Source: Gammaproteobacteria bacterium (GTDB lineage: Bacteria; Pseudomonadota; Gammaproteobacteria; UBA6429; Thiohalophilaceae). From it: a stretch of 64,000 bases of DNA. The notes beneath the pieces are model-generated. The model had not been told where the DNA came from. It did no database searches and was given only the letters and a program-made list of their open reading frames with translations. The translations under genes and the position numbers were made by a program. Location of the stretch: positions 1 through 64,000 of the forward strand of contig JAHECZ010000012.1 in NCBI GenBank assembly GCA_024641475.1, in the 5' to 3' direction. Below are positions 1 through 64,000 of this stretch, in pieces (within the stretch, counting starts at the first letter, position 1; every line of letters begins with the position of its first letter).

Positions 1-244
1 TTTTATTGATTAATGTTTCCAGGGATGCCAGTTTTTCTTCCAATACTTTTAATTGAAGCTGTGCCCGCTCCAGCAGTTGTTGCTGCACTTCGAATTCCTG
101 GCGGGTGACGAGATCCAGGTGGCGTAGTCCAGCTTCGAGGGTGGCACGCATGTTCCGTTCTACGTCCGTACGCAGGGTCTGTAAACCGGCGGGCAGGTTG
201 CGTAACACCTGATTGATGAGCTCATCGAGCGGATTGGCGTTCAT
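1..244 (-). CDS. ubiK: Ubiquinone biosynthesis accessory factor UbiK (partial, C-terminus cut by the window edge)
   Basis: Reading leftward from the ATG at 244 gives about 81 residues and no stop before the window edge. The product is a short amphipathic helix followed by a coiled coil. It contains RHLDLVTRQEFEVQ, matching the conserved LDLVxRxEFxVQ stretch of the BMFP/YqiC family. UbiK is a small accessory protein that, with UbiJ, helps the soluble ubiquinone-synthesis complex work under aerobic conditions. The family is normally 80-100 aa, so little is missing. The gene diverges from the porin gene at 388. Confidence 0.85.
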   Translation of the reverse strand, partial: MNANPLDELINQVLRNLPAGLQTLRTDVERNMRATLEAGLRHLDLVTRQEFEVQQQLLERAQLQLKVLEEKLASLETLINK

Positions 245-387
245 GACGGGATCATACGGTGTGGAGCCTGTGCCTGTCAGCTCAAACTGCAATAAATTCG
301 GCATTTTTTGTGGTCCTGTACTTCGCACTGGCGAGCGAAATCCCGTATTATCGGCACCCATCATTCCAACCCAATCGGAGTCTTCAC

Positions 388-1041
388 ATGAACCTAAGAT
401 ATGCTTTTCGCCTGACCGCGCTGGTGATCCTGAGCTGGTTTGCGGCTACCGTCTCCGCTGCCGACTTAACGGGGAATGTGGGCGCAACGACAAATTACGT
501 GTTTCGTGGTTTTACCCAATCGGACAATGGCCCGGCGATTCAGGGCGGCGTGGATTATGCGCATGCCAGTGGTTTTTATGCCGGTGCCTGGGCGTCCACG
601 GTAAAACTTTGCGGTACCTCATGCGACAGCGGTCTGGAAGCGGATTTGTATTTTGGCGCGAATTTTAAACTGCAAAACGATTTGGTGTTTGATATTGGTT
701 ATATTGCGTATGAATATTCCAATAGCAATTCAAACTCTGCCCACGAAATTTATCTCGGTGGTCGCTATCATGGTTTCAGCCTGACTTATTATGATGGTCA
801 TGAAGTCGGTGATTACAGTTATCTCGATCTCAAAGTTAAAGTCGAATTACAGGACAAGGCTTATTTAATTGGCCACTACGGCATGAAAAATGTGAAATCT
901 GGCAACGACGTCAATGATGTCAGTCTGGGTATCGCCAAGGAAATGTGGGATGTGGATTTCGCCTTGACGGTAAGCTCAGAAGATCTGACCGATAAAACCA
1001 AATTGTATTTAACCGGCACCAAACGTTTTGATATCAAGTAA
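388..1041 (+). CDS. TorF family putative porin (first copy)
   Basis: 217 aa. The ATG at 388 is chosen because GGAG lies at 377-380 and it yields a clean signal peptide ending near VSA-ADLTG; a longer upstream ORF has no signal peptide. The mature protein opens with LTGNVGATTNYVFRG, the hallmark of the TorF/gcw_chp outer-membrane beta-barrel family, and continues with alternating hydrophobic strands. It ends with aromatic and charged residues near FDIK. It is followed after 32 nt by a paralogue in the same direction. The substrate is unknown; position next to glnK-amtB suggests, but does not show, a link with nitrogen supply. Confidence 0.8.
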   Translation: MNLRYAFRLTALVILSWFAATVSAADLTGNVGATTNYVFRGFTQSDNGPAIQGGVDYAHASGFYAGAWASTVKLCGTSCDSGLEADLYFGANFKLQNDLVFDIGYIAYEYSNSNSNSAHEIYLGGRYHGFSLTYYDGHEVGDYSYLDLKVKVELQDKAYLIGHYGMKNVKSGNDVNDVSLGIAKEMWDVDFALTVSSEDLTDKTKLYLTGTKRFDIK

Positions 1042-1073
1042 ACACAGGAATAACACTAACAGGAGAACGATGC

Positions 1074-1739
1074 ATGAAAACAAAAATGGCAATAATGGGT
1101 GTGGTATTTGTCGCAGCAAGCCTGGCTACCGTGGTACAAGCCGGTGAACTGACAGGTAATATGAGCGCAACTAATAATTATGTCTGGCGTGGTCTGACAC
1201 AGACCAGTGATCAGGCGGCCATTCAGGGTGGTCTGGATTACGATTTTGGTAACAATATTGCGATTGGCACCTGGGCGTCGAATGTTGATTTTGGTGGGAC
1301 GAACGGTAAGGGCACCGAGCTGGATCTGTACGGCAGCTACAATTTCCATTTAGGCAAAGATATGGGGCTGAGTGTTGGTGTGATTAAATACGGTTACCCA
1401 ACCCAAAGCGGCGCGGATTTTACCGAAGCCTTTGCCAAATTCAGCTATCAGAAAATTGTTGCCGGTCTGTATTACACAGTAGATAAAAGTGGCGCTTCGT
1501 CCAATACCAACGATGTGTATCTGACCGCCGGTTATTCGTTTGATCTGGGTAAAGATAAATCGCTGACGATTACCTATGGTAATTACAACTACGATGATCC
1601 GGCCAACCAGGATTATTCGCATTTGCGTATAGCCTTCACCAAAGGTGAATTTACCGCTGCCGTGGATAAAACGGATTTGACCGGTAACTCTGGTGATCCA
1701 CGTTTTACCGTGATGTATACCAAGACCTTTGGTCTGTAA
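1074..1739 (+). CDS. TorF family putative porin (second copy)
   Basis: 221 aa. AGGAG at 1061-1065 sits 8 nt before the ATG at 1074, which beats an out-of-frame ATG at 1070. The signal peptide is cut near VQA-GELTG. The mature start LTGNMSATNNYVWRG repeats the sequence of the upstream copy with substitutions, so the pair arose by duplication. The C-terminus KTFGL ends in a hydrophobic residue after an aromatic, as expected for an outer-membrane barrel. A strong terminator follows at once, separating the pair from glnK. Confidence 0.82.
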   Translation: MKTKMAIMGVVFVAASLATVVQAGELTGNMSATNNYVWRGLTQTSDQAAIQGGLDYDFGNNIAIGTWASNVDFGGTNGKGTELDLYGSYNFHLGKDMGLSVGVIKYGYPTQSGADFTEAFAKFSYQKIVAGLYYTVDKSGASSNTNDVYLTAGYSFDLGKDKSLTITYGNYNYDDPANQDYSHLRIAFTKGEFTAAVDKTDLTGNSGDPRFTVMYTKTFGL

Positions 1740-1748
1740 GTGGTTCGA

Positions 1749-1781
1749 GGCCTGCTGCTGTGCGCAGCAGGCCACTTTTTT
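1749..1781 (+). terminator. Rho-independent terminator of the porin pair
   Basis: A perfect 10-bp stem GGCCTGCTGC/GCAGCAGGCC with a 5-nt loop (1749-1773) is followed by AC and six T residues. It starts 10 nt after the stop of the second porin gene. Confidence 0.9.
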
Positions 1782-1840
1782 ATCCGGTTCTGCCTCCATT
1801 TCACTCGCGATTGCTTTACCCCATTTAAAGCGGGTTTAGC

Positions 1841-1857
1841 TGCACAACGATAGTGCA
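1841..1857. promoter_or_regulatory. Putative NtrC enhancer site, distal
   Basis: TGCACAACGATAGTGCA is a 17-bp dyad matching the TGCAC-N7-GTGCA pattern of NtrC sites. Its centre is about 129 bp before the predicted sigma54 start. Confidence 0.75.
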
Positions 1858-1883
1858 GCGTCCCTGCACCAGCATCTCAATAG

Positions 1884-1900
1884 TGCACAGCGATGGTGCA
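1884..1900. promoter_or_regulatory. Putative NtrC enhancer site, proximal
   Basis: TGCACAGCGATGGTGCA is a second 17-bp dyad of the same type. It lies 43 bp centre to centre from the distal site, about four helical turns, so NtrC dimers could bind cooperatively on one face. A further half site TGCACC lies at 1865-1870. Confidence 0.8.
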
Positions 1901-1950
1901 TTTATTTCCCGCCGGTTATCTATCTCATTGAAATATCTACTTAATTACTC

Positions 1951-1968
1951 TTGGCACACTCGCTGCAA
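1951..1968 (+). promoter_or_regulatory. Sigma54 (RpoN) promoter for glnK-amtB
   Basis: TTGGCACACTCGCTGCAA fits TGGCAC-N5-YTGCA, with GG at 1953-1954 and GC at 1965-1966 separated by exactly 10 bp. Transcription is predicted to start near 1978. With the two NtrC-like dyads upstream, this is a full nitrogen-starvation control region. Confidence 0.85.
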
Positions 1969-1977
1969 TTCATCTGT

Positions 1978-2490
<513 letters not shown>

Positions 2491-2505
2491 GCGGAGGCAA
2501 ATACA

Positions 2506-3900
2506 ATGAAACTCAATTTTGTAAAACGATTCCTGGGCATGTTGGCAGCAATGTTTATTGTCATGTCACCGATGTTGGTGCAAGCGGATGAAGCTGCGCC
2601 GGCGCCAGTAGCGACGGCAGCCGCAACAGCTGCACCTGCAGCACCAGTTGCTGCACCGATCCCAAACAAAGGTGATACGACCTGGATGTTAACCGCCACG
2701 GCGTTAGTCATTCTGATGACGATTCCTGGTCTTGCCTTATTTTACGGTGGTCTGGTGCGCTCCAAGAATATGCTATCGGTGTTGACACAGGTATTTGTGA
2801 TCTTCTGTCTGATTGCACTCTTGTGGGTGATCTATGGCTACAGTATGGCATTTACCGAATCAACCGGAGGTCTGAAAACCATCGTCGGTAATCTGAGCAA
2901 AATGTTCTTGAAAGGCGTAACACCAGATTCAACTTCCGACACCTTTACCAAAGGCGTGGTCATTCCAGAATATGCGTTTATGGTATTCCAGTTGACCTTC
3001 GCTGCCATTACCACCGCCTTAATCGTCGGTGGCTTTGCGGAACGTATCAAATTCTCCTCGCTCTTGGTGTTCTCGGTTTTATGGTTCACCTTCTCCTATA
3101 TACCGATGGCTCACATGGTATGGGGTCCGAAGGGTTGGCTATTAGACATGGGCGCACTCGACTTTGCCGGTGGTACCGTCGTGCATATTAACGCCGGTAT
3201 GGCCGCATTGATGGGTGCAATTGTCATTGGCAAACGGGTGGGATTCCCCAAAACCGCGATGCCGCCACATTCCTTGACGATGACCATGATCGGCGCATGT
3301 TTGCTGTGGGTCGGCTGGTTTGGATTTAACGCCGGTTCCAATCTGGAAGCCAACGGTGTAACTGCTTTGGCAATGGTCAACACGGTTGTTGCGACTGCTG
3401 CTGCAACCTTGTCCTGGTTGTTTGTTGAATGGATGATTAAAGGCAAACCCAGTTTACTGGGTGGTGTGTCTGGTGCGGTTGCCGGTTTGGTTGCGGTGAC
3501 GCCAGCGGCGGGTACATCAGGACCGATGGGCGCTATCCTGCTGGGTATTGTTGTGGGTGTCGTGTGCTTATGGGCTGTTACCAGTCTTAAGAAAGCACTC
3601 GGCTACGATGACACCCTCGATGTTTTCGGCGTGCACGCGATCGGTGGCATCGTCGGTGCGCTGGGTACCGGCATTGTTACTGCGCCGAGTTTAGGTGGTC
3701 TGGGTGCGGCTGATTTCTCTATCAGTGCGCAATTGGTCAAGCAATTCTGGGGTGCCGGCACCGCTGTAGTTTGGTCAGGTGTTGTCAGCTATGTGTTATT
3801 CGTGGTGATTAAAGCCGTCATGGGTCTGCGTGTATCGGAAGAAGCCGAACGCGAAGGTCTGGATGTGGCCGAACACGGCGAGAAGGCATACAACATGTAA
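2506..3900 (+). CDS. amtB: Ammonium transporter AmtB
   Basis: 464 aa, inner-membrane ammonium channel. GGAGG precedes the ATG. A signal-type N-terminus ending near LVQA-DEAAP is followed by an Ala/Pro-rich stretch to about residue 50, then the 11 membrane segments. The two pore histidines are seen in GGTVVHINAG and DVFGVHAIGG, and GLALFYGGLVRSKN is the conserved first-segment motif. It imports ammonium for assimilation and is blocked by GlnK through the PII T-loop. The Ala/Pro linker is longer than in E. coli AmtB. It is followed by two hairpins that end the transcript. Confidence 0.95.
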   Translation: MKLNFVKRFLGMLAAMFIVMSPMLVQADEAAPAPVATAAATAAPAAPVAAPIPNKGDTTWMLTATALVILMTIPGLALFYGGLVRSKNMLSVLTQVFVIFCLIALLWVIYGYSMAFTESTGGLKTIVGNLSKMFLKGVTPDSTSDTFTKGVVIPEYAFMVFQLTFAAITTALIVGGFAERIKFSSLLVFSVLWFTFSYIPMAHMVWGPKGWLLDMGALDFAGGTVVHINAGMAALMGAIVIGKRVGFPKTAMPPHSLTMTMIGACLLWVGWFGFNAGSNLEANGVTALAMVNTVVATAAATLSWLFVEWMIKGKPSLLGGVSGAVAGLVAVTPAAGTSGPMGAILLGIVVGVVCLWAVTSLKKALGYDDTLDVFGVHAIGGIVGALGTGIVTAPSLGGLGAADFSISAQLVKQFWGAGTAVVWSGVVSYVLFVVIKAVMGLRVSEEAEREGLDVAEHGEKAYNM

Positions 3901-3912
3901 CTATGAAAGTTG

Positions 3913-3934
3913 GGGACAGAATTTATTCTGTCCC
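3913..3934 (+). repeat. Hairpin with perfect 10-bp stem after amtB
   Basis: GGGACAGAAT pairs perfectly with ATTCTGTCCC around a 2-nt TT. There is no T-run, so it is not a classical terminator. Its arms closely resemble those of the terminator 22 nt downstream (GGGGCAGAAT), suggesting a duplicated REP-like palindrome. Confidence 0.7.
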
Positions 3935-3956
3935 GATAGTTACGCAATAAAGAAGA

Positions 3957-3986
3957 GGGGCAGAATCAAATTCTGCCCCTTTTTTT
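3957..3986. terminator. Terminator between convergent amtB and the CDGSH gene
   Basis: GGGGCAGAAT (3957-3966) pairs with ATTCTGCCCC (3970-3979) around CAA, followed by seven T residues. It overlaps the end of the leftward CDGSH gene (stop at 3985-3987) by two bases. The rightward T-run shows it ends amtB transcription. Confidence 0.9.
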
Positions 3987-4224
3987 ATATCAGACTCTTA
4001 TGCGTACCATCACAGAACGGTTGATTGTTGGTATGTTTGCAACCGCACAAACCAACTTTCTTTTTCTCCGTCAGCGTAAATTTCACCGGAGCAAAGTCAC
4101 TGCCTTTATGTGAGCCATCACAAAAAGGTTGCTTGGCGGATTTACCGCAGGCACACCAGAAATAATCGCCCGGTTCGAGCTCGACGACATAAGGGCCTGT
4201 TTTTGCAATGACGGGATCAGACAT
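3985..4224 (-). CDS. Twin CDGSH iron-sulfur domain protein
   Basis: 79 aa, starting at the ATG at 4224 (MSDPVIAKTGPYVVELEPG); the longer ORF upstream adds a non-homologous extension. Two full CDGSH motifs follow the C-x-C-x2-[ST]-x3-P-x-C-D-G-[ST]-H pattern: CACGKSAKQPFCDGSH and CGCKHTNNQPFCDGTH. Each should hold a [2Fe-2S] cluster with three Cys and one His. Bacterial proteins of this kind are small and soluble, with roles in iron or redox balance that are poorly defined. It neighbours the remains of an iron exporter (fetA-fetB). Confidence 0.9.
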   Translation of the reverse strand: MSDPVIAKTGPYVVELEPGDYFWCACGKSAKQPFCDGSHKGSDFAPVKFTLTEKKKVGLCGCKHTNNQPFCDGTHKSLI

Positions 4225-4322
4225 AAATACCTCGAAGTTAAGTGGATATCCGTTGACGAAAACATGCAGTAAGATAGAGCTGCAAATCCTGTATGACAAG
4301 TAAAACCAGAAATTCAAACATT

Positions 4323-4857
4323 ATGCCGCAATTACGCACACAACAACTGAGTGTTCAACATGTCGGTCCTGTTGATTTAACAATAGTTCCTGGTGAAATT
4401 GTTTGTCTATCCGGTGCATCCGGTAGTGGCAAAAGTTTAATTCTGCGCGCACTGGCGGATTTAATTCCACATGAAGGCCAGGTGTTTCTGGATGAGATCG
4501 ATGCTCAGCACATGTCGCCCGCGCCCTGGTACGAGGCGCAATATGCGATTCCATTGCTGGGCATGATTCTCGGTAATACCATGGTAGTTGGCAACAACGC
4601 GCGATTATCAAACACGTTTAAGTCCGGGTGAAGACTGGCGCAGCGCGATGAGTCAATTGGTACAAGACAGTGTGCGTACCGGTCAGATACTCGCCGGCAA
4701 TTCGCCGTTCAACGCCGCGAAATATCAGATCATGATCATGTTTATGATTACCGCCGGGACTGGCTTTGCTATTTTATTATCCAGTTGGTTTGCCGCGCGC
4801 CGGTTGTTTGATGAACGACAACGATTACGATTGGAGCGTCTGCGTCCACCGGATTAA
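4323..4857 (+). pseudogene. Decayed fetA-fetB (YbbL-YbbM) iron exporter remnant
   Basis: The first part, from MPQLRTQQLSV at 4323, is an ABC ATPase start with an intact Walker A (GASGSGKS, 4413-4436). It stops resembling an ATPase at MSPAPWY near 4532 and jumps to YAIPLLGMILGNTM, the core motif of the FetB permease. Most of fetA and the first half of fetB are therefore deleted in frame. The reading frame is then lost at about 4590-4630. A shifted frame resumes FetB-like sequence (WRSAMSQLVQDSVR), which runs into TGQILAG with the usual intervening LPGMM segment missing. It ends with KYQIMIMFMI and RRLFDERQRLRLERL at 4857. At least two deletions and one frameshift are needed. FetAB normally exports iron during oxidative stress. 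Confidence 0.85.
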
Positions 4858-4964
4858 ATTGTCGCTCGTTGTACCGCAAAAAATCAGGCTGGCGTGTGCT
4901 ATGTTTATAGAGACAGGCAGGCAAAAATGGTTTTCATGTACAACTAACCCAGGGAGATTCAGTC

Positions 4965-5423
4965 ATGCGACACAATCAATTGCGTTGGTTTTTACTCGCC
5001 GGCTTGTGTGGCGGTATGGCTGAGGTACTATGGATTGGTGTGTATAGTTTTTTCAGCGGGACATCACTCAATACGATAGGTGCAGCCATCAGCGCAACAT
5101 TCTGGCCAACCAGCGCCAACATGGTGTATGCGCCCTTGCTCGGTTTGGTGATCCATTTGGGTTTGTCCTTGTTGCTGGCACTGCTGCTGGGTAATTTACT
5201 GTGGCGAATGTTCGCACCACGTCGCGCCAACATCGGTATCGTTGCGGTGGCCATGGTGATGCTGGCACTGGTGTGGAAGATTAATTTCTACCTAGTGTTA
5301 CCGGTATGGAATCCTGGCTTCATTGGCTTGCTGCCCCTGTCGGTGACCTTGATATCCAAACTCCTGTTCGGCCTGGGGATGGGCGTGATCCTGGCGCTAC
5401 CTGCACGGACCAGCGCCGCCTGA
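4965..5423 (+). CDS. Hypothetical membrane protein, four segments
   Basis: 152 aa with AGGGAGA about 9 nt before the ATG. Four hydrophobic helices are visible: residues 7-28, 51-77, 89-112 and 117-146. A short charged loop (MFAPRRAN) follows the second, and the tail is polar (ARTSAA). I do not recognise the family. It stands alone between the fetAB remnant and the DUF4124 gene. Confidence 0.6.
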   Translation: MRHNQLRWFLLAGLCGGMAEVLWIGVYSFFSGTSLNTIGAAISATFWPTSANMVYAPLLGLVIHLGLSLLLALLLGNLLWRMFAPRRANIGIVAVAMVMLALVWKINFYLVLPVWNPGFIGLLPLSVTLISKLLFGLGMGVILALPARTSAA

Positions 5424-5511
5424 ATGGCCGTTTTGTTAGGTATTTATCACTAATTTCAGCAGCTTGGGGTATTCTAGCTGTATATCCATTGCGACGCGGT
5501 TGCGGGGCCCC

Positions 5512-5991
5512 ATGCATCGATACACCTTATATATAGGCTTGGCCATGATATTGGCGGTGAGTTCGGTGTGTCTGGCCAGTGGCAAAGTCTATCAGTGGGT
5601 GGATAAGGACGGCCAAACGCACTTCAGCGATGCTCCGCAGGGCAAGCAGGCCGGGGTGCGTACCCAGGATACCGATGCGATAACGCTTGATGCATCGAAA
5701 AATAAAACCAATACAACGCAATCCAATACCACCCCGCAACAGCAACAGAAGCTCACGCAAACCCTCGAAGAAGATCGGCACCGCCGCGAACAGGAAACCA
5801 CGCAGAAAAAACAGCAAACAGCGGAACGCGAACGGCGCTGTCATCTGGCGCGCGATCGCGTCAAACGTTTTGAATCATCCGGTGCGCTGTATGATCTCGA
5901 TGAAAATGGTCAGCGGCGCATACTCAGTGACAGTGAACGTAAAACTGCCGAAGAAAGAGCGCATAACGAGATCGAAAAATATTGCGGTTAA
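5512..5991 (+). CDS. DUF4124 domain-containing exported protein
   Basis: 159 aa from the ATG at 5512, which starts a good signal peptide ending at VCLASG. The mature N-terminus KVYQWVDKDGQTHFSDAP is the DUF4124 signature, found in many periplasmic proteins of unknown role. It is followed by a Gln/Thr-rich linker and a strongly charged helix (about 80-120) probably forming a coiled coil. Two late cysteines (RRCHLARD and KYCG) could form a disulfide. Its stop codon overlaps the stop of the convergent speE gene within a TTAA. Confidence 0.75.
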   Translation: MHRYTLYIGLAMILAVSSVCLASGKVYQWVDKDGQTHFSDAPQGKQAGVRTQDTDAITLDASKNKTNTTQSNTTPQQQQKLTQTLEEDRHRREQETTQKKQQTAERERRCHLARDRVKRFESSGALYDLDENGQRRILSDSERKTAEERAHNEIEKYCG

Positions 5992-6839
5992 CGTAATGCA
6001 GCGGTTAATAACGGTACGCCGTCGATGGCGGCCAGATGTTTCGGGTAGCTGTAATACTTCGTCGTAAAATGTTTGTTTCTGGAATCCGCTTCACGAAAAC
6101 GTTTCAGGTCGCGACCTTTGCCCGCCATGGTGGCGCTCCACCAGCCTGACGGATATATCGGTTGCGGAAAATCATAGGTATGCGTATTGGAAAACCCGGC
6201 GTTGCGCATCGCGTTATGCATCGCCTTGATTAACTCCACATGCAACAGTGGCGATTCACTCTGCTGCACTAAAATTCCACCATCGCGCAAGGCACGATGA
6301 CAGGTGCGGAAAAACGCTTCATTAAATAATCCTTCTGCCGGGCCAACCGGATCGGTACTGTCGACGATGATCACGTCGTAACTGCCGGGCTTGGCATCCT
6401 TGAGCCATTTGATGCCATCATCAAATCGCAAGTCAGCGCGCGGGTCGCTATTCGATACACACAATTCCGGAAAATATTTTTCGGACATGCGGGTGACCTG
6501 TTCGTCGATGTCGACCTGGGTCGCATGCTGTACCGTCGGATGGCGTAACACCTCCAGTAGCGTACCGCAGTCACCACCGCCGATGATTAGCACATCCCTG
6601 GGTTTGTCATGGGTGAACAGCACCGGATGGCTGATCATTTCGTGATACAGGAAATTGTCGCGACTGCTGACCATGGTGCAGCCGTCAATCACCATCAGGT
6701 AACCCCAGTCGGTGGTTTCATACATCTCGATAAACTGGTAAGGCGTTTTCACCTCCGCCACCTTGGCCTTGATTTTCAAGGAAAAGGCCGAACCGGCCTG
6801 GGTATAGGCCTCGGTAAACCAGCTATTGTCCAGCGACAT
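5988..6839 (-). CDS. speE: Spermidine synthase (polyamine aminopropyltransferase) SpeE
   Basis: 283 aa, close to the 288 aa of E. coli SpeE. It transfers the aminopropyl group from decarboxylated SAM to putrescine. Visible motifs: WGYLMVIDGCTMVSSRDNFLYHEM at the substrate gate (residues about 46-69), the SAM-type nucleotide loop VLIIGGGDCGTLLEVLRH, the acidic VDIDEQV, DDGIKWL, and the catalytic region VIIVDSTDPVGPAEGLF. It has GGGDCG where many orthologues have GGGDGG. It is divergent from speA across about 75 bp, grouping two steps of the arginine-agmatine-putrescine-spermidine route. No agmatinase or SAM decarboxylase gene is in the window. Confidence 0.93.
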   Translation of the reverse strand: MSLDNSWFTEAYTQAGSAFSLKIKAKVAEVKTPYQFIEMYETTDWGYLMVIDGCTMVSSRDNFLYHEMISHPVLFTHDKPRDVLIIGGGDCGTLLEVLRHPTVQHATQVDIDEQVTRMSEKYFPELCVSNSDPRADLRFDDGIKWLKDAKPGSYDVIIVDSTDPVGPAEGLFNEAFFRTCHRALRDGGILVQQSESPLLHVELIKAMHNAMRNAGFSNTHTYDFPQPIYPSGWWSATMAGKGRDLKRFREADSRNKHFTTKYYSYPKHLAAIDGVPLLTAALR

Positions 6840-6914
6840 GAAAACTCCTAGGTAGGTGGGCGGGTGTGTTATATTTTCGCTTTATTCACAATGAACCTGC
6901 AAGTAAAACCGCCT

Positions 6915-8825
6915 ATGACTGACTGGACTATTAATGATGCACGCCGCGTTTACAACGTGACCCATTGGGGCGGCGGTTATTTCGATATCAACGCGCAGGG
7001 GCATCTGGAGGCGCGGCCGCGCCGTGAGGCCTCCACCGCCGCCATTGATTTATTTAAATTAGCGCAGGACATCAATAAAACCGAGATGTCGTATCCGATT
7101 CTGGTGCGCTTTACCGACATCCTGCACGACCGGGTTGATACCTTGCATGATGCGTTTGTAAAAGCCATAGCTGCCGAGACCTATCAAGGTAAATATCAGG
7201 TGGTGTATCCCATCAAGGTGAACCAGCAACGCAGCGTGGTTGAACAGATCTTTGCGCACGGTCAGGGCCGCGTTGGTCTGGAAGCGGGCAGTAAACCCGA
7301 ATTGATGGTGGTGCTGGCGCTGATGAATGCGCAGGGCGGCGCGATTGTGTGCAACGGCTACAAGGATCGTGAATACATCCGGCTGGCCTTGATCGGTCGC
7401 GCCATGGGGCATCGCGTTTACATCGTGATCGAAAAACCTTCCGAGCTTGAAGTGGTGATCGAAGAAAGCCGCAAGCTCGGCATCACACCGTTACTGGGCA
7501 TGCGCGCCAAACTCGCGTCGATCGGCACTGGCAAATGGCAAAACACCGGTGGCGAGAAATCCAAGTTTGGTTTGTCGGCGGCACAGGTATTGCGCGCCGT
7601 GGAACGACTGCGCGAAGTGAATCTGCTTGATAGTTTGCAGATGGTGCATTTCCATCTGGGTTCGCAAATTCCGAATATTCGCGACATCCAGCGCGGTATG
7701 CGCGAATGCGCACGTTACTTTGCCGAATTGCATGCGCTCGGCGCCAAGGTCAGCGTTGTCGACGTTGGCGGTGGTCTGGGGATCGATTACGAAGGCACAC
7801 GTTCGCGCAGCTTCTGTTCGATGAACTACAGCGTTGAGGAATACGCCAATAATATCGTGCGGGCGCTGTGGGAGATCTGTCAGCAAAATAATTTGCCGCA
7901 TCCGGATATCTTCAGTGAATCCGGTCGCGCCTTGACGGCACATCATGCCATGTTGATCACCAATGTGATTGATACCGGCCTGGTGCCAAACCCCAAGGTC
8001 TTAACCACACCACCGCAAGACGCACCGTTGATCCTGCAAGACATGTGGTACAGCTATCAAACCTTGCAGAAGGCTGAAGCGACTGGCTCGGCACGATCGC
8101 TGGTGGAGACCTATCACGATATCCATCATCACTTGAGTGAAGCGCAGGATATGTACAACCATGGCTTGTTGTCATTGGCGCAACGTGCGTCAGCCGAAGA
8201 GATGTATTATGCGGCATGCTGGGGAATTCAGGAACGCCTGCAACCCCATGCCAAACAGCATCGCGAAATTCTCGATGAGTTGCACGAGAAACTCTCGGAT
8301 AAATATTTCTGTAACTTCTCGTTATTCCAGTCAATGCCCGACGTGTGGGCCATCGATCAGATCTTTCCGGTCATTCCCTTGCATCGACTCAACGAAGCAC
8401 CCACACGCCGCGCCGTAATCGAAGACATCACCTGCGATTCGGATGGCCGCATCGACAACTATGTTGACAGCGAAGGTGTCGAAACCAGTTTGCCGTTACA
8501 TGCGATTGCAGCAAATGACACTTATCTGCTCGGCATGTTTTTAGTCGGCGCCTATCAGGAAATTCTCGGTGATATGCATAATCTGTTCGGCGATACCGAT
8601 TCGGTTGACGTGGAACTCACCGGTGATGGGAGTTATCGCATCGTGCGGCCGATCCGTGGCGATACGGTGGATTCGGTATTGCGCTTCGTGCATTTTGATG
8701 CGAACGAATTAAAGCAACGTTACCGCGACAAGATGGCCAAGATGGATTTCCCTGCGGAAAAACGGTCGATGCTGTTGGCGGAACTGGAAGCGGGGTTAAC
8801 GGGATATACGTATCTGGAAGAATAG
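6915..8825 (+). CDS. speA: Biosynthetic arginine decarboxylase SpeA
   Basis: 636 aa from the ATG at 6915 (MTDWTINDARRVYNVTHWGGGYF), which matches the usual start of the family. In-frame alternatives are ATG 6891 and GTG 6864; the last has AGGTGGG nearby, so the true start is not certain. This is a fold-III PLP enzyme making agmatine from arginine. The PLP-lysine segment YPIKVNQQRSVVEQ, the HFHLGSQIPNIRDI loop, the glycine-rich VVDVGGGLGIDYEG and the SESGRALTAHHA motif are all intact. The length agrees with the 630-660 aa of the family. It pairs functionally with speE. Confidence 0.93.
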   Translation: MTDWTINDARRVYNVTHWGGGYFDINAQGHLEARPRREASTAAIDLFKLAQDINKTEMSYPILVRFTDILHDRVDTLHDAFVKAIAAETYQGKYQVVYPIKVNQQRSVVEQIFAHGQGRVGLEAGSKPELMVVLALMNAQGGAIVCNGYKDREYIRLALIGRAMGHRVYIVIEKPSELEVVIEESRKLGITPLLGMRAKLASIGTGKWQNTGGEKSKFGLSAAQVLRAVERLREVNLLDSLQMVHFHLGSQIPNIRDIQRGMRECARYFAELHALGAKVSVVDVGGGLGIDYEGTRSRSFCSMNYSVEEYANNIVRALWEICQQNNLPHPDIFSESGRALTAHHAMLITNVIDTGLVPNPKVLTTPPQDAPLILQDMWYSYQTLQKAEATGSARSLVETYHDIHHHLSEAQDMYNHGLLSLAQRASAEEMYYAACWGIQERLQPHAKQHREILDELHEKLSDKYFCNFSLFQSMPDVWAIDQIFPVIPLHRLNEAPTRRAVIEDITCDSDGRIDNYVDSEGVETSLPLHAIAANDTYLLGMFLVGAYQEILGDMHNLFGDTDSVDVELTGDGSYRIVRPIRGDTVDSVLRFVHFDANELKQRYRDKMAKMDFPAEKRSMLLAELEAGLTGYTYLEE

Positions 8826-8871
8826 TGGCGAGTAGCCAGGAATGAATTTGGCATCCTCGATACAAACTGCA

Positions 8872-8997
8872 ACTAAATAACTGTTCCGAAATGGTGTCCA
8901 GTATTGGCGCTAGAAGCGCGCGCCGGCATGACGTGGAATTTATTATTTCGCGTATATCTTGTAGTAAGTGGATACCATTTGAGAACAGCTATTTAGT
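8872..8997. repeat. 126-bp inverted-repeat element (MITE-like)
   Basis: The outer 29 bases (8872-8900, beginning ACTAAATAACTGTTC) are repeated in reverse complement at 8969-8997 with four mismatches. They enclose a 68-bp core. No ORF lies inside, and I see no clear target-site duplication. It fills most of the 193-bp gap between speA and the cupin gene. It could be a miniature transposable element or a large cruciform/hairpin repeat. Confidence 0.7.
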
Positions 8998-9018
8998 ATT
9001 ATCCAAATTGGGTCTGCT

Positions 9019-9294
9019 GTGAAGAACATTAAAATCATCCACCAACCCAGCGATGCAGAGTTAGCCAAACTCTGCGTCAGGCAATGGCCGGTCTGGGAAA
9101 AAGAGGTTTCGACTTTCCCCTGGACCTATGATGCCAGGGAAATCTGTTATCTGTTGGAAGGCGATGTCACGGTGACACCAAAAGGTGGTCAGCCGGTACG
9201 TTTTGGAAAAGGTGATTTGGTCACTTTTCCAGACGGAATGGAATGCACCTGGCAGATTCATGTCGCCGTGCGCAAACATTACCAATTTAGTTAA
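9019..9294 (+). CDS. Small cupin-domain protein (cupin_3/DUF861-like)
   Basis: 91 aa, a single cupin barrel. The sequence REICYLLEGDVTVTP and VRFGKGDLVTFPDGMECTW are the two cupin motifs of the EutQ/ureidoglycine-hydrolase-like cupin_3 family. These are short proteins of mostly unknown substrate. Metal-ligand histidines are scarce here, with only HQPSD near the start and HVAVRKH near the end. It lies 16 nt before the pirin gene and is probably cotranscribed with it. Confidence 0.75.
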   Translation: MKNIKIIHQPSDAELAKLCVRQWPVWEKEVSTFPWTYDAREICYLLEGDVTVTPKGGQPVRFGKGDLVTFPDGMECTWQIHVAVRKHYQFS

Positions 9295-9310
9295 ACGCGG
9301 CGGAGGCAAC

Positions 9311-10021
9311 ATGGAAAAAATCATACATCGTGCCGATTCACGTGGCCTGGCGGATCATGGCTGGTTGAAGAGCCGTCACACGTTTTCCTTTGCGAGTTAT
9401 CACAATCCCGAGCGCATGCACTTCGGCCGGTTGCGCGTGATCAATGATGATGTGGTCGCCCCCGGCGGCGGCTTTGCCACGCATGGCCATGACAATATGG
9501 AAATTATTTCGGTGCCGTTGAGTGGTGCGTTGCAACACAAGGACAGCATGGGGAATGTACACGTCATTCGTCACGGTGAAATTCAGGTGATGTCCGCAGG
9601 CACCGGAATCACGCATTCAGAATACAATGCATCCAATACCGAGCCGGTGAATTTTTTGCAGATCTGGGTGATGCCCAAACAACGTGATATCACCCCGCGC
9701 TATGGGCAACAGGTATTTGATCCGCTCAAATGTCACAATCAATTCTGTCTGTTGATCTCCCCGGATAAAACCACCGACGCGATCTGGATTAATCAGGATG
9801 CGTATTTTTCCCTGGGTAAATTCGATGCGGGTCAGCAGGTGCGTTATCAACGCCAACGCGAAGGTAATGGTGTTTATGTGTTTGTGATCGATGGCGATAT
9901 TACCATCGATACTGAATCACTGGGTAAACGTGATGCGATCGGTGTGTCGCATGCCGAGAGTTTCGATATTTCTATTACTGCCCCGGCGCAATTGCTGGTG
10001 ATCGACGTACCATTACACTGA
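9311..10021 (+). CDS. Pirin family protein (YhhW-like)
   Basis: 236 aa. GGAGG at 9302-9306 fixes the ATG at 9311 over a longer ORF. A bicupin of the pirin family: RHTFSFASYHNPERMHFGRLRVINDD, the iron ligands GFATHGHDNMEI (HxH), and GITHSEYNAS with NFLQIWVMP are all conserved. E. coli YhhW of this family has quercetin 2,3-dioxygenase activity in vitro, but the physiological role is unclear. It forms a two-gene unit with the preceding cupin gene. Confidence 0.88.
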   Translation: MEKIIHRADSRGLADHGWLKSRHTFSFASYHNPERMHFGRLRVINDDVVAPGGGFATHGHDNMEIISVPLSGALQHKDSMGNVHVIRHGEIQVMSAGTGITHSEYNASNTEPVNFLQIWVMPKQRDITPRYGQQVFDPLKCHNQFCLLISPDKTTDAIWINQDAYFSLGKFDAGQQVRYQRQREGNGVYVFVIDGDITIDTESLGKRDAIGVSHAESFDISITAPAQLLVIDVPLH

Positions 10022-10144
10022 AAAAACTTGGTGAGCGGTCATGCAGCGGTTGAGCTGCTGACGGGACGCAACCGTCCCGTCGCAGACTCGGTCCGGCCCT
10101 CTGCGCAGGACGGAGAGAACGCCTGCACAGAAGACATGACTTAT

Positions 10145-10531
10145 TTACTTCTTGTCAGCGCCGCACTTGCCTTCAGGCATGGCTTCTTTCTTGTCGCCAC
10201 CGCACTTGCCGTCTTTCATCTTGGCTTTATCGCCACCACACTTGCCGTCTTTCTTCTTGGCCTTGTCGCCGCCGCACTTGCCATCTTTCTTTTTGGCTTT
10301 GTCACCGCCGCATTTGCCATCTTTCTTTTCGGCCTTGTCGCCACCGCACTTGCCTTCAGGCATGGCTGCTTTGTCACCACCACACTTGCCGTCTTTCGCA
10401 TCGGCAATTTGAGTGGTTTGCGCGTTTTGCTGCGCAAACGGATTTTCACTCGCAGAGGCGAGATTGCCGAATGCCAGGCTGGCGATAAACGCGGTACCCA
10501 GGGCGAGGCGGATAATTTTTGTATTGCTCAT
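10145..10531 (-). CDS. HvfA-like low-complexity Cys-repeat peptide, possible RiPP metallophore precursor
   Basis: 128 aa. GGAG precedes the ATG at 10531. A signal peptide ends near ASA-SENPFAQ. From about residue 46 the protein is a 12-residue tandem repeat of the type KDGKCGGDKAKK, with seven KCG units; the first and last variants carry MPEGKCG. Precursors of the HvfA/bufferin kind show the same design: Sec signal, then repeated EGKCG cores. In those, a DUF692 (MNIO) enzyme with a DUF2063 partner converts cysteines into copper-binding heterocycles. No such modifying enzyme is encoded within the window, so this would be an orphan precursor. It could instead be an unmodified metal-binding peptide. 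Confidence 0.65.
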   Translation of the reverse strand: MSNTKIIRLALGTAFIASLAFGNLASASENPFAQQNAQTTQIADAKDGKCGGDKAAMPEGKCGGDKAEKKDGKCGGDKAKKKDGKCGGDKAKKKDGKCGGDKAKMKDGKCGGDKKEAMPEGKCGADKK

Positions 10532-10575
10532 GTGAATTCACTCCATATATAGGTTAGTTACCCCGATTGTTCCGG

Positions 10576-10610
10576 CCGGCGTATAGCGGGGTTAATAGTC
10601 CATACGCCGG
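10576..10610. promoter_or_regulatory. Inverted repeat upstream of the HvfA-like gene
   Basis: CCGGCGTAT (10576-10584) and ATACGCCGG (10602-10610) form a perfect 9-bp inverted repeat with 17 nt between. It lies 45-79 bp before the ATG of the leftward Cys-repeat gene, where a regulator or leader hairpin would act. Confidence 0.45.
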
Positions 10611-10686
10611 AATAAAACCGTATTCCCCAGCCAAATAGACCGGGTACGACGGGGATTGCTGTCAGACTAACAGGCGGAAAATGAAA

Positions 10687-11406
10687 TTATTCCATGGGGA
10701 GAAGATCACAATCTGCACCAAAGCAGACCTCGTCCCACAGGCCATTAAAATCGATCAGCATGTGGGCTACGACCAGAGGCCAGAGGCGGCGGTAACGGGT
10801 ATAGACATAGAAAAATAAAATACCCATGGGGATGATCGAAATGAGCGCGATCGGTCCCTGGTATAAATGATACAGCAGACGAATCGTTACACTGGTGAAC
10901 AAGGCGAAGCCAAAACCTTGGCGTGCGGCCAGCGCCAGATAAATATACCCGACCACCAGCACTTCTTCATAAAAACCATTGAGCAGCGAAAATGCTGCGG
11001 TGGTTATCACATCGAGTGTGGCGAAGACTTCGTCGGAATACAACGCATTGCTGGCGGGGAAAAATGGTTCGAATATTAATACTAAGGCGGCAAAATAAAT
11101 CAGAAAATCCGCCGCCGCCAGACCAATGCCTGCCAGCGTGGTACGCAGCGTCACCTGTAAATTAAATTGCCATAATTGCCAATGGCGTGTTTTTAGTATG
11201 CCGATAATCAGCAATAGTGCCACTGACTCATAGATCATGATGCTGTAGAGATCCTCGGGACTGGTCGCCAGCGGATCATCGGCAAGTTCGCCATGAAGAA
11301 AATCGCTGAAGCCGAGCAATGAGGAGAAGATAAACCAGCCAAACGCGAGGCTGATGACAAGAAGGAATTCCTGGGTGGGGGAGAGGCGGCGCAATGCATT
11401 CAGCAT
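10687..11406 (-). CDS. CPBP (CAAX protease/bacteriocin-processing-like) membrane protein
   Basis: About 239 aa from the ATG at 11406; a GTG at 11427 is possible. It has seven or so hydrophobic segments. Motif 1 reads NGFYEEVLVVGYIYL: the two glutamates are kept, but the usual arginine (EExxxR) is replaced by valine. Motif 2 is RLLYHLYQG and motif 3 HMLIDF. This glutamic-protease-like family cleaves or modifies membrane-associated peptides. It sits near the Cys-repeat peptide gene in the same direction, but 155 bp apart and with the inverted repeat between them. A processing role is only a guess. Confidence 0.75.
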   Translation of the reverse strand: MLNALRRLSPTQEFLLVISLAFGWFIFSSLLGFSDFLHGELADDPLATSPEDLYSIMIYESVALLLIIGILKTRHWQLWQFNLQVTLRTTLAGIGLAAADFLIYFAALVLIFEPFFPASNALYSDEVFATLDVITTAAFSLLNGFYEEVLVVGYIYLALAARQGFGFALFTSVTIRLLYHLYQGPIALISIIPMGILFFYVYTRYRRLWPLVVAHMLIDFNGLWDEVCFGADCDLLPME

Positions 11407-11510
11407 GCAACTATTGTAATGAAACACAGTGGCAATGTATCGCTTCCGACTAGGCAGATGCCTGCTGCGCGCTATAATGCCATAAACATCCGCTCACCCA
11501 GGACAGATTC

Positions 11511-11933
11511 ATGGCACATCAGGAAATTACTCTTGCCGGAATTGGCATTCGATTTCTCGTGGCGATATTGCTGGTTTTTATCAGTTATAACCCCGAAGGA
11601 TTTTCCTATTTCCATTGGTTGCTCAATACCCAATCCAGCACGCTGGCGGTGAAGCTGTTTGTCGGGATCGCGCTGTTGATCGTTTGGGTGGTGTATGTGC
11701 GCGCCACCTTCAGTTCGTTAGGTGGTCTGGGAATATTTCTGGCGGTGGCCTTTTTCGCTTCGCTGTTATGGGTGTTGACCTACTGGGGGTTGTTGCCGGC
11801 CGGTTCGATACGTGCAGTGACGTACATGGTGTTATTCATTATTGCCGCATTACTCACGGTGGGTATGAGCTGGTCGCATATTCGTCGGCGTATCAGTGGC
11901 CAGGTCGATGTGGATGAAATTGAGGAGCGTTGA
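11511..11933 (+). CDS. DUF6524-like integral membrane protein
   Basis: 140 aa with AGGA 8-9 nt before the ATG. Four hydrophobic helices follow a short N-terminus; the sequence IGIRFLVAILLVFISYNPEG and YFHWLL match a small conserved membrane family I recall as DUF6524. It ends in a basic stretch (HIRRRISG) and an acidic tail (DVDEIEER), consistent with a cytoplasmic C-terminus. Function is unknown. It diverges from the CPBP gene. Confidence 0.6.
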   Translation: MAHQEITLAGIGIRFLVAILLVFISYNPEGFSYFHWLLNTQSSTLAVKLFVGIALLIVWVVYVRATFSSLGGLGIFLAVAFFASLLWVLTYWGLLPAGSIRAVTYMVLFIIAALLTVGMSWSHIRRRISGQVDVDEIEER

Positions 11934-11999
11934 AACTGCACATAAGCACATAGAGGGACTTATATATTAGTGTATAGTCCTTTTTCCAGAGGGACGGCA

Positions 12000-13367
12000 A
12001 TGCGGCATTTACCATTCAAATACCAGGTGGCACTGGGTCCGGCGATCGTCATCGCTACCCTGGCCGGATTGATCTGGTTCACACTTGCCCAATTCGACGA
12101 ACTCAAACGCCAGAATGAAATCATCCGCCAATGGGCACGCGTGACCGATCGGATGCATCTGGCGATCTCGGCCGGTTATCAGTTACGGGAAATCTCTCGC
12201 GGCTTGATGGCGAAAAATCCCGATCGCACCGAGCTGCAATTCAATTATCTGGAACAAAGCCGTATTTTTACCGACAACGTTCTGTATCCGGAATGTTTTG
12301 ATCGCCTCCCCGCCGAGTTGCGCAAAATAATTGACGCGACCGAGCCCAAATTGCGGTTTCGTGATGATTTGTCACCGCGTGAGGTCATCACCAATCTGGA
12401 TCACCTGTTGCCGAAACTGGAAGGCTTGTACGACAACTGGTGGATTCAAAAACGCGCTGCCTATATCACCTATTACGATGATGTGCAGGAAACCAATAGC
12501 CGCTACCTCAGTATTGCATTGACGGTGTTGGCCGTCTGTCTCGCGCTGGCGAGTGTCTTTACGATCTGGACCTTGCGGTCCACCAATGGCCGCTTGAAAA
12601 AACTGGCGAGTCAAACTCAGGCGGTCTCCGAAGGTAGTGTAACGACATTGACTGCGCCAGTAGTGTGTGTCGACGAAATTGACAATGTCACCGCCAGCGT
12701 ATCGCGCATGACACAACGATTATTACAAGTGGTCGCCGTGGAAAAAGTATTGCAAGGCGTTGAAAACGAGCGTCGGCGTATAGCCATGGACATGCACGAT
12801 CAGGTGCTGGCGGAACTCACCAGCGTGACGCGGCAACTCGATAGCCTGCAACAACAAGACACGAATTCGCAGTTGCGAGCGCAATTGGGACAGGTACGTG
12901 AAGATTTGCTACGGTCTATCCAGACGATTCGCGATGTGATCGACGATCTGCATCCCCATGTGCTCGATATGCTGGGTTTATCGGCAGCGATCAGTGCGTT
13001 GACGGAACGTGCCTGCAAGGGAAATAACTGCCCAAGTTGTTACCTGAGTATTGATGACGCGATGGATTCACGCTTTAACGCCTATACACGCATCATGTTG
13101 TACCGTATTGTGCAGGAAGTGGTGAGCAATCTTATTCGCCACGCGCATTGCACCCAATACGAGATTCGCCTGCATCAGCAGGACTCGCAGCTGCACCTCG
13201 TTATTGAAGATAACGGCAAGGGGTTCGATCCGACACACCACAGTAGCGGCCATGGCTTGATCAATATCAGCGAACGCGCCCGCGCCATCGGTGCCAAAAT
13301 CCAGTGGAAACCATCACGCTTTAACAGTGGTAACTGTTTTGAACTGACGCTGGAGTTATCCGCATGA
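12000..13367 (+). CDS. Sensor histidine kinase, NarX/DesK-like (HisKA_3)
   Basis: 455 aa from the ATG at 12000, which has AGAGGGA upstream; a GTG at 11970 is less likely. A membrane helix at about 8-28, a periplasmic helical sensor region, and a second helix near 175-198 are followed by a HAMP-like linker. The phosphoacceptor box ENERRRIAMDMHDQVLAEL places His near residue 265. The ATPase domain shows IVQEVVSNLIRHA (N box) and DNGKGFDP (G1), then GLINISERA. The next gene, its response regulator, overlaps by 4 nt (ATGA), so the two form a two-component pair. The signal is unknown. Confidence 0.88.
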   Translation: MRHLPFKYQVALGPAIVIATLAGLIWFTLAQFDELKRQNEIIRQWARVTDRMHLAISAGYQLREISRGLMAKNPDRTELQFNYLEQSRIFTDNVLYPECFDRLPAELRKIIDATEPKLRFRDDLSPREVITNLDHLLPKLEGLYDNWWIQKRAAYITYYDDVQETNSRYLSIALTVLAVCLALASVFTIWTLRSTNGRLKKLASQTQAVSEGSVTTLTAPVVCVDEIDNVTASVSRMTQRLLQVVAVEKVLQGVENERRRIAMDMHDQVLAELTSVTRQLDSLQQQDTNSQLRAQLGQVREDLLRSIQTIRDVIDDLHPHVLDMLGLSAAISALTERACKGNNCPSCYLSIDDAMDSRFNAYTRIMLYRIVQEVVSNLIRHAHCTQYEIRLHQQDSQLHLVIEDNGKGFDPTHHSSGHGLINISERARAIGAKIQWKPSRFNSGNCFELTLELSA

Positions 13368-14098
13368 GTCATGCGCCAATCATTCTCGCCGAAGATAATC
13401 CGCGTGATACGGATTATTTGTGTCAATTGCTCAAGCCACGCGAGATCCTGCGCACCAATACCGGCAAGGCCGCATTAAACGCGGCATTAGCCTATGACGA
13501 ACCGCTGGTAATCAGCGATCTGCAGATGCCGGAGATGAATGGTATCGAGTTGGCCAAGCAACTGTGGGCAGCGCGGCCGCAGGCACGCATCGTGTTCTGG
13601 TCGCAATATCGCGATGAATTATATGTGCGCTCGCTGGCGCGATTGATTCCAGCCAATACAGTGTATGGTTTTATTCTGAAAGATAATGCCAACGAGGTTG
13701 TGCTGCGAGCAATCCACGCAGTCTTCGAGGAGAATCAATGCTGGATCGACCCGCAAATCCGGCCGATTCAGGCGCGCATGCAACGTCCCAACAGTTCACT
13801 CAGCGATGCAGAGTACGATGTGTTGATCGACATTGCACTGGGGCTTACCGACAATGCCATCGGTCGGCGTCGCTATTTATCGCGGCGTGGCGTGCAAAAC
13901 CGGCTGCGTTCGTTGTATAACAAACTCGATGCTGATCAATTGGAACAGCAGGCCAACAGCGATACCGATACGATCAACATTCGTACTCGCGCGATCTCGG
14001 TGGCGTTTATGCGTGGGTTGATTAATCACGAGTTATTGGAAGAAGAAGAAAAATTATTGCAACGCTGGCTGAAAGACGACGCAGCCTCAGCGTCGTAA
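13364..14098 (+). CDS. Response regulator with C-terminal HTH, partner of the upstream kinase
   Basis: 244 aa. The receiver domain begins APIILAEDNPRDTDYL; the phosphoacceptor is Asp52 in VISDLQMPEMNG, and the conserved lysine is in GFILKDN. The C-terminal part (about 145-200) has a LuxR-like helix-turn-helix: LSDAEYDVLIDIALGLTDNAIG. After it comes a charged extension of about 45 aa (LLEEEEKLLQRWL) not usual for NarL-type regulators. It overlaps the kinase gene by 4 nt. Its 3' end overlaps the convergent metallopeptidase gene by 12 nt. Confidence 0.85.
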   Translation: MSHAPIILAEDNPRDTDYLCQLLKPREILRTNTGKAALNAALAYDEPLVISDLQMPEMNGIELAKQLWAARPQARIVFWSQYRDELYVRSLARLIPANTVYGFILKDNANEVVLRAIHAVFEENQCWIDPQIRPIQARMQRPNSSLSDAEYDVLIDIALGLTDNAIGRRRYLSRRGVQNRLRSLYNKLDADQLEQQANSDTDTINIRTRAISVAFMRGLINHELLEEEEKLLQRWLKDDAASAS

Positions 14099-14773
14099 TA
14101 ACGTCAGCCAGCGCCCCAGATTCAGTAAACTACCCAGTGCACCGGCTACATAGGTGTAGGCGGCAGCGCGCAAGATCCGTTGCACGGCGATATCATCCTG
14201 CGGCTGAATGTAGTTGCCCTGACGTAAAATCGGCAGGGCCTTGTGAAAACTTGCGTCGATCTCCACTGGCAGGGTGACCAGATGTAATATCGCAGCGGAG
14301 CCCATACTCAAGATACCCGCAACACCAAATAAAATTCCCAGTGACGGTGCGCGTACCAGGATCATGATCAACGGTACGCCGATTAATAACGCGGCACCAA
14401 TGCGTTGTGTGGTATGCGCGAGTAATGCCAGTCGTGTACGGAGTTGAATTAATCTCTCGCCGCGATGATGTTGAATGGCATGTCCCACCTCGTGCGCAGC
14501 CACGGCAATCGCTGTGAGCGATTTCACGCTGTAATTACTCGGTGACAAACGCACCGCGCGTTCGGTTGGCGAGAAGTGATCATTGCCTTCGGTGGTTTGT
14601 TCGACCTTGATATCCCCCAACTCAAAACGGGCGATCAAATGCTGCGCCAGTTCCGCGCCGGTGCCGGGAATGTCATCTCGCGGTATTCGGTAACGGCGAA
14701 AAGTGCGCTGTACCCACCACTGCGGCAGAAAAAAAATCGCCAGGAGAATCAGAATTGCCAGCAGGATGGGCAT
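14087..14773 (-). CDS. Zinc metallopeptidase, YugP/DUF-type membrane protease
   Basis: 228 aa. One N-terminal membrane helix (about 2-20), then the zinc motif HEVGHAIQHH at residues 94-103 (HExxH with Glu95), and two or three further hydrophobic helices. The phrase LTAIAVAAHEVGHAIQ is characteristic of the neutral zinc metallopeptidase family represented by B. subtilis YugP. Substrate is unknown. It follows the SPOR-domain gene by 12 nt and should be the last gene of the leftward priA-argS-SPOR unit; in pseudomonads that position is held by hslVU. Confidence 0.85.
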   Translation of the reverse strand: MPILLAILILLAIFFLPQWWVQRTFRRYRIPRDDIPGTGAELAQHLIARFELGDIKVEQTTEGNDHFSPTERAVRLSPSNYSVKSLTAIAVAAHEVGHAIQHHRGERLIQLRTRLALLAHTTQRIGAALLIGVPLIMILVRAPSLGILFGVAGILSMGSAAILHLVTLPVEIDASFHKALPILRQGNYIQPQDDIAVQRILRAAAYTYVAGALGSLLNLGRWLTLLRR

Positions 14774-14785
14774 GGCGAAATAAAA

Positions 14786-15454
14786 TTATTTGGCTTTGAC
14801 GACGATCGCGCTGATGCCATTATCTTGCAGACGTTTGCGGGTTTTGTTCAGTAGTGCCACATCCTTGAACGGTCCTACCCGGACCCGATACCACGCATCG
14901 TTATTAATCGTCACGGATTGGATATTGGCATCGACGCCACTCAATGCCAGTTTGGCTTTGAGGCGATCCGCTTCGTCATGATTTTTGAATGACGCCGCTT
15001 GCAGTATGTAACTGGTGTTGCTGTCGAGCGGTTTGTCTTTGCTGTTGCTGGCCTTGGCCAACTCCTGATCAGGAACGGCAACTTCCATTTCCGGCAGGAT
15101 GTAATAAAAATCAAACTTCGGTGCGGGTTTGGCCGGGGTAGCCACAGCCGTGTCCCTGGATTTATCCTTGCTGCTGGCTGCGGTTTTGTCTTTCTCTTTA
15201 TCTGCATCCTTGTGTTTGGGTTTTTCTTTCTCGTCGTTGCCCAATGCCTTACTGGCTTCCTGGTTGATTTCCTGCATCGTCTGCGAAATGACCTTGCCCA
15301 GACCATCTTGCTTCGACTTTGGCGTATTGTTGTTCAGAAATACCAGGAAAGCGATAAACAAACCAATTGCCAATCCGCCCAGCATCCAAACCCAGCCCGG
15401 CAGGGAACCGGCTTTCTTTTTGCGTTGACTCGAATCGGCGTAATCGCGTGGCAT
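14786..15454 (-). CDS. SPOR-domain cell division protein, FtsN-like
   Basis: 222 aa. A basic cytoplasmic tail (SSQRKKKAGSLPGW) precedes one membrane helix at about 21-42. A Lys/Asp-rich linker (about 80-115) follows. The C-terminal SPOR domain (about 145-222) includes YILQAASFKNHDEADRLKAK and WYRVRVGPFKDVALLNKTR. SPOR domains bind glycan strands lacking stem peptides at the septum. The order priA-argS-SPOR is that of pseudomonad ftsN, so this is probably the FtsN equivalent, although the essential E region cannot be identified with confidence. Confidence 0.82.
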   Translation of the reverse strand: MPRDYADSSQRKKKAGSLPGWVWMLGGLAIGLFIAFLVFLNNNTPKSKQDGLGKVISQTMQEINQEASKALGNDEKEKPKHKDADKEKDKTAASSKDKSRDTAVATPAKPAPKFDFYYILPEMEVAVPDQELAKASNSKDKPLDSNTSYILQAASFKNHDEADRLKAKLALSGVDANIQSVTINNDAWYRVRVGPFKDVALLNKTRKRLQDNGISAIVVKAK

Positions 15455-15493
15455 GGGTGCAGTGTATCAAAAGCCAGAAGTTATCAGCAAAAT

Positions 15494-17254
15494 TTACATC
15501 GATTCCGGCGCGCTGACGCCAAGAATGGTCAGGCCGTTGTGCACGACTTGTTTGACTGCGAGCACCAGCGATAACCGTGCGTTGCGTAGATCGACTTCGT
15601 CGACCAGAAATTTGTGGGCGTTGTTGTAGGTGTGGAAGTGTTGCGCGAGTTCGCGCAGGTATTCGGTGACCTGGTGCGGTTCGTAGTATTGCGCGGCGCT
15701 TTCGATCACTTCCGGGTAACGCGCCAGTGAGGTCAGTAACGCCTGTTCGTGTTGTTCCTTGAGCAGATCCAGATTCGCCAGGCCGTTGGCTTGATCATAG
15801 ATCCAGCCTTTTTCTTCAGCCTTACGCAACACACTGCTGACGCGCGCGTGGGCGTACTGGATGTAATACATCGGGTTGTCACTGGATTGGGATTTGGCCA
15901 GGTCCATGTCGAAATCCAGATGCTGTTCACTCTTGCGCATCACATAAAAGAACCGCGTCGCATCGGAGCCGACTTCTTTGCGTAGTTCGCGCAAGGTGAT
16001 GAATTCGCCGGAGCGCGTCGACATCTGCATTTTATTGCCACCCTGATATAAAATCGCGAACTGTACTAATAAGACTGTCAGGCGATTCGGGTCGATGCCC
16101 ATCGCTTGCAACGCACCTTTGACGCGGGTGATATAACCATGGTGATCGGCGCCCCAGATGTTGACGACTTTATCAAAGCCACGTTCGAATTTATCCAGAT
16201 GATAGGCGACGTCGGAGGCGAAGTAGGTCGTCTGGCCGTTGTCACGCACCAGCACGCGATCCTTTTCATCGCCGAAGTCGGTGGAACGGAACCACACCGC
16301 ACCGTCTTTAACATAGGTATGTTTATTCTCTTCTAACTTATCCAACGCACGTTGTACCGCGCCGGTTTCGGTCAATGAACGTTCCGAATACCAGTTGTCG
16401 TATATCACGCTGAAGCGTTGCAGATCATCGCGGATGTCATCGAGGATCACATTCAAACCGAGATCGAACACCTTGCGATAATCCGCCGCCGACAAACGGG
16501 CCTTCATCTGCACGATGATCGCGTCGATGTAATCTTCTTTATCACCACCCTGCGGTTCATCTGCTGGTAGCGTTTTGACGATGTCAGTCCAGGACTGACG
16601 ACATTGATTGGCATGGCCACGATGTAACGTCGCGGCGATGTCCCAGACGTAATCGCCCTTGTAGGCGTTGGTGGGGAACACGATCTCTTCGCCACACAAT
16701 TCCAGATAACGCAGCCACACACTGGCGGCGAGAATGTCCATCTGCCGACCGGCATCATTCACATAATATTCGCGATAGACGTTGTAACCGGCCGCATTCA
16801 ACACACTGGCCAGCGCTGAACCATACGCCGCACCACGACCATGACCGACGTGCAACGGCCCGGTGGGATTGGCGGAGACGAATTCGACTTGAATCCGTTG
16901 ACCGGCGCCTTTGGTCGAGCGTCCAAATTGTTCGGCCTGCGCTAATACCGTTTTCACCACAGCAAATACACTGTCGGCTTTTAGAAAGAAATTGATGAAA
17001 CCCGGCCCGGCGATCTCCACTTTGGCGATGGCGTCGGTCGGTGGTAATGCCGCGATGATTTTTTCGGCCAGGGCACGTGGATTAGTCTTGGCGGGTTTGG
17101 CCAGCACCAGCGCGATATTGCTGGCAAAGTCGCCGTGCTTGCTGTCGCGGGTACGATCCAGCGTGATCTCCGCCTGGACCTCGGCAGGCAAATGACCTTG
17201 CGACCGGCAGGTGGCCAGCGCCTGGGTGAGCACATCGATAATCGCTTGTTTCAT
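15494..17254 (-). CDS. argS: Arginyl-tRNA synthetase
   Basis: 586 aa, class I synthetase charging tRNA-Arg. The HIGH signature is [14 protein letters not shown] near residue 130. The KMSKS-equivalent region reads [14 protein letters not shown], as is normal for bacterial Arg[18 protein letters not shown] and the C-terminal anticodon-binding helices ([20 protein letters not shown]) are complete. It lies 87 nt downstream of priA and 39 nt before the SPOR gene, in one leftward run. Confidence 0.96.
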
Positions 17255-17341
17255 CGGGAATAACCTGCAAATTGAAGCCGACTATTCTACAAGTTTCCGT
17301 GCAGCGCGTCCTTAGTCGTTACCGTTTAGTTAGCCAGATTG

Positions 17342-19552
17342 CTAGTAAGTATCCAGCGGATCCACGTCCACCGACCAGCGCACGCTGCGGCTGGGCAGTT
17401 CGGTTTCGATTTTGGCCAGCAATTGTTGCAGGCTTTTTTGCAGTGTGGTGCGAGCGGTACTGAGCAATATCAATTGCGCACGGACTTTACCGGCGCGTTT
17501 TTCCATGGGCGCGGGGAAGGGACCAAAATGCTGAAGTGTCGATGGCGCAAATTTTACCAGGAGTTTGGCCACATCCTGTAAAAACGCCAGCGCGGCGGTA
17601 GGGCGAGTTGCTTCAGCTCGTATGATGGCCATGTGCGCATAGGGCGGTAATTCCGCGAGCTGCCTTTCGCCCAGCGCGGCCTGCGCAAAAGCGTCGTAAC
17701 CCTGCTCGACCAGAGTGTGCAATAACGGATGCTCCGGGTGATGCGTCTGGATCATCACTTCACCGGGGCGTTCGGCGCGACCGGCGCGGCCACTCACCTG
17801 AATGATCTGTTGCGCCATGCGCTCCGTGGCGCGAAAGTCCGCGCTGTGCAAACCCTGATCGGTATCGAGAATGCCCACCAGCGTGACATTGGGAAAATGA
17901 TGGCCTTTGGCGAGCATTTGCGTGCCGATCAGGATCTGTCGTTCCCCGTTGCGCACTTTTTCCAGCAAGGCATCGAGACTGCCTTTGCGACGCGTGGTAT
18001 CGCGATCGATGCGCACGATCTCATAGTCTGCAAACGCTTTATGCAGGCTCGCTTCGATGCGTTCGGTGCCGACGCCGACATCGATTAATTGTTCGCTCTT
18101 GCATACCGGGCAGACAGGATCTTTGCGACGTTGTGTACCGCAGTGATGACAACGCAGTTGATTGTCGCTGTGATGCAGCGTCAGGTGCGCATCGCAACGT
18201 GAGCACGTTGCGATCCAGCCACAGTCATGACATAACAACGTCGGCGCAAAGCCACGCCGATTTAAAAATAACAACACTTGACCATTGGCTTGCAAGTGTT
18301 CGCGCATGCGTTGCGTCAATGGCATCGACAAACCGTGATCCAGGGGTTGGCGACGCATGTCGAGAATATGAAAGTGCGGCGGTTTTGCCCCACCGGCGCG
18401 ATGTTGTAAAACCAGGCGCGTGTAACGATCGCGCCCGATGTTGGCGAGGGTTTCCAGTGAGGGTGTGGCCGAACCCATCAAAATAGGGATTTGCCGCGCT
18501 CTGGCACGCAGGATGGCCAGGTCACGCGCCGAATAACGAAACCCTTCCTGCTGTTTGAATGACGCATCGTGTTCTTCATCGATAATCAGCAGACCCAGAT
18601 CTTGTACCGGCAGGAATATGGCCGAACGAGTCCCGATAATGACTTTTGCGGTACCGTCACGGGCACTTCGCCAGGTTTGTAACCGTTCACTGTCTGTCAG
18701 TGCCGAATGCCAGAGTGCAACCGCCGAACCCAGACGGTGTTCAAAGCGTTGCAACAGTTGTGGTGTCAGACCAATTTCCGGAACCAGCACCAATACTTGT
18801 TTGCCGAGCAATAATTGTTGCGCAATGAGCTGGAGATACACTTCGGTTTTACCGCTGCCGGTTACGCCTTCCAGCACAAACACGCCGAACTGGTCAAGCG
18901 CTGCCTGGATTGCTTGCACCGCAGCGGCTTGTTCGTCGGATAGCGCCGGCCCGGCAGTCGGTGATGCAGAACTAGGCGTTGAATCCGGCGCAACAGTGAC
19001 CTTCTCAATCCAGCCCAGGTCATGTAAGCGTTGTAATACGGGATTGGCACCGACGACCCGGGCTTTGAGCATCGCATCCGATAGCGGCCCGGCGGCGGTG
19101 TGCAAGGCAGACAGAAGTGCGGCTTGTTTGATGGCGCGCCGCGGTGTACGGGCGACTTGTTGTCCTTGCGGCGTGAGCTGCCAATATATGGCCGGTTCGG
19201 CATTGGCCGACTTACCTTGCCGTAACAACGCAGGCAGTGCGGCAGAGACGACTTCACCAACAGGATGTTGATAGTAAGCACTGGCAAAGCGCAGTAATTC
19301 CAGTAAATCTGCATCAAGCACGGGCGCGTCATCAAGCAAACTGAGCACGTGTTTGAGTTTGTGACCGGGTTGCTCAGTGCTGCGTGTGCGTTCGAGTATC
19401 ACGCCGACCAGTTTTTGTCGGCCAAATGACACTTCAACACGGCAACCTGGGCGGCAGTCAGTGAGTGTCGTGTTGGTTGGCGGCAAGTAATCGAAGCTGC
19501 GTCGCAATGGCGTGGGCACCGCCACGCGCAATATTTCAAAAGGTGCTGACAT
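17342..19552 (-). CDS. priA: Primosomal protein N' (replication restart helicase PriA)
   Basis: 736 aa, a 3'-5' superfamily 2 helicase that reloads the replisome at stalled forks. Walker A is EGVTGSGKTEVYLQL and the DEAH-type box is LLIIDEEHDASFKQQ. The zinc-binding cysteines lie in LCHDCGWIATCSRCDAH and RCHHCGTQ...PVCPVCKSEQ. The helicase C-terminal motif VSGRAGRAERPGEV is intact. The N-terminal DNA-binding domain begins EILRVAVPTPLRRSFDYLPP. It heads the leftward priA-argS-SPOR unit. Confidence 0.96.
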   Translation of the reverse strand: MSAPFEILRVAVPTPLRRSFDYLPPTNTTLTDCRPGCRVEVSFGRQKLVGVILERTRSTEQPGHKLKHVLSLLDDAPVLDADLLELLRFASAYYQHPVGEVVSAALPALLRQGKSANAEPAIYWQLTPQGQQVARTPRRAIKQAALLSALHTAAGPLSDAMLKARVVGANPVLQRLHDLGWIEKVTVAPDSTPSSASPTAGPALSDEQAAAVQAIQAALDQFGVFVLEGVTGSGKTEVYLQLIAQQLLLGKQVLVLVPEIGLTPQLLQRFEHRLGSAVALWHSALTDSERLQTWRSARDGTAKVIIGTRSAIFLPVQDLGLLIIDEEHDASFKQQEGFRYSARDLAILRARARQIPILMGSATPSLETLANIGRDRYTRLVLQHRAGGAKPPHFHILDMRRQPLDHGLSMPLTQRMREHLQANGQVLLFLNRRGFAPTLLCHDCGWIATCSRCDAHLTLHHSDNQLRCHHCGTQRRKDPVCPVCKSEQLIDVGVGTERIEASLHKAFADYEIVRIDRDTTRRKGSLDALLEKVRNGERQILIGTQMLAKGHHFPNVTLVGILDTDQGLHSADFRATERMAQQIIQVSGRAGRAERPGEVMIQTHHPEHPLLHTLVEQGYDAFAQAALGERQLAELPPYAHMAIIRAEATRPTAALAFLQDVAKLLVKFAPSTLQHFGPFPAPMEKRAGKVRAQLILLSTARTTLQKSLQQLLAKIETELPSRSVRWSVDVDPLDTY

Positions 19553-20027
19553 GGCGGCAGACTTTAACAGGTTGTGCGCAGGACATCGGGATTTTATGTG
19601 CTAACAAAATAGACGCATTGATTCATTACCGCTACGTAATTTCTGAAGTCCACACGAGAATAATTCTCTAACTTATTGTTGTATAACCCATATAGGGTTT
19701 TTCCACAGATGCTGTGGATAAGTGTGTGGATGAAGTGGGGCCAGAGTCCATTTGTCCGCAGCTTTATTGCACTTTTGTTAAATTGGTCACAAAGTGAACT
19801 GTAGATTAATTGCCAATAATTCAATTGGTTACAAGTTATTATCAGTAAAATCGAGGGGTCTATTACGTCGTATTAGCTGCAAGTAGTTGATCTTACAGAC
19901 GCCTGTGCATAATTCAGCCTGGCAGACGTGCACACCCATGAAATTGCTAAGGCTAAATGATCAGTGCTGTATTGATGTGGCCCGATTGGATTAGGATGAA
20001 GACCGTGATTTTACCATTGAGGCCCCC
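19553..20027. other. 475-bp AT-rich intergenic region between divergent priA and the ketoamine kinase
   Basis: No convincing ORF on either strand. It holds a pair of DnaA-box-like sequences (listed separately) and several short AT-rich stretches that could be promoters for both flanking genes. Confidence 0.6.
19699..19721. promoter_or_regulatory. Paired DnaA-box-like sites in inverted orientation
   Basis: TTTTCCACA (19699-19707) fits TTWTNCACA, and TGTGGATAA (19713-19721) is an exact complement of the TTATCCACA box. Together they make an inverted repeat with 5 nt between. A looser copy TGTGTGGAT follows at 19723-19731. A DnaA- or replication-linked function is possible because priA is adjacent. 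Confidence 0.5.
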
Positions 20028-20912
20028 ATGCCCTGGCAAGTCATTGCACAACAAATTCACGCGGCGACGGGTGAGTCCTTTCAGATGCAGCACTACACCA
20101 GCATCGGTGGTGGTTGCATTAACGAAGGCTGGCGTGTGCAGGATGCAACGCGCGTTTATTTTGTGAAATTCAATCATGCCAGTCGATTGTCCATGTTCAA
20201 GGCCGAAGCGGCCGCCTTACACACGTTGGCCAGCGCTAACTCCATACGTGTACCGCAGCCGGTCGCCCATGGTGTTACTGGCAATCGTGCCTATTTAATT
20301 CTTGAGTTCATCGACATGACCGGTCGGGGCGATCGCCATGCATTAGTACGCCTGGGTGAACAACTGGCTAAGTTGCATGCACATACAGCCAGGCAGTATG
20401 GCTGGGACATGGATAATACGATCGGTGCGACACCCCAATCTAATTCCCGTTGCAATGATTGGGTCGAATTTTGGTGCGAGCAGCGTTTGGGTTTTCAGCT
20501 GCAATTAGCTCGGCAAAACGGCATCGGTACGCGGGTATTGCGTAAAGGCGACGCCTTGCAAAGTGCATTGCCCGGATTGTTTTCTGACTATGTGCCCGTG
20601 GCGTCATTGTTACATGGAGATTTATGGGGTGGTAATTGGGGGGTGTCGGCGACAGGTGAGCCGGTGATTTTTGATCCGGCGGTCTATTTTGGGGATCGGG
20701 AAACCGATCTGGCGATGACCGAATTGTTTGGCGGTTTTGGCGAGGATTTTTATGCGGCGTATCAGGCCAGTTGGCCGTTAGATCATGGCTACAAGGTACG
20801 CAAGCATTTGTATAACCTGTATCACGTCCTCAACCATTTCAATCTGTTTGGCGGCGGCTATGCCAGCCAGGCAGAGAGCAGTATCGATCGCTTGCTGGCG
20901 GAGTTGCGCTAG
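20028..20912 (+). CDS. Fructosamine/ketoamine kinase family protein
   Basis: 294 aa. The start PWQVIAQQIHAATGESF, the segment YTSIGGGCINEGWRV, and the kinase core LLHGDLWGGNWGV with IFDPAVYFGDRETDLAM are characteristic of the FN3K-related family (PF03881). The family phosphorylates sugar amines on glycated proteins or small amines, initiating deglycation. The length is standard. Its TAG stop shares a CTAG palindrome with the stop of a tiny convergent ORF. It appears to be monocistronic. Confidence 0.9.
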   Translation: MPWQVIAQQIHAATGESFQMQHYTSIGGGCINEGWRVQDATRVYFVKFNHASRLSMFKAEAAALHTLASANSIRVPQPVAHGVTGNRAYLILEFIDMTGRGDRHALVRLGEQLAKLHAHTARQYGWDMDNTIGATPQSNSRCNDWVEFWCEQRLGFQLQLARQNGIGTRVLRKGDALQSALPGLFSDYVPVASLLHGDLWGGNWGVSATGEPVIFDPAVYFGDRETDLAMTELFGGFGEDFYAAYQASWPLDHGYKVRKHLYNLYHVLNHFNLFGGGYASQAESSIDRLLAELR

Positions 20913-21013
20913 CGTTGGTTGCGATGCACGACCTTGATGGTTTTTAGCACCATATAGCGCATGAACATAATCGGCAGGGCCATAAATAACAGAACCACCA
21001 CGAGCATTTTCAT
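20909..21013 (-). CDS. 34-aa single-pass membrane peptide
   Basis: ATG at 21013 with GGGAG 8 nt upstream. The product starts MKMLVVVLLFMALPIMFM, one hydrophobic helix of about 16 residues, then a basic tail ending KVVHRNQR. Its stop overlaps the stop of the convergent kinase gene. Good ribosome-binding site, membrane-like composition and compact placement support it. I recognise no family. Confidence 0.5.
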   Translation of the reverse strand: MKMLVVVLLFMALPIMFMRYMVLKTIKVVHRNQR

Positions 21014-21106
21014 CAGTGTACTCCCGAACATCGTTGGCACTCCACAAACCGCTTGATGTCATACTCCAAGCAGGTTTTGTGCCACTGCACTCCGGCAAGC
21101 CGGTGA

Positions 21107-21283
21107 CTAACCGAAGCACTCATTATCAGTACAGGCCATTTCAGCGCGGGCCATATTCGCCGCCAGCATCAGTGAAATATATTGTTCGGCTTCCAGCTGA
21201 CTATCCATCGGGCCCATCATTCCCAGCGCGGTTTCGACAAACCAGCCATTGATGGTGTACACGCTGCGCATTTCACTCGACAT
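21107..21283 (-). CDS. Small hypothetical protein (58 aa)
   Basis: ATG at 21283 with GGAGA 9 nt upstream; a GTG five codons earlier is also possible. The product is acidic and Met-rich (MSSEMRSVYTINGWFVETAL...) and ends with two Cys (MACTDNECFG). No family recognised. It lies 93 bp upstream of the 34-aa ORF on the same strand. Confidence 0.45.
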   Translation of the reverse strand: MSSEMRSVYTINGWFVETALGMMGPMDSQLEAEQYISLMLAANMARAEMACTDNECFG

Positions 21284-21590
21284 ACACTTGCTCTCCACAT
21301 TTCAGGGTTAAATCTCTTCGTCGCTGAACCCGGCACGCCGAAGCAAATGTGACCAGGTTCTCAAAGCAAGACATCGGCAAAAATGCAGTGAAATTAATAG
21401 CGCAGACCGATAAAAAATATCTAAAGTCCCACTATCGGGTTATTTATAAGGATAAATGACGTCTAAATAACATATTTCAGTAAATAATCGCGAATAATGG
21501 GTAATAAATCCCACATGTATAGAGATATTTTATTTATTTGAATAAATTAGACTATATAGGCAGTATTATTATAGAAGTGGGTTTTTATTA
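21284..21590. other. AT-rich intergenic stretch
   Basis: About 300 bp between the 3' end of ttcA and the start of the small leftward gene. It is clearly more AT-rich than its surroundings, especially 21400-21590. No ORF, hairpin terminator or repeat that I could support. Confidence 0.5.
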
Positions 21591-22337
21591 TTAATCGGCA
21601 CTATTTATTGATAATAATGGACCGATTGCCTTCAATAAATTGCTAAAAATCTTGCTATTGTGGGCTTCTTCCTGGGCTAACAGGGATTTCATATGCTGCC
21701 GCTCGCTGGGCATCGCGAAGCAGGCCGGACACGAATCGGCTACGACCGGTAAACCGGCGCGACTGGCAAAATCAATTGTCTGGCGTTCGCGAACATAGAT
21801 AAACGGCCGAATGACGCGCAGATCGCCATCTTTCACGGTGTAATTGGCTTTCATCGTGCGCAGTTGGCCACCATGGAAGGCGGACATCAGAAAACTCTCC
21901 GCCAGATCGTCCAGATGTTGCGCCAGTGCCAACACGTTATAGCCTTCACGCCGCGCCGTGGCATACATAATGCCGCGCTTCATGCGCGAACAAAAAGCGC
22001 AGAAGGAGTCATTGCCCATATGCTGTTTGGCCTGCTCGGCAATGGCTTGCCGTTCCAGGAACCAGGTGACGCCCTGTTCCTGCATATACGTGGCCAGACG
22101 GCCGGGATTAAAACCCTCCACCATCGGATCGACACTGATGGCGGCGAGTTGAAAATCGATCGGGGCGTGACGTTGCAGCTGCAGCAACACCTGTAAAAGC
22201 GACAGGGAATCCTTGCCGCCTGACACACCTAACAGAATTCGATCACCGGCGCGGATCATGTTGTGATCGGCAATCGCTTGTCCGGTGGCGCGCAACAGTG
22301 ATTTTGGTGGTCGAATGGGTGGCACGGTGCTGGTCAT
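21591..22337 (-). CDS. ttcA: TtcA family tRNA 2-thiocytidine synthetase
   Basis: 248 aa, shorter than the 311 aa of E. coli TtcA. The PP-loop SGGKDS is at 39-44. CAFC (Cys113, Cys116) is the CxxC that with a later Cys holds a [4Fe-4S] cluster; here a second pair, Cys203 and Cys206 in DSCPACFAMP, supplies it. The protein thiolates C32 of certain tRNAs with ATP. The second CxxC and the short length suggest a divergent TtcA subgroup, so the exact tRNA target is less certain than the family. Confidence 0.78.
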   Translation of the reverse strand: MTSTVPPIRPPKSLLRATGQAIADHNMIRAGDRILLGVSGGKDSLSLLQVLLQLQRHAPIDFQLAAISVDPMVEGFNPGRLATYMQEQGVTWFLERQAIAEQAKQHMGNDSFCAFCSRMKRGIMYATARREGYNVLALAQHLDDLAESFLMSAFHGGQLRTMKANYTVKDGDLRVIRPFIYVRERQTIDFASRAGLPVVADSCPACFAMPSERQHMKSLLAQEEAHNSKIFSNLLKAIGPLLSINSAD

Positions 22338-22438
22338 CTGCTTATAGTATCAAGCCAGCGGCTAACGCGTCTTAACCCTGATTAAAAAACAGGGCGTTAA
22401 TGGAAGCTGCCGAAAAATCAAAAAGAGGAGTAACAGAC

Positions 22439-23392
22439 ATGACTTGGGCGATTGGTTTGCTGGAATTGGGGACGGGCGCAATGGCGGCGATTATTTTTGG
22501 CCTGCTCGGCATGTTTATCGTGATGCGCAGTGTGCAATCGGTACCGCAGGGCCGGGAATATACGGTAGAGCGTTTCGGTCGTTACATTCGCACCCTCTCG
22601 CCTGGATTGCATTTTATTGTGCCGATTATCGACCGCATCGGCGCACGTTTGAACATGATGGAACGTTTGCTGGAAGTGCCGTCACAGGAAGTGATCACGC
22701 GTGACAACGCGATGGTGCGCGTTGATGGGGTGGTGTTCTTCCAGGTATTGGATGCGGCCCGCGCCGCTTATGAAGTCAGCCAACTGGAATTAGCCATACT
22801 CAACCTCACCACCACCAATGTGCGTACCGTGATGGGTTCCATGGAAATGGATGAGTTGCTGTCGCAACGCGACAAGATCAATGCGCAGTTGTTGCATGTG
22901 GTGGACGATGCAACCCAACCCTGGGGTATTAAAGTCACGCGCATCGAGATCAAAGATATCACCCCGCCACGCGATCTGGTCGATGCGATGGCGCGGCAAA
23001 TGAAAGCCGAACGCGAAAAGCGTGCAGCCATTCTGGAAGCAGAAGGTTTACGTCAAGCTGCAATCTTGCGCGCCGAAGGTGAAAAGCAAGCGGCGGTGCT
23101 GGAAGCCGAAGGCCGTAAGGAGGCAGCGTTCCGGGATGCCGAAGCACGTGAACGTCTGGCGGAAGCGGAGGCACGCGCCACGCACATGGTGTCGCAAGCG
23201 ATCGATAAAGGTAACATCAGTGCAATTAATTATTTCATTGCGACCAAATATGTTGATGCGCTGCAAAGCATCGCCAGTGCGCCGAACCAAAAATTGGTAT
23301 TGATGCCCTTGGAAGCCGCCAGTGTGATCGGTGCTATCGGCGGTATTGCTGAATTGGCCAAGGATGCTATGGGTAAACAGAAGAATAATTAA
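22439..23392 (+). CDS. SPFH/Band 7 protein (stomatin/QmcA type)
   Basis: 317 aa. GAGGAG at 22425-22430 fixes the ATG at 22439. An N-terminal membrane helix (about 12-34) is followed by the SPFH domain with [18 protein letters not shown] and [18 protein letters not shown] long Ala/Glu/Arg coiled coil (about 180-265: [20 protein letters not shown]) drives oligomerisation. Such proteins form large membrane microdomain assemblies linked to FtsH control and quality control. The next gene, 17 nt away, is NfeD-like, the usual partner. Confidence 0.92.
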
Positions 23393-23409
23393 CACGCCGG
23401 AGTTTGAGC

Positions 23410-23838
23410 ATGACGCAATGGTATTGGTGGATTATCAGCGGCATTTTGCTGATCATCGAAATTTTCGCGCCTGGGGCCTATTTCCTGTGGTTGGGTATTT
23501 CCGCTGCCGTAGTCGGGGTGCTCGCCCTGTTGTTGCCGGATATCGGCTGGCAATATCAATTTTTACTGTTTGGTATTTGCGGCGTTGTCACCATTGCGTT
23601 ATGGCGCAGCTATCAGAAAAAGCATCCTGGAACATCCGATCGGCCCACCCTGAACCGGCGTGGCGAGCAATATGTTGGCCGCACATTTTTGCTGGATGAG
23701 CCGATCATCAACGGTATGGGCAAGATCCGTGTCGATGATACGACCTGGAAAGTGGAAGGCAAGGATTGCCCGGTTGGGTCGCGCGTACTGGTCACCGGTG
23801 TGGATGGCACCATTCTCAAAGTGGATGCGACTGCCTGA
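23410..23838 (+). CDS. NfeD-like membrane protein
   Basis: 142 aa from the ATG at 23410, 17 nt after the stomatin gene and preceded by CGGAG. Two or three membrane helices (about 5-70) precede a C-terminal OB-fold: EQYVGRTFLLDEPIINGMGKIRVDDTTWKVEGKD. NfeD short forms partner stomatin/QmcA proteins in membrane microdomains; the OB fold is soluble. It almost certainly shares a transcript with the upstream gene. Confidence 0.9.
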   Translation: MTQWYWWIISGILLIIEIFAPGAYFLWLGISAAVVGVLALLLPDIGWQYQFLLFGICGVVTIALWRSYQKKHPGTSDRPTLNRRGEQYVGRTFLLDEPIINGMGKIRVDDTTWKVEGKDCPVGSRVLVTGVDGTILKVDATA

Positions 23839-23895
23839 ATCGGATGCATTCTTGCCGAATCAGCAGTTGATTTCACACAGACACAAGGACGAGTT

Positions 23896-24738
23896 ATGAA
23901 TCGATATGTACGCGTCGCAGCCTTGTGCCTGTTGGGCAGTGCATTACTCGCCGGTTGTGATATCCCGGATTTGTTTGGTAATCATAAACAAGCGCAATTT
24001 CGTGAACAGTTGTGTAATCTCAATACACGTGTGTACGAATTACGTTTGGATACCGAAGATTTACTCAGCGATGATCAACCGGATATCGCGCAACTGACAA
24101 CTGCCGTGCAGGCAACTGGTGACGCACTGACGGAGTTAATGCTGAAACCCGATCCGCTGCTGCGGCCGCAGCTGGAAAAATTATTGCAGCATTGGCAAAT
24201 CGTCAGCCGCCATGTGCAGGAACTCAATCTGCACGTCACGGCGTATCAAACCTTTCTGCAGCAGCGTGCCACCTTGAGTACCCAATTGGCCGTTTTCACC
24301 GATAGCATCGATCGACTCGCCGCCCTGGTCGTGCAGTCCAAGACGTCCACCGAAATGGTGTATCGCAGTACCGGCATGTTGTATATCAATGAACGCATGC
24401 AACACTCGCTTACCCAGCTGACCGAGCGCCCCGGCGATACGCCGCTGATTGCCGATCGATTCACCCGTGACACTTTATTGCTCAAACGCTATTTGATGGA
24501 TATGCGCGAAGAGTTGGCTGCGGCGCGCAATAAGCGTCGTGTCAAACCCATGCAGGAACAGCTCGACAAGTTGCTGACGGATGTGATCCGCAATGGCCCA
24601 CTGATTGAACAGGTATTGGATTCTTCCAACGATTATCTGGATTTTCTCGAACGACATAGCAAACTGCAGTCCCTACTCGAACAAACCACCCAAATGCTGG
24701 AACAACTGTCCAGGCCGGTTGAGGTCGCGAATAGCTGA
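23896..24738 (+). CDS. Hypothetical lipoprotein, helical
   Basis: 280 aa. The signal peptide ends in the lipobox LLAGC (Cys21), so it is probably a membrane-anchored lipoprotein. The rest is almost entirely helical with regular Leu/Gln heptads, resembling a four-helix-bundle sensor-like fold. It lies 57 nt after nfeD in the same direction and 67 nt before metH. I know no named family for it. Confidence 0.65.
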   Translation: MNRYVRVAALCLLGSALLAGCDIPDLFGNHKQAQFREQLCNLNTRVYELRLDTEDLLSDDQPDIAQLTTAVQATGDALTELMLKPDPLLRPQLEKLLQHWQIVSRHVQELNLHVTAYQTFLQQRATLSTQLAVFTDSIDRLAALVVQSKTSTEMVYRSTGMLYINERMQHSLTQLTERPGDTPLIADRFTRDTLLLKRYLMDMREELAAARNKRRVKPMQEQLDKLLTDVIRNGPLIEQVLDSSNDYLDFLERHSKLQSLLEQTTQMLEQLSRPVEVANS

Positions 24739-24805
24739 ACTGCCCACAGTACTCGGGAAAATGCTAAGATTCCCACCTTGTTACTGATCCCGGGCCGGTT
24801 TGACC

Positions 24806-27800
24806 ATGTCAACGTTTGAACAACTGCTGCAGCAACGCATTCTGATCCTCGACGGCGCCATGGGCACGATGATCCAGGGGTATAATCTGGATGAAAAAGC
24901 CTATCGCGGCACACGTTTCGATAATTGGAGCCGGGATCTGAAAGGCAATAATGATCTGCTGGTGTTGACGCAACCGCAGATCATCAGCGAGATTCACAGT
25001 GCCTATCTCGATGCCGGTGCAGATATCGTCGAAACCAATACCTTCAACGCCAATGCGATCTCCATGGCGGATTACGCCATGCAGGAATTGGTTTATGAAA
25101 TCAATTTCGAAGCGGCGAAAATTGCCCGTGCCTGTTGCGAAGCCAGCTACTCTGACAGCAAACCACGCTATGTCGCGGGCGTGTTGGGGCCGACCAATCG
25201 CACCGCCAGTTTGTCACCGGATGTAAACAATCCGGGATTCCGCAATGTCAGTTTCGATGAACTCAAACAAACTTATTATCTGGCCACCGAGGCATTGATT
25301 GCCGGTGGCGCCGATATCATTCTGGTCGAGACGATCTTCGATACCTTGAATGCCAAGGCCGCGGTATTTGCGATTGAAGAATTTTTTCAGAAACAAAACA
25401 AAAAATGGCCGGTAATGATCTCGGGCACAATCACCGACGCGTCGGGTCGTACTTTATCGGGCCAGACCGCCGAGGCGTTTTATAATTCGTTGCGCCATAT
25501 TCAGCCGATCAGTTTCGGTTTCAATTGTGCACTCGGCGCCAAAGAGTTGCGCCAATACGTCGAAGAGCTGGCCAATATTGCCGATTGTCATATTAATGTG
25601 CATCCCAATGCCGGGTTGCCCAATGCGTTTGGCGGCTACGATGAAACACCGCAGATGCTCGCGGATGAAATCGCGGATTGGGCACGCAACGGTTATATCA
25701 ATATCATCGGCGGTTGCTGCGGTACCTCGCCAGCGCATATCAAAGCCATCGCCGCTGCGGTCGCTGCCAGCAAGCCGCGTCAGCCCAAGGCACGCGACTT
25801 CACTACGCGGTTGAGTGGTCTGGAGCCGATGAACATTCGCGACGATTCGTTATTTGTGAATGTGGGTGAGCGCACCAACGTTACCGGTTCGGCCAAATTT
25901 AAAAAACTGATTCTCGCGGATGATTACAACGCGGCGTTGACGATTGCCCGCCAACAGGTGGAAAGCGGCGCGCAGGTCATCGACATCAACATGGACGAAG
26001 GCATGCTCGACGGCCAGAAGGCCATGGTGACGTTTCTGAATCTGATCGCGGCTGAACCGGATATCGCGCGCGTGCCGGTGATGATCGATTCGAGTAAATG
26101 GGACATCATCGAAGCCGGACTCAAATGCATTCAGGGCAAAGGCATCGTCAACTCCATTTCGATGAAGGAAGGCGAAGCCAAATTCATCGAACATGCAAAG
26201 TTATGCCGTCGCTATGGCGCAGCGATCGTGGTGATGGCGTTCGATGAAGCCGGGCAAGCCGACACGATGCAGCGCAAGCAGCAGATCTGTGCGCGCGCCT
26301 ACAAGATACTCACCGAACAGCTTGGCTTTCCACCCGAAGATATCATTTTCGATCCGAATATTTTTGCCGTCGCGACCGGTATCGAAGAACACAATAACTA
26401 CGGTGTGGATTTCATCGAGGCGACACGCTGGATCAAACAGAATCTGCCACATGCCTTGATCAGCGGCGGTGTCTCGAATGTGTCGTTCTCATTTCGCGGC
26501 AACGATCCGGTACGTGAAGCGATCCACGCGGTGTTTTTATATCACGCCATTCAGGCGGGTATGGATATGGGTATCGTCAACGCCGGACAGCTGGCGGTAT
26601 ATGATGAGCTGCCGGCGGAATTGCGCGACGCTGTCGAAGATGTGATCCTCAATCGCCGCGCCGATGCGACCGAACGTCTGTTGGCGATTGCGGAGAAATT
26701 CAAAGGCAAGGGCGGCACGATCGAGCACAAGGAAGATTTGACCTGGCGCGAATGGCCGGTTGCCAAGCGTCTGGAACATGCGCTGGTCAAGGGCATCGAT
26801 ACCTATGTTGTGGAAGATACCGAAGAGGCGCGTCTGCAATTCCCAAGGCCATTACATGTTATCGAAGGCCCGCTGATGGACGGCATGAGCGTGGTGGGCG
26901 ATCTGTTCGGTGTCGGTAAAATGTTTTTACCGCAAGTCGTCAAGAGTGCCCGCGTGATGAAAAAGGCCGTGGCGCATCTGATTCCGTTTATTGATGCAGA
27001 GAAAAGTGGCGGTGCCAAATCCGCCGGCAAGATCATCATGGCGACGGTGAAAGGCGATGTACATGACATCGGCAAGAACATCGTCGGCGTGGTATTGCAG
27101 TGCAACAATTTTGAAGTCGTGGATTTGGGCGTGATGGTACCGGCCACACAAATCCTCGAAGCAGCAAAAAAAGAAAATGCCGATATGATTGGCCTGTCGG
27201 GATTGATCACGCCGTCGCTGGATGAAATGGTGCACATGGGTAAGGAGATGCAACGCCTGGATTACCATATTCCGTTGCTGATCGGTGGCGCAACCACCTC
27301 CAAGGCCCACACCGCGGTCAAGATCGAACCCGCCTATGCCAAAGGTATTACCGTGTGGGTGAAAGATGCTTCACGCGCGGTAGGTGTGGCGCAAAATCTG
27401 TTAGGTGAATCCACCCGCGCGAAATTTATCGCGCAGACACGCGCCGACTATGTCACCGTGCGGGAGAATTACGCCAATCGCCGCAGTAGCGATCAGTGGC
27501 TGACATTGGCGCAGGCACGTGCCAACAAAACGCCGATCGATTGGCAAGCGTACACACCACCAGTGCCGCAACAGCTGGGTGTACAGGTTTTCGATGACAT
27601 GCCACTGGAATATCTGCTGCCGTATATCGACTGGACACCGTTCTTTCATACCTGGGAACTCAAGGGCAGCTATCCGAAAATTTTTCAGGATGCCGACAAG
27701 GGCAAGGAAGCCAGGGAATTGTTCGACAACGCACAAGCCATGTTGCAGCAAATTATTGCCGGCAAATGGTTGAAGGCACAGGCCGTCGTCGGTTTGTTCG

Positions 27801-28507
27801 CGGCGAACAGCGTCAATATTGACGATATTGCCATTTACAGCAATGCCAAACGCAACAAGCCTTTACTAACCTTGCATCACTTGCGGCAGCAAATTCAAAA
27901 AACCGATAACAAACCCAATCGTTGTCTGGCCGATTTTGTTGCGCCCAAAGACAGCGGCAAGGCCGATTACCTCGGCGGTTTTGCTGTGACGATTCATGGT
28001 GCTGAAGCCAAGGCCAAAGAATTTGAGAAGGCGCACGACGATTATCATTCGATCATGCTCAAGGCGCTGGCGGATCGGTTCGCCGAGGCCTTTGCCGAGC
28101 ACATGCACGATCGCATGCGGCATGTGAATTGGGGTTTTGAACCAAATCCATGGCAACCCGATAGCGCTTTGAAGAATAAAAATTTCAATAACGAAAAATT
28201 TATTCGCGAAGAATACCGGGGTATTCGTCCGGCACCCGGTTATCCGGCTTGCCCGGATCACACCGAGAAACCCTTGCTGTGGCAATTACTCAATGCCGAA
28301 AAGAATTGCGGTTGCCGGTTAACCGAAAGCAATGCCATGTATCCGGCGGCGTCAGTGAGCGGTTGGTATTTCAGTCATCCCGACGCCGTGTATTTTGCGG
28401 TGGGTAAAATCAATAAAGATCAGGTGGAAGATTACGCCCGGCGCAAAGGCATGACCTTGCAAGCGGCCGAACAATGGCTGTCGCCGAATCTGGGTTACGA
28501 GCCGTAG
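24806..28507 (+). CDS. metH: Cobalamin-dependent methionine synthase
   Basis: 1233 aa, matching E. coli MetH (1227). Start at the ATG at 24806; a TTG two codons earlier is the alternative. Modules in order: homocysteine-binding barrel ([13 protein letters not shown], zinc motif [12 protein letters not shown] near residue 300), pterin-binding barrel ([14 protein letters not shown]), cobalamin-binding module with [25 protein letters not shown] near residue 750 (DxHxxG), and the C-terminal SAM reactivation domain ([18 protein letters not shown]). It regenerates methionine from homocysteine and methyl-tetrahydrofolate. The 67-bp gap upstream is too short for a cobalamin riboswitch. Confidence 0.97.
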
Positions 28508-28518
28508 TTTTATTTTTA

Positions 28519-28992
28519 CTACTGAGCGCGCCGCCTGGCGGCGACATGCAGATAGGCACCGGTGAATAATGCCGCAAACGATAAAGCCGTTAACGCCAGA
28601 TGATGCAGGGTGGGGAACGATTGCGGACTCATCACCAATCCCAACAGTATATCCAGCAACCCGATGATGGCGACGTAACGGTACTCGTGGTGATTGGCGA
28701 TGCGCGCGCAGATATACCCACCCAGTATGGAAAACACCAAACCAATTCCCAGTGACGCGATATAGATCGGCGAGGTGAAATCAGTTGCCGTGAGCAGACC
28801 GCGCACTTCTTCCACCTTCATGCCATGACTCATAAAGTATGCGGTAACCAGAACGGAAAGCAGTATGGATACCAGCATGGTGCCAATAAAATCCACCAGA
28901 AACCCGAGCAGAATAGCGTTGTACCATTTGCCCTGTTTGAATTCTTTGGTATCGACGTTGGCTTGCGGTGGTGTATAGGGATTGTTATGCAT
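28519..28992 (-). CDS. Hypothetical four-helix membrane protein with NPYxPP N-terminus
   Basis: About 157 aa from the ATG at 28992 (MHNNPYTPPQANVDTKE); an ATG 11 codons upstream is possible. The short NPYTPPQA segment precedes four hydrophobic helices and is common to a group of small uncharacterised membrane proteins. The last helix ends in HVAARRRAQ. It is convergent with metH, with 11 bp between the stops. Confidence 0.6.
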   Translation of the reverse strand: MHNNPYTPPQANVDTKEFKQGKWYNAILLGFLVDFIGTMLVSILLSVLVTAYFMSHGMKVEEVRGLLTATDFTSPIYIASLGIGLVFSILGGYICARIANHHEYRYVAIIGLLDILLGLVMSPQSFPTLHHLALTALSFAALFTGAYLHVAARRRAQ

Positions 28993-29156
28993 GGGTGCAA
29001 TAGTCGTCTCTGCGTGGTACAGCATGGTTTAGTCGATCATTGTGCCATCATTGCTACGGTGATTGTGTGAAGTCAATGCACATTTTTGGTCGAATTCAGG
29101 CATTGTTCAGCCACAAACTGCGCTAATATTGGCGGCAGACCAACAAGGAGACGGCG

Positions 29157-29516
29157 ATGATAAAAATATACAAAGTATTACTGGCAGGCCTGGTTTTGTT
29201 AATGGCGCAGATGACGACTGTTAATGCGGCCAGCAGTGCGGGAGATTCCATCTATCAGAATTGTGTTGACTCGGTCGTGTTTGAATTAAAAAAGAAAATC
29301 AGTTCGAATGCATCTGCATCCAAAGCCACGATTTCGATTCGCTGGACCAAAGACGGCATGTTGTTCGCGACGTATAGCGAGAATGGTCGCGACGCGGATT
29401 TTGGCCCGGACTCAGCGGAAGATGTGATGTTTAAATTGGAAAGACAGGTCACCTCGGATGTCACCGCGATTAAAGAATCGTTGGTGTACAAGATGTGTCA
29501 CAGCGTCAAAAATTAA
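29157..29516 (+). CDS. Small exported hypothetical protein
   Basis: 119 aa. AAGGAG 7 nt before the ATG and a clear signal peptide ending VNA-ASSAG. The mature part has two Cys (QNCVDS and KMCHSV) near its ends, likely to form a disulfide. It is convergent with the glycosyltransferase gene. No known domain. Confidence 0.6.
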   Translation: MIKIYKVLLAGLVLLMAQMTTVNAASSAGDSIYQNCVDSVVFELKKKISSNASASKATISIRWTKDGMLFATYSENGRDADFGPDSAEDVMFKLERQVTSDVTAIKESLVYKMCHSVKN

Positions 29517-29535
29517 TTAGCCGTTGCTGCGCCGT

Positions 29536-30633
29536 TCAGGTATCGGCCAGCTCGGCTTCCAGCTGGGCATAGTGATTCTCCTGGGCAAACAGATGGTCGG
29601 CACGTTGTTTGCCAGCAACAGCCAGCCGTTGCAGCCGTGACGGGTCCATATATATAGAGTCGATCACACTGCGTAATTCGGCGGCATCGCCGGGTTTGAC
29701 CAGCAGACCACTTTGATCATGTTCAATGATTTCCGGGACGCCACCGCAATCCGTACCGATCACCGCCACCCCGGCGCGCATCGCTTCAATCAACACCAGC
29801 CCGAAGGTTTCACAATAGGTGGTTAAGGCCAGCACATCAAAGCAACGCATCAATTCCTGGGCGTTGTTCACAAAGTCGGTAAAGCGCACATTATCCTGGA
29901 TACCGGCGCCAGACACGTCGCGGTGCAATTGCGCCGCATAATTTTGATCCATCACATGACCGATGATCGACAGCGAAATGTCATAACCGGCGTTGATCAG
30001 TCCGGCAACCGCATCCAGCATCACATGTTGTCCCTTGACGTGTTCGACACGACCGAACACCGCGATATTCAGACGCCGCCGTTCAAAGACACCGGGCGGG
30101 AATAAACTCGCGCAATCCGGCACGCCGCTACTGCCCGCCGGGACACCGTAATACAACACCTTGATGCGCGCCGGGTCGATAGGGAAGAAATGTTGTGCCT
30201 GTTGCGCCAACAACTGGCTGATGACCAGCACTTTATCCAATTGTTTATAGAACCAGCGATGCACCAGATCGTCTTTGCTGCGGGTGATCGCCATCTGTCG
30301 CGTGTAGATCAAACGCACTGGCCGCATTGCCATGGATTTGGCTAACGCCGCCAGATAGAGATCATTGCTCCAATGCATATGCAACACATCGATATGATTT
30401 TGTTCGATGAGTGTCGCCAGGCGTTGGGCGGCAAACAAGGGGAAGCGGTAAAAGCTCACATGCAAAAATCGGTACGGAATACTGGCCTCATCCAGCAAAC
30501 CCGCCAGACGCGAGCCCTGGGCGATCACCGGCAAAACATCATGGCCACGTTCTCGCAATGCCTTGATCTCGCGCAAGGCATACAATTCCAGACCACCATG
30601 ACCCGCCGATAAACACAAGATGAGAATTTTCAT
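29536..30633 (-). CDS. Glycosyltransferase family 4 (GT-B fold)
   Basis: 365 aa. The N-terminal half begins ILILCLSAGHGGLELYALREI, the acceptor-domain opening of GT4 enzymes. The donor domain has NIAVFGRVEHVKGQHVMLDAV and the retaining-enzyme motif ETFGLVLIEAMRAGVAVIGTDCGGVPEII (E-x7-E). It transfers a nucleotide sugar to a lipid or polysaccharide acceptor at the cytoplasmic face. No other polysaccharide genes are nearby, so the acceptor cannot be guessed. Confidence 0.88.
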   Translation of the reverse strand: MKILILCLSAGHGGLELYALREIKALRERGHDVLPVIAQGSRLAGLLDEASIPYRFLHVSFYRFPLFAAQRLATLIEQNHIDVLHMHWSNDLYLAALAKSMAMRPVRLIYTRQMAITRSKDDLVHRWFYKQLDKVLVISQLLAQQAQHFFPIDPARIKVLYYGVPAGSSGVPDCASLFPPGVFERRRLNIAVFGRVEHVKGQHVMLDAVAGLINAGYDISLSIIGHVMDQNYAAQLHRDVSGAGIQDNVRFTDFVNNAQELMRCFDVLALTTYCETFGLVLIEAMRAGVAVIGTDCGGVPEIIEHDQSGLLVKPGDAAELRSVIDSIYMDPSRLQRLAVAGKQRADHLFAQENHYAQLEAELADT

Positions 30634-30722
30634 ACGCGCATCTTCTCAAAAGCGCACACAAAGCGCTATAGCAGAATGTGCGGTAGCAAACACATTGCAT
30701 AACCTGCATACAAAAAACTTTT

Positions 30723-32606
30723 TTAATTGGTATGAATAGCGTTGAACCGCAAGCGGGTTTGCAGGGCGCAATGATCACTTGCGGCGGGATCAAATGCCCG
30801 TAGCGTTGCCAAAGGTTGTCCTTCGCGAAGGCTGACCGGTGCCAATCGTTCAAGCAAGGTTTGACTTATTACCAATTGATCCAGATTAGCGTGGCAATGA
30901 CTCGTGGTGGCTGCGCTGCGGTCCACCTGAATTACTTGCATGGCACTGGCTGAGGGTACGCCGTCATTGATCTCAGGCAACAAATTCCGGATGTGATGCG
31001 GATTAGTGATCGGACTGGTTGGGTCACGGTTATCGCGTCGCGCCGGATAATGATGTTGCACTTCCGCGTCGAGATCGCGATTCCAGTCACCGATGATCAT
31101 GAACGGCAGCTGGTGTTCGGCCTGTTGCTCGATCCACTGTTCCAGTGGCGCAACCTGCTGTTGCAGGCTCTGACAATTCGTATTGTTGGTGTTATCCATG
31201 CGACCTTTAGGACAGCCCGCTTTGAGATGCACATTCAGAATTCGCAATGACATGTCATGTTGTGACAGCGTTATTGCCAGGCCACGGCGAACGGCGTGGG
31301 GTATCTCATGATGTTGTTCCAGACTCAGCGCAGTGACTTCTTCACAGGCGAATTGCCAGCGACTGTCATCGCGCACAATAAAGCCGAGGTTTTGCGCATC
31401 ATCGCGGCGGGTGACACACGCAACATGATAACCGGCAGGCAGTATGGCTTGCAGTGCCGCCGGATTTTGAATTTCCTGCACGGCCAATACCTGCACCTGC
31501 TCTTTGGCCAGTGTGGCGAGCGCCTGTTGCAGCGGCAGCAATTTTAACGTGGTGTATTCCTCTGCAGTGCGGATAGTCGTGTGCCGATACGCATCACATA
31601 CCGGCAAATCCGCGCGCAGTTTGTCATTCGACCACTGTTGCGCAGCACATTTTTTCCAGAAGTCATATTGTTGCAATGCATTCGGATCGGCCAGCCACTG
31701 CAAATTCCAGGAGACGATCGACAATGCATTCGCGGTTTGCGGCGCAACGGGAGTAGCATCGCTGCGCAACGCAGCATATTTGTCTGCCAGACCAGCATAA
31801 GCCTGTTGCCACGAACCGTATAACGGATTCGGCAAAATAAACCAGCGATTCCCCCAGTTGCGCGCATCACGGTTGCCGCGATAATCGCTGCGCCGTATAA
31901 AATCATTCAGATCATCGCCCAGCAACATCACGATGCGATAGCGCTGCGCGACTTCACGCCGCCGCGCCTGCTTATCGCGGTCATCGCGACCGCGTAATGC
32001 ATGACGCAGCAAGAGATCATTGTTGGCCACGCGGTACCCCAGTGCCGTGCTGAGATTTTTTAATGTCGCCTGCTGTTGTGGGCAATCCGTGCTGTTGCCC
32101 TGCGCATCATAACTGCCGTTGGCATGACAACTGCGATTGCTGATAAAAATCACGTGGTAATTCAATTGGCGTGCCTTGCGGATAAAATCCACCGCGCCGG
32201 GTAACGCATTGGCCTGTGCCGACATCACCCAGCTATCCCAGGTGGCAGGATCAAAACTTTTACCAATCTTGATTTGTGATGTGTTGAAGGGCAGGTTATC
32301 GAGCACGGTCTCGTCGATATCGAGAACCACCGCCGGTGGTTTACTGGCGTAATCACCGAGTGCGGTTTGTTCCACCGACGCAGTGCCCTTGCTTTTGCGC
32401 AGCGCCGCAAGCCGCTGGGTTGCCTGCACATACACTTGTTGCGTGAGAGCGCGATATTCCGTGGCAGATTGCATCCACAACGCGGCGTCGAGTTGTTCGC
32501 GTGCGGTAACCGGTTCGTCAGCGTGTACCGTGCTGACGAGACAGCTAATCAGGCATAACAGTGTGTTGCTTGTTTTTTTGTGGTTGGGCCAAAAACACCA
32601 CGTCAT
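30723..32606 (-). CDS. Fusion of acid phosphatase (HAD, e(P4)-like) and EEP-family nuclease/phosphodiesterase
   Basis: 627 aa from the ATG at 32606, chosen because GGAG lies 7 nt upstream and a signal peptide (cut near TVHA-DEPV) follows. Residues about 60-285 are a class B/lipoprotein e(P4)-type acid phosphatase: motif I LDIDETVLDN (about 96-105), FISNRS, and LLGDDLNDF. Residues about 296-627 are an endonuclease/exonuclease/phosphatase domain: SIVSWNLQWL, VLAVQEIQN, ILNVHLKAGC, MIIGDWNRDL and ASDHCAL. One exported chain could therefore cut nucleic acid and release phosphate from nucleotides. It diverges from phoX, with a Pho box between them. Confidence 0.88.
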   Translation of the reverse strand: MTWCFWPNHKKTSNTLLCLISCLVSTVHADEPVTAREQLDAALWMQSATEYRALTQQVYVQATQRLAALRKSKGTASVEQTALGDYASKPPAVVLDIDETVLDNLPFNTSQIKIGKSFDPATWDSWVMSAQANALPGAVDFIRKARQLNYHVIFISNRSCHANGSYDAQGNSTDCPQQQATLKNLSTALGYRVANNDLLLRHALRGRDDRDKQARRREVAQRYRIVMLLGDDLNDFIRRSDYRGNRDARNWGNRWFILPNPLYGSWQQAYAGLADKYAALRSDATPVAPQTANALSIVSWNLQWLADPNALQQYDFWKKCAAQQWSNDKLRADLPVCDAYRHTTIRTAEEYTTLKLLPLQQALATLAKEQVQVLAVQEIQNPAALQAILPAGYHVACVTRRDDAQNLGFIVRDDSRWQFACEEVTALSLEQHHEIPHAVRRGLAITLSQHDMSLRILNVHLKAGCPKGRMDNTNNTNCQSLQQQVAPLEQWIEQQAEHQLPFMIIGDWNRDLDAEVQHHYPARRDNRDPTSPITNPHHIRNLLPEINDGVPSASAMQVIQVDRSAATTSHCHANLDQLVISQTLLERLAPVSLREGQPLATLRAFDPAASDHCALQTRLRFNAIHTN

Positions 32607-32695
32607 ACAAAATCTCCGCCGTACGCCGGTTAATGTGTTGCTGCTTAATATAACAGCAGCGTGGATTAGTAACATCTGTCCGGTTCGCAATAAAA

Positions 32696-32713
32696 CTGTC
32701 ATATGACATTCAC
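32696..32713 (+). promoter_or_regulatory. Pho box with -10 hexamer, upstream of phoX
   Basis: CTGTCATATGACATTCAC has the 7-4-7 layout of a PhoB site: CTGTCAT exact and CATTCAC 5/7. TGCTAT at 32724-32729 starts 10 bp downstream, where the -10 lies in Pho promoters. TGTCATATGACA within it is a perfect palindrome, so the leftward phosphatase-nuclease gene may use the same site. Confidence 0.7.
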
Positions 32714-32833
32714 CGTCCTGCAATGCTATCGGCTTAGTTTAAATAACCCATTTTAATTACACATGGGTGGAGTCCGTCGCTCCCAACCTTGCGCGGACCA
32801 TTTTCACAGAACAGTAAACCAAAGGAATATGTC

Positions 32834-34783
32834 ATGCATTCTAAATTAAATATGATGTCGGCTGCCGTTGCAGCAGCCCTGAGTCTGACAGCGTGCAGCG
32901 TTTTTGCGCAAGGTCAACAGGTATTACCTGTCACTGGTATTGAATTTACCAGCACCCCGGCACCCAAGACCGCTGCCGAACAGCAGACGGCTTATACGAC
33001 ATCCAGTGTTGTGGTGACCCTCGCCAATGGCGCCAAGAAAACCTTCCCGTTGAATTACCACGTGCTGTACAGCTCCGGCGATAACGTCGGTGATTGGCAA
33101 GGTGGTTTGATCGTGGATAACACCGGCAAGCCATTAATGGCGATGTTAGATGATGCCGGTAATGCCCTGACCTATGGCCCATTCTATGCGCGTTCACCCG
33201 ATGCCAACTCGTTAGTCGTGCAAGGTGATGCATTGAACCTGATCACCCATTTTGAATATGACACCGAAACCCCCAGCGCCACCGATCCAAACCTGATGGT
33301 GGATTTGTACGGTCAATTGCCGATGGTGATGCAGCGCGCCGAACTCAAACAACATCGCGATGGCAGTCTGGTTGCTAAAGAATTGTTCAACGTCAGCATG
33401 CATGACGTGAACGGTCTGTGGATTCCTTGCGCCGGTGAACTCACCCCATGGAACACGCATATCGGTGGTGAAGAGTACGAACCCGATGCGCGTTTCTTTG
33501 CAACTCATCCGTTAACTCCGATGAACCGTTTCCTCGGCACCACCGGTTTGACCGCCAGCCAGGGTGGCGCCAATGCGTATAACTACGGTTTGGCGACCGA
33601 AGTAAAATTGGTCGAGCACGATAAAGCCAAAGTCACCAAGCATTACGCGATGGGTCGTCTGGCCAATGAACTCGCGCACGTGTTACCCGATGGCCGCACT
33701 GCGTATAAAGGTGACGACGGTCGCGATGTTATCCTGACGATGTTTGTTGCCGATCATGCCAATGACATGTCCGCCGGTACTATCTATGCCGCACAACTGG
33801 ATCAAACCAGCGGTGACAACGGTGGCCAGTTCAATCTGAACTGGATCAAACTCGGCCATGCCAATGATGCTGAAATAGCAGCGATGGTGAAGAACGGCAT
33901 CACGTTTGCTGACATCTTTGAAACATCCAGTGTACCGGCCGATGGTTTCCATCCAGTGTACGTCTACACCGGCACCAATGGTGTCAACAGCAACAAGCTG
34001 GAATACCTCAAAGTGAAAGCCGGCATGGAAAAAGCCGCGGCATTTTTGGAAACCCGTCGTTTCGCCGGTTACATGGGTGCCACCGCCGAGTTCACCAAGA
34101 TGGAAGGCGAAACTTCCAACAATGCCGACAAAAAACTCTACATCGCGATGTCATATGTCGAAAAAGCCATGCTCGCTGGCAGCAATGCCGATCGTCCGCG
34201 TGATGACATTCGTTTAAGCGGTGATGGTAAAGATCTGACCTGCGGTATCGTGTATCAATCCAACTTAACCGGTGGCCAGAAAGATACCGACGGCAACATG
34301 ATCAACAGTCAGTGGGTTGCCAAAGACATGGATGCGTTGATCCTCGGTGCGAAGAAACCGGCCGATCAAACCGCTTATGGCAAGTACGACAGCTGCGACA
34401 CCGACAAGATGGCCAATCCGGATAACGTCAAGTATTCCGAAGCGCTGCGTACCTTGTTCATCGGTGAAGACTCCGGTAATCACATGAACAACTTCGTGTG
34501 GGCCTATCCGGTGGATAGCGGCAAGTTGACGCGTATTGCCACCGGCCGTTTCGGTCAGGAATGGACCGGTCTGGCCGTGGTGGATAACCTCAATGGTTAC
34601 AGCTATGTACTGAGCAACGTGCAACATCCCGGTGCCACCAGTGACACCGCCAAGTACAAACCGCTGATGACTGCAGATGGCATTGACTATAACGCCTTCC
34701 GCAAAGCCGTGGATGAGCGTGGTGCCGTGGGTTACTACGGTGGTCTGCCGGCAATCCAGGTTGTACCGGCCAAAGTCAGGTAA
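32834..34783 (+). CDS. PhoX family alkaline phosphatase (DUF839)
   Basis: 649 aa from the ATG at 32834 (AAGGAA upstream). Typical PhoX segments: LWIPCAGELTPWNTHIGGEEYEPDA, LPDGRTAYKGDDGRD, KKLYIAMSYVE, and TLFIGEDSGNHMNNFVWAYPV. PhoX enzymes are secreted monomeric phosphatases using Ca and Fe. They are usually exported by Tat; here no twin arginine is present. The signal could end at the lipobox-like LTAC (Cys about residue 20) or at VFA-QG. A terminator follows. With the Pho box and the phosphatase-nuclease fusion this is a phosphate-scavenging locus. Confidence 0.88.
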   Translation: MHSKLNMMSAAVAAALSLTACSVFAQGQQVLPVTGIEFTSTPAPKTAAEQQTAYTTSSVVVTLANGAKKTFPLNYHVLYSSGDNVGDWQGGLIVDNTGKPLMAMLDDAGNALTYGPFYARSPDANSLVVQGDALNLITHFEYDTETPSATDPNLMVDLYGQLPMVMQRAELKQHRDGSLVAKELFNVSMHDVNGLWIPCAGELTPWNTHIGGEEYEPDARFFATHPLTPMNRFLGTTGLTASQGGANAYNYGLATEVKLVEHDKAKVTKHYAMGRLANELAHVLPDGRTAYKGDDGRDVILTMFVADHANDMSAGTIYAAQLDQTSGDNGGQFNLNWIKLGHANDAEIAAMVKNGITFADIFETSSVPADGFHPVYVYTGTNGVNSNKLEYLKVKAGMEKAAAFLETRRFAGYMGATAEFTKMEGETSNNADKKLYIAMSYVEKAMLAGSNADRPRDDIRLSGDGKDLTCGIVYQSNLTGGQKDTDGNMINSQWVAKDMDALILGAKKPADQTAYGKYDSCDTDKMANPDNVKYSEALRTLFIGEDSGNHMNNFVWAYPVDSGKLTRIATGRFGQEWTGLAVVDNLNGYSYVLSNVQHPGATSDTAKYKPLMTADGIDYNAFRKAVDERGAVGYYGGLPAIQVVPAKVR

Positions 34784-34824
34784 GTATGCGCACGCGCAAC
34801 GCGTGCAGTAAGTTAGTACTACTC

Positions 34825-34852
34825 AAAGCGGCCTGCGGGCCGCTTTGTTTTT
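34825..34852 (+). terminator. Terminator after phoX
   Basis: AAAGCGGCC and GGCCGCTTT pair over 9 bp around a TGCG loop (34825-34846), followed by a GT-rich tail with five Ts. It is 42 bp downstream of the phoX stop. Confidence 0.88.
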
Positions 34853-34952
34853 GTGATGACTGTAATGTCACCTCTTCGCGGTTTTGCTATGCTTGATCCG
34901 GTCAGGTATGGTGCTGACTGGTGATTTACCTCTCTGTCAAAAGGATCAAACT

Positions 34953-35369
34953 ATGCGCAAGACTGTCTTACTCCTGTGTGGAATGTTAATGTTCCTCCCC
35001 GCCATTGCCGCCGACACCCGCGTGAAAGCGGATTTTCCCGAAATGATGCAGGAACACATGTTGAGTAACATGCGCGATCACCTGCGTGCCATCGACGACA
35101 TTCTGTTGAATCTCAAAAACAATAAACTGGATAAAGCCGCCGAGATCGCCGAAAAACGTTTAGGCATGAGTTCGCTCGACGCGCACGATGCCAGCCACAT
35201 GGCCAAACACATGCCCGCCGTCATGCAAGCGCTGGGTAACCGTATGCACCACACCGCCAGCCGCTTCGCCGTCTTGGCGCAGGAAGGCGATGTGTTGGCA
35301 ACCTATCACGGCCTGCAGGATCTCACTGCAACGTGTGTCGCCTGTCACGACGCGTTTCGGATTCGATAA
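34953..35369 (+). CDS. Periplasmic cytochrome c'-like protein
   Basis: 138 aa from the ATG at 34953 with AAAGGA upstream; the signal peptide is cut near AIAADTR. The heme motif CVACH (128-132) lies at the very C-terminus, as in cytochromes c' and c556, on a helical bundle. Methionine-rich stretches (MMQEHMLSNM) may supply a ligand. It could bind NO or CO or carry electrons; no dedicated partner is adjacent. Confidence 0.75.
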   Translation: MRKTVLLLCGMLMFLPAIAADTRVKADFPEMMQEHMLSNMRDHLRAIDDILLNLKNNKLDKAAEIAEKRLGMSSLDAHDASHMAKHMPAVMQALGNRMHHTASRFAVLAQEGDVLATYHGLQDLTATCVACHDAFRIR

Positions 35370-35380
35370 AATTATGGTAG

Positions 35381-35411
35381 GTTGGGCTGAGTGTTTTTCA
35401 CGAAGCCCAAC
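35381..35411. repeat. Hairpin repeat GTTGGGCT/AGCCCAAC
   Basis: GTTGGGCT (35381-35388) pairs with AGCCCAAC (35404-35411), 8 bp, around a 15-nt loop. It resembles the dispersed GTAGG(T/G)TGGGC palindromes found in many bacterial genomes and lies just left of the attC-like region. Confidence 0.55.
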
Positions 35412-35530
35412 AATATCGCAGAATCATCAAAAGTAACTGGCTAAATTACCCAGACCCGTTAAAGTTTCTAATATTGAAAACCTTCGGGAAGTTTCTATTC
35501 CGTCTATATAACAGTTAGGCCACCAAAGAA

Positions 35531-36010
35531 ATGATTACGATTGAAGTAGCAAATATTAATGACAAACCATACCTTATGAAGGCAATGGCGTGTTTATTGG
35601 CGCATGTGCGAGATACATCACAAGATGAATACCTTTTAAGGCTTACGGATGACTATATTGAGGATTCTGTAAATTGGATAGACACGATATTGGCTTCAGA
35701 TGAATCAAAAACATATGTAGCAAAAAAAGATGGTATGCCAGTTGGATATGTCATCGGTACAGTCACGCGGCCATTCATCAAACGATGCACCATTAAACAT
35801 ATTGGATTAATCGAGCATTGCTGGGTTGAGATAGAATGTCGAAGGAAGGGTATTGCAGCGGAACTGGTAGAAGTAATTGAAAAATGGTTTAGGGATAATT
35901 CAATCCAATACATAGATGTCCAATACCTGCTAGGTAACATTAATGCAGAGGTTGCCTGGGAAAGACTTGGCTACAAACCCTATCGAGTCATTTCAAGAAA
36001 GGTTCTTTGA
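35531..36010 (+). CDS. GNAT family N-acetyltransferase, probable cassette gene
   Basis: 159 aa, typical GNAT. ITIEVANINDKPYL starts the fold; the acetyl-CoA loop is ECRRKGIAAELVEVIEKWF, close to the Q/RxxGxG/A pattern; and the C-terminal NAEVAWERLGYKPYRV is the usual last strand. The start codon is 10 nt behind an intact GTTAGGC core site and has only a weak AAAGA ribosome-binding site. Base composition is more AT-rich than most of the window. The substrate (amine, antibiotic or protein N-terminus) cannot be told. Confidence 0.85.
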   Translation: MITIEVANINDKPYLMKAMACLLAHVRDTSQDEYLLRLTDDYIEDSVNWIDTILASDESKTYVAKKDGMPVGYVIGTVTRPFIKRCTIKHIGLIEHCWVEIECRRKGIAAELVEVIEKWFRDNSIQYIDVQYLLGNINAEVAWERLGYKPYRVISRKVL

Positions 36011-36018
36011 GTGGAAAG

Positions 36019-36089
36019 GTCTGACAATCACATCAAATACGCGTGCAAAAACCGCGTGCCGGACCTTGCTACCGCTCAACCGGTTCTGT
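36019..36089 (+). repeat. attC-like site behind the acetyltransferase gene
   Basis: GTCTGACAATCACATCAA (36019-36036) resembles the common left end GTCTAACAAT...TCAA of attC sites. ACGCG (36039-36043) and CGCGT (36053-36057) make the central stem. The right core (near 36083-36089, GTTCTGT) is degenerate. It lies 8 nt after the GNAT stop and just before the next gene. Confidence 0.42.
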
Positions 36090-36096
36090 GAGCGAT

Positions 36097-36858
36097 ATGC
36101 GCAAAAAATCATCCCCTATGAATAGCAAGAATTCTGCGCAGTTTGATGGCACAGACGATGTTTTTTCGCGTATGGCTGAGTCATACGACATGCTTTGCGA
36201 CCTGTTCAGTTTATATGCCCATCGAGTGTGGAAGTCTCATCTGTCAAACAAGGTTGCAAACACGCCGGGAGTTCTGTTTCTGGATATAGCAGCCGGTACA
36301 GGAGATATTGCACTTCGCGTCGCGTCGCAACTCAGCAAAGAAAATCGCCTTAACGAGAAAAAAATCGTGTTAGGGGATATTTGCCATAAAATGCTGTCTG
36401 TGGCCAGGCGCAAAGCAGTATTAAAAGGCATAACATGCGAATACCGGATTCTCGATGCGCACCACCTGGAATCGATTGCCGATAACTCGGTTGATATTCT
36501 TTCTATTTCATTCGCCATGAAAATATGTGATAGAGACAAGGTTTTGACATCCGCTTACCGGGTATTAAAACCCGGCGGAAAATTCTATTGTTTGGAGGCA
36601 TCGCGAATCCCGACCAGATGGTTGTATGCCGCATATCTCCTTTATATGAGGCTCTGTGTACCTGTCATTGCGATGATCGTCACCAAGGGTGACAGAAGCG
36701 CCTACAACTATCTACTCAAAGGAATTCACGAATTTCCAGACATTAATTCTTTCTCAGAGGAAGTTGCACTGTGTGGATTTATCGATGTAAACGCAACACC
36801 GCTGTCACTCGGGATTGTCTCGCTACATGAAGGAATCAAGGCCCCGTGCAACACATAA
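36097..36858 (+). CDS. UbiE/MenG-like class I SAM methyltransferase, probable cassette gene
   Basis: About 253 aa from the ATG at 36097; ATG 36118 (MNSKNSAQFDGTDDVF) is equally plausible. The SAM-binding motif is LFLDIAAGTGDIALRVAS, followed by the acidic LGDICHKML and the UbiE-like DNSVDILSISFAMKICDRDKVLTSAYRVLKPGGKF. Membrane-active stretches near 180-205 match quinone-pathway methyltransferases. True UbiE carries further conserved C-terminal residues, so this is a paralogue of unknown substrate. It sits in the AT-rich cassette-like block. Confidence 0.8.
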   Translation: MRKKSSPMNSKNSAQFDGTDDVFSRMAESYDMLCDLFSLYAHRVWKSHLSNKVANTPGVLFLDIAAGTGDIALRVASQLSKENRLNEKKIVLGDICHKMLSVARRKAVLKGITCEYRILDAHHLESIADNSVDILSISFAMKICDRDKVLTSAYRVLKPGGKFYCLEASRIPTRWLYAAYLLYMRLCVPVIAMIVTKGDRSAYNYLLKGIHEFPDINSFSEEVALCGFIDVNATPLSLGIVSLHEGIKAPCNT

Positions 36859-36921
36859 TAATCATTTCAACTGGACTGGTTTTCGCGACGCTTCAAGCCA
36901 GCCCATTAACTGAACGTCGCG
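36857..36921 (+). repeat. attC-like site behind the methyltransferase gene
   Basis: TTTCAACTGGACTGG (36865-36879) and CCAGCCCATTAACTGAA (36898-36914) form an imperfect stem with extra unpaired bases on one arm, as in attC L''/L' arms. They are joined by a short inner loop around CGCGACGCTTCAA. The right core reads CGTCGCG instead of CGTTRGG. It begins directly at the preceding stop codon. Confidence 0.45.
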
Positions 36922-36955
36922 CATTTTTCTCACCAACTTACTTAAGGAGTCAAGC

Positions 36956-37387
36956 ATGACCCAACCCGAGATAGTGAAAATTGGCCAGCTGGAAATCAAG
37001 TATCTGATCGATGGCGCTGCTCAGGGCGGCCTGGGTATATTCGAATTAAGCGTTCCTTCCGGATCGAATGTCCCGCCACCGCACAGTCATACGCACAACG
37101 AAGAGTGTGTGTATGTACTGGAAGGGACGTTACGTTATTCGGTTGATGGCGATACACGCGATTTGCAACCGGGCGACTGGATGCGCACGCCCAAAGGGTC
37201 GGTACACGGGTTTAGCAATCCGCATGCAGGGACTGCTCGCGCGCTCATTGCGCTAACTCCGGATATCGGTGCGCAGTATTTTCGTGACGTCGCCACTGTC
37301 GTCAATGCGGGCGGGCCACCCGATCGCACACAACTCCTTAATGTCATGGCGCGCTATGGTCTGGTTCCCGCCCCGCCACGTGGTTGA
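36956..37387 (+). CDS. Single-domain cupin protein
   Basis: 143 aa; AAGGAG lies 7 nt before the ATG. The metal site is seen in PPPHSHTHNEECVYVLEGTLRY (HxH...E) and the second motif in PGDWMRTPKGSVHGFSNP. This is a conserved small cupin of the type that binds Mn, Fe or Zn; enzymatic role unknown. It begins 34 bp after the second attC-like site, so it may be the first gene right of the cassettes or part of them. Confidence 0.82.
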   Translation: MTQPEIVKIGQLEIKYLIDGAAQGGLGIFELSVPSGSNVPPPHSHTHNEECVYVLEGTLRYSVDGDTRDLQPGDWMRTPKGSVHGFSNPHAGTARALIALTPDIGAQYFRDVATVVNAGGPPDRTQLLNVMARYGLVPAPPRG

Positions 37388-37833
37388 ATACACCATCGAT
37401 CTAACAGTATCAAGGACACCTCTCAATTAATTGACAAGAAAACGAGGTTGGCTAGATTGTTGGAATCCTGAAGGTGAAACGGAATTTAGTTTACTTTGTC
37501 GCATGGTGATGGCACCGATGACGACGGCTTGTTCTAGACTCCGTTCTAGTGAGCCCATCCATGGGTTTCGCGTGAATGAACTTTAACTACCTCACACCTG
37601 ATTCGGCGCTGCTCTGCTATTGCAGTATTCCAGACTAAACGCCATGTCCAGGCAGTCATGGTCTGACGTCCAAATAATTTAAACTAAGACGCGGTGTTGT
37701 ACTGGAATAAAAACCGGTCGAACCTTGTTAATAGGCAGGTACCTTACGTGGGGATGGTGCTTTTTGTGATACTTCCGTGATTTTTCACGGGTTCGCAAGG
37801 GTCCTGACCGTTAACAATTTTATTGGAGGAAGT
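37388..37833. other. 446-bp intergenic region
   Basis: No ORF I can support. ATCTAAC at 37399-37405 fits the left attC core (RYYYAAC), but I find no partner. A small hairpin CCGTGA/TCACGG (37775-37790, TTTT loop) lies just before the HAF/DUF11 gene. The rest shows no recognisable element. Confidence 0.4.
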
Positions 37834-39555
37834 ATGAAATCGAATCAGCTGCAACTTATCATTGTTGCACTTGTTACGTTATGCGGGTCGGCCTTAGCTG
37901 CGACAGATTATAATTTTATCGCACTGGAATGTTGCGGCGGAGCCACCGCAATTGCTTCAAATGGACTGGTTGCTGGAGAAACAGGAGGTTTTGGCAGCTC
38001 CCGTTTCTGGGATACACAAGGAAAACGATTATATTCAGATCCGGAACCATATACCTATGGTTATCCATATTCTATCAACAAGTCAGGCATGGCCTTGGTC
38101 AATGCTAACGAAAATGGTGAAGGTTATTTCTTCTGGAACAATGGCGTATTCTCGATGGTGCCGGCTGCAATTAATTATCCACAACAACCTGGCAGTATAA
38201 ATGATTCTGGTCAGGTGGCCGTGCAACTTACAAATGGACATATAGGGCTATGGGAAAACGGCGTACTCACGGATTTGGGTACCATTTCCGGTGGAAGCGC
38301 CAGTTGGGCGAGGGTGATCACGAATAAAGGTGAGATCGTTGGTTCTGCTTTGACCGTGGATGGTCTTCGGCAGGCGGTTTTATGGAGTAATAACAGCGTT
38401 GTGCATTTGGGTGTGCTGCCAGGTGATGCGCTCAGTGATGCATGGAATGTTACCGATAGTGGCGATGTCATTGGTTTCTCCTACAGCGCCACCACGGCAC
38501 GGCCTTTTCGCTGGCACAATGGTGTGATGGTGGAGATGGCTTCGGCTGATACATTCGTATCGCCTTCATATACTTATCCACCATCTAAAGGTGTACATGC
38601 GATAGCCATGAACAGTAAAGGTCAGATCATTGCAAATGACAACAGCGCAAGCGATATGCGCGCACTGGTATGGGAAAATGGTGTTATTACCGATCTAAAC
38701 CCGCTATTAGGTTATGTGCCAGGCATGGGTGGCTGCAGGGTTACTGCAATTAATAATACTGGAATAATTAGTGGAGCTTGTTTTAGAAGTAACAGTGTAG
38801 TTCTCACGCCAGCGGTGGCGGGTGTCAATTTATCATTACAGTTGCTTGCAACACCGGGTTCAATAATACAGGGAAATTTACTTTCTTATATATTGAATGT
38901 GACCAATCTTGGCTCACTTACCGCGACAAACGTGCAGTTGACAGACGCATTGCCAACTACGGTAAGTTTAGTCTCAGCTGTCGCAAGTCAGGGCAGTTGT
39001 GCTGGCACTGGTGTTATCAACTGTGCACTTGGCGATCTTGCCACCAATGCGACGACTACAGTACAAATTAATGTGATTCCGAATGTGACGGGTTCACTGA
39101 TTAATACAGCTAGTGTGAGCAGCGTTGAGGAAGATGGCAATTTTAGTAACAATAGCGCCACTTCCAATCTGGTGGTGAATGCGCCGGTAGTCAATGCAGA
39201 TGTCGGCGTCACGCTGAGCAGTAGCGCCAGTTCTGTCAGTCGTCTGTCAAAGTTAATTTATACCGTGCAGATAATTAACAACGGACCGGCAAGTGCCAAC
39301 AATGTCCTTCTCAAGGATATTTTGCCCACGTCGATGAAGTTCGTATCAGCTTCGACAACGACAGGCACATGCAGTGGAACTGCCACTGTGAGTTGTAATA
39401 TTGGAACAATGGCAGGCGGTAGTACGGCAAACATAACGATTGTCGTGACAGCAAGTTCACGTGGCACATTCACCAATACTGCCAATGTGAGCACTACATC
39501 GAATGATATAAACACGAGTAACAATAGCAGTAAAGTGACTACAACCGTTAAGTAA
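37834..39555 (+). CDS. Exported HAF-repeat and DUF11 protein
   Basis: 573 aa. GGAGGA precedes the ATG at 37834; the signal peptide ends near LAA-TDYNF. Residues about 25-330 carry repeated beta-blade units with INxxGxxVG and WENGVxTDLG cores, as in HAF (kelch-like) repeats. From about 340 come two DUF11 beta-sandwiches, each with VTNLGSLTATNVQLTD or NNGPASANNVLLKD and the NTASVS/NTANVS ending. Such chains act as large extracellular or adhesive proteins. No C-terminal anchor or PEP-CTERM signal is seen. The gene is AT-rich and lies in the accessory region. Confidence 0.8.
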   Translation: MKSNQLQLIIVALVTLCGSALAATDYNFIALECCGGATAIASNGLVAGETGGFGSSRFWDTQGKRLYSDPEPYTYGYPYSINKSGMALVNANENGEGYFFWNNGVFSMVPAAINYPQQPGSINDSGQVAVQLTNGHIGLWENGVLTDLGTISGGSASWARVITNKGEIVGSALTVDGLRQAVLWSNNSVVHLGVLPGDALSDAWNVTDSGDVIGFSYSATTARPFRWHNGVMVEMASADTFVSPSYTYPPSKGVHAIAMNSKGQIIANDNSASDMRALVWENGVITDLNPLLGYVPGMGGCRVTAINNTGIISGACFRSNSVVLTPAVAGVNLSLQLLATPGSIIQGNLLSYILNVTNLGSLTATNVQLTDALPTTVSLVSAVASQGSCAGTGVINCALGDLATNATTTVQINVIPNVTGSLINTASVSSVEEDGNFSNNSATSNLVVNAPVVNADVGVTLSSSASSVSRLSKLIYTVQIINNGPASANNVLLKDILPTSMKFVSASTTTGTCSGTATVSCNIGTMAGGSTANITIVVTASSRGTFTNTANVSTTSNDINTSNNSSKVTTTVK

Positions 39556-39579
39556 GCAAAAAATTATTTAGTTTATAAA

Positions 39580-39608
39580 GTGGGCGGCAAGTGTGCGCCC
39601 ACTTTTTT
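39580..39608 (+). terminator. Terminator after the HAF/DUF11 gene
   Basis: GTGGGCG (39580-39586) pairs with CGCCCAC (39596-39602), followed by six T residues. It lies 24 bp after the stop codon. Confidence 0.85.
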
Positions 39609-39810
39609 GCTATTCCGCCTGCTTTTAAGGTGCGTTCTATTTTTGGTCTTGGAATAAGTCTTATATATAAGAACTCCACCCCTGTGATGCTCTGTAATAT
39701 GTAGTTCTGGTCAGACTAAATGACTTGTTCATGCCTGAAATCCGAGTATTATTTAATCAGGAACAGGTTGCTGGGTAAGGATTCTCTAATATTAGTGGCA
39801 GGAGGGTGTT

Positions 39811-40239
39811 ATGTTTATGATCGAGTATCGGGATATTGGTTGGTGGTATTGGCTGGTAACGGTCGGCTTGCTGACTGCCGGTATTTTGGGTTGGCCGATG
39901 GGTTTTCAGCTGGCGATAGGCCTCACGGTGTTTCAACTTATTCATTTTGCGCTGCGCGAAGGCAAGATCACCGCATTTCCGATTCAGGTGCGTATCGGTT
40001 ATTTATTACTGCTGTTGATCGCTCTGCCCAAACCCATGCAGTTGATTTACTGGATACCGATGATCGGCACCTGGGCGCAGGTGATATTTGGTTACTGCAC
40101 GATGGCGCGAATGGTGTCGCTGTTGCCGTGGAATCGCCGTGAACCTTTCAGCGTTAACTTCCTGAAAAAAACATTTCTGTCCCGCCCGGTGCGCGGCAGT
40201 ATCTTGCAAGGGTTTGCAGCGGCGGCGCCGCCGCACTGA
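39811..40239 (+). CDS. Hypothetical integral membrane protein
   Basis: 142 aa. GGAGG sits 7 nt before the ATG. Three to four hydrophobic helices (about 11-28, 30-48, 60-75, 80-100) and a basic C-terminal tail. WPMGFQLAIGLTVFQLIHF and RIGYLLLLLIALPKP suggest a small conserved membrane family, but I cannot name it. It may share a transcript with the SRPBCC gene 54 bp downstream. Confidence 0.6.
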   Translation: MFMIEYRDIGWWYWLVTVGLLTAGILGWPMGFQLAIGLTVFQLIHFALREGKITAFPIQVRIGYLLLLLIALPKPMQLIYWIPMIGTWAQVIFGYCTMARMVSLLPWNRREPFSVNFLKKTFLSRPVRGSILQGFAAAAPPH

Positions 40240-40293
40240 CATTACTATGCGCACCTGGTCAGGCTGACAACACTACCGCAAAGGAGATAATGC

Positions 40294-40788
40294 ATGTTTG
40301 TTACTGCCAATACCGAAATCATGACGACAGCCGATCCGGTCAAATTGTGGGAGTATGCTTCTGATCCGGTAAATTGGACCGCGTCGAATCCGCTGGAACA
40401 TTACGGCCTCACCTATTTCTGTGCAGACAACCGCCCGGCTGAAGGTGTGGAGTTTCATCAGCGCGAGAAAGTGGCAGGGGTCTATGCTGATCTGCGTGGC
40501 CGTATCGTCTATATGAACAAACCCAACATCACCGTCTGGGCGGGCACGGCCACCTATAAATTACTCGGTGGTTTGTTCCGTATTCGTTTACCCGAAGGCG
40601 GCGTACTCAAAATGGAGCACACCGCAAACGGGACCAGGGCATCACATAATGTTTATATCGATTTTCCGAATTCATTGTGGGGGCGGTTGTTGCGGTGGTG
40701 TTTTGTGACAATACTTGATGGTCAAAAGGCCGTGTATGATCACACCTATCGTGAACTGGTGTTTTTTAAAGAGAAACTTGAGAGATAA
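40294..40788 (+). CDS. SRPBCC-fold (START-like) protein
   Basis: 164 aa with a very strong AAAGGAG ribosome-binding site. The opening TANTEIMTTADPVKLWEYASDPVNWTASNP is the usual SRPBCC beginning, in which a helix caps a hydrophobic pocket. The long C-terminal helix (DGQKAVYDHTYRELVFFKEKL) closes the fold. Members bind hydrophobic ligands such as lipids or polyketides; no ligand can be inferred here. Confidence 0.75.
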   Translation: MFVTANTEIMTTADPVKLWEYASDPVNWTASNPLEHYGLTYFCADNRPAEGVEFHQREKVAGVYADLRGRIVYMNKPNITVWAGTATYKLLGGLFRIRLPEGGVLKMEHTANGTRASHNVYIDFPNSLWGRLLRWCFVTILDGQKAVYDHTYRELVFFKEKLER

Positions 40789-40961
40789 TAGCGAAGCACA
40801 TCAAAGGATGGTTTGTCACATTTCACAATACGATCTGCATGTTGAATTAACGCGAAAAATACAAGATTTTAATTCAATAAAAAATACAGGGTTGTTCTGT
40901 CATCGATAAAAACGTATTCTGTCTATTCTCATCGCAGGTGTTAATTTGGAGGAGTTGGACT

Positions 40962-41327
40962 ATGGCAAACCCCGATCTTGAAACCATTCTCAAGCAAATT
41001 AAAAATGAAAATGATCTGCTGCATCAGCGGGTGAGCTGGATGTGCACAATACAAGGGTTGCTGTTTGCCGGGCTCGGACTTTTGTTGCGCGAGCATTTTT
41101 ATACCGTGATTGCGGTGTTGCTCAGCTTTGTGGGGTTCTACTCGTCCGTGTCGATAGGCTACATTCTCAAAGTTGGTGCGGATCAACTCGATAAGCTCAA
41201 TGGTCAGGCGGGTGAGTTAGTGGCCAGAGCCAAATTAGATTGGTTGCTGCCCTGGCGTTCGTTGCCATGGGTGATCGCCGCATTTTGGTTAATTCTCATG
41301 GTGTATATCCCTATGCTTGGCAAGTAA
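40962..41327 (+). CDS. Small two-to-three-helix membrane protein
   Basis: 121 aa from the ATG at 40962 with GGAGGAG upstream. A charged N-terminal helix (PDLETILKQIKNENDLLHQR) precedes a hairpin of two membrane helices (about 27-66) and a third near the C-terminus (about 100-118). The layout resembles small uncharacterised bacterial membrane proteins. No function assigned. Confidence 0.6.
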   Translation: MANPDLETILKQIKNENDLLHQRVSWMCTIQGLLFAGLGLLLREHFYTVIAVLLSFVGFYSSVSIGYILKVGADQLDKLNGQAGELVARAKLDWLLPWRSLPWVIAAFWLILMVYIPMLGK

Positions 41328-41371
41328 TTTGTAGCAGGGTGATCTGATTATTCATTCATGATGATAGCGAC

Positions 41372-41833
41372 ATGAAAATAAGCCTCCTTGCCGATCACCC
41401 CTCATTCATCCAGACACTTGCGCCGTGGTTAGTCGAGCATTGGCGATTGATACTTCCACACGACACCATCGCTACCCGGTCAGAAAAATTTCGTACCCAT
41501 ATGAATTACACCAGCCTGCCAATTGCGTGGGTGGCGCATGATGGAAACAACGTATTTGGTACCGCGGCACTGCGCGTGCACGATCTTCCCGGTCACGAAC
41601 ATCTCACCCCCTGGTTAGGAGGCGTATTCGTCGCCCCGGCGTATCGTCAACAAGGCATCGGCGCGGCATTATGTGCACACGTGGAGCAAGTTGCGAAAAA
41701 CCAGCTGGTAATTTCCACGTTATATCTGTTTACGCTTGATAAGCAGGAATGGTACGGGAAACTTGGCTGGATCCGGCATGAACCGTGTACGTGGTGCGGG
41801 TTAGCTGGTGATGTCATGGTAAAAAAGATATAA
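41372..41833 (+). CDS. GNAT family N-acetyltransferase
   Basis: 153 aa. LADHPSFIQTLAPWLVEHW opens the fold; the acetyl-CoA loop reads GVFVAPAYRQQGIGAALCAHVEQ (RQQGIG), and the last strands are LYLFTLDKQEWYGKLGWIRHEP. These are typical of small GNAT enzymes acetylating amines. It stands alone between two membrane or exported protein genes; no substrate is suggested. Confidence 0.85.
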   Translation: MKISLLADHPSFIQTLAPWLVEHWRLILPHDTIATRSEKFRTHMNYTSLPIAWVAHDGNNVFGTAALRVHDLPGHEHLTPWLGGVFVAPAYRQQGIGAALCAHVEQVAKNQLVISTLYLFTLDKQEWYGKLGWIRHEPCTWCGLAGDVMVKKI

Positions 41834-42094
41834 GCGTTTTTGTCAGTCAGTTGGCTTGACACTTTTGCAATGGCAGCGTAAAAAACAGTGAAAAATAGGC
41901 CTAGTGCCAAGGGATATAATAAATAGAGTCACACCATACGACTGCTAAGTTTGAATTAAGAATAGCATTAGTAAGTAGGGGGCTTTTTCGATATTCCCAA
42001 GCAAGCCACAACGAGTAAGCAATTAATTGCACCTCCTGCGTATGATGCAGGGTAACAGGTGTTGCTAAAAACAAATAAAGACGGGAGTAATGTT

Positions 42095-43786
42095 ATGAAA
42101 TGGAATGGGATCGTTGCGATCGTGTTATTGAGTTTGGGGATGATTAGTTGTGGTGGTGGCGGTGGTGGTAGTGGTAATGGAGCAACTACAACGAATTATA
42201 ATATATATGTCCAGGTATCAGGACTGAGTGGCACAGGAATGGTGCTGCAGAACAACAAAGGCGATAATTTAACTGTTAATACCAACGGTAAGTTTGCATT
42301 TGCAACTCAACTCGCCGATGGTAGTGACTACAACGTGACGATCCTGACTCAGCCGACCAATCCTGCTCAAGTCTGTAGTGTCCAAAATGATATTGGTAAA
42401 ATAGCAAGTGCAGATGTGACATCAGTGTCTGTCGTTTGCCCGGTGGTCGATCCTGTACCTGGCCAAAACACAACTGATTACACCTTGTTCCTAAACTATC
42501 GTGTTGTGAAGGGAGTACAAGGACTCGAATTGTGGCGTACGGATGGTACTGTTAATGGTACATTTGTATTGGCGAACAGTACGGACAAAAACGTAGGGTT
42601 GGCTTACACGAACAGCACATTCTATGCCGGCAATATCGACAATTTGCATTTCACAAATAATCTTGTTGCTTATAAAAATAAATACTATTTCGCTGCAGAG
42701 GGCACTACAGATCCAAGCGCTCTCTGGGTGAGTGATGGGGTAACAGTAGGTATTGCTCTGCATATTACCGCGAACAATAGTGATAATATTAGTAACCTGT
42801 CTGTGTTTAACGGGTTGCTGTATTTCACGCAAGCTGGCCAGCTCTGGGAAAGCGATGGTACTCCTGGAAATACCGCAATTGTCTCAAACAGCATCAGTAG
42901 TGTCAGAAATCTTGTCGCGTTCGGCAACACGCTGTATTTTGCAGGCAGTAAAGTTGCTGGTTCAGCGAGTTTATGGAGCTATGATGGCGGTACCGTAACT
43001 GAAGTGAAATCATTCCCCGCCGGTATTTTCAATTTAACCATTTTTAATGGCAAACTTTATTTTGCTGGTACAGATGGTTCGGCCGGTATGGCAATCTGGG
43101 AATCCAGTGGTACCCTGTTGGGTACCAAGGCAATTACGAATTATTTCTCAACCATATCTAGCTCTCCATTTGCCGTTACGAGCACGGCATTTTATTTTCT
43201 TGCCGACGATGGGACCTCAGGTGTCTCGCCATGGCGAACAGACGGGACGACGACAACGTTAGTAAAAAGCCTGCAGCCAACTGTTAATAATACGGTACAT
43301 GACCCTATGTTATACACAGCTGGTGATACGCTCGGGTTCACGGCAGGTGATACTACCTACGTTGAATTCTGGAAATCAGATGGTAGTGCGGTGAATACTG
43401 CACAATCACTACAGGTGAAGCAGGCAGGCATCGCTCCATGGAACATGTTTGTTACCCCATTCAACAATCAATTTTATATCCGAACGAACGGGTTCCAGTT
43501 ACCGTCCAACTATATCGTGCAAAACACAGATGCAACGGTCGTCGGAAAAGCAGCCCCGTACTTTGACCCAGGGTCGTATTGCACAACGCCGGTTTGTACG
43601 GGCAGTCTCGACTATTACACGCTGGATATGTTTGTTATTAAAAACACATTATATTTTCTGTCGCAAACTGAGCAAAATGGTGTGGGTGGCGTATGGTTAT
43701 GGAAAACGGATGGCTCATCATCTGGAGCCACACCTGTCAAGGCAATATGCGTGAACGATGCAACAGACAGTTGTATAAATGGATAA
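42095..43786 (+). CDS. ELWxxDGT-repeat lipoprotein
   Basis: 563 aa from the ATG at 42095 (GGGAG upstream). The signal peptide ends at MISC, followed by a run of glycines, marking a lipoprotein. After a beta-sandwich of about 100 aa, at least seven units of the ELWxxDGT type repeat: ELWRTDGT, LWVSDG, LWESDGT, IWESSGT, PWRTDGT, FWKSDGS and LWKTDGS. They are spaced about 45-75 residues apart and separated by LYFxAG strands, as in a beta-propeller. It is probably an outer-surface protein; function unknown. The gene is AT-rich compared with the core genes. Confidence 0.82.
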   Translation: MKWNGIVAIVLLSLGMISCGGGGGGSGNGATTTNYNIYVQVSGLSGTGMVLQNNKGDNLTVNTNGKFAFATQLADGSDYNVTILTQPTNPAQVCSVQNDIGKIASADVTSVSVVCPVVDPVPGQNTTDYTLFLNYRVVKGVQGLELWRTDGTVNGTFVLANSTDKNVGLAYTNSTFYAGNIDNLHFTNNLVAYKNKYYFAAEGTTDPSALWVSDGVTVGIALHITANNSDNISNLSVFNGLLYFTQAGQLWESDGTPGNTAIVSNSISSVRNLVAFGNTLYFAGSKVAGSASLWSYDGGTVTEVKSFPAGIFNLTIFNGKLYFAGTDGSAGMAIWESSGTLLGTKAITNYFSTISSSPFAVTSTAFYFLADDGTSGVSPWRTDGTTTTLVKSLQPTVNNTVHDPMLYTAGDTLGFTAGDTTYVEFWKSDGSAVNTAQSLQVKQAGIAPWNMFVTPFNNQFYIRTNGFQLPSNYIVQNTDATVVGKAAPYFDPGSYCTTPVCTGSLDYYTLDMFVIKNTLYFLSQTEQNGVGGVWLWKTDGSSSGATPVKAICVNDATDSCING

Positions 43787-43849
43787 CGCATTCAGGTACG
43801 ATAGCTCAATAGCTCAAGTATTTGCCTGATTCACAATTATGAATTGCGG

Positions 43850-43869
43850 GGGTGCTCTAACGAGCACCT
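43850..43869. terminator. Hairpin after the ELWxxDGT gene
   Basis: GGTGCTC and GAGCACC pair around TAAC, extendable by G-T pairs. There is no T-run, so termination is uncertain. Confidence 0.35.
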
Positions 43870-43940
43870 CCGATATTCCATGTAAAAACTTGTTTTCATC
43901 ATCATTCGTCGCCACCGCTGTGGTAAAGAGTTTGCTATAG

Positions 43941-44447
43941 ATGCGGACAGAGTTGCCAGATATGAAATTTGACATCGCTACCGCCGAGGCACTGCACATC
44001 ACCGATCAGGAATTGGCGGATTTGTTAACGCAGGTGTATGTCGCTGGCGGTTTTACCGAACAGAACGAGGCGATTGAGCGGTTTGACCCGGCGGCGGTGC
44101 GCGCGCGCGGAATGATCATTGGCGCCCGCGATAAAGCAAATGTTGCTCTGGCCGGCATGATCATTCTTGTGCCGGCGACTTCACCGGCACGTCGCCTGGC
44201 GCAAACTAACGAAGCCGAGCTGCATCTGATGGGTGTTCGGCCGGAATATCGGCGGCGCGGTTTGGGCAAAGCCCTGCTCGACGCCGCGCTCGCGCAGGCA
44301 AAACAGGCAGGCTACCGTAAAGTCATTTTGTGGACACAGTTAGTGATGACCTCGGCGCAAAAACTGTATGAGAAAACCGGTTTTGTGCATGTCAAAACCA
44401 TCAGCAGGAATAATCGTGAGTTCAAAGTGTATGAAAAAATATTATAA
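43941..44447 (+). CDS. GNAT family N-acetyltransferase
   Basis: 168 aa from the ATG at 43941; an ATG seven codons later is an alternative and neither has a strong ribosome-binding site. The acetyl-CoA motif is LHLMGVRPEYRRRGLGKALLDAAL (RRRGLG), and the end AQKLYEKTGFVHVKT is the classical GNAT C-terminal strand. Amine substrate unknown. Confidence 0.87.
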   Translation: MRTELPDMKFDIATAEALHITDQELADLLTQVYVAGGFTEQNEAIERFDPAAVRARGMIIGARDKANVALAGMIILVPATSPARRLAQTNEAELHLMGVRPEYRRRGLGKALLDAALAQAKQAGYRKVILWTQLVMTSAQKLYEKTGFVHVKTISRNNREFKVYEKIL

Positions 44448-44717
44448 ATGCCTGATTTTGGCAGTGACCATGGCGAACACCAACACGTCATTTAACGCTG
44501 CGGTTAGAGGGTGTGGCTATGCACAGTAATCCTGATATAGAACAACATATGAAAGCTTTCACGGAGGCCTTATGAGCCAAAAAGTATTTCATTCAAACTG
44601 GCCAAACAGCAAGGCCGAGGGCAGAATACCCTGTATGCACTTCTGCCGGGCAAGTTAGTCGTGTGTTTTTGCGCGATGGCTGGAATTTCGTGTGCAAACG
44701 TGATGCGTAACACTGCC

Positions 44718-46193
44718 TCATCGTGGGTGCAACCACTTCGGCAATAACTCATACGGGTCACCTTTAACCGGTGGCAAGGTGACGCCGTGTTGTTGCAGGC
44801 GGGTATGCAACTCGCCGGATTTCAAGCTGTTCAGTGTGTCGATGCAACCTCCGGTGAATTCACCGCCTATGAAAATCTGTGGCAAGGTGATTGAGCCCGT
44901 ACGAATTTTTAGGACATCGAAAATCTTGTTGCCGCGTTTGTCTTTTTGATAAGGCACAGAATCAAGATCGATCGCGCTGTAAGCGATTTGGTATTCTGCA
45001 AACAGTTTGCGGGCGGAATCGCAGAACTCGCACCACTCCAGGCCAAACATTACCACCGGTTCCTGGGCATCACGTAAGATGCTGTCAATTTCATGCGCAG
45101 CGGCTTCGTCCAGCACGGGTGCGGTTGCTTCGGTTGCCGGGGCGGCGACATCGAAACGATAACCCGGTGTGGATTTTGATAAGGCGATCTCGGCATCGGT
45201 CATCTCCACCGCAACATCTTCAAACAGGGCCGTGGACAGATAGCGTTCGCCGGTGTCGGGTAACATGCACAAGATATTGCTGCCTGATGGTGCATTGCGC
45301 GCAACTTCCAATGCTCCGGCAAACGTCGCACCGGAAGAAATGCCGACGAAGAGACCTTCTTGCAGCGCCAGTTGTTTCGCACAGTGCAAAGCGGTTTTAC
45401 CGTTGATCGGCACAAAGCCATCAACGTGACTGGCCGCAGTAACTTGCTCTGCAAGTTTGGGAATAAAATTCGGCGACCAGCCCTGCATTAAATGTGGCCG
45501 CGAGTTGGGATGACTTTCACTGATCGAACCATCCTGGTTTCTTGTCTGTATGATGCCACTGGCGAGCATCGTGGCATTGTCCGGTTCACAGACGATGATC
45601 CTGGTTTGTGGACTTTTTGCTTTGAGCACGCGTGCCACGCCATTTAACGTACCGCCGGTTCCAAAGCCGGTCACCCAATAATCCAGTTTGATGTCCGCGA
45701 AGTCATCGAGAATCTCGACTGCGGTGGTGCGCGCATGCACGTCGGCATTGGCCGGATTTTCAAATTGGCGCGGCTGCCACCAGCCGTGTGTTTTCGCCAG
45801 TTCTTCGGCTTTGGCTAGCATGCCTGAGGCCATTTGATCGGCCGGGGTTAATACCACTTGTGCGCCAAGAAAGCGCATCAGCTTGCGGCGCTCGACGCTG
45901 AAGTTTTCCGCCATGGTGATCACCAGCGGATAGCCTTTTTGGGCACATACCATCGCCAGACCGATGCCGGTGTTGCCGCTGGTGGCTTCGACGATCGTCT
46001 GGCCGGGCTTGAGATCACCGCGACGTTCGGCGTCTTCGATCACGCCCAGTGCCAAACGATCCTTTACCGATCCCATTGGATTGAACGATTCCATTTTGAC
46101 GAAAAGATTGACGCCCTTGGGTGCCAATTTGTTAATGCGAATGACCGGTGTATGGCCGATGGTATCCAGAATGCTATTAAAACGTTTGCCCAC
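44718..46193 (-). CDS. Cysteine synthase-glutaredoxin fusion
   Basis: 491 aa. Residues 1-310 form a complete PLP-dependent O-acetylserine sulfhydrylase/cystathionine beta-synthase-like domain: the PLP lysine is Lys44 in NPMGSVKDRLAL, the substrate loop is EATSGNTGIGLA, the phosphate-binding loop TGFGTGGTLNGVA, and FVGISSGATFAGALEVA follows. After a linker of about 70 aa, residues about 380-491 are a glutaredoxin with active site WCEFCDSARKL and the TLPQIFIGGEFTGG glutathione-binding segment. The fusion would couple cysteine formation to thiol/disulfide exchange. It is the last gene of the six-gene leftward unit and lies 12 nt after the Cld-like gene. Confidence 0.93.
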   Translation of the reverse strand: MGKRFNSILDTIGHTPVIRINKLAPKGVNLFVKMESFNPMGSVKDRLALGVIEDAERRGDLKPGQTIVEATSGNTGIGLAMVCAQKGYPLVITMAENFSVERRKLMRFLGAQVVLTPADQMASGMLAKAEELAKTHGWWQPRQFENPANADVHARTTAVEILDDFADIKLDYWVTGFGTGGTLNGVARVLKAKSPQTRIIVCEPDNATMLASGIIQTRNQDGSISESHPNSRPHLMQGWSPNFIPKLAEQVTAASHVDGFVPINGKTALHCAKQLALQEGLFVGISSGATFAGALEVARNAPSGSNILCMLPDTGERYLSTALFEDVAVEMTDAEIALSKSTPGYRFDVAAPATEATAPVLDEAAAHEIDSILRDAQEPVVMFGLEWCEFCDSARKLFAEYQIAYSAIDLDSVPYQKDKRGNKIFDVLKIRTGSITLPQIFIGGEFTGGCIDTLNSLKSGELHTRLQQHGVTLPPVKGDPYELLPKWLHPR

Positions 46194-46205
46194 AAAGGCT
46201 CTCCC

Positions 46206-46772
46206 TTATTTTTGATTATCCTCACGCACACAGCGCAGTTCCACCTCGCGCTCGACATACTGCCATTCAGGTATGGCACGCAATTGCGCAAGTAGCAAGT
46301 TAAATGTGGGTACTTCTGCCGGGGTAAATTCGAACCAGGTCATAAAATCAAATGGCTGCGGCTCCGCCAGATCCCGACAATGATGTAAGCGGCGTGGCAG
46401 GCTGGCGAATTGCTGTAGCCCGATGCGTGTATGCTGCGATTGTTCTTTAAAAATGTGCAGGCGTTCGTCCTGGCTGAGCGCCCACCACGCAGGATTTTTG
46501 CGTAATGCGATCAAGGCCGCACAAGTCAATTCAGGCCGTCCCAGTGCCAATTGTTTGGCAACGATCTCGTCATGTTCGGTGCGCGTCACATAGCGTTCAT
46601 TGCTGGTAATGCCGCGCAATATCCATGTTGCTTGAGGAGTACTGTCATGGTTATTTGAGGTAATGTCGAGCCTGCGTACTGCAGGCAGCGGTTCACCAAG
46701 ATGTGTTTGCATCGATGTGATCTGCCATAAACCGGTATCACCACCCATGAAAGAGAAGAGTCGTGCTGTCAT
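46206..46772 (-). CDS. Chlorite dismutase family (heme-binding-fold) protein
   Basis: 188 aa from the ATG at 46772, preceded by GAGG; longer ORF starts lack support. The segments SNERYVTRTE, NPAWWALSQDERLHIFKEQSQHT and FDFMTWFEFTPAEVPTFNLLL with EWQYVEREVELR match a non-respiratory branch of the Cld/EfeB-like fold. Members bind heme or are degenerate; true chlorite dismutation cannot be assumed. It has several His (HTRIGLQQ and LHHCRDL) that could be heme ligands. It lies 12 nt upstream of the cysteine synthase-glutaredoxin gene and shares its operon. Confidence 0.7.
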   Translation of the reverse strand: MTARLFSFMGGDTGLWQITSMQTHLGEPLPAVRRLDITSNNHDSTPQATWILRGITSNERYVTRTEHDEIVAKQLALGRPELTCAALIALRKNPAWWALSQDERLHIFKEQSQHTRIGLQQFASLPRRLHHCRDLAEPQPFDFMTWFEFTPAEVPTFNLLLAQLRAIPEWQYVEREVELRCVREDNQK

Positions 46773-46816
46773 TGCTTGCCTCACTTCAGATTTAATTTGC
46801 CAGTTTTTCAGTGCGA

Positions 46817-46954
46817 TCAGTGTGCACTGTTCAATACATAGATCACGATCGGCGCGGCCAGCCATATCAGGCCTTTCACCAAAAAGAAAAGGAAACCGGC
46901 CTTACCCACTAATTTCCACAGAGGGGATTCAACCTGACAGATTCTCATGTGCAT
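46817..46954 (-). CDS. 45-aa single-pass membrane peptide
   Basis: ATG at 46954 with GGAGA 6 nt upstream. The product has a short charged start (MHMRICQVESPLWKLVGK) and a single membrane helix (AGFLFFLVKGLIWLAAPIVI), ending VLNSAH. It lies 54 nt after mddA and 44 nt before the Cld-like gene, on the same strand. The ribosome-binding site and the placement support it. No known family. Confidence 0.6.
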   Translation of the reverse strand: MHMRICQVESPLWKLVGKAGFLFFLVKGLIWLAAPIVIYVLNSAH

Positions 46955-47008
46955 GTTCGCTCTCCGGTAAACAGGATGGTGTAGCCGTTGCTACACCATC
47001 CCCATGGA

Positions 47009-47767
47009 TTAAACCGCTGCCGGACCGGTGCCGGAGCGACGACTGCCCAGACGTGGAACCAACATCGGTACCTGTTTGCTGTATTCGCTATAGCGTTTGC
47101 CAAAGTAGCTCACCATGTCGCGTTCTTCCAGACGAATGCCGATCAGGATGTACGCGGTGCACATCACGGCGAAGAACAGATGCGCGGCGGTCATGGTGGG
47201 TGTGGCCCAGAAGGCGATGATGAAACCCAGGTAAATCGGGTGACGCACATGCCGATACAATCCGGGCGTACCAAAGTTAACGGCCTGATATTCCTTGCCA
47301 CGTAAATAAAACCAGACCTGGCGCAGACCGAACAGATCAAAGTGATCGATCATAAAAGTCGAGATCAACAGGATCGTCCAGCCCAACACACACAAGCCGT
47401 GCAACACCAGCTGACCGATCGGATCCTGGACCTGCCAGATTACGCCACCGATGGGTTGCCAGTACGCGAACAACAGAATCAACGCCAGACTCGAAAACAA
47501 CACATAGGTGCTGCGCTCAACCGGTTTGGGTACGAGCCTGGTCCACACACGCTTGAAGGCCGGACGTGCCATCACGCTGTGTTGTAGCGCAAAAATTCCC
47601 AATAGCAATGCGTTGATCAGCAATGCCGGTAACACCGGGCCGCTGGGTAGCGAATCGATCGACTTCGGTACGATAAAGTTACCGATAAAGCCGATTGAGT
47701 ACTGAAAGGTCACGAAAAAGATGACGTAACACAGTATGCCGTAGGTAAATGCAGTCAGACGTTTCAT
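47009..47767 (-). CDS. mddA: Methanethiol S-methyltransferase (MddA type)
   Basis: 252 aa, a membrane methyltransferase of the NnrU/isoprenylcysteine methyltransferase superfamily. It has six membrane helices. Key segments: YSIGFIGNFIVPKSID, FALQHSVMARPAFKR, STFMIDHFDLFGLRQVW, and the SAM-binding LYRHVRHPIYLGFIIAFWATP with LEERDMVSYFGKRYSEY. These agree with MddA, which converts methanethiol to dimethyl sulfide with SAM. It lies between an HMA-fold gene and the small membrane peptide in a leftward unit. The substrate is inferred from family similarity only. Confidence 0.82.
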   Translation of the reverse strand: MKRLTAFTYGILCYVIFFVTFQYSIGFIGNFIVPKSIDSLPSGPVLPALLINALLLGIFALQHSVMARPAFKRVWTRLVPKPVERSTYVLFSSLALILLFAYWQPIGGVIWQVQDPIGQLVLHGLCVLGWTILLISTFMIDHFDLFGLRQVWFYLRGKEYQAVNFGTPGLYRHVRHPIYLGFIIAFWATPTMTAAHLFFAVMCTAYILIGIRLEERDMVSYFGKRYSEYSKQVPMLVPRLGSRRSGTGPAAV

Positions 47768-47797
47768 GATAATGGTCTCCTTAATATAGTTTTGGGT

Positions 47798-48025
47798 TTA
47801 CATGCTGATCAGTTGCGCGGTGTAACCAGCCGCGCGCGTCTTGACCAGTAAATCCGTGGCCTTGATCCTGTCGGGATCAAAGGCCACCATGAACAGATGT
47901 TCCTTACCGGCGTTAAAGCGCGGCGAAACCACGCCATCGACCTTGCGCAGCGAATTTTCAAGATCGTTGCGTGCGGCGTCATTCAGTGTTTCTTTGATAT
48001 GGATAATGATGTCGGTGATATTCAT
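47798..48025 (-). CDS. HMA-fold protein lacking the metal-binding CxxC
   Basis: 75 aa, a single ferredoxin-like beta-alpha-beta-beta-alpha-beta domain: ITDIIIHIKETLNDAARNDLENSLRKVDGVV and FMVAFDPDRIKATDLLVKTRAAGYTAQLI. This follows heavy-metal-associated domains exactly, but the CxxC loop is replaced (HIKETLND). It may bind something else or act as a partner. It lies 30 nt from both neighbours in the leftward unit. Confidence 0.75.
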   Translation of the reverse strand: MNITDIIIHIKETLNDAARNDLENSLRKVDGVVSPRFNAGKEHLFMVAFDPDRIKATDLLVKTRAAGYTAQLISM

Positions 48026-48055
48026 GGTATTAGTCCTCTTGTTGATGTTAAAAAA

Positions 48056-48889
48056 TTATCTGCGACGAATGACAACTTCGAGATATTCACTCGGCGCCAC
48101 CAGCGTGCCATCGGTGGCGCGATTGAATTTGTCTGCGACTGCAATCAAATCAGCGGCGAGCGCTTCCTGCTTTGCTGCATCGAGTGCCGCAAACGATTTA
48201 TGCATCGGGCCGTAGAAAGTACGGAACACTTCCAGAAGATGTGTGGCATTGTGATAACGGAACACAAACTGTTTGCGTTCAATCTCAAGCGTATCGATGT
48301 ATTCGCCGAACAATTCCTGCAAGCGCGCTTGCGTGCCCCACAGTAACGGTGACTTCACGCCGTTGGGTGTGGGCAGGTATTTACGCATCGTTGCGAAGAG
48401 TTCACCGACAAAACTGTCTGGTGTCCAGTTGGCCAGACCGATGCGGCCGCCGGCTTTACAAGTACGGAGCATTTCGGCAGCGGCCTTGTCCTGATCGGGC
48501 GTGAACATCACGCCAAACGTCGACAACACCACATCAAAACGCTGGTCGGCATAAGGCAGATTCTCCGCGTCGGCTTGTTCGAAGCGTACTTGCAGGGCTT
48601 CGGCACTGGCGCGACTGCGACCGCGCTCAAGTAACGCGGGGACATAATCGGTCGAGATGACATCACACCACCGGCGCGCGGCGGCAAGGGTGGCGTTGCC
48701 GTTACCGGCAGCCACATCGAGTACATGTTCACCGGCGCGCAAGTCGAGTGCTTCGCACAAAGTTTCGCCGACGATCTGCAAGGTGGTACCAATCACGGCG
48801 TAGTCGCCCGACGACCAGGCCAGGTGTTGTTTGTTTTTAACGGTCGCGAGGTCGACAACCGGGGTAGTAGGGGCACTGACGGCTGACAT
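48056..48889 (-). CDS. Class I SAM-dependent methyltransferase
   Basis: 277 aa with GGAGA before the ATG. The SAM site is EHVLDVAAGNGNATLAAARR, followed by the acidic VISTDYVPALLERGR, ADAENLPYADQRFDVVLSTFGVMF, and RIGLANWTPDSF. Similar proteins are annotated as UbiE-like or small-molecule methyltransferases. It is the first gene of the leftward unit and diverges from the large regulator gene; a second methyltransferase (mddA) is two genes downstream. Confidence 0.85.
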   Translation of the reverse strand: MSAVSAPTTPVVDLATVKNKQHLAWSSGDYAVIGTTLQIVGETLCEALDLRAGEHVLDVAAGNGNATLAAARRWCDVISTDYVPALLERGRSRASAEALQVRFEQADAENLPYADQRFDVVLSTFGVMFTPDQDKAAAEMLRTCKAGGRIGLANWTPDSFVGELFATMRKYLPTPNGVKSPLLWGTQARLQELFGEYIDTLEIERKQFVFRYHNATHLLEVFRTFYGPMHKSFAALDAAKQEALAADLIAVADKFNRATDGTLVAPSEYLEVVIRRR

Positions 48890-49069
48890 AATTCTTCTCC
48901 TTTAATATATGAGTTAGGTCCTGGATGACTGGCAAGTACCAGCCGATGTGTCTATTTCAGCCCAATGTGGCTACTGGGGGGTCACGCCAAGCGGGACAAA
49001 AAGCGGGACAAAATCGCAGGGGGAACTGCTAGACTCAACGGCGTCAATTACACTGGAGTCGCTGGCAGC

Positions 49070-52000
49070 GTGGAAAATCGGACACTTTCCTTTGGCTACT
49101 GGCTACGGCGGCGTCGCAAGGCGCTGGATTTGACCCAGGAAGCCCTCGGCCAACGGGTCTGTTGCTCGGGTTTCACGATTCGTAAAATTGAAGCCGATGA
49201 ACGCCGTCCCTCGCGGCGTCTGGCCGAACGACTCGCCGAGTCACTTGCTATTCCGGAGGAAGAGCGAGCCGAATTTCTCGCGGTGGCGCGCGCACTGCAT
49301 GGCACGGATCGACTCCAGATCGAAGCGGCGCCGGTGGATGACGATGCAGCCGTTACCGCCTGGAATGATCCCGTCGTGGCCAAGGCCAGTGATGCAACGC
49401 CATTCGTCGGCCGCCATCATGAATACGGTTTGTTGATTGGTCTCATTGCACGACTGACCGTCGGTACCGGTTACACCGTATTAATCGAAGGCGAGCCGGG
49501 CATCGGCAAAAGTCGTTTGTTGCGCGAAGTGGCGCAGTACGCGCAGGCGCATGAATTAACGACGCACGTGGCCAATTGTTATGAAATCGCCCGCGCAATT
49601 CCGTATCAACCGGTGATCGATCTGGTGACGCGTGCGCTGACGCGCATCACGGATACCGCGCTGCAAAGGTTACCGCCGGTATCGCTTGCCGAATTGGCGG
49701 CACTGGTGCCCGACATCGCCGAACGCATTACCGATCTGCCGCAATTATCGAATGATTTTCCCGAGGCACGCCAGGCGCGTTTATCGCGCGCGGTCGATCA
49801 ATTGCTTGAAGCAGCGCGCGGTCAGCGACCGGCGGTATTGATGGTGGATGATATTCAATGGGCCGATGATGCCAGTGCACAGGTGTTGCATTACCTTGCG
49901 CGTCATGCGGCACAGCGGCCGGTGCTGGTGATCTATGCGTATCGTGATGAAGCCATCGATAGCGATACGCATTTTGCGCAATTGATTGAAAGTCTGCGAC
50001 GCGATACCGATGCGCGACGCGTACCACTCGCACGTTTGGATTATGCTGATACTGAAAAAATTATCGCGGCGCTGGCCAATGCGAAGCTGGGTGTGGCAGG
50101 CCTGGCGGAACGTCTGCAGCGTGAAACCGAAGGTAATCCATTTTTTCTGATGTCGATTCTGCAATCCTTGAACGAAGGCGAGACACAATTAACCGCGCGT
50201 GCGAGCGATGCACCGGGCTTGTTGCCGGATGCATTGCGTGCGGCGGTACGGGTGCGACTCACACATGTACCCAGGGAAATTCGGCCACTACTCGATGCCG
50301 CCGCAGTGCTTGGTCGACGCTTTGATTTCGATACGCTGCTGGATGTCACGCAAGAACCAGAAACACAATTGTTTGATGCCGTGGAAGCACTCGTCAAGCG
50401 ACGTCTGTTGCGCGAAGAGGCCGAAGGTGATGTCTACGATTTCAGTCACGACAAATTACGCGAAGTGGTCTATCGTGACATCGGCGGTGCACGGCGTCGG
50501 CAGTTACACCACGCGGTGGCAGAGTCGCTGGAACGACTCGGCGAAGGTGCGCTGCATGAACGTAATGCGCAATTAGCCGAACATTATGAGCGCGCCCATG
50601 TATGGTCGAAGGCACTATCGTATCAATTGCTTGCGGCAGAACATTCACAAAAATTATTTGCGATGCGTGATGCCTTGCACTGGCTGGATCGCGCCGTGGC
50701 ATTGGCCGAGTCACACCCGACATCACTCGATGCAGCACAGCGGCTGCTGATTTATCAACAACGCGGTGCCGCCCGTGCGCAGGCCGGACAAACACAAGGT
50801 GCAGTAGCGGATATGAACCGTGTCATTGCGGCATTGCGCGCTGGTGGCGAGCGCGAAAAAACCCGCGATGCATTAATTCAGTTAGGTATGGCCTATCGGC
50901 GTGCCGATCAATATACAGAAGCGACCGCCTGCCTTAATGAAGCATTGGCAGAATCGCAAGCCATGCACGACGCACATCATGCGGCGGATACGCTGTATCA
51001 TCTTGGCACGGTCGCGTGGAGCAACGGGCAAAATAATCAGGCGATTGCGTTTCATCAGCAGGCAGTCGAGCTGTGCGAACAGCATGGCTTGACCGATCTG
51101 GTTGCGGTGCAGGCGTATCATGGCCGTGGGGAAGCGTATTTTGCGAATGCCGAACCGGCAGCGGCGATTGCGTGTTACACAAAATCAATCGAGCTGGCGC
51201 GTGGTATCGGCGATAAGGGTTATGAATCCGAAAACCTGATGATGATCGGTCACGCCTGTACCGGTACCAAAGGATTGGGCGATTATCCGCGTGCCATGAC
51301 TCATTTTGAAGCGGCACTCGATATTGCGCGTGCCGCCGATTTGCAGTGGCATTTTGGGCCCACGCTGCTCGGACTTGATCACGCCCGCGCGTGCACAGGC
51401 CGTTATGGCGAAGCATGGAGCGGCATGCAAACAACCTTGCACTGGTTGCAAAGTCTCAAGCTGGTACGTTACCAACTGATTGCATTTACCAGTATTGGTC
51501 ATCTGCTGCTGGATCTTGGTTTAAATGAACAGGCCATTGATTATCTGCGGCGTGGTCAACAACTCTCACAAGAAACCGGTATTCAATTCTGGTGCGCTTC
51601 CATTGAGACGCACCTGGCGGTCGCGCAATCGCGACTTGGCCTGGCGGTTGATACCGCAGCGCTGCAGCACACACTTGAACAAACCCGCCGTACCTCAGAG
51701 CGCTATATGCAGGTACGCTGTCTTGACGGTCTGGCCGAAATTGCCCACAGGGCCGGGGATCCGATCCAATGCCGTCATTACGCTGACGAGTTGCTGTCGA
51801 TTGCCGAACCGAACGGCTTGCGAGAACTCGAAGCGGTTGCGCGACTCTGGCGTGGTGAGGCGCAACTGCTGGCAAAAGATTACCAAAGTGCACAAACCGA
51901 GTTATCGCGCGCGGCAACATTAGCCGACGCGATCGGTTGCGTGCGTTTGCAATTGGATATACAACGTGCCCTGGCGCGCTTGCATATGGCACAGGGTCGG

Positions 52001-52099
52001 CGTGAACTTGCGCAAGTCCATGCGACCAAGGCGCAGGAGCTTATCGAATTGATTAAAAAGAGTCTGATATCTTCAGGGCTGACGGCGAATATCGTGTAG
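49070..52099 (+). CDS. Giant HTH-ATPase-TPR regulator
   Basis: About 1009 aa from a GTG at 49070 (weak GGAG). The ATG at 48965 would add 35 residues without homology. An N-terminal Xre-like helix-turn-helix (about 7-68: SFGYWLRRRRKALDLTQEALG) is followed by an AAA/STAND ATPase with Walker A EGEPGIGKS near residue 140 and Walker B VLMVDDIQWADDAS. The C-terminal half (about 500-1000) is a series of TPR-like repeats (YRRADQYTEATACLNEALAE). Proteins of this build sense a ligand through the TPRs and switch transcription by ATP-dependent assembly. It is divergent from the six-gene unit, which it may control. Confidence 0.82.
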   Translation: MENRTLSFGYWLRRRRKALDLTQEALGQRVCCSGFTIRKIEADERRPSRRLAERLAESLAIPEEERAEFLAVARALHGTDRLQIEAAPVDDDAAVTAWNDPVVAKASDATPFVGRHHEYGLLIGLIARLTVGTGYTVLIEGEPGIGKSRLLREVAQYAQAHELTTHVANCYEIARAIPYQPVIDLVTRALTRITDTALQRLPPVSLAELAALVPDIAERITDLPQLSNDFPEARQARLSRAVDQLLEAARGQRPAVLMVDDIQWADDASAQVLHYLARHAAQRPVLVIYAYRDEAIDSDTHFAQLIESLRRDTDARRVPLARLDYADTEKIIAALANAKLGVAGLAERLQRETEGNPFFLMSILQSLNEGETQLTARASDAPGLLPDALRAAVRVRLTHVPREIRPLLDAAAVLGRRFDFDTLLDVTQEPETQLFDAVEALVKRRLLREEAEGDVYDFSHDKLREVVYRDIGGARRRQLHHAVAESLERLGEGALHERNAQLAEHYERAHVWSKALSYQLLAAEHSQKLFAMRDALHWLDRAVALAESHPTSLDAAQRLLIYQQRGAARAQAGQTQGAVADMNRVIAALRAGGEREKTRDALIQLGMAYRRADQYTEATACLNEALAESQAMHDAHHAADTLYHLGTVAWSNGQNNQAIAFHQQAVELCEQHGLTDLVAVQAYHGRGEAYFANAEPAAAIACYTKSIELARGIGDKGYESENLMMIGHACTGTKGLGDYPRAMTHFEAALDIARAADLQWHFGPTLLGLDHARACTGRYGEAWSGMQTTLHWLQSLKLVRYQLIAFTSIGHLLLDLGLNEQAIDYLRRGQQLSQETGIQFWCASIETHLAVAQSRLGLAVDTAALQHTLEQTRRTSERYMQVRCLDGLAEIAHRAGDPIQCRHYADELLSIAEPNGLRELEAVARLWRGEAQLLAKDYQSAQTELSRAATLADAIGCVRLQLDIQRALARLHMAQGRRELAQVHATKAQELIELIKKSLISSGLTANIV

Positions 52100-52159
52100 C
52101 AATAACAAGATTCTGTTCTATTCTTTAGGTTCCTCAATCACCTGACAGGAGCTGAGTAG

Positions 52160-52639
52160 ATGAAAGAGTCACAACAAGAAGTATTGGTAAACAAACATCG
52201 CCGCGTCATGCTGGCGGGTGCGGCTGCGGTGGCGGCGACGTTGGCAGCGGGCAAGACTTTCGCGGCAACGGAGAAAGCATCAGCGCCACACCATCATCAT
52301 GGGATGAACAAAAATACCGCCATCATTGACGCCGCACTGGATTGCGTAAAGAAAGGCCAGGCCTGTAATGACCATTGCATCGAGCTGGTAAAGACAGGCG
52401 ACACATCGATTGCTGCTTGCATGGATTCGGTGACGGAAATGCTGGCGATGTGTACAGCATTGTCACAAATGGCCTCGGCGCAATCCGCGCATTTAACCGC
52501 GTTGACCAAGGTGTGTATTTCAGTGTGTGAAGACTGCGAAAAAGAATGTCATAAACATGAAAGCAAACATGCGGAATGTAAAGCCTGTGCCGAATCGTGC
52601 CATGCCTGCATTGCGGCGTGTAAGAAAGTTGTCGCTTAG
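52160..52639 (+). CDS. Copper-storage-like four-helix Cys-rich protein (Csp1 type)
   Basis: 159 aa. A Tat-type signal (HRRVMLAGAAAVAAT) precedes a His-rich patch (APHHHHGMNKN) and a helical bundle with 14 cysteines in CxxxC or CxxC spacing, for example ECKACAESCHACIAACKK and VCISVCEDCEKECHKHE. Csp proteins bind many Cu(I) ions inside a four-helix bundle; exported Csp1 is known from methanotrophs. Expected folding and cysteine placement agree. It follows the large regulator by 60 nt in the same direction. Confidence 0.85.
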   Translation: MKESQQEVLVNKHRRVMLAGAAAVAATLAAGKTFAATEKASAPHHHHGMNKNTAIIDAALDCVKKGQACNDHCIELVKTGDTSIAACMDSVTEMLAMCTALSQMASAQSAHLTALTKVCISVCEDCEKECHKHESKHAECKACAESCHACIAACKKVVA

Positions 52640-52711
52640 CGTTTTTCTATGACGGTACAGCGGGGCCTGGTGGCGCGGTGCGTCACCGGGTACTTCCCGG
52701 TAAGTAGCAAT

Positions 52712-52882
52712 TCACGAGTTCGTTTTTTTAGTCGCATCCATCAGTACGATATGCGATCGCGGCGCTTCGACTTTCACACGCGCTTGATCACCGACGATCG
52801 CTTCAAAGCGAATGACGATTTTGGTGCCATCGGGGGTGGTGATGGCAAGCGCTTCACGCGGGTTGCAAACAATTGGTACCAT
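52712..52882 (-). CDS. Divergent CsrA-like small protein
   Basis: 56 aa from the ATG at 52882, with an in-frame stop 21 nt upstream fixing the start. No strong ribosome-binding site. The sequence aligns end to end with CsrA: a 5-strand pattern, then IVIRFEAIVGDQARVKVEAP, where CsrA has (I/V)T(V/I)...GNQVRIGI.AP. RNA-contact residues are missing: positions 6-7 read CN instead of RR, and the later VxR motif is LMDA. It may be an inactivated or re-purposed CsrA paralogue. It lies in the gap between the csp and 53003 genes. Confidence 0.5.
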   Translation of the reverse strand: MVPIVCNPREALAITTPDGTKIVIRFEAIVGDQARVKVEAPRSHIVLMDATKKTNS

Positions 52883-53002
52883 GACAGGGTGATCCCGTGG
52901 TTAATACCATTAAATTAGCATAATGACCTTAGTCGGGGCTGTAGGATAATCCTGATATTCCTGTCCCCACTATCTATCTGTTAAATTTGCTACACTCATC
53001 CG

Positions 53003-53590
53003 ATGCAACGATGGCTAAGCATCTTGATTTTCTCAGTGGTGGCAGTGCCTGTCATGGCCGAGGTGCTCACCGGTACCGATGCGGAGGCACAATTACCGTT
53101 TTGGGAATTACGTGTACCGGGCATGTCGCTACGGCTGGTGCAACGCTTGCCGGACCAAACGCGGGCCTATTTTATGGGCCGAGGCTTCAGCAAGGCCCAG
53201 GCTGAACAGATCGCCCAAAGCTGTATTTTCCAGACCATATATAAGAACACCGCGCATGCCGGAAGCCCGCTGATCATTGATTATGATCTGGGCCAATGGC
53301 AGGTGCTGCACGCGGGTAAGGTTTCCAAATTGAAATTACGTGAAGATTGGCAAAGGCACTGGCAGTTACAGAAAATCAACACAGCGGCGGCAATTGCGTT
53401 TGAATGGTCGTTGTTACCGACACGGCAAACCTACAAGGCCAATGACTATAACTGGGGCATGACCAGTTTTGCGCTACCGCCCGGCAGCCAGTTTGATGTG
53501 TTACTGCATTGGCAGGAAAACGGCGTGGCAAAAAATGCAAGGATGCAACATCTCGAATGTGCGCCAGATATTCACCCTCAACCAAATTGA
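53003..53590 (+). CDS. Hypothetical exported protein upstream of TlpA-like gene
   Basis: 195 aa with a signal peptide cut near VMA-EVLTG. The mature part has a central helical segment (DQTRAYFMGRGFSKAQAEQIAQS) and beta-rich C-terminal half with FEWSLLPTRQTYKANDYNWGM. One cysteine pair could be SCIFQ and LECAP. It lies 12 nt before the TlpA-like gene and is likely cotranscribed. No named family known to me. Confidence 0.6.
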   Translation: MQRWLSILIFSVVAVPVMAEVLTGTDAEAQLPFWELRVPGMSLRLVQRLPDQTRAYFMGRGFSKAQAEQIAQSCIFQTIYKNTAHAGSPLIIDYDLGQWQVLHAGKVSKLKLREDWQRHWQLQKINTAAAIAFEWSLLPTRQTYKANDYNWGMTSFALPPGSQFDVLLHWQENGVAKNARMQHLECAPDIHPQPN

Positions 53591-53602
53591 CAAAGGTAAA
53601 CT

Positions 53603-54136
53603 ATGTTGTTCCTCCGTGTTGCAATTATCATACTATCCCTGTCTTTTACTCTGATTGGCCGCGCTGCCGATGCCGGGCAGGCCTTGCACCCGATCGCCGA
53701 TCATCGCGCCGCACCGGGTTTTGCACTTTACGATATGGACGATAAGCAACACTCACTGGCCGACTACCGCGGTAAAGTGGTTATTGTCAATTTTTGGGCT
53801 ACCTGGTGTCCGCCTTGTCGGCAGGAATTTCCTTCAATGGAGAAAGCCTATCAACAACTCCAAAAGGATGACATTGTGATGTTAGCCATTGATGTGGGTG
53901 AAGATGGCGACACGATTTTTGAATTTACCGCCGACTATCCGGTCACGTTTCCCATTTTGATGGACATGGATGCGAAAATTACCAGGCAATACGGCGTCAT
54001 CGGTTTGCCGACAACCTACATCATCGATCCGCAAGGTCGCCTTGCCTATCAGGTCATCGGTACACGGGAATGGACCGATCCCGGTTTATTAAACGCAATA
54101 CGCACGATTAAGTCACAAAAAGCAAATTCTCAATAA
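53603..54136 (+). CDS. TlpA family thioredoxin-like protein
   Basis: 177 aa. A signal peptide or anchor (about 1-21) precedes a thioredoxin fold with active site WCPPC (Cys69, Cys72). FALYDMDDKQHSLADYRGKVVIVNFWATWCPPCRQEFPS and GVIGLPTTYIIDPQGR with the cis-Pro are typical of TlpA/ResA-type reductants acting in the periplasm, often in cytochrome c or copper-site maturation. Cotranscribed with the preceding exported protein. Confidence 0.9.
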   Translation: MLFLRVAIIILSLSFTLIGRAADAGQALHPIADHRAAPGFALYDMDDKQHSLADYRGKVVIVNFWATWCPPCRQEFPSMEKAYQQLQKDDIVMLAIDVGEDGDTIFEFTADYPVTFPILMDMDAKITRQYGVIGLPTTYIIDPQGRLAYQVIGTREWTDPGLLNAIRTIKSQKANSQ

Positions 54137-54368
54137 CTCTATGAAATGCTCTGCGCAGTGTTGCTGATAACTGTTTTTTTGCGGGGCATTCTGCCAATTT
54201 ATTACATCCAGACTCAGGCTAAATTAGCGAAATCTAATGTTTTACACATCACTTGCAGTTTTAGCGGCGAGATATACAATCAAAATCATAGTGAGGTTTT
54301 CAGGGAGAAATACCAAAACGGAATGCAAATAATTCTCACAATTATTATAAGAAGGGTGGAGGAGAAGC

Positions 54369-54809
54369 ATGGGTTTTTTGGCAACGCTATTCAAACGCGA
54401 TACGCAACCGGTGGCAACATACATCGATGCGGTGATGGGGAAGCTGCGCTGGTCCGAGCACGATGAAGCCTGGCTTGGTACTTACAATGGCTATAAATTC
54501 GCAATTGCCTATTACTACGATAACTTGCCACCCGAAGATGTTCTCACCTATGCCAAAGACATGCTGCATGATCCGCGCTGGTTGCGCGATGCCATCGTCA
54601 ATGCGATGAAAGACGCGATGCGCAACAATCATACCCGTTACGTCGAAGAGATCCGTGGGTTGAAAATGGATATGATCCATTTTTACAAGTTTATGGACGA
54701 GGTCCGCATCTTTGTGGATTTTAGCGGTTGCCGCAGCTTCCGTGTCTGGAAAGTAGATTTCCGGGATCGGGTTTGTGAGGGGATGAGTTTTGAAGGGCAG
54801 TGCGGTTAG
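54369..54809 (+). CDS. Hypothetical cytoplasmic protein
   Basis: 146 aa; GGAGGAG lies 7 nt before the ATG. It starts MGFLATLFKRDTQPVATYIDA and contains aromatic-rich beta segments (LGTYNGYKFAIAYYYDN) and helices. Two cysteines are near the end (RVCEGMSF and GQCG). No signal peptide. I do not recognise the family. Confidence 0.6.
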   Translation: MGFLATLFKRDTQPVATYIDAVMGKLRWSEHDEAWLGTYNGYKFAIAYYYDNLPPEDVLTYAKDMLHDPRWLRDAIVNAMKDAMRNNHTRYVEEIRGLKMDMIHFYKFMDEVRIFVDFSGCRSFRVWKVDFRDRVCEGMSFEGQCG

Positions 54810-55045
54810 CGAAATTGCAATTAATTATTCAGGCAGACCGCGCTTAACAGGATCACTTCGGTATTTTCATACTATTTTTAAAACTATTTTTAAATTAGTG
54901 TAGCCGATTGTAACGCATCAGACAGTCATTCTCAGGGAATTCGATGTGATTCCTGCGGCAGTAAAAATCCATCGCGCTGAATAAACGAACGGGTGACTGG
55001 TATTGACAGCCACCCGCCGTCAAGCAGAAGAACGTTATCCGGAAA

Positions 55046-55855
55046 TTATGACCAGTCACCACCGCCATCGGAGAAATCACTGCCGGTGCTGCTCATTGAG
55101 CTCGAGTCATCCCAGGATGTTTTGTCATTTAATCCAAAATCCTGACCACCTAAATTTGCATCCGGTGGTAACACCTCCGGGTTAGTCAGATTCGGCGCGG
55201 CGTGATTGCCAAATAAACTGTTGGCAATGGCTTGTCCTGCCACCATCCCGGCGGCGACACCCAGCCCCGTTGCCAGGCCGGTTTTTAATGCCGAGTTTCC
55301 AGCCGGTGGCGCGCCATAATAAGGTGGTGCCATAGTGGGATTGGGCGGTACAGAATTTGTATTGGGCAGATTGTATTGTGGTTGCAGCGTGGCCGCATTG
55401 CGGTTGTAGTTGGACACCGCACGTGTGATCAATAACACGCCCACCACGCCACTTACAATAATAAGGATCAATGTCCAATTGGTTTGACCGTTACCTGGTG
55501 CAGATAACGCTGGAAGCATGGCGGGATCACCATGGACATGACTGGCGAGTAATGCACGCAGATCATTTACGGCTTTGGGAGTGGCAAAAGTCAAACCGGG
55601 GGAGAGTGCTTCGGCTTGTTTTAATTCATTTGCCGCAGCAGCATATTCACTGTTGCGTGCCAGGATATGCGCGTTGACATAATGCGCGCGACCGCTATTA
55701 GGATGTTCCTTGAGAACTTCCTGCATCATGGCCTTGGCCTGGGTAAGTTTTCCGGCCTTGGCAGCCTGATAAACTTCGTCGATGCCAGGGGCAGCGGCGA
55801 AAGCCAGTGTGTAACACAACAGTAAACCGACCAGTATCAAACTCTTGCGCAACAT
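55046..55855 (-). CDS. Exported or anchored TPR-containing protein with acidic Ser/Gly tail
   Basis: 269 aa from the ATG at 55855, fixed by AGGAGT; a much longer ORF is not credible. A signal peptide ends at AFA-AAPG. One or two TPR-like units (DEVYQAAKAGKLTQAKAMMQEVLKEHPNSG, about 24-90) precede a membrane helix (about 132-152). A Pro/Asn-rich linker and a glycine/alanine-rich second helix (ATGLGVAAGMVAGQAI) follow. The C-terminus ends SDGGGDWS, a tail found in several uncharacterised membrane proteins. It is next to the zinc-ribbon/pilin-like chimera. Confidence 0.65.
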   Translation of the reverse strand: MLRKSLILVGLLLCYTLAFAAAPGIDEVYQAAKAGKLTQAKAMMQEVLKEHPNSGRAHYVNAHILARNSEYAAAANELKQAEALSPGLTFATPKAVNDLRALLASHVHGDPAMLPALSAPGNGQTNWTLILIIVSGVVGVLLITRAVSNYNRNAATLQPQYNLPNTNSVPPNPTMAPPYYGAPPAGNSALKTGLATGLGVAAGMVAGQAIANSLFGNHAAPNLTNPEVLPPDANLGGQDFGLNDKTSWDDSSSMSSTGSDFSDGGGDWS

Positions 55856-55967
55856 ACTAACTCCTGTAAATGATGGGTGAGGTAACTTAACACACAAAAA
55901 TGAGTCCAGGCTTAAAAAGCCAGACAGCGATATATAGGCAGGAACTATAAAATTCAAATATGAGTTA

Positions 55968-56663
55968 TTAACGTGTGTAAGGCTGACAACGTCTGGGGAG
56001 TGGCGTGGTTTTGAGGTCGATGCCATGACACGCCCACCGGGTGATTCTGCCGTCGGCGATAGCGGGCGTATAAATGATCTGACCATTCTTTAGACGGTGG
56101 GTAAAACTGATGGTAATGGCACCCGCTGTTTTATCCGTGTGAATATTTTTTATTAGCTGTTTTTCTGCTGGCACCATGGTTGCGCCCAGTTGTGAAAAAT
56201 CTTCCGGTAACACATGGTACTGCTGTACGTGACTGCTCACCTGGGCGTAGAGTTTGTCATCAATGCCATTGAGGGCTGTCTGGGTAGAATAAGCCTGATA
56301 AGCCGGGATGGCGATAGCCGCGAGGATACCAACCACACCAATAACCACGATGAAGTAACCCATGATCAGCCCGGCGACCGCCATGCCTTGCCCGGTTTGT
56401 GCACCCTGCGAATTTTTGATCTGTGAACTGGCGACATGACCAAAAACGATGGCTAATATATTAGGGATAAACAAAAACAGCACGCCCAGTATCAAACCCA
56501 CGATACCCAGAATCAAGCTGGCGATGGCCATGCCATTGGTCTGCGGTTGGCTACTGTTAGCCACATTCACAGTTGGTGCGGTATAAGGACTGAACGTGGT
56601 GCCGCACTTATAGCAAAAGTTTGCCTGTGGCTGATTTTCGGTTCCGCATTTGCCGCACTGCAT
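55968..56663 (-). CDS. Zinc-ribbon/DUF4190/pilin-like chimera
   Basis: 231 aa. An N-terminal zinc ribbon has CGKC (Cys3, Cys6) and CYKC (Cys17, Cys20). A DUF4190 two-helix membrane domain follows (about 44-110: GMAIASLILGIVGLILG and QGMAVAGLIMGYF). Directly after it, GILAAIAIPAYQAYSTQ (about 112-128) closely copies the N-terminal helix of type IV pilins, and about 100 residues resembling a pilin headgroup with two Cys (WACHGI and RRCQPY) complete it. A pilin helix fused inside a membrane protein, with no prepilin leader, is unusual. It may act as a membrane sensor or assembly platform. Confidence 0.75.
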   Translation of the reverse strand: MQCGKCGTENQPQANFCYKCGTTFSPYTAPTVNVANSSQPQTNGMAIASLILGIVGLILGVLFLFIPNILAIVFGHVASSQIKNSQGAQTGQGMAVAGLIMGYFIVVIGVVGILAAIAIPAYQAYSTQTALNGIDDKLYAQVSSHVQQYHVLPEDFSQLGATMVPAEKQLIKNIHTDKTAGAITISFTHRLKNGQIIYTPAIADGRITRWACHGIDLKTTPLPRRCQPYTR

Positions 56664-56817
56664 GGATGACTCCGCTGAATTTCATTTGACGGGCATACTG
56701 TAACGTCGAGCCAGCCTTGATTTCAAGGTATCAGTATGCAATTGAAGTGGTATACACGAAATATGGAATCTTTATACTATTACATTGTTTTGTAATGCCT
56801 GATGGTAGAGGATTTAG

Positions 56818-58791
56818 ATGCAAAGCCTGTGGAATGAATCGGATGTGGCGCAATGTCGAGACGAACTGGATCGGCGTGTCTACTCGTCGCGTTTATTAGG
56901 GCAGCATCCGGATCTGGTGTTGCATGGTGGCGGTAATACCTCAGTTAAGATCAAGGAAAAGAATCTGCTGGGCGAAGAACGTACCCTGTTGTATGTCAAA
57001 GGCAGTGGCAGCGATCTGATCGACATTACCCGTGCCGGGTTTGCACCGGTACAACTGGATCATTTGGTTAAACTCGCCAGGCTACCCAAGCTATCCGATC
57101 CGCAGATGGTCAATGAATTAAAAACCCATGTCACGGTCAGTGGCGCGCCAACGCCGTCGGTGGAAGCGATATTACATGCGATACTGCCGTATACCTATGT
57201 GGATCATTCTCATGCGGATGCGGTGATCACCCTGACCAATACACCAGGTGGTCTGCAACGCGTTAAAGAAGTGTACGGCGATAACGTCGTGATTATTCCA
57301 TATGTGATGCCAGGTTTCGATCTGGCGCGGTTGTGCGCACAATTATTCTTTGAGCAGCGCCAGCCTGCCACTCAAGGCATGATCCTGATGAATCACGGCA
57401 TCTTTTCTTTTGGTGAAACAGCGCGCGAATCGTATGAGCGTATGATTGAACTGGTTAGCCGAGCCGAAAATTATTTACAGAAACAAAAAGCGTGGCAAAT
57501 CAGTTTGCCTGCGATGGCACAGTCATTACCGGCCTTACGTTTGCCATTAACGCAACTTCGCCAGCGCCTGAGTCAGGTTGCCGGTATGCCGATGATTCTG
57601 CGGCAGGCATACACGCCCTTGATTGAGAAATATCTGCAACATCCGCAGTTCCCGTCCATCAGTCAGCAAGGACCAGCGACACCGGATCATGTGATTCGTA
57701 CCAAACGCGTGCCCATGGCGGGACAGAATATTGATGCATTCAATACCGATTACCAAAAATACTTCAACGAGCACAATGCCACCGCGCGTGAGCCCAAGAC
57801 GATGCTGGATCCGGCACCGCGCGTGATTCTCGATCCACAACTGGGTTTATGTACACTCGGCAAATCCAGCCAGGATGCGCAGGTGGTTCAGGAAATTTAT
57901 TCGCATACAATGGAAATCATTCTGCGCGCAACGCAACTGGAAAAATATCAGGCACTGCCGGCCAAGGATATTTTTGATGTGGAATACTGGGATCTGGAAC
58001 AGGCGAAATTACGTGCTGCCGGCAAACCCAAATTATTTTCCGGCGAAGTGGCCTTGGTCACCGGCGCGGCGTCGGGAATCGGCAAGGCCTGCGTGGCAGC
58101 ATTGCTGGCACGTGGGGCCAGTGTTATCGGTATGGATCTTAATGTGGATATTGAGACATGTTATCAACGCACGGATTACTGTGGTGTGCGCGGTGATGTG
58201 ACGGTCCGCGAAGATATTCAGCGTGCGCTGGAGAGCGGCGTGCGGCAATTTGGTGGCGTCGATATGCTGATCCTCAATGCCGGGATTTTTCCGGCGGCAC
58301 AATCCATTGCCGCAATGGACATGAATGTGTGGCAAAAGACCCTCGACATCAATCTCAGTGCCAATCTGCTGCTGTTACAGGAAATCTATCCGTTATTAAA
58401 ACTTGCGCCGCGGCATGGCCGGGTGGTGGTTATCGGTTCGAAAAATGTGGCGGCCCCTGGTCCTGGAGCGAGTGCGTATTCGGCATCGAAGGCAGCGTTG
58501 AATCAATTGCTGCGGGTAACGGCGCTGGAATGGGGTAAGGATAATATTCGTATCAACACGGTGCATCCTGATGCGGTGTTCGATACAGCCATCTGGAGCG
58601 ACGAAATAATTCAAGCGCGCGCCCAAGCCTACGGCATGACGGTCGAACAATATAAACAGCGTAATGTGATGGGGGTGGACATCACCAGCCATGATGTGGC
58701 GGAACTGGTTGCCGAAATGTGCGGACCGTTGTTTGCCAAAACAACGGCCGCACAGATTCCGATAGATGGCGGTGACGCCCGGGTGATTTGA
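56818..58791 (+). CDS. Bifunctional class II aldolase / short-chain dehydrogenase
   Basis: 657 aa. The first 400 residues are an aldolase/adducin domain: VLHGGGNTSVKI, YVKGSGSDLIDI, the zinc ligands DHSHADAVITL (HxH), and MILMNHGIFSFG. From about 408 comes a Rossmann dehydrogenase: LVTGAASGIGKACVAAL, the LNAGIFP stretch and catalytic AYSASKAAL near 550. Members of this fusion family split and oxidise sugar-phosphate aldols, as in deoxysugar or rhamnulose pathways. No sugar-uptake genes flank it, so the substrate is not known. AGAGGA lies before the ATG. Confidence 0.9.
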   Translation: MQSLWNESDVAQCRDELDRRVYSSRLLGQHPDLVLHGGGNTSVKIKEKNLLGEERTLLYVKGSGSDLIDITRAGFAPVQLDHLVKLARLPKLSDPQMVNELKTHVTVSGAPTPSVEAILHAILPYTYVDHSHADAVITLTNTPGGLQRVKEVYGDNVVIIPYVMPGFDLARLCAQLFFEQRQPATQGMILMNHGIFSFGETARESYERMIELVSRAENYLQKQKAWQISLPAMAQSLPALRLPLTQLRQRLSQVAGMPMILRQAYTPLIEKYLQHPQFPSISQQGPATPDHVIRTKRVPMAGQNIDAFNTDYQKYFNEHNATAREPKTMLDPAPRVILDPQLGLCTLGKSSQDAQVVQEIYSHTMEIILRATQLEKYQALPAKDIFDVEYWDLEQAKLRAAGKPKLFSGEVALVTGAASGIGKACVAALLARGASVIGMDLNVDIETCYQRTDYCGVRGDVTVREDIQRALESGVRQFGGVDMLILNAGIFPAAQSIAAMDMNVWQKTLDINLSANLLLLQEIYPLLKLAPRHGRVVVIGSKNVAAPGPGASAYSASKAALNQLLRVTALEWGKDNIRINTVHPDAVFDTAIWSDEIIQARAQAYGMTVEQYKQRNVMGVDITSHDVAELVAEMCGPLFAKTTAAQIPIDGGDARVI

Positions 58792-58799
58792 GATTGCGC

Positions 58800-59660
58800 T
58801 TAACTGCGTAGTGCGACTTGCTGGCTGAGAGGCAACTGACCTAATTTAATGCCGCTTTCCTTCATCATTTTGGCAAAGTAACCGTGCGCGCCATTTTTCA
58901 AAAAATAATAGTCCTTCACGCCAGCACGCACCAGCGCATATTGCAGCCACTGTACCTGTTTGCCTACTTCGTCATAGATGAATAAGGTGCGCTTTTCCTT
59001 AACGGCGGTTTGTAACATCTGCTGTAACTTCTCGCGATCATCCAGGGTTATCCAGCGTTCTTTGGTTGCGAAAATACCCGCACCGGCGCGTTGAAATTTG
59101 TCACGCACGTCGATGATGATACTTTTTGGTCCCATGTCAAAAGCCCGTTGCGCAAATTCGTCGCTGTCGAGCAGACGCTGCGTGAATTGAACTTCTGACA
59201 GGATGTCATGCGCATCGATAGGTGATTTGCCCAACAACACGGTGTGCTGCGGGTAGGCTTTGGCCCAGTCAAACATGCCGGCATCATACGCAAAGGTGTT
59301 GTCGATATGCCGGCGTTGCGCTTCTTTTACCGCGAGATAGGATTTGTGGCAGGTACGGCCATTACAGTAAAACACCAGTGGTTTGTCTGTTTTGGCCCGC
59401 AGTGTCTGAATGCTATCACCAAAATTTTTGTCAGCGATGGGCAGATTGATCGCGCCCTTGATCTGCAGGGTTTCAAATTCCAGCTGTGAGCGGGTATCAA
59501 TAATGACTGCCGTATTGAGCTGTTTGACCAGATCAGTCAGCTCTATAACCGGTATACCAGGAAATTCAGCCCGAGCCGGAAAACCTTCTTCCTTAGCGAA
59601 TGTCGCCGTGAATACACTTGATAGGAGCAGTAACATTATGATTCTATTGAATAAAGACAT
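58800..59660 (-). CDS. Periplasmic double rhodanese-like protein
   Basis: 286 aa with signal peptide cut near FAKEEG. The first rhodanese domain (about 37-125) has the active-site loop YCNGRTCHKS with Cys99. The second domain (about 150-260: IIIDVRDKFQRAGAGIFATKERW) has LFIYDEVGKQVQWL in place of the Cys loop and is therefore probably inactive. Such proteins move or sense sulfane sulfur, or simply bind partners. It is convergent with the aldolase gene. Confidence 0.85.
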   Translation of the reverse strand: MSLFNRIIMLLLLSSVFTATFAKEEGFPARAEFPGIPVIELTDLVKQLNTAVIIDTRSQLEFETLQIKGAINLPIADKNFGDSIQTLRAKTDKPLVFYCNGRTCHKSYLAVKEAQRRHIDNTFAYDAGMFDWAKAYPQHTVLLGKSPIDAHDILSEVQFTQRLLDSDEFAQRAFDMGPKSIIIDVRDKFQRAGAGIFATKERWITLDDREKLQQMLQTAVKEKRTLFIYDEVGKQVQWLQYALVRAGVKDYYFLKNGAHGYFAKMMKESGIKLGQLPLSQQVALRS

Positions 59661-59758
59661 GACAAGGCCTCATAGTTAGAAAATCAGAATAAACTAATAT
59701 ACAGGTGTGAATTATAAGAGCTTAATATAATTAATGTTAATTGAAATCCGGGTGGGAT

Positions 59759-59780
59759 GTATCCCTCTCCAGAGGGATAC
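59759..59780. repeat. Perfect 10-bp inverted repeat
   Basis: GTATCCCTCT and AGAGGGATAC flank a 2-nt CC (59759-59780), 38 bp from the end of the retropepsin gene. No T-run on either strand, so it is either a weak terminator for the leftward gene or an operator. Confidence 0.5.
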
Positions 59781-59818
59781 GCAACGCATTGATGCCGGTT
59801 ACATGAGCTTAAAGAGGA

Positions 59819-60484
59819 TTATTTCTTTTGTAACAACATGACTTGGCCTTCCTGACTCATGGCGACATTATTCAGGAAGGAGACGCCGAGCAGGATTTTA
59901 TCGGAACGGAAAGCGGGTAATACGGCGGCCTGGACCTGATTAACTTCAATCGCGCCGACTTTTACGGAATTTACGGTCACCAGATAGGCGTCGGCCGTGC
60001 CATTGGCGGTATGCATTTGGGTACGGCGACCCTGGTGGAGATAGTCTATACCGAGTTGATCGGCTTGTGCCGCGCTCATGGTGACATAGGTAGCGCCGGT
60101 ATCCAGAATAAAATCTTCGGATTGACCATTAATCGCGCCGGACATCGTATAACTTCCATTGCTGGCAGTAATACGGACCTGATCAGGACTGCTGCTACCT
60201 GCCAAAGACAGCACAGGTGAATCGCTCAACGTGTGGGACAGACGGCGGCCCTGAAATTCAAATATGGCGTGATCGCTGTCGGCTTCCACCAAACGCAGGC
60301 CATTGCTGGTTTGCACACCCACACGCATGATGGTTTCGTGATTGTTGTGACGGATGATCGCGGTATTTTTAAAAAGGCCCACGACCTGAATCGATGGGGC
60401 TATCGCTGCTGTTGTGGCATAGGCAGTCAGATGCGCCAGCAAGGCACACAACATAACCCACCAAATTACCAGTTTTTGTTTCAT
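59819..60484 (-). CDS. Retropepsin-like aspartic protease, periplasmic
   Basis: 221 aa from the ATG at 60484 (GGAG upstream); the upstream ORF extension lacks support. Signal peptide ends near AYA-TTAAI. The active-site motif FILDTGATYVTMS places the catalytic Asp at residue 128, and the C-terminal EVNQVQAAVLPAF...LLGVSFLNNV is the TIGR02281 (retropepsin-like, DUF4124-associated) pattern. The protein works as a dimer of identical folds. Substrate unknown. Confidence 0.85.
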   Translation of the reverse strand: MKQKLVIWWVMLCALLAHLTAYATTAAIAPSIQVVGLFKNTAIIRHNNHETIMRVGVQTSNGLRLVEADSDHAIFEFQGRRLSHTLSDSPVLSLAGSSSPDQVRITASNGSYTMSGAINGQSEDFILDTGATYVTMSAAQADQLGIDYLHQGRRTQMHTANGTADAYLVTVNSVKVGAIEVNQVQAAVLPAFRSDKILLGVSFLNNVAMSQEGQVMLLQKK

Positions 60485-60627
60485 CAAATACGACTCCGTT
60501 TGCACATGGTAGATGTTACGGCAGTGATTGGATGGGTGTGAGTACAACAGGCTTACAAACGTGATCAGCATCAACCCTGATGGATGTGATCAGGATCAAC
60601 CTTCTTTATGGCACTCGATTGAGGTGC

Positions 60628-61713
60628 TTAGCGGTAAACAGGCGTGGCTGGTAGACGGAACCAGAAGGTAGCGCCATTTTCGGGGTTATTGACTGCACCG
60701 ATATCGCCGGACATTTGCAGCACAAACTCTTTGCATAGCGCCAATCCAATACCGCTACTGGTTTCCTGGCCTGTCGGTTGGTTGCTGAGTCGGGCGCCGT
60801 GTACAAATAGCTTGGGGAAATCATCTTCACGCAGCCCGGGTCCGGTGTCTTGTACAGAAAATTTTATGTAGTCGCCATCGCGCGAAGTCAGCAGGCGTGT
60901 CGTACTCCCCGCAGGACTGAATTTCAGCGCATTGCCAAGCAAATTATCGATGACCTGACGAATTTGAAACACGTTAGCCTGTATCAGCGGCAATGGATCG
61001 GTGAGCGAGGTTTGCAGTTGAATTTGTTTTTGTTCGGCATAACGGCTGTTGCTTCGCATCACATCATTAACCAGACGATTCAAATCAAGCTTCTCTTGCA
61101 ATGAAGATTGGCTGAGCCGCGTATTTTGTTGCAGGAAACCCTGCACGATGCCACCCATTTGCGTCAGCGTCTGTTGCATCAGGCTGGTTAAGTCCGTGCA
61201 TTCGGTAACATCGGCGGGAGTATGCTTCAATTCGCCAGCCAACTGTCCCAGCATGTCTTCCATCAACAACAACGGTTTTTTCAAATCATGACTGGCGAAG
61301 CGAATGGCTTCATCTTTTAACGTGGCGTAATGCTTCAAGGTTAATTGGGTGCGGATGCGTGCATCGGCCACATCCGGGTTTATCGGTTTGATAATGTAAT
61401 CGTTGGCACCGCTGTGCAATGCAGTGATGATCTGTCCGACATCTTCTTCGGCAGTGACCATAATGATAGGTAGTGCCAGGATACTGTAATCCTGGCGTAA
61501 GCGGTTAAGTAGCTCCATCCCGCTCATGCCAGGTAAATTGATATCCAACAGGACGAGATCGGCGGCGTGGTGTTGCAAATGTTGTAACGCCAGTTCGGCA
61601 GATTCCAGCGCGTGTAATTGATAACCCAGTTTGCCCAGTTGCACCAGCATCCAACGGGAGATTAGCTCGTTATCCTCAATCAGCAGAATGCGCGGTGTGG
61701 AGTTTGCCACCAT
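60628..61713 (-). CDS. Soluble receiver-histidine kinase hybrid (receiver first)
   Basis: 361 aa without membrane helices. The receiver domain (RILLIEDNELISRWML, Asp57 in VLLDINLPGMSG) comes before a kinase core: the His box is IRFASHDLKKPLLLMEDML, the N box IRQVIDNLLGNALKF, and G boxes SVQDTGPGLREDDF and SSGIGLALCKEFV. With no DNA-binding or sensor part it should act in a phosphorelay. It follows the thioredoxin-fold gene by 6 nt in the same direction. Confidence 0.88.
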   Translation of the reverse strand: MVANSTPRILLIEDNELISRWMLVQLGKLGYQLHALESAELALQHLQHHAADLVLLDINLPGMSGMELLNRLRQDYSILALPIIMVTAEEDVGQIITALHSGANDYIIKPINPDVADARIRTQLTLKHYATLKDEAIRFASHDLKKPLLLMEDMLGQLAGELKHTPADVTECTDLTSLMQQTLTQMGGIVQGFLQQNTRLSQSSLQEKLDLNRLVNDVMRSNSRYAEQKQIQLQTSLTDPLPLIQANVFQIRQVIDNLLGNALKFSPAGSTTRLLTSRDGDYIKFSVQDTGPGLREDDFPKLFVHGARLSNQPTGQETSSGIGLALCKEFVLQMSGDIGAVNNPENGATFWFRLPATPVYR

Positions 61714-61719
61714 GGTGGG

Positions 61720-62847
61720 TTATTTCGCTGGAATACTGGTTGGCGCTTCATCACCTTGACGCCAGATATCCACATCCTTTCCCTGTTCACGCAAGTGATC
61801 CGCACGCGCAGATAAATAACGTTGAAAACTGGGTTGTTGCTGATAACCACCGCTGGCAACGTAGGCAAATATTCCCTGGGTATGAAACGTTTTGAAAAAT
61901 GCTTCAGAGCGTATGATCTCTTTGCCATCGGCATTGAACAGCACAATGGTCGGCGCATACTTCACATCGAGCAGTTTGGCCCATTGACGGGCGGTACTGC
62001 TGCTGCCATCGGGTAATGTCACCGGGGTATCAGACCACATATCGAGTTGTACATTGTCAAATTGGGAAATGAGTTTACGCGTATCGGCATCGACCAATAC
62101 TTTCTGATGCAAGGTATCGCAATTCGGACAATCTTTTTGTTCAAAGTAAACCGCCAGCGGTTTGTGTGGTGTACCGGCCTTGCGGGTCAGGTCATAAGGT
62201 GCAGCCGCAAAAAAATCTTCCCTGGGCATTTGACCGGTTTTAGCCGCAGGAGCATTGGCAGCCAGGTAATCCTGGTAGGCTTGCTGGGTTTCTTTTTTAT
62301 CGGCGACATAGCTGACGGCGAGTTTGAATTTGTCCGGCGGTAAATAACCGTTCAATCGCAATACTATCTCGCCTTTTTCATTGAAAAATAAAATCGTCGG
62401 CGTGAATTGCACCTTGAGTGCTTCGGCAAAGGTTTTTTCGTTATAGTTCTGTCCATCAACACTGGTGACATGGCGATCGCCCCACATATTAATGGCGACA
62501 ACATTGAATTTGCTGCGCACCAGATCTTCGATATCTTTTTGCGACAGATTACGTTCTACCAAAGCATTGCAATAGGGGCAGCCGTTCTGGGTAAACAACA
62601 ACATCAGTCGTTTGCCGTTTTTGCTGGCACTCGCCACGTCTTCCTTGAAATCCAGAAAGCTTTCATCAAACCAGGCCGGATATTCGGTTTCCTTGGCGCC
62701 ATAAAATTTGCCATGCTCTGCGTTATTGACAGTGGTTGGCGCGATTGGCGTCGCCGGTTTGTCGCTGCGTGCTACCCAAATACCTCCGGCAATAACCACG
62801 CCCATACCAATGAGCAAAGCGAAAAAATTGCGTGATGGGCGATCCAT
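61720..62847 (-). CDS. Membrane-anchored double thioredoxin-fold protein
   Basis: 375 aa. One N-terminal anchor (RNFFALLIGMGVVIAGGIWVA) holds two thioredoxin-like domains: the first with CPYC (Cys90, Cys93) and FTPTILFFNEKGEIV, the second with CPNC (Cys240, Cys243) and YAPTIVLFNADGKEI. This resembles SoxW/thioredoxin-fold proteins acting in the periplasm. Two active sites suggest disulfide relay or reductive repair. It is in one leftward run with the receiver-kinase hybrid; the sugar kinase ends 45 nt upstream. Confidence 0.85.
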   Translation of the reverse strand: MDRPSRNFFALLIGMGVVIAGGIWVARSDKPATPIAPTTVNNAEHGKFYGAKETEYPAWFDESFLDFKEDVASASKNGKRLMLLFTQNGCPYCNALVERNLSQKDIEDLVRSKFNVVAINMWGDRHVTSVDGQNYNEKTFAEALKVQFTPTILFFNEKGEIVLRLNGYLPPDKFKLAVSYVADKKETQQAYQDYLAANAPAAKTGQMPREDFFAAAPYDLTRKAGTPHKPLAVYFEQKDCPNCDTLHQKVLVDADTRKLISQFDNVQLDMWSDTPVTLPDGSSSTARQWAKLLDVKYAPTIVLFNADGKEIIRSEAFFKTFHTQGIFAYVASGGYQQQPSFQRYLSARADHLREQGKDVDIWRQGDEAPTSIPAK

Positions 62848-62892
62848 AAAACCTCCGTCTTGAATAATCAGTATAGGTGCAACTATGCCAGT

Positions 62893-63768
62893 TTATAATG
62901 TTTGGCGCAGCGCAGCGAACCCCTGTTGCGCCAGTTTTTGTCCAGCTATTGCGCAACCCTGGGTGATGGCTGATTCGAGGGTACGACCGGCGCATAATGC
63001 TGCGATAACCCCGGCATTGAATGTGTCCCCGGCACCGATCGAATCCACGATCTGCGTAGGCGGCTGCGCGGGTGCGTGCAGCAGTTTGCCCAATGGTTCC
63101 TGCGCATAGGCACCATTTTCCCCCCAACCGCTAACCAACAAGGCGGTATTTCCCCGGGCGCGCAATGAGTCAAAGAAATTGGCGGCATTATCAAATCCTC
63201 GCCCCACAATAAACGCGCGTGAAAAAATCAGCACGTCCGCTAACGGCAGGAGGGCATCGACCTGTGGCCGTTCTTTTTCAATCTCGATCGAAATCGGCTG
63301 ATCAATCCGGCTGCGGTGTATAGCGTGCAGAATCTGCGTGGTTTCGCTGACATGGCGACCTTCCAGATGAAACCAGTCGTATTCTGCCCATGGCACGTCA
63401 AGTACATCACTGCTGGCGAGTTCGGCTAACTGGCGAACATGCACAATCGTCCGTGAGCCGTTGGCATTATTGAGCGTGATATACGAGGTGGGTGATTGGC
63501 TGTGTGGATGAATGGGGCAATATTTGGTGCTGACAGCATAAGTGGCAAAACTATCCTGGATTAACCGTGCTGCGGCGTCATCAGCGAGATTACCGATAAA
63601 CTCCACTTGATGCCCTAGTTGTGCCAGTACACACGCCGTGTTGGCGGCATTGCCACCACGCACGCATTGCTGGCCGGTAGCCCGTATCTCTTCATCCTCA
63701 CGGGGGTAATGATCGACATGGTTGACGATATCCAGGGTGGCCACGCCGATGCTGATGATTTTGCTCAT
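62893..63768 (-). CDS. PfkB-family carbohydrate kinase (ketohexokinase-like)
   Basis: 291 aa. SIGVATLDIVNHVDHYPREDEEIRATGQQCVRGGNAANTA is the PfkB N-terminal signature with the GGN loop, and VDSIGAGDTFNAGVIAAL is the C-terminal signature containing the catalytic Asp. The DHYPREDEE segment is seen in eukaryotic-type ketohexokinase relatives. It phosphorylates a sugar or nucleoside with ATP. It ends the leftward block at the right of the window. Confidence 0.88.
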   Translation of the reverse strand: MSKIISIGVATLDIVNHVDHYPREDEEIRATGQQCVRGGNAANTACVLAQLGHQVEFIGNLADDAAARLIQDSFATYAVSTKYCPIHPHSQSPTSYITLNNANGSRTIVHVRQLAELASSDVLDVPWAEYDWFHLEGRHVSETTQILHAIHRSRIDQPISIEIEKERPQVDALLPLADVLIFSRAFIVGRGFDNAANFFDSLRARGNTALLVSGWGENGAYAQEPLGKLLHAPAQPPTQIVDSIGAGDTFNAGVIAALCAGRTLESAITQGCAIAGQKLAQQGFAALRQTL

Positions 63769-63936
63769 AAGACCTGTAGTGTAAAGAATCCGGTCGGTAA
63801 TCGGTTAAGTCACTGAAACGACGTGACAGTCGGCATGGATTACAGCAATTAGCTGCTTGTCGACTTGAAAAATTATCGATGGCTATCTATATTAGCAATT
63901 GTTAATATATCAACCCCATGCAAATGAGGCAGACAT

Positions 63937-64000
63937 ATGTTCATGAGTGTTAAAGAAATCGAAGCCGCCGAGCTGATCAACTGGCTCAGCGAGAAACCCG
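63937..64000 (+). CDS. Start of a rightward gene, possibly rhodanese-like (partial)
   Basis: ATG at 63937 with GAGG at 63926-63929; an ATG at 63943 is the alternative. The 21 visible residues (SVKEIEAAELINWLSEKP) resemble the start of single-domain rhodaneses, which open with a strand and helix before the DVRE motif. Cut by the window edge, so the assignment is tentative. Confidence 0.45.
   Translation, partial: MFMSVKEIEAAELINWLSEKP

What the first reader, a model, noticed from the sequence alone, without database searches (positions are those of the whole stretch)
10145..10531. Orphan HvfA-like Cys-repeat peptide without its modifying enzymes
A Sec-exported peptide with seven KCG units in a 12-residue repeat matches the architecture of HvfA/bufferin metallophore precursors. 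The DUF692 and DUF2063 genes that normally modify such cores are absent from this window. Either they act from elsewhere in the genome, or a different modification (or none) operates. The repeat number may vary between strains.
Basis: partly seen in the sequence, partly recalled or inferred. Interest (0 to 1): 0.68.

Follow-up and report, generated by a model that had tools for sequence, protein, structure and literature searches.

The report
Copper-peptide precursor that lost its enzymes
This bacterium and some relatives keep a secreted cysteine-repeat peptide of a copper-binding family although the two enzymes that chemically activate such peptides are gone, which suggests that the unmodified peptide does a job of its own.

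Summary
The ORF at 10145-10531 (-) encodes a 128-aa Sec-type peptide with seven KCG units. It passes the NCBIfam HvfA-family domain cut-off. The enzymes are missing from the whole genome, not only from the window: neither MNIO (PF05114) nor DUF2063 (PF09836) is found in the 97%-complete assembly or in its 99%-complete congener.

In this family the usual locus is nth - peptide - MNIO - DUF2063 - DoxX - argG. In the window's genome (a second copy on contig C96), its congener and two genomes of other genera, that locus keeps peptide, DoxX and argG, with MNIO and DUF2063 gone. This happened at least three times; the argG tree rejects a single clade (p 0.0002).

The KCG units are kept under purifying selection. 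The conserved NPFAMxxLxxGYxxLA stretch after the signal peptide is lost: GY in 0 of 5 peptides from enzyme-less genomes, against 48 of 49 elsewhere. In the window's genome three such peptide genes share an upstream element found nowhere else in it.

Best reading: a former RiPP precursor now working unmodified, probably as an exported thiol metal buffer, with DoxX. The loss is shown; the function is inferred. New variant of a known kind.

The parts
10145..10531 (-). KCG-repeat precursor peptide CDS, 128 aa, 7 KCG units
10448..10531 (-). Sec-type signal peptide (residues 1-28, cleavage site inferred)
   Evidence: read from the sequence; small-residue sites at 27-29; no predictor run
10394..10447 (-). 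post-signal linker (residues 29-46, ENPFAQQNAQTTQIADAK): NPFA kept, the family's M..L..GY..LA part lost
10148..10393 (-). repeat core with the seven KCG units (residues 47-128)
   Evidence: unit pN/pS 0.06
10559..10591 (-). upstream element CCCC-N-TATA-N-GGGGTA (imperfect inverted repeat), shared only with the two peptide-type genes on contig C96
   Evidence: three matches in the genome, all upstream of these genes
10022..10144 (.). gap downstream of the peptide, where MNIO and DUF2063 lie in operon-bearing relatives; no recognisable remnant
   Evidence: no match better than E about 0.08
10687..11427 (-). upstream neighbour, CPBP/Rce1-like membrane protease; not found beside any other KCG peptide examined
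11511..11933 (+). DUF6524 membrane protein; its homologue lies beside a complete peptide-MNIO-DUF2063 operon in G015

Best explanation
The peptide is a former HvfA/oxazolin-type RiPP precursor in a lineage that has lost both enzymes (MNIO and its DUF2063 partner) but kept the precursor and the DoxX membrane protein. It is most likely exported by Sec with its seven cysteines unmodified. In the periplasm the repeated KCG thiols would serve directly as a low-structure, metallothionein-like buffer for Cu(I) or other soft metals, working with the DoxX protein encoded on contig C96. Shown: genome-wide absence of the enzymes, precise loss from an otherwise conserved locus in three lineages, purifying selection on the KCG units, retention of DoxX, decay of the conserved post-signal stretch, and an upstream element shared by the peptide genes. 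Inferred: that the peptide is unmodified, that it binds metal, and that it works with DoxX.
For: No PF05114 in G000 (97% complete), G001 (99%), G007 (99%) or G012 (97%), while 30 of the family's 40 genomes have it; no DUF2063 in the same four. Relatives show nth - peptide - MNIO - DUF2063 - DoxX - argG, whereas these four show peptide - DoxX - argG on contiguous sequence. Same-genus sisters keep the enzymes: G021 for G007, G023 for G012. The argG tree needs three changes in all bootstrap trees, and a single clade is rejected, p-AU 0.00016. Selection: pN/pS among the window's units 0.06, with 7 of 8 third positions variable against 1 of 16 first/second positions, p 0.0002. C96 against G001 peptide, both without enzymes: dN/dS 0.12. 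Post-signal GY motif in 0 of 5 peptides from enzyme-less genomes against 48 of 49 from enzyme-bearing ones, including satellite peptides far from any MNIO gene. Three peptide-type genes share an element that occurs nowhere else in the genome. G007 and G012 keep the TGAATC-N-CGTA promoter-like element of enzyme-bearing relatives.
Against: No direct evidence of expression, of an unmodified mass or of metal binding. The C96 copy has lost or failed to gain a unit relative to G001, and its unit pN/pS is 0.59, so some erosion is going on there. G021 has MNIO yet lacks GY, so the motif is not strictly required. The window copy itself has no DoxX beside it. One further genome with no MNIO found (G064, locus L112, completeness unknown) keeps the GY motif. 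The contrast in GY rests on only three independent lineages.
Confidence: 0.6

Rival explanations
1. The unmodified peptide is functional but not as a metal buffer: its thiols serve a redox or sulfur-handling role with DoxX (a DoxX/DoxD-type membrane protein).
For: DoxX is the only operon partner kept after enzyme loss in all three lineages, with constraint between G007/G021 and G012/G023 (dN/dS about 0.2). The C96 DoxX also matches DoxD, the TQO small subunit. A DoxX homologue in another context protects against oxidative or sulfur stress (discussion of PMC12452194).
Against: All characterised relatives of the peptide bind copper (PMC13097082; PMC13419390). Nothing in the window points specifically to sulfur.
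Confidence: 0.2
2. A different, non-MNIO enzyme modifies the cysteines.
For: KCG units are kept under selection, as expected if they are still enzyme targets.
Against: The conserved post-signal stretch, a candidate recognition element, has decayed. No conserved new enzyme gene adjoins both peptide loci; the neighbours are pirin, CPBP and DUF6524 at one and argG, nth and DoxX at the other. Other modifying-enzyme families were not searched genome-wide.
Confidence: 0.1
3. The peptide genes are relics that are decaying after enzyme loss.
For: G001 has one unit with Cys replaced (GKDG), and C96 lacks a unit present in G001.
Against: Window copy: all seven units intact, pN/pS 0.06. dN/dS 0.12 between the two enzyme-less congeners. 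A dedicated upstream element on all three genes. The peptide is retained in three lineages.
Confidence: 0.07
4. The enzymes exist but were missed (assembly gap or extreme divergence).
For: The assembly is 97.4% complete in 131 contigs.
Against: The congener (99% complete, 328-kb contig) lacks them too, and the locus where they should be is contiguous and lacks them in four separate assemblies. DUF2063 is absent as well. The HMM finds the MNIO genes of relatives at E below 1e-70 apart from contig-end fragments.
Confidence: 0.03

Closest known systems
HvfA / oxazolin (Buf_EGKCG) family, 'captophorins'
   Same: Sec-type signal, NPF- stretch, repeated GKCG units; NCBIfam NF050137 above cut-off; locus shared with relatives that carry the full hvf-type operon
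   Different: No MNIO and no DUF2063 anywhere in the genome; post-signal GY motif lost; mostly KDGKCGGDK single units instead of EGKCGEGKCG pairs
Stand-alone bufferin-like precursors in genomes with MNIO elsewhere (e.g. Thiobacillus peptide-DoxX cassettes, L088, L098, L102)
   Same: Two-gene peptide-DoxX layout without adjacent enzymes
   Different: Those genomes have MNIO elsewhere (13 of 14) and their peptides keep the NPFALxxLxxGYxVA stretch, consistent with modification in trans
Buf_EGKCG genomes without MNIO noted by Antoine et al. 2025 (PMC12452194): 67 of 2583
   Same: Precursor gene without MNIO in the genome
   Different: There only a count, with the authors' guess that such peptides need no modification or are dead; here repeated loss at one locus, selection, motif decay and upstream elements are examined
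Metallothioneins and periplasmic copper storage proteins
   Same: Proposed mode of action: unmodified Cys thiols buffering metal
   Different: No sequence relationship shown; different origin

Membership tests
HvfA / oxazolin (Buf_EGKCG) precursor family | Sec signal peptide followed by repeated (E/D)GKCG units | tested here: met
   NF050137 25.6 bits over cut-off 19.5; signal peptide judged by eye only
HvfA / oxazolin (Buf_EGKCG) precursor family | Full-length HvfA equivalog (NF050188) | tested here: not met
   19 bits against cut-off 95
HvfA / oxazolin (Buf_EGKCG) precursor family | Common ancestry with MNIO-linked precursors of relatives | tested here: met
   E down to 1e-21 to family peptides; C96 copy at the orthologous locus
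MNIO-modified RiPP | MNIO (PF05114) in the genome | tested here: not met
MNIO-modified RiPP | DUF2063 / PME1 partner in the genome | tested here: not met
MNIO-modified RiPP | Cys-derived 5-thiooxazole | not testable with these tools
   needs mass spectrometry and UV spectra
hvf/buf operon | DoxX gene in the cluster | tested here: met
   at the C96 copy; not beside the window copy
Metallothionein-like thiol buffer | Binds Cu(I) or other soft metals through unmodified Cys | not testable with these tools
   inference from seven Cys, no other ligand-rich motif

The most novel reading that the evidence does not exclude
A 'de-RiPPed' system: peptide plus DoxX is a self-sufficient exported thiol metal-buffer, reached at least three times in one family by deletion of exactly the two modification genes, so that the thiooxazole chemistry is dispensable for the function under selection.
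Probability: 0.5. Interest if true: 0.75.

Novelty: new variant of a known kind. Interest (0 to 1): 0.58.

Why it matters
Antoine et al. 2025 (PMC12452194) left open whether precursor genes in genomes without MNIO are dead or work unmodified. Here is a natural experiment: sister genomes with and without the enzymes at one locus, with the precursor conserved in both. It gives a direct test of what the modification is for, points to DoxX as a partner of the peptide rather than of the enzymes, and offers a possible genome signature (loss of the GY stretch) for telling modified from unmodified peptides.

Tried and rejected
Relics of MNIO or DUF2063 in the gaps: none (best E 0.03, all short). Loss of O2 as the reason for enzyme loss: not supported, since all genomes compared keep haem-copper oxidase genes. 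AlphaFold of the peptide alone: mean pLDDT 47.6, uninformative, not used. RNA hairpin at the upstream element: z-scores -1.4 to +0.9, no support; a DNA operator is as likely. CPBP protease as a processing partner: no homologue beside any other peptide. Synteny with the MNIO operon beside DUF6524 in G015: suggestive for the window copy having once had its own enzymes, but G001 lacks the DUF6524 gene and the adjacency was seen only in G015, so not claimed. The dN/dS value for argG of G007 against G021 came from a misframed ORF and is discarded; one search's motif count (47 of 48) was a miscount, corrected to 48 of 49.

Full report
What is there. The minus-strand ORF at 10145-10531 encodes a 128-residue peptide with a Sec-type N-terminus, the stretch ENPFAQQNAQTTQIADA and seven KCG units, mostly KKDGKCGGDKAK at a 12-residue period. 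It passes the NCBIfam HvfA-family domain (NF050137) but not the full-length HvfA equivalog. The opposite-strand ORF in the same place is the mirror of the repeat.

Are the enzymes elsewhere? No. The whole assembly (3.16 Mb, 97.4% complete) has no PF05114 and no PF09836 match. The only other genome of the genus (G001, 99% complete) also lacks both while having a KCG peptide. In the family of 40 genomes, 30 have MNIO and 34 have KCG peptides. Peptide without MNIO: G000, G001, G007, G012 (all at least 97% complete) and G005 (71% complete, contig ends at the peptide, inconclusive). Genus g11 and G018 have neither peptide nor enzyme.

The locus that tells the story. G000 has a second peptide on contig C96. 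It lies at the family's usual operon site. In relatives this reads nth - peptide - MNIO - DUF2063 - DoxX - argG (for example G006, G010, G020, G021, G023, G024, G043). In G000:C96 and G001 it reads nth - peptide - DoxX - argG; in G007 and G012 peptide - DoxX - argG, always on one contig. The two enzyme genes are missing, with about 80-170 bp (500 bp in G012) between peptide and DoxX and no relic of either enzyme. Same-genus sisters G021 (of G007) and G023 (of G012) have the full operon. An argG tree needs three changes in every bootstrap tree, and one clade of enzyme-less genomes is rejected (p-AU 0.00016). Given that the four-gene operon is the common state in the family and beyond, loss is far more economical than repeated insertion of the same two genes at one point.

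Is the peptide still under selection? Among the window's units, third codon positions vary in 7 of 8 codons and first/second positions in 1 of 16; pN/pS is 0.06. This could partly predate enzyme loss. The C96 and G001 peptides, which diverged after the presumed loss in the genus ancestor, have dN/dS 0.12 (dS 1.6); five Cys are shared in the alignment. The C96 copy shows some erosion (unit pN/pS 0.59). DoxX is intact in all four, with dN/dS 0.21-0.25 for the two same-genus comparisons.

What has changed. Peptides in MNIO-bearing genomes carry NPFAMxxLxxGYxxLA between signal peptide and core. The GY element (GF once) is present in 48 of 49 examined: 20 of 21 operon-linked family peptides, 5 of 5 satellites in the family, 10 of 10 Thiobacillus-type satellites in genomes that have MNIO elsewhere, and 13 of 13 other operons. 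It is absent from all five peptides of enzyme-less family genomes (Fisher p 2e-6, but only three independent lineages). Exceptions: G021 (MNIO present, GY absent) and L112 (GY present, MNIO not found in a genome of unknown completeness). That this stretch is the enzyme-recognition element is my inference; Antoine et al. report preliminary evidence only that the signal peptide takes part in recognition (PMC12452194).

Regulation. Six enzyme-bearing relatives and the enzyme-less G007 and G012 have TGAATC/TGAACC-N16-17-CGTA upstream of the peptide (background 0.003 per region), an ECF-like promoter by its layout. The genus of the window lacks it. Instead, CCCC-N-TATA-N-GGGGTA ends 25-31 bp before the start codon of the window peptide, of the C96 peptide and of the small gene before it. 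These are the only three sites in the genome. In G001 two of three sites are at the peptide genes; of the few sites elsewhere in the family, the one nearest an operon (G008) lies inside a kinase gene. The pattern was drawn from these sites, so only its exclusivity is informative. It links the window peptide to the C96 cassette as one set of genes.

Mechanism. Most likely the peptide is exported unmodified and its seven thiols bind Cu(I) or similar metals in the periplasm, with DoxX as a membrane partner. The authors of PMC13097082 already raise DoxX as a possible extra factor in copper binding. Metal binding by the unmodified form is inference. Thiol or sulfur chemistry with DoxX is the main rival. 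Anaerobiosis as the reason for loss is not supported.

Known or new. Antoine et al. [quoted passage not shown] This case argues for the first and makes it testable. It is a new variant of a known kind: a relative of the HvfA precursors by descent, but not filed as an MNIO-modified RiPP, because the defining enzyme was tested for and not found.

Noticed in passing
L041:10688-10918 (-) = contig C96 of the window's genome; L042:9204-9430 (+): A third small exported gene upstream of the C96/G001 peptide: signal peptide plus Ala/Pro/Lys-rich tail, ending EEGKCGGAK in G000 and without any Cys in G001; same upstream element.
   Followed up: partly
window 4293-4857 (+): Collapsed fetA-fetB-type transporter: an ABC ATPase start (PF00005) fused in frame to part of UPF0014, then the UPF0014 C-terminus in another frame; looks like a deletion plus frameshift.
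   Followed up: partly
L044:9175-9683 (G012): The 509-bp gap left where MNIO-DUF2063 would be holds a 20-bp perfect inverted repeat around a 52-bp centre, MITE-like.
   Followed up: partly
L088, L093, L096-L099, L102, L104, L106, L113: Two-gene KCG peptide-DoxX cassettes are common in Thiobacillus/Hydrogenophilales genomes that have MNIO elsewhere, some preceded by an ECF sigma gene.
   Followed up: partly
G025 (L046:1255-1533, L050:3715-4053): KCG units replaced by SCG units in stand-alone peptides of a same-class genome that has MNIO elsewhere.
   Followed up: no
upstream of peptides in L043, L044, L056, L066, L067, L069, L070, L071: Conserved TGAATC-N16/17-CGTATA promoter-like element ahead of hvf-type operons of this family.
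   Followed up: partly
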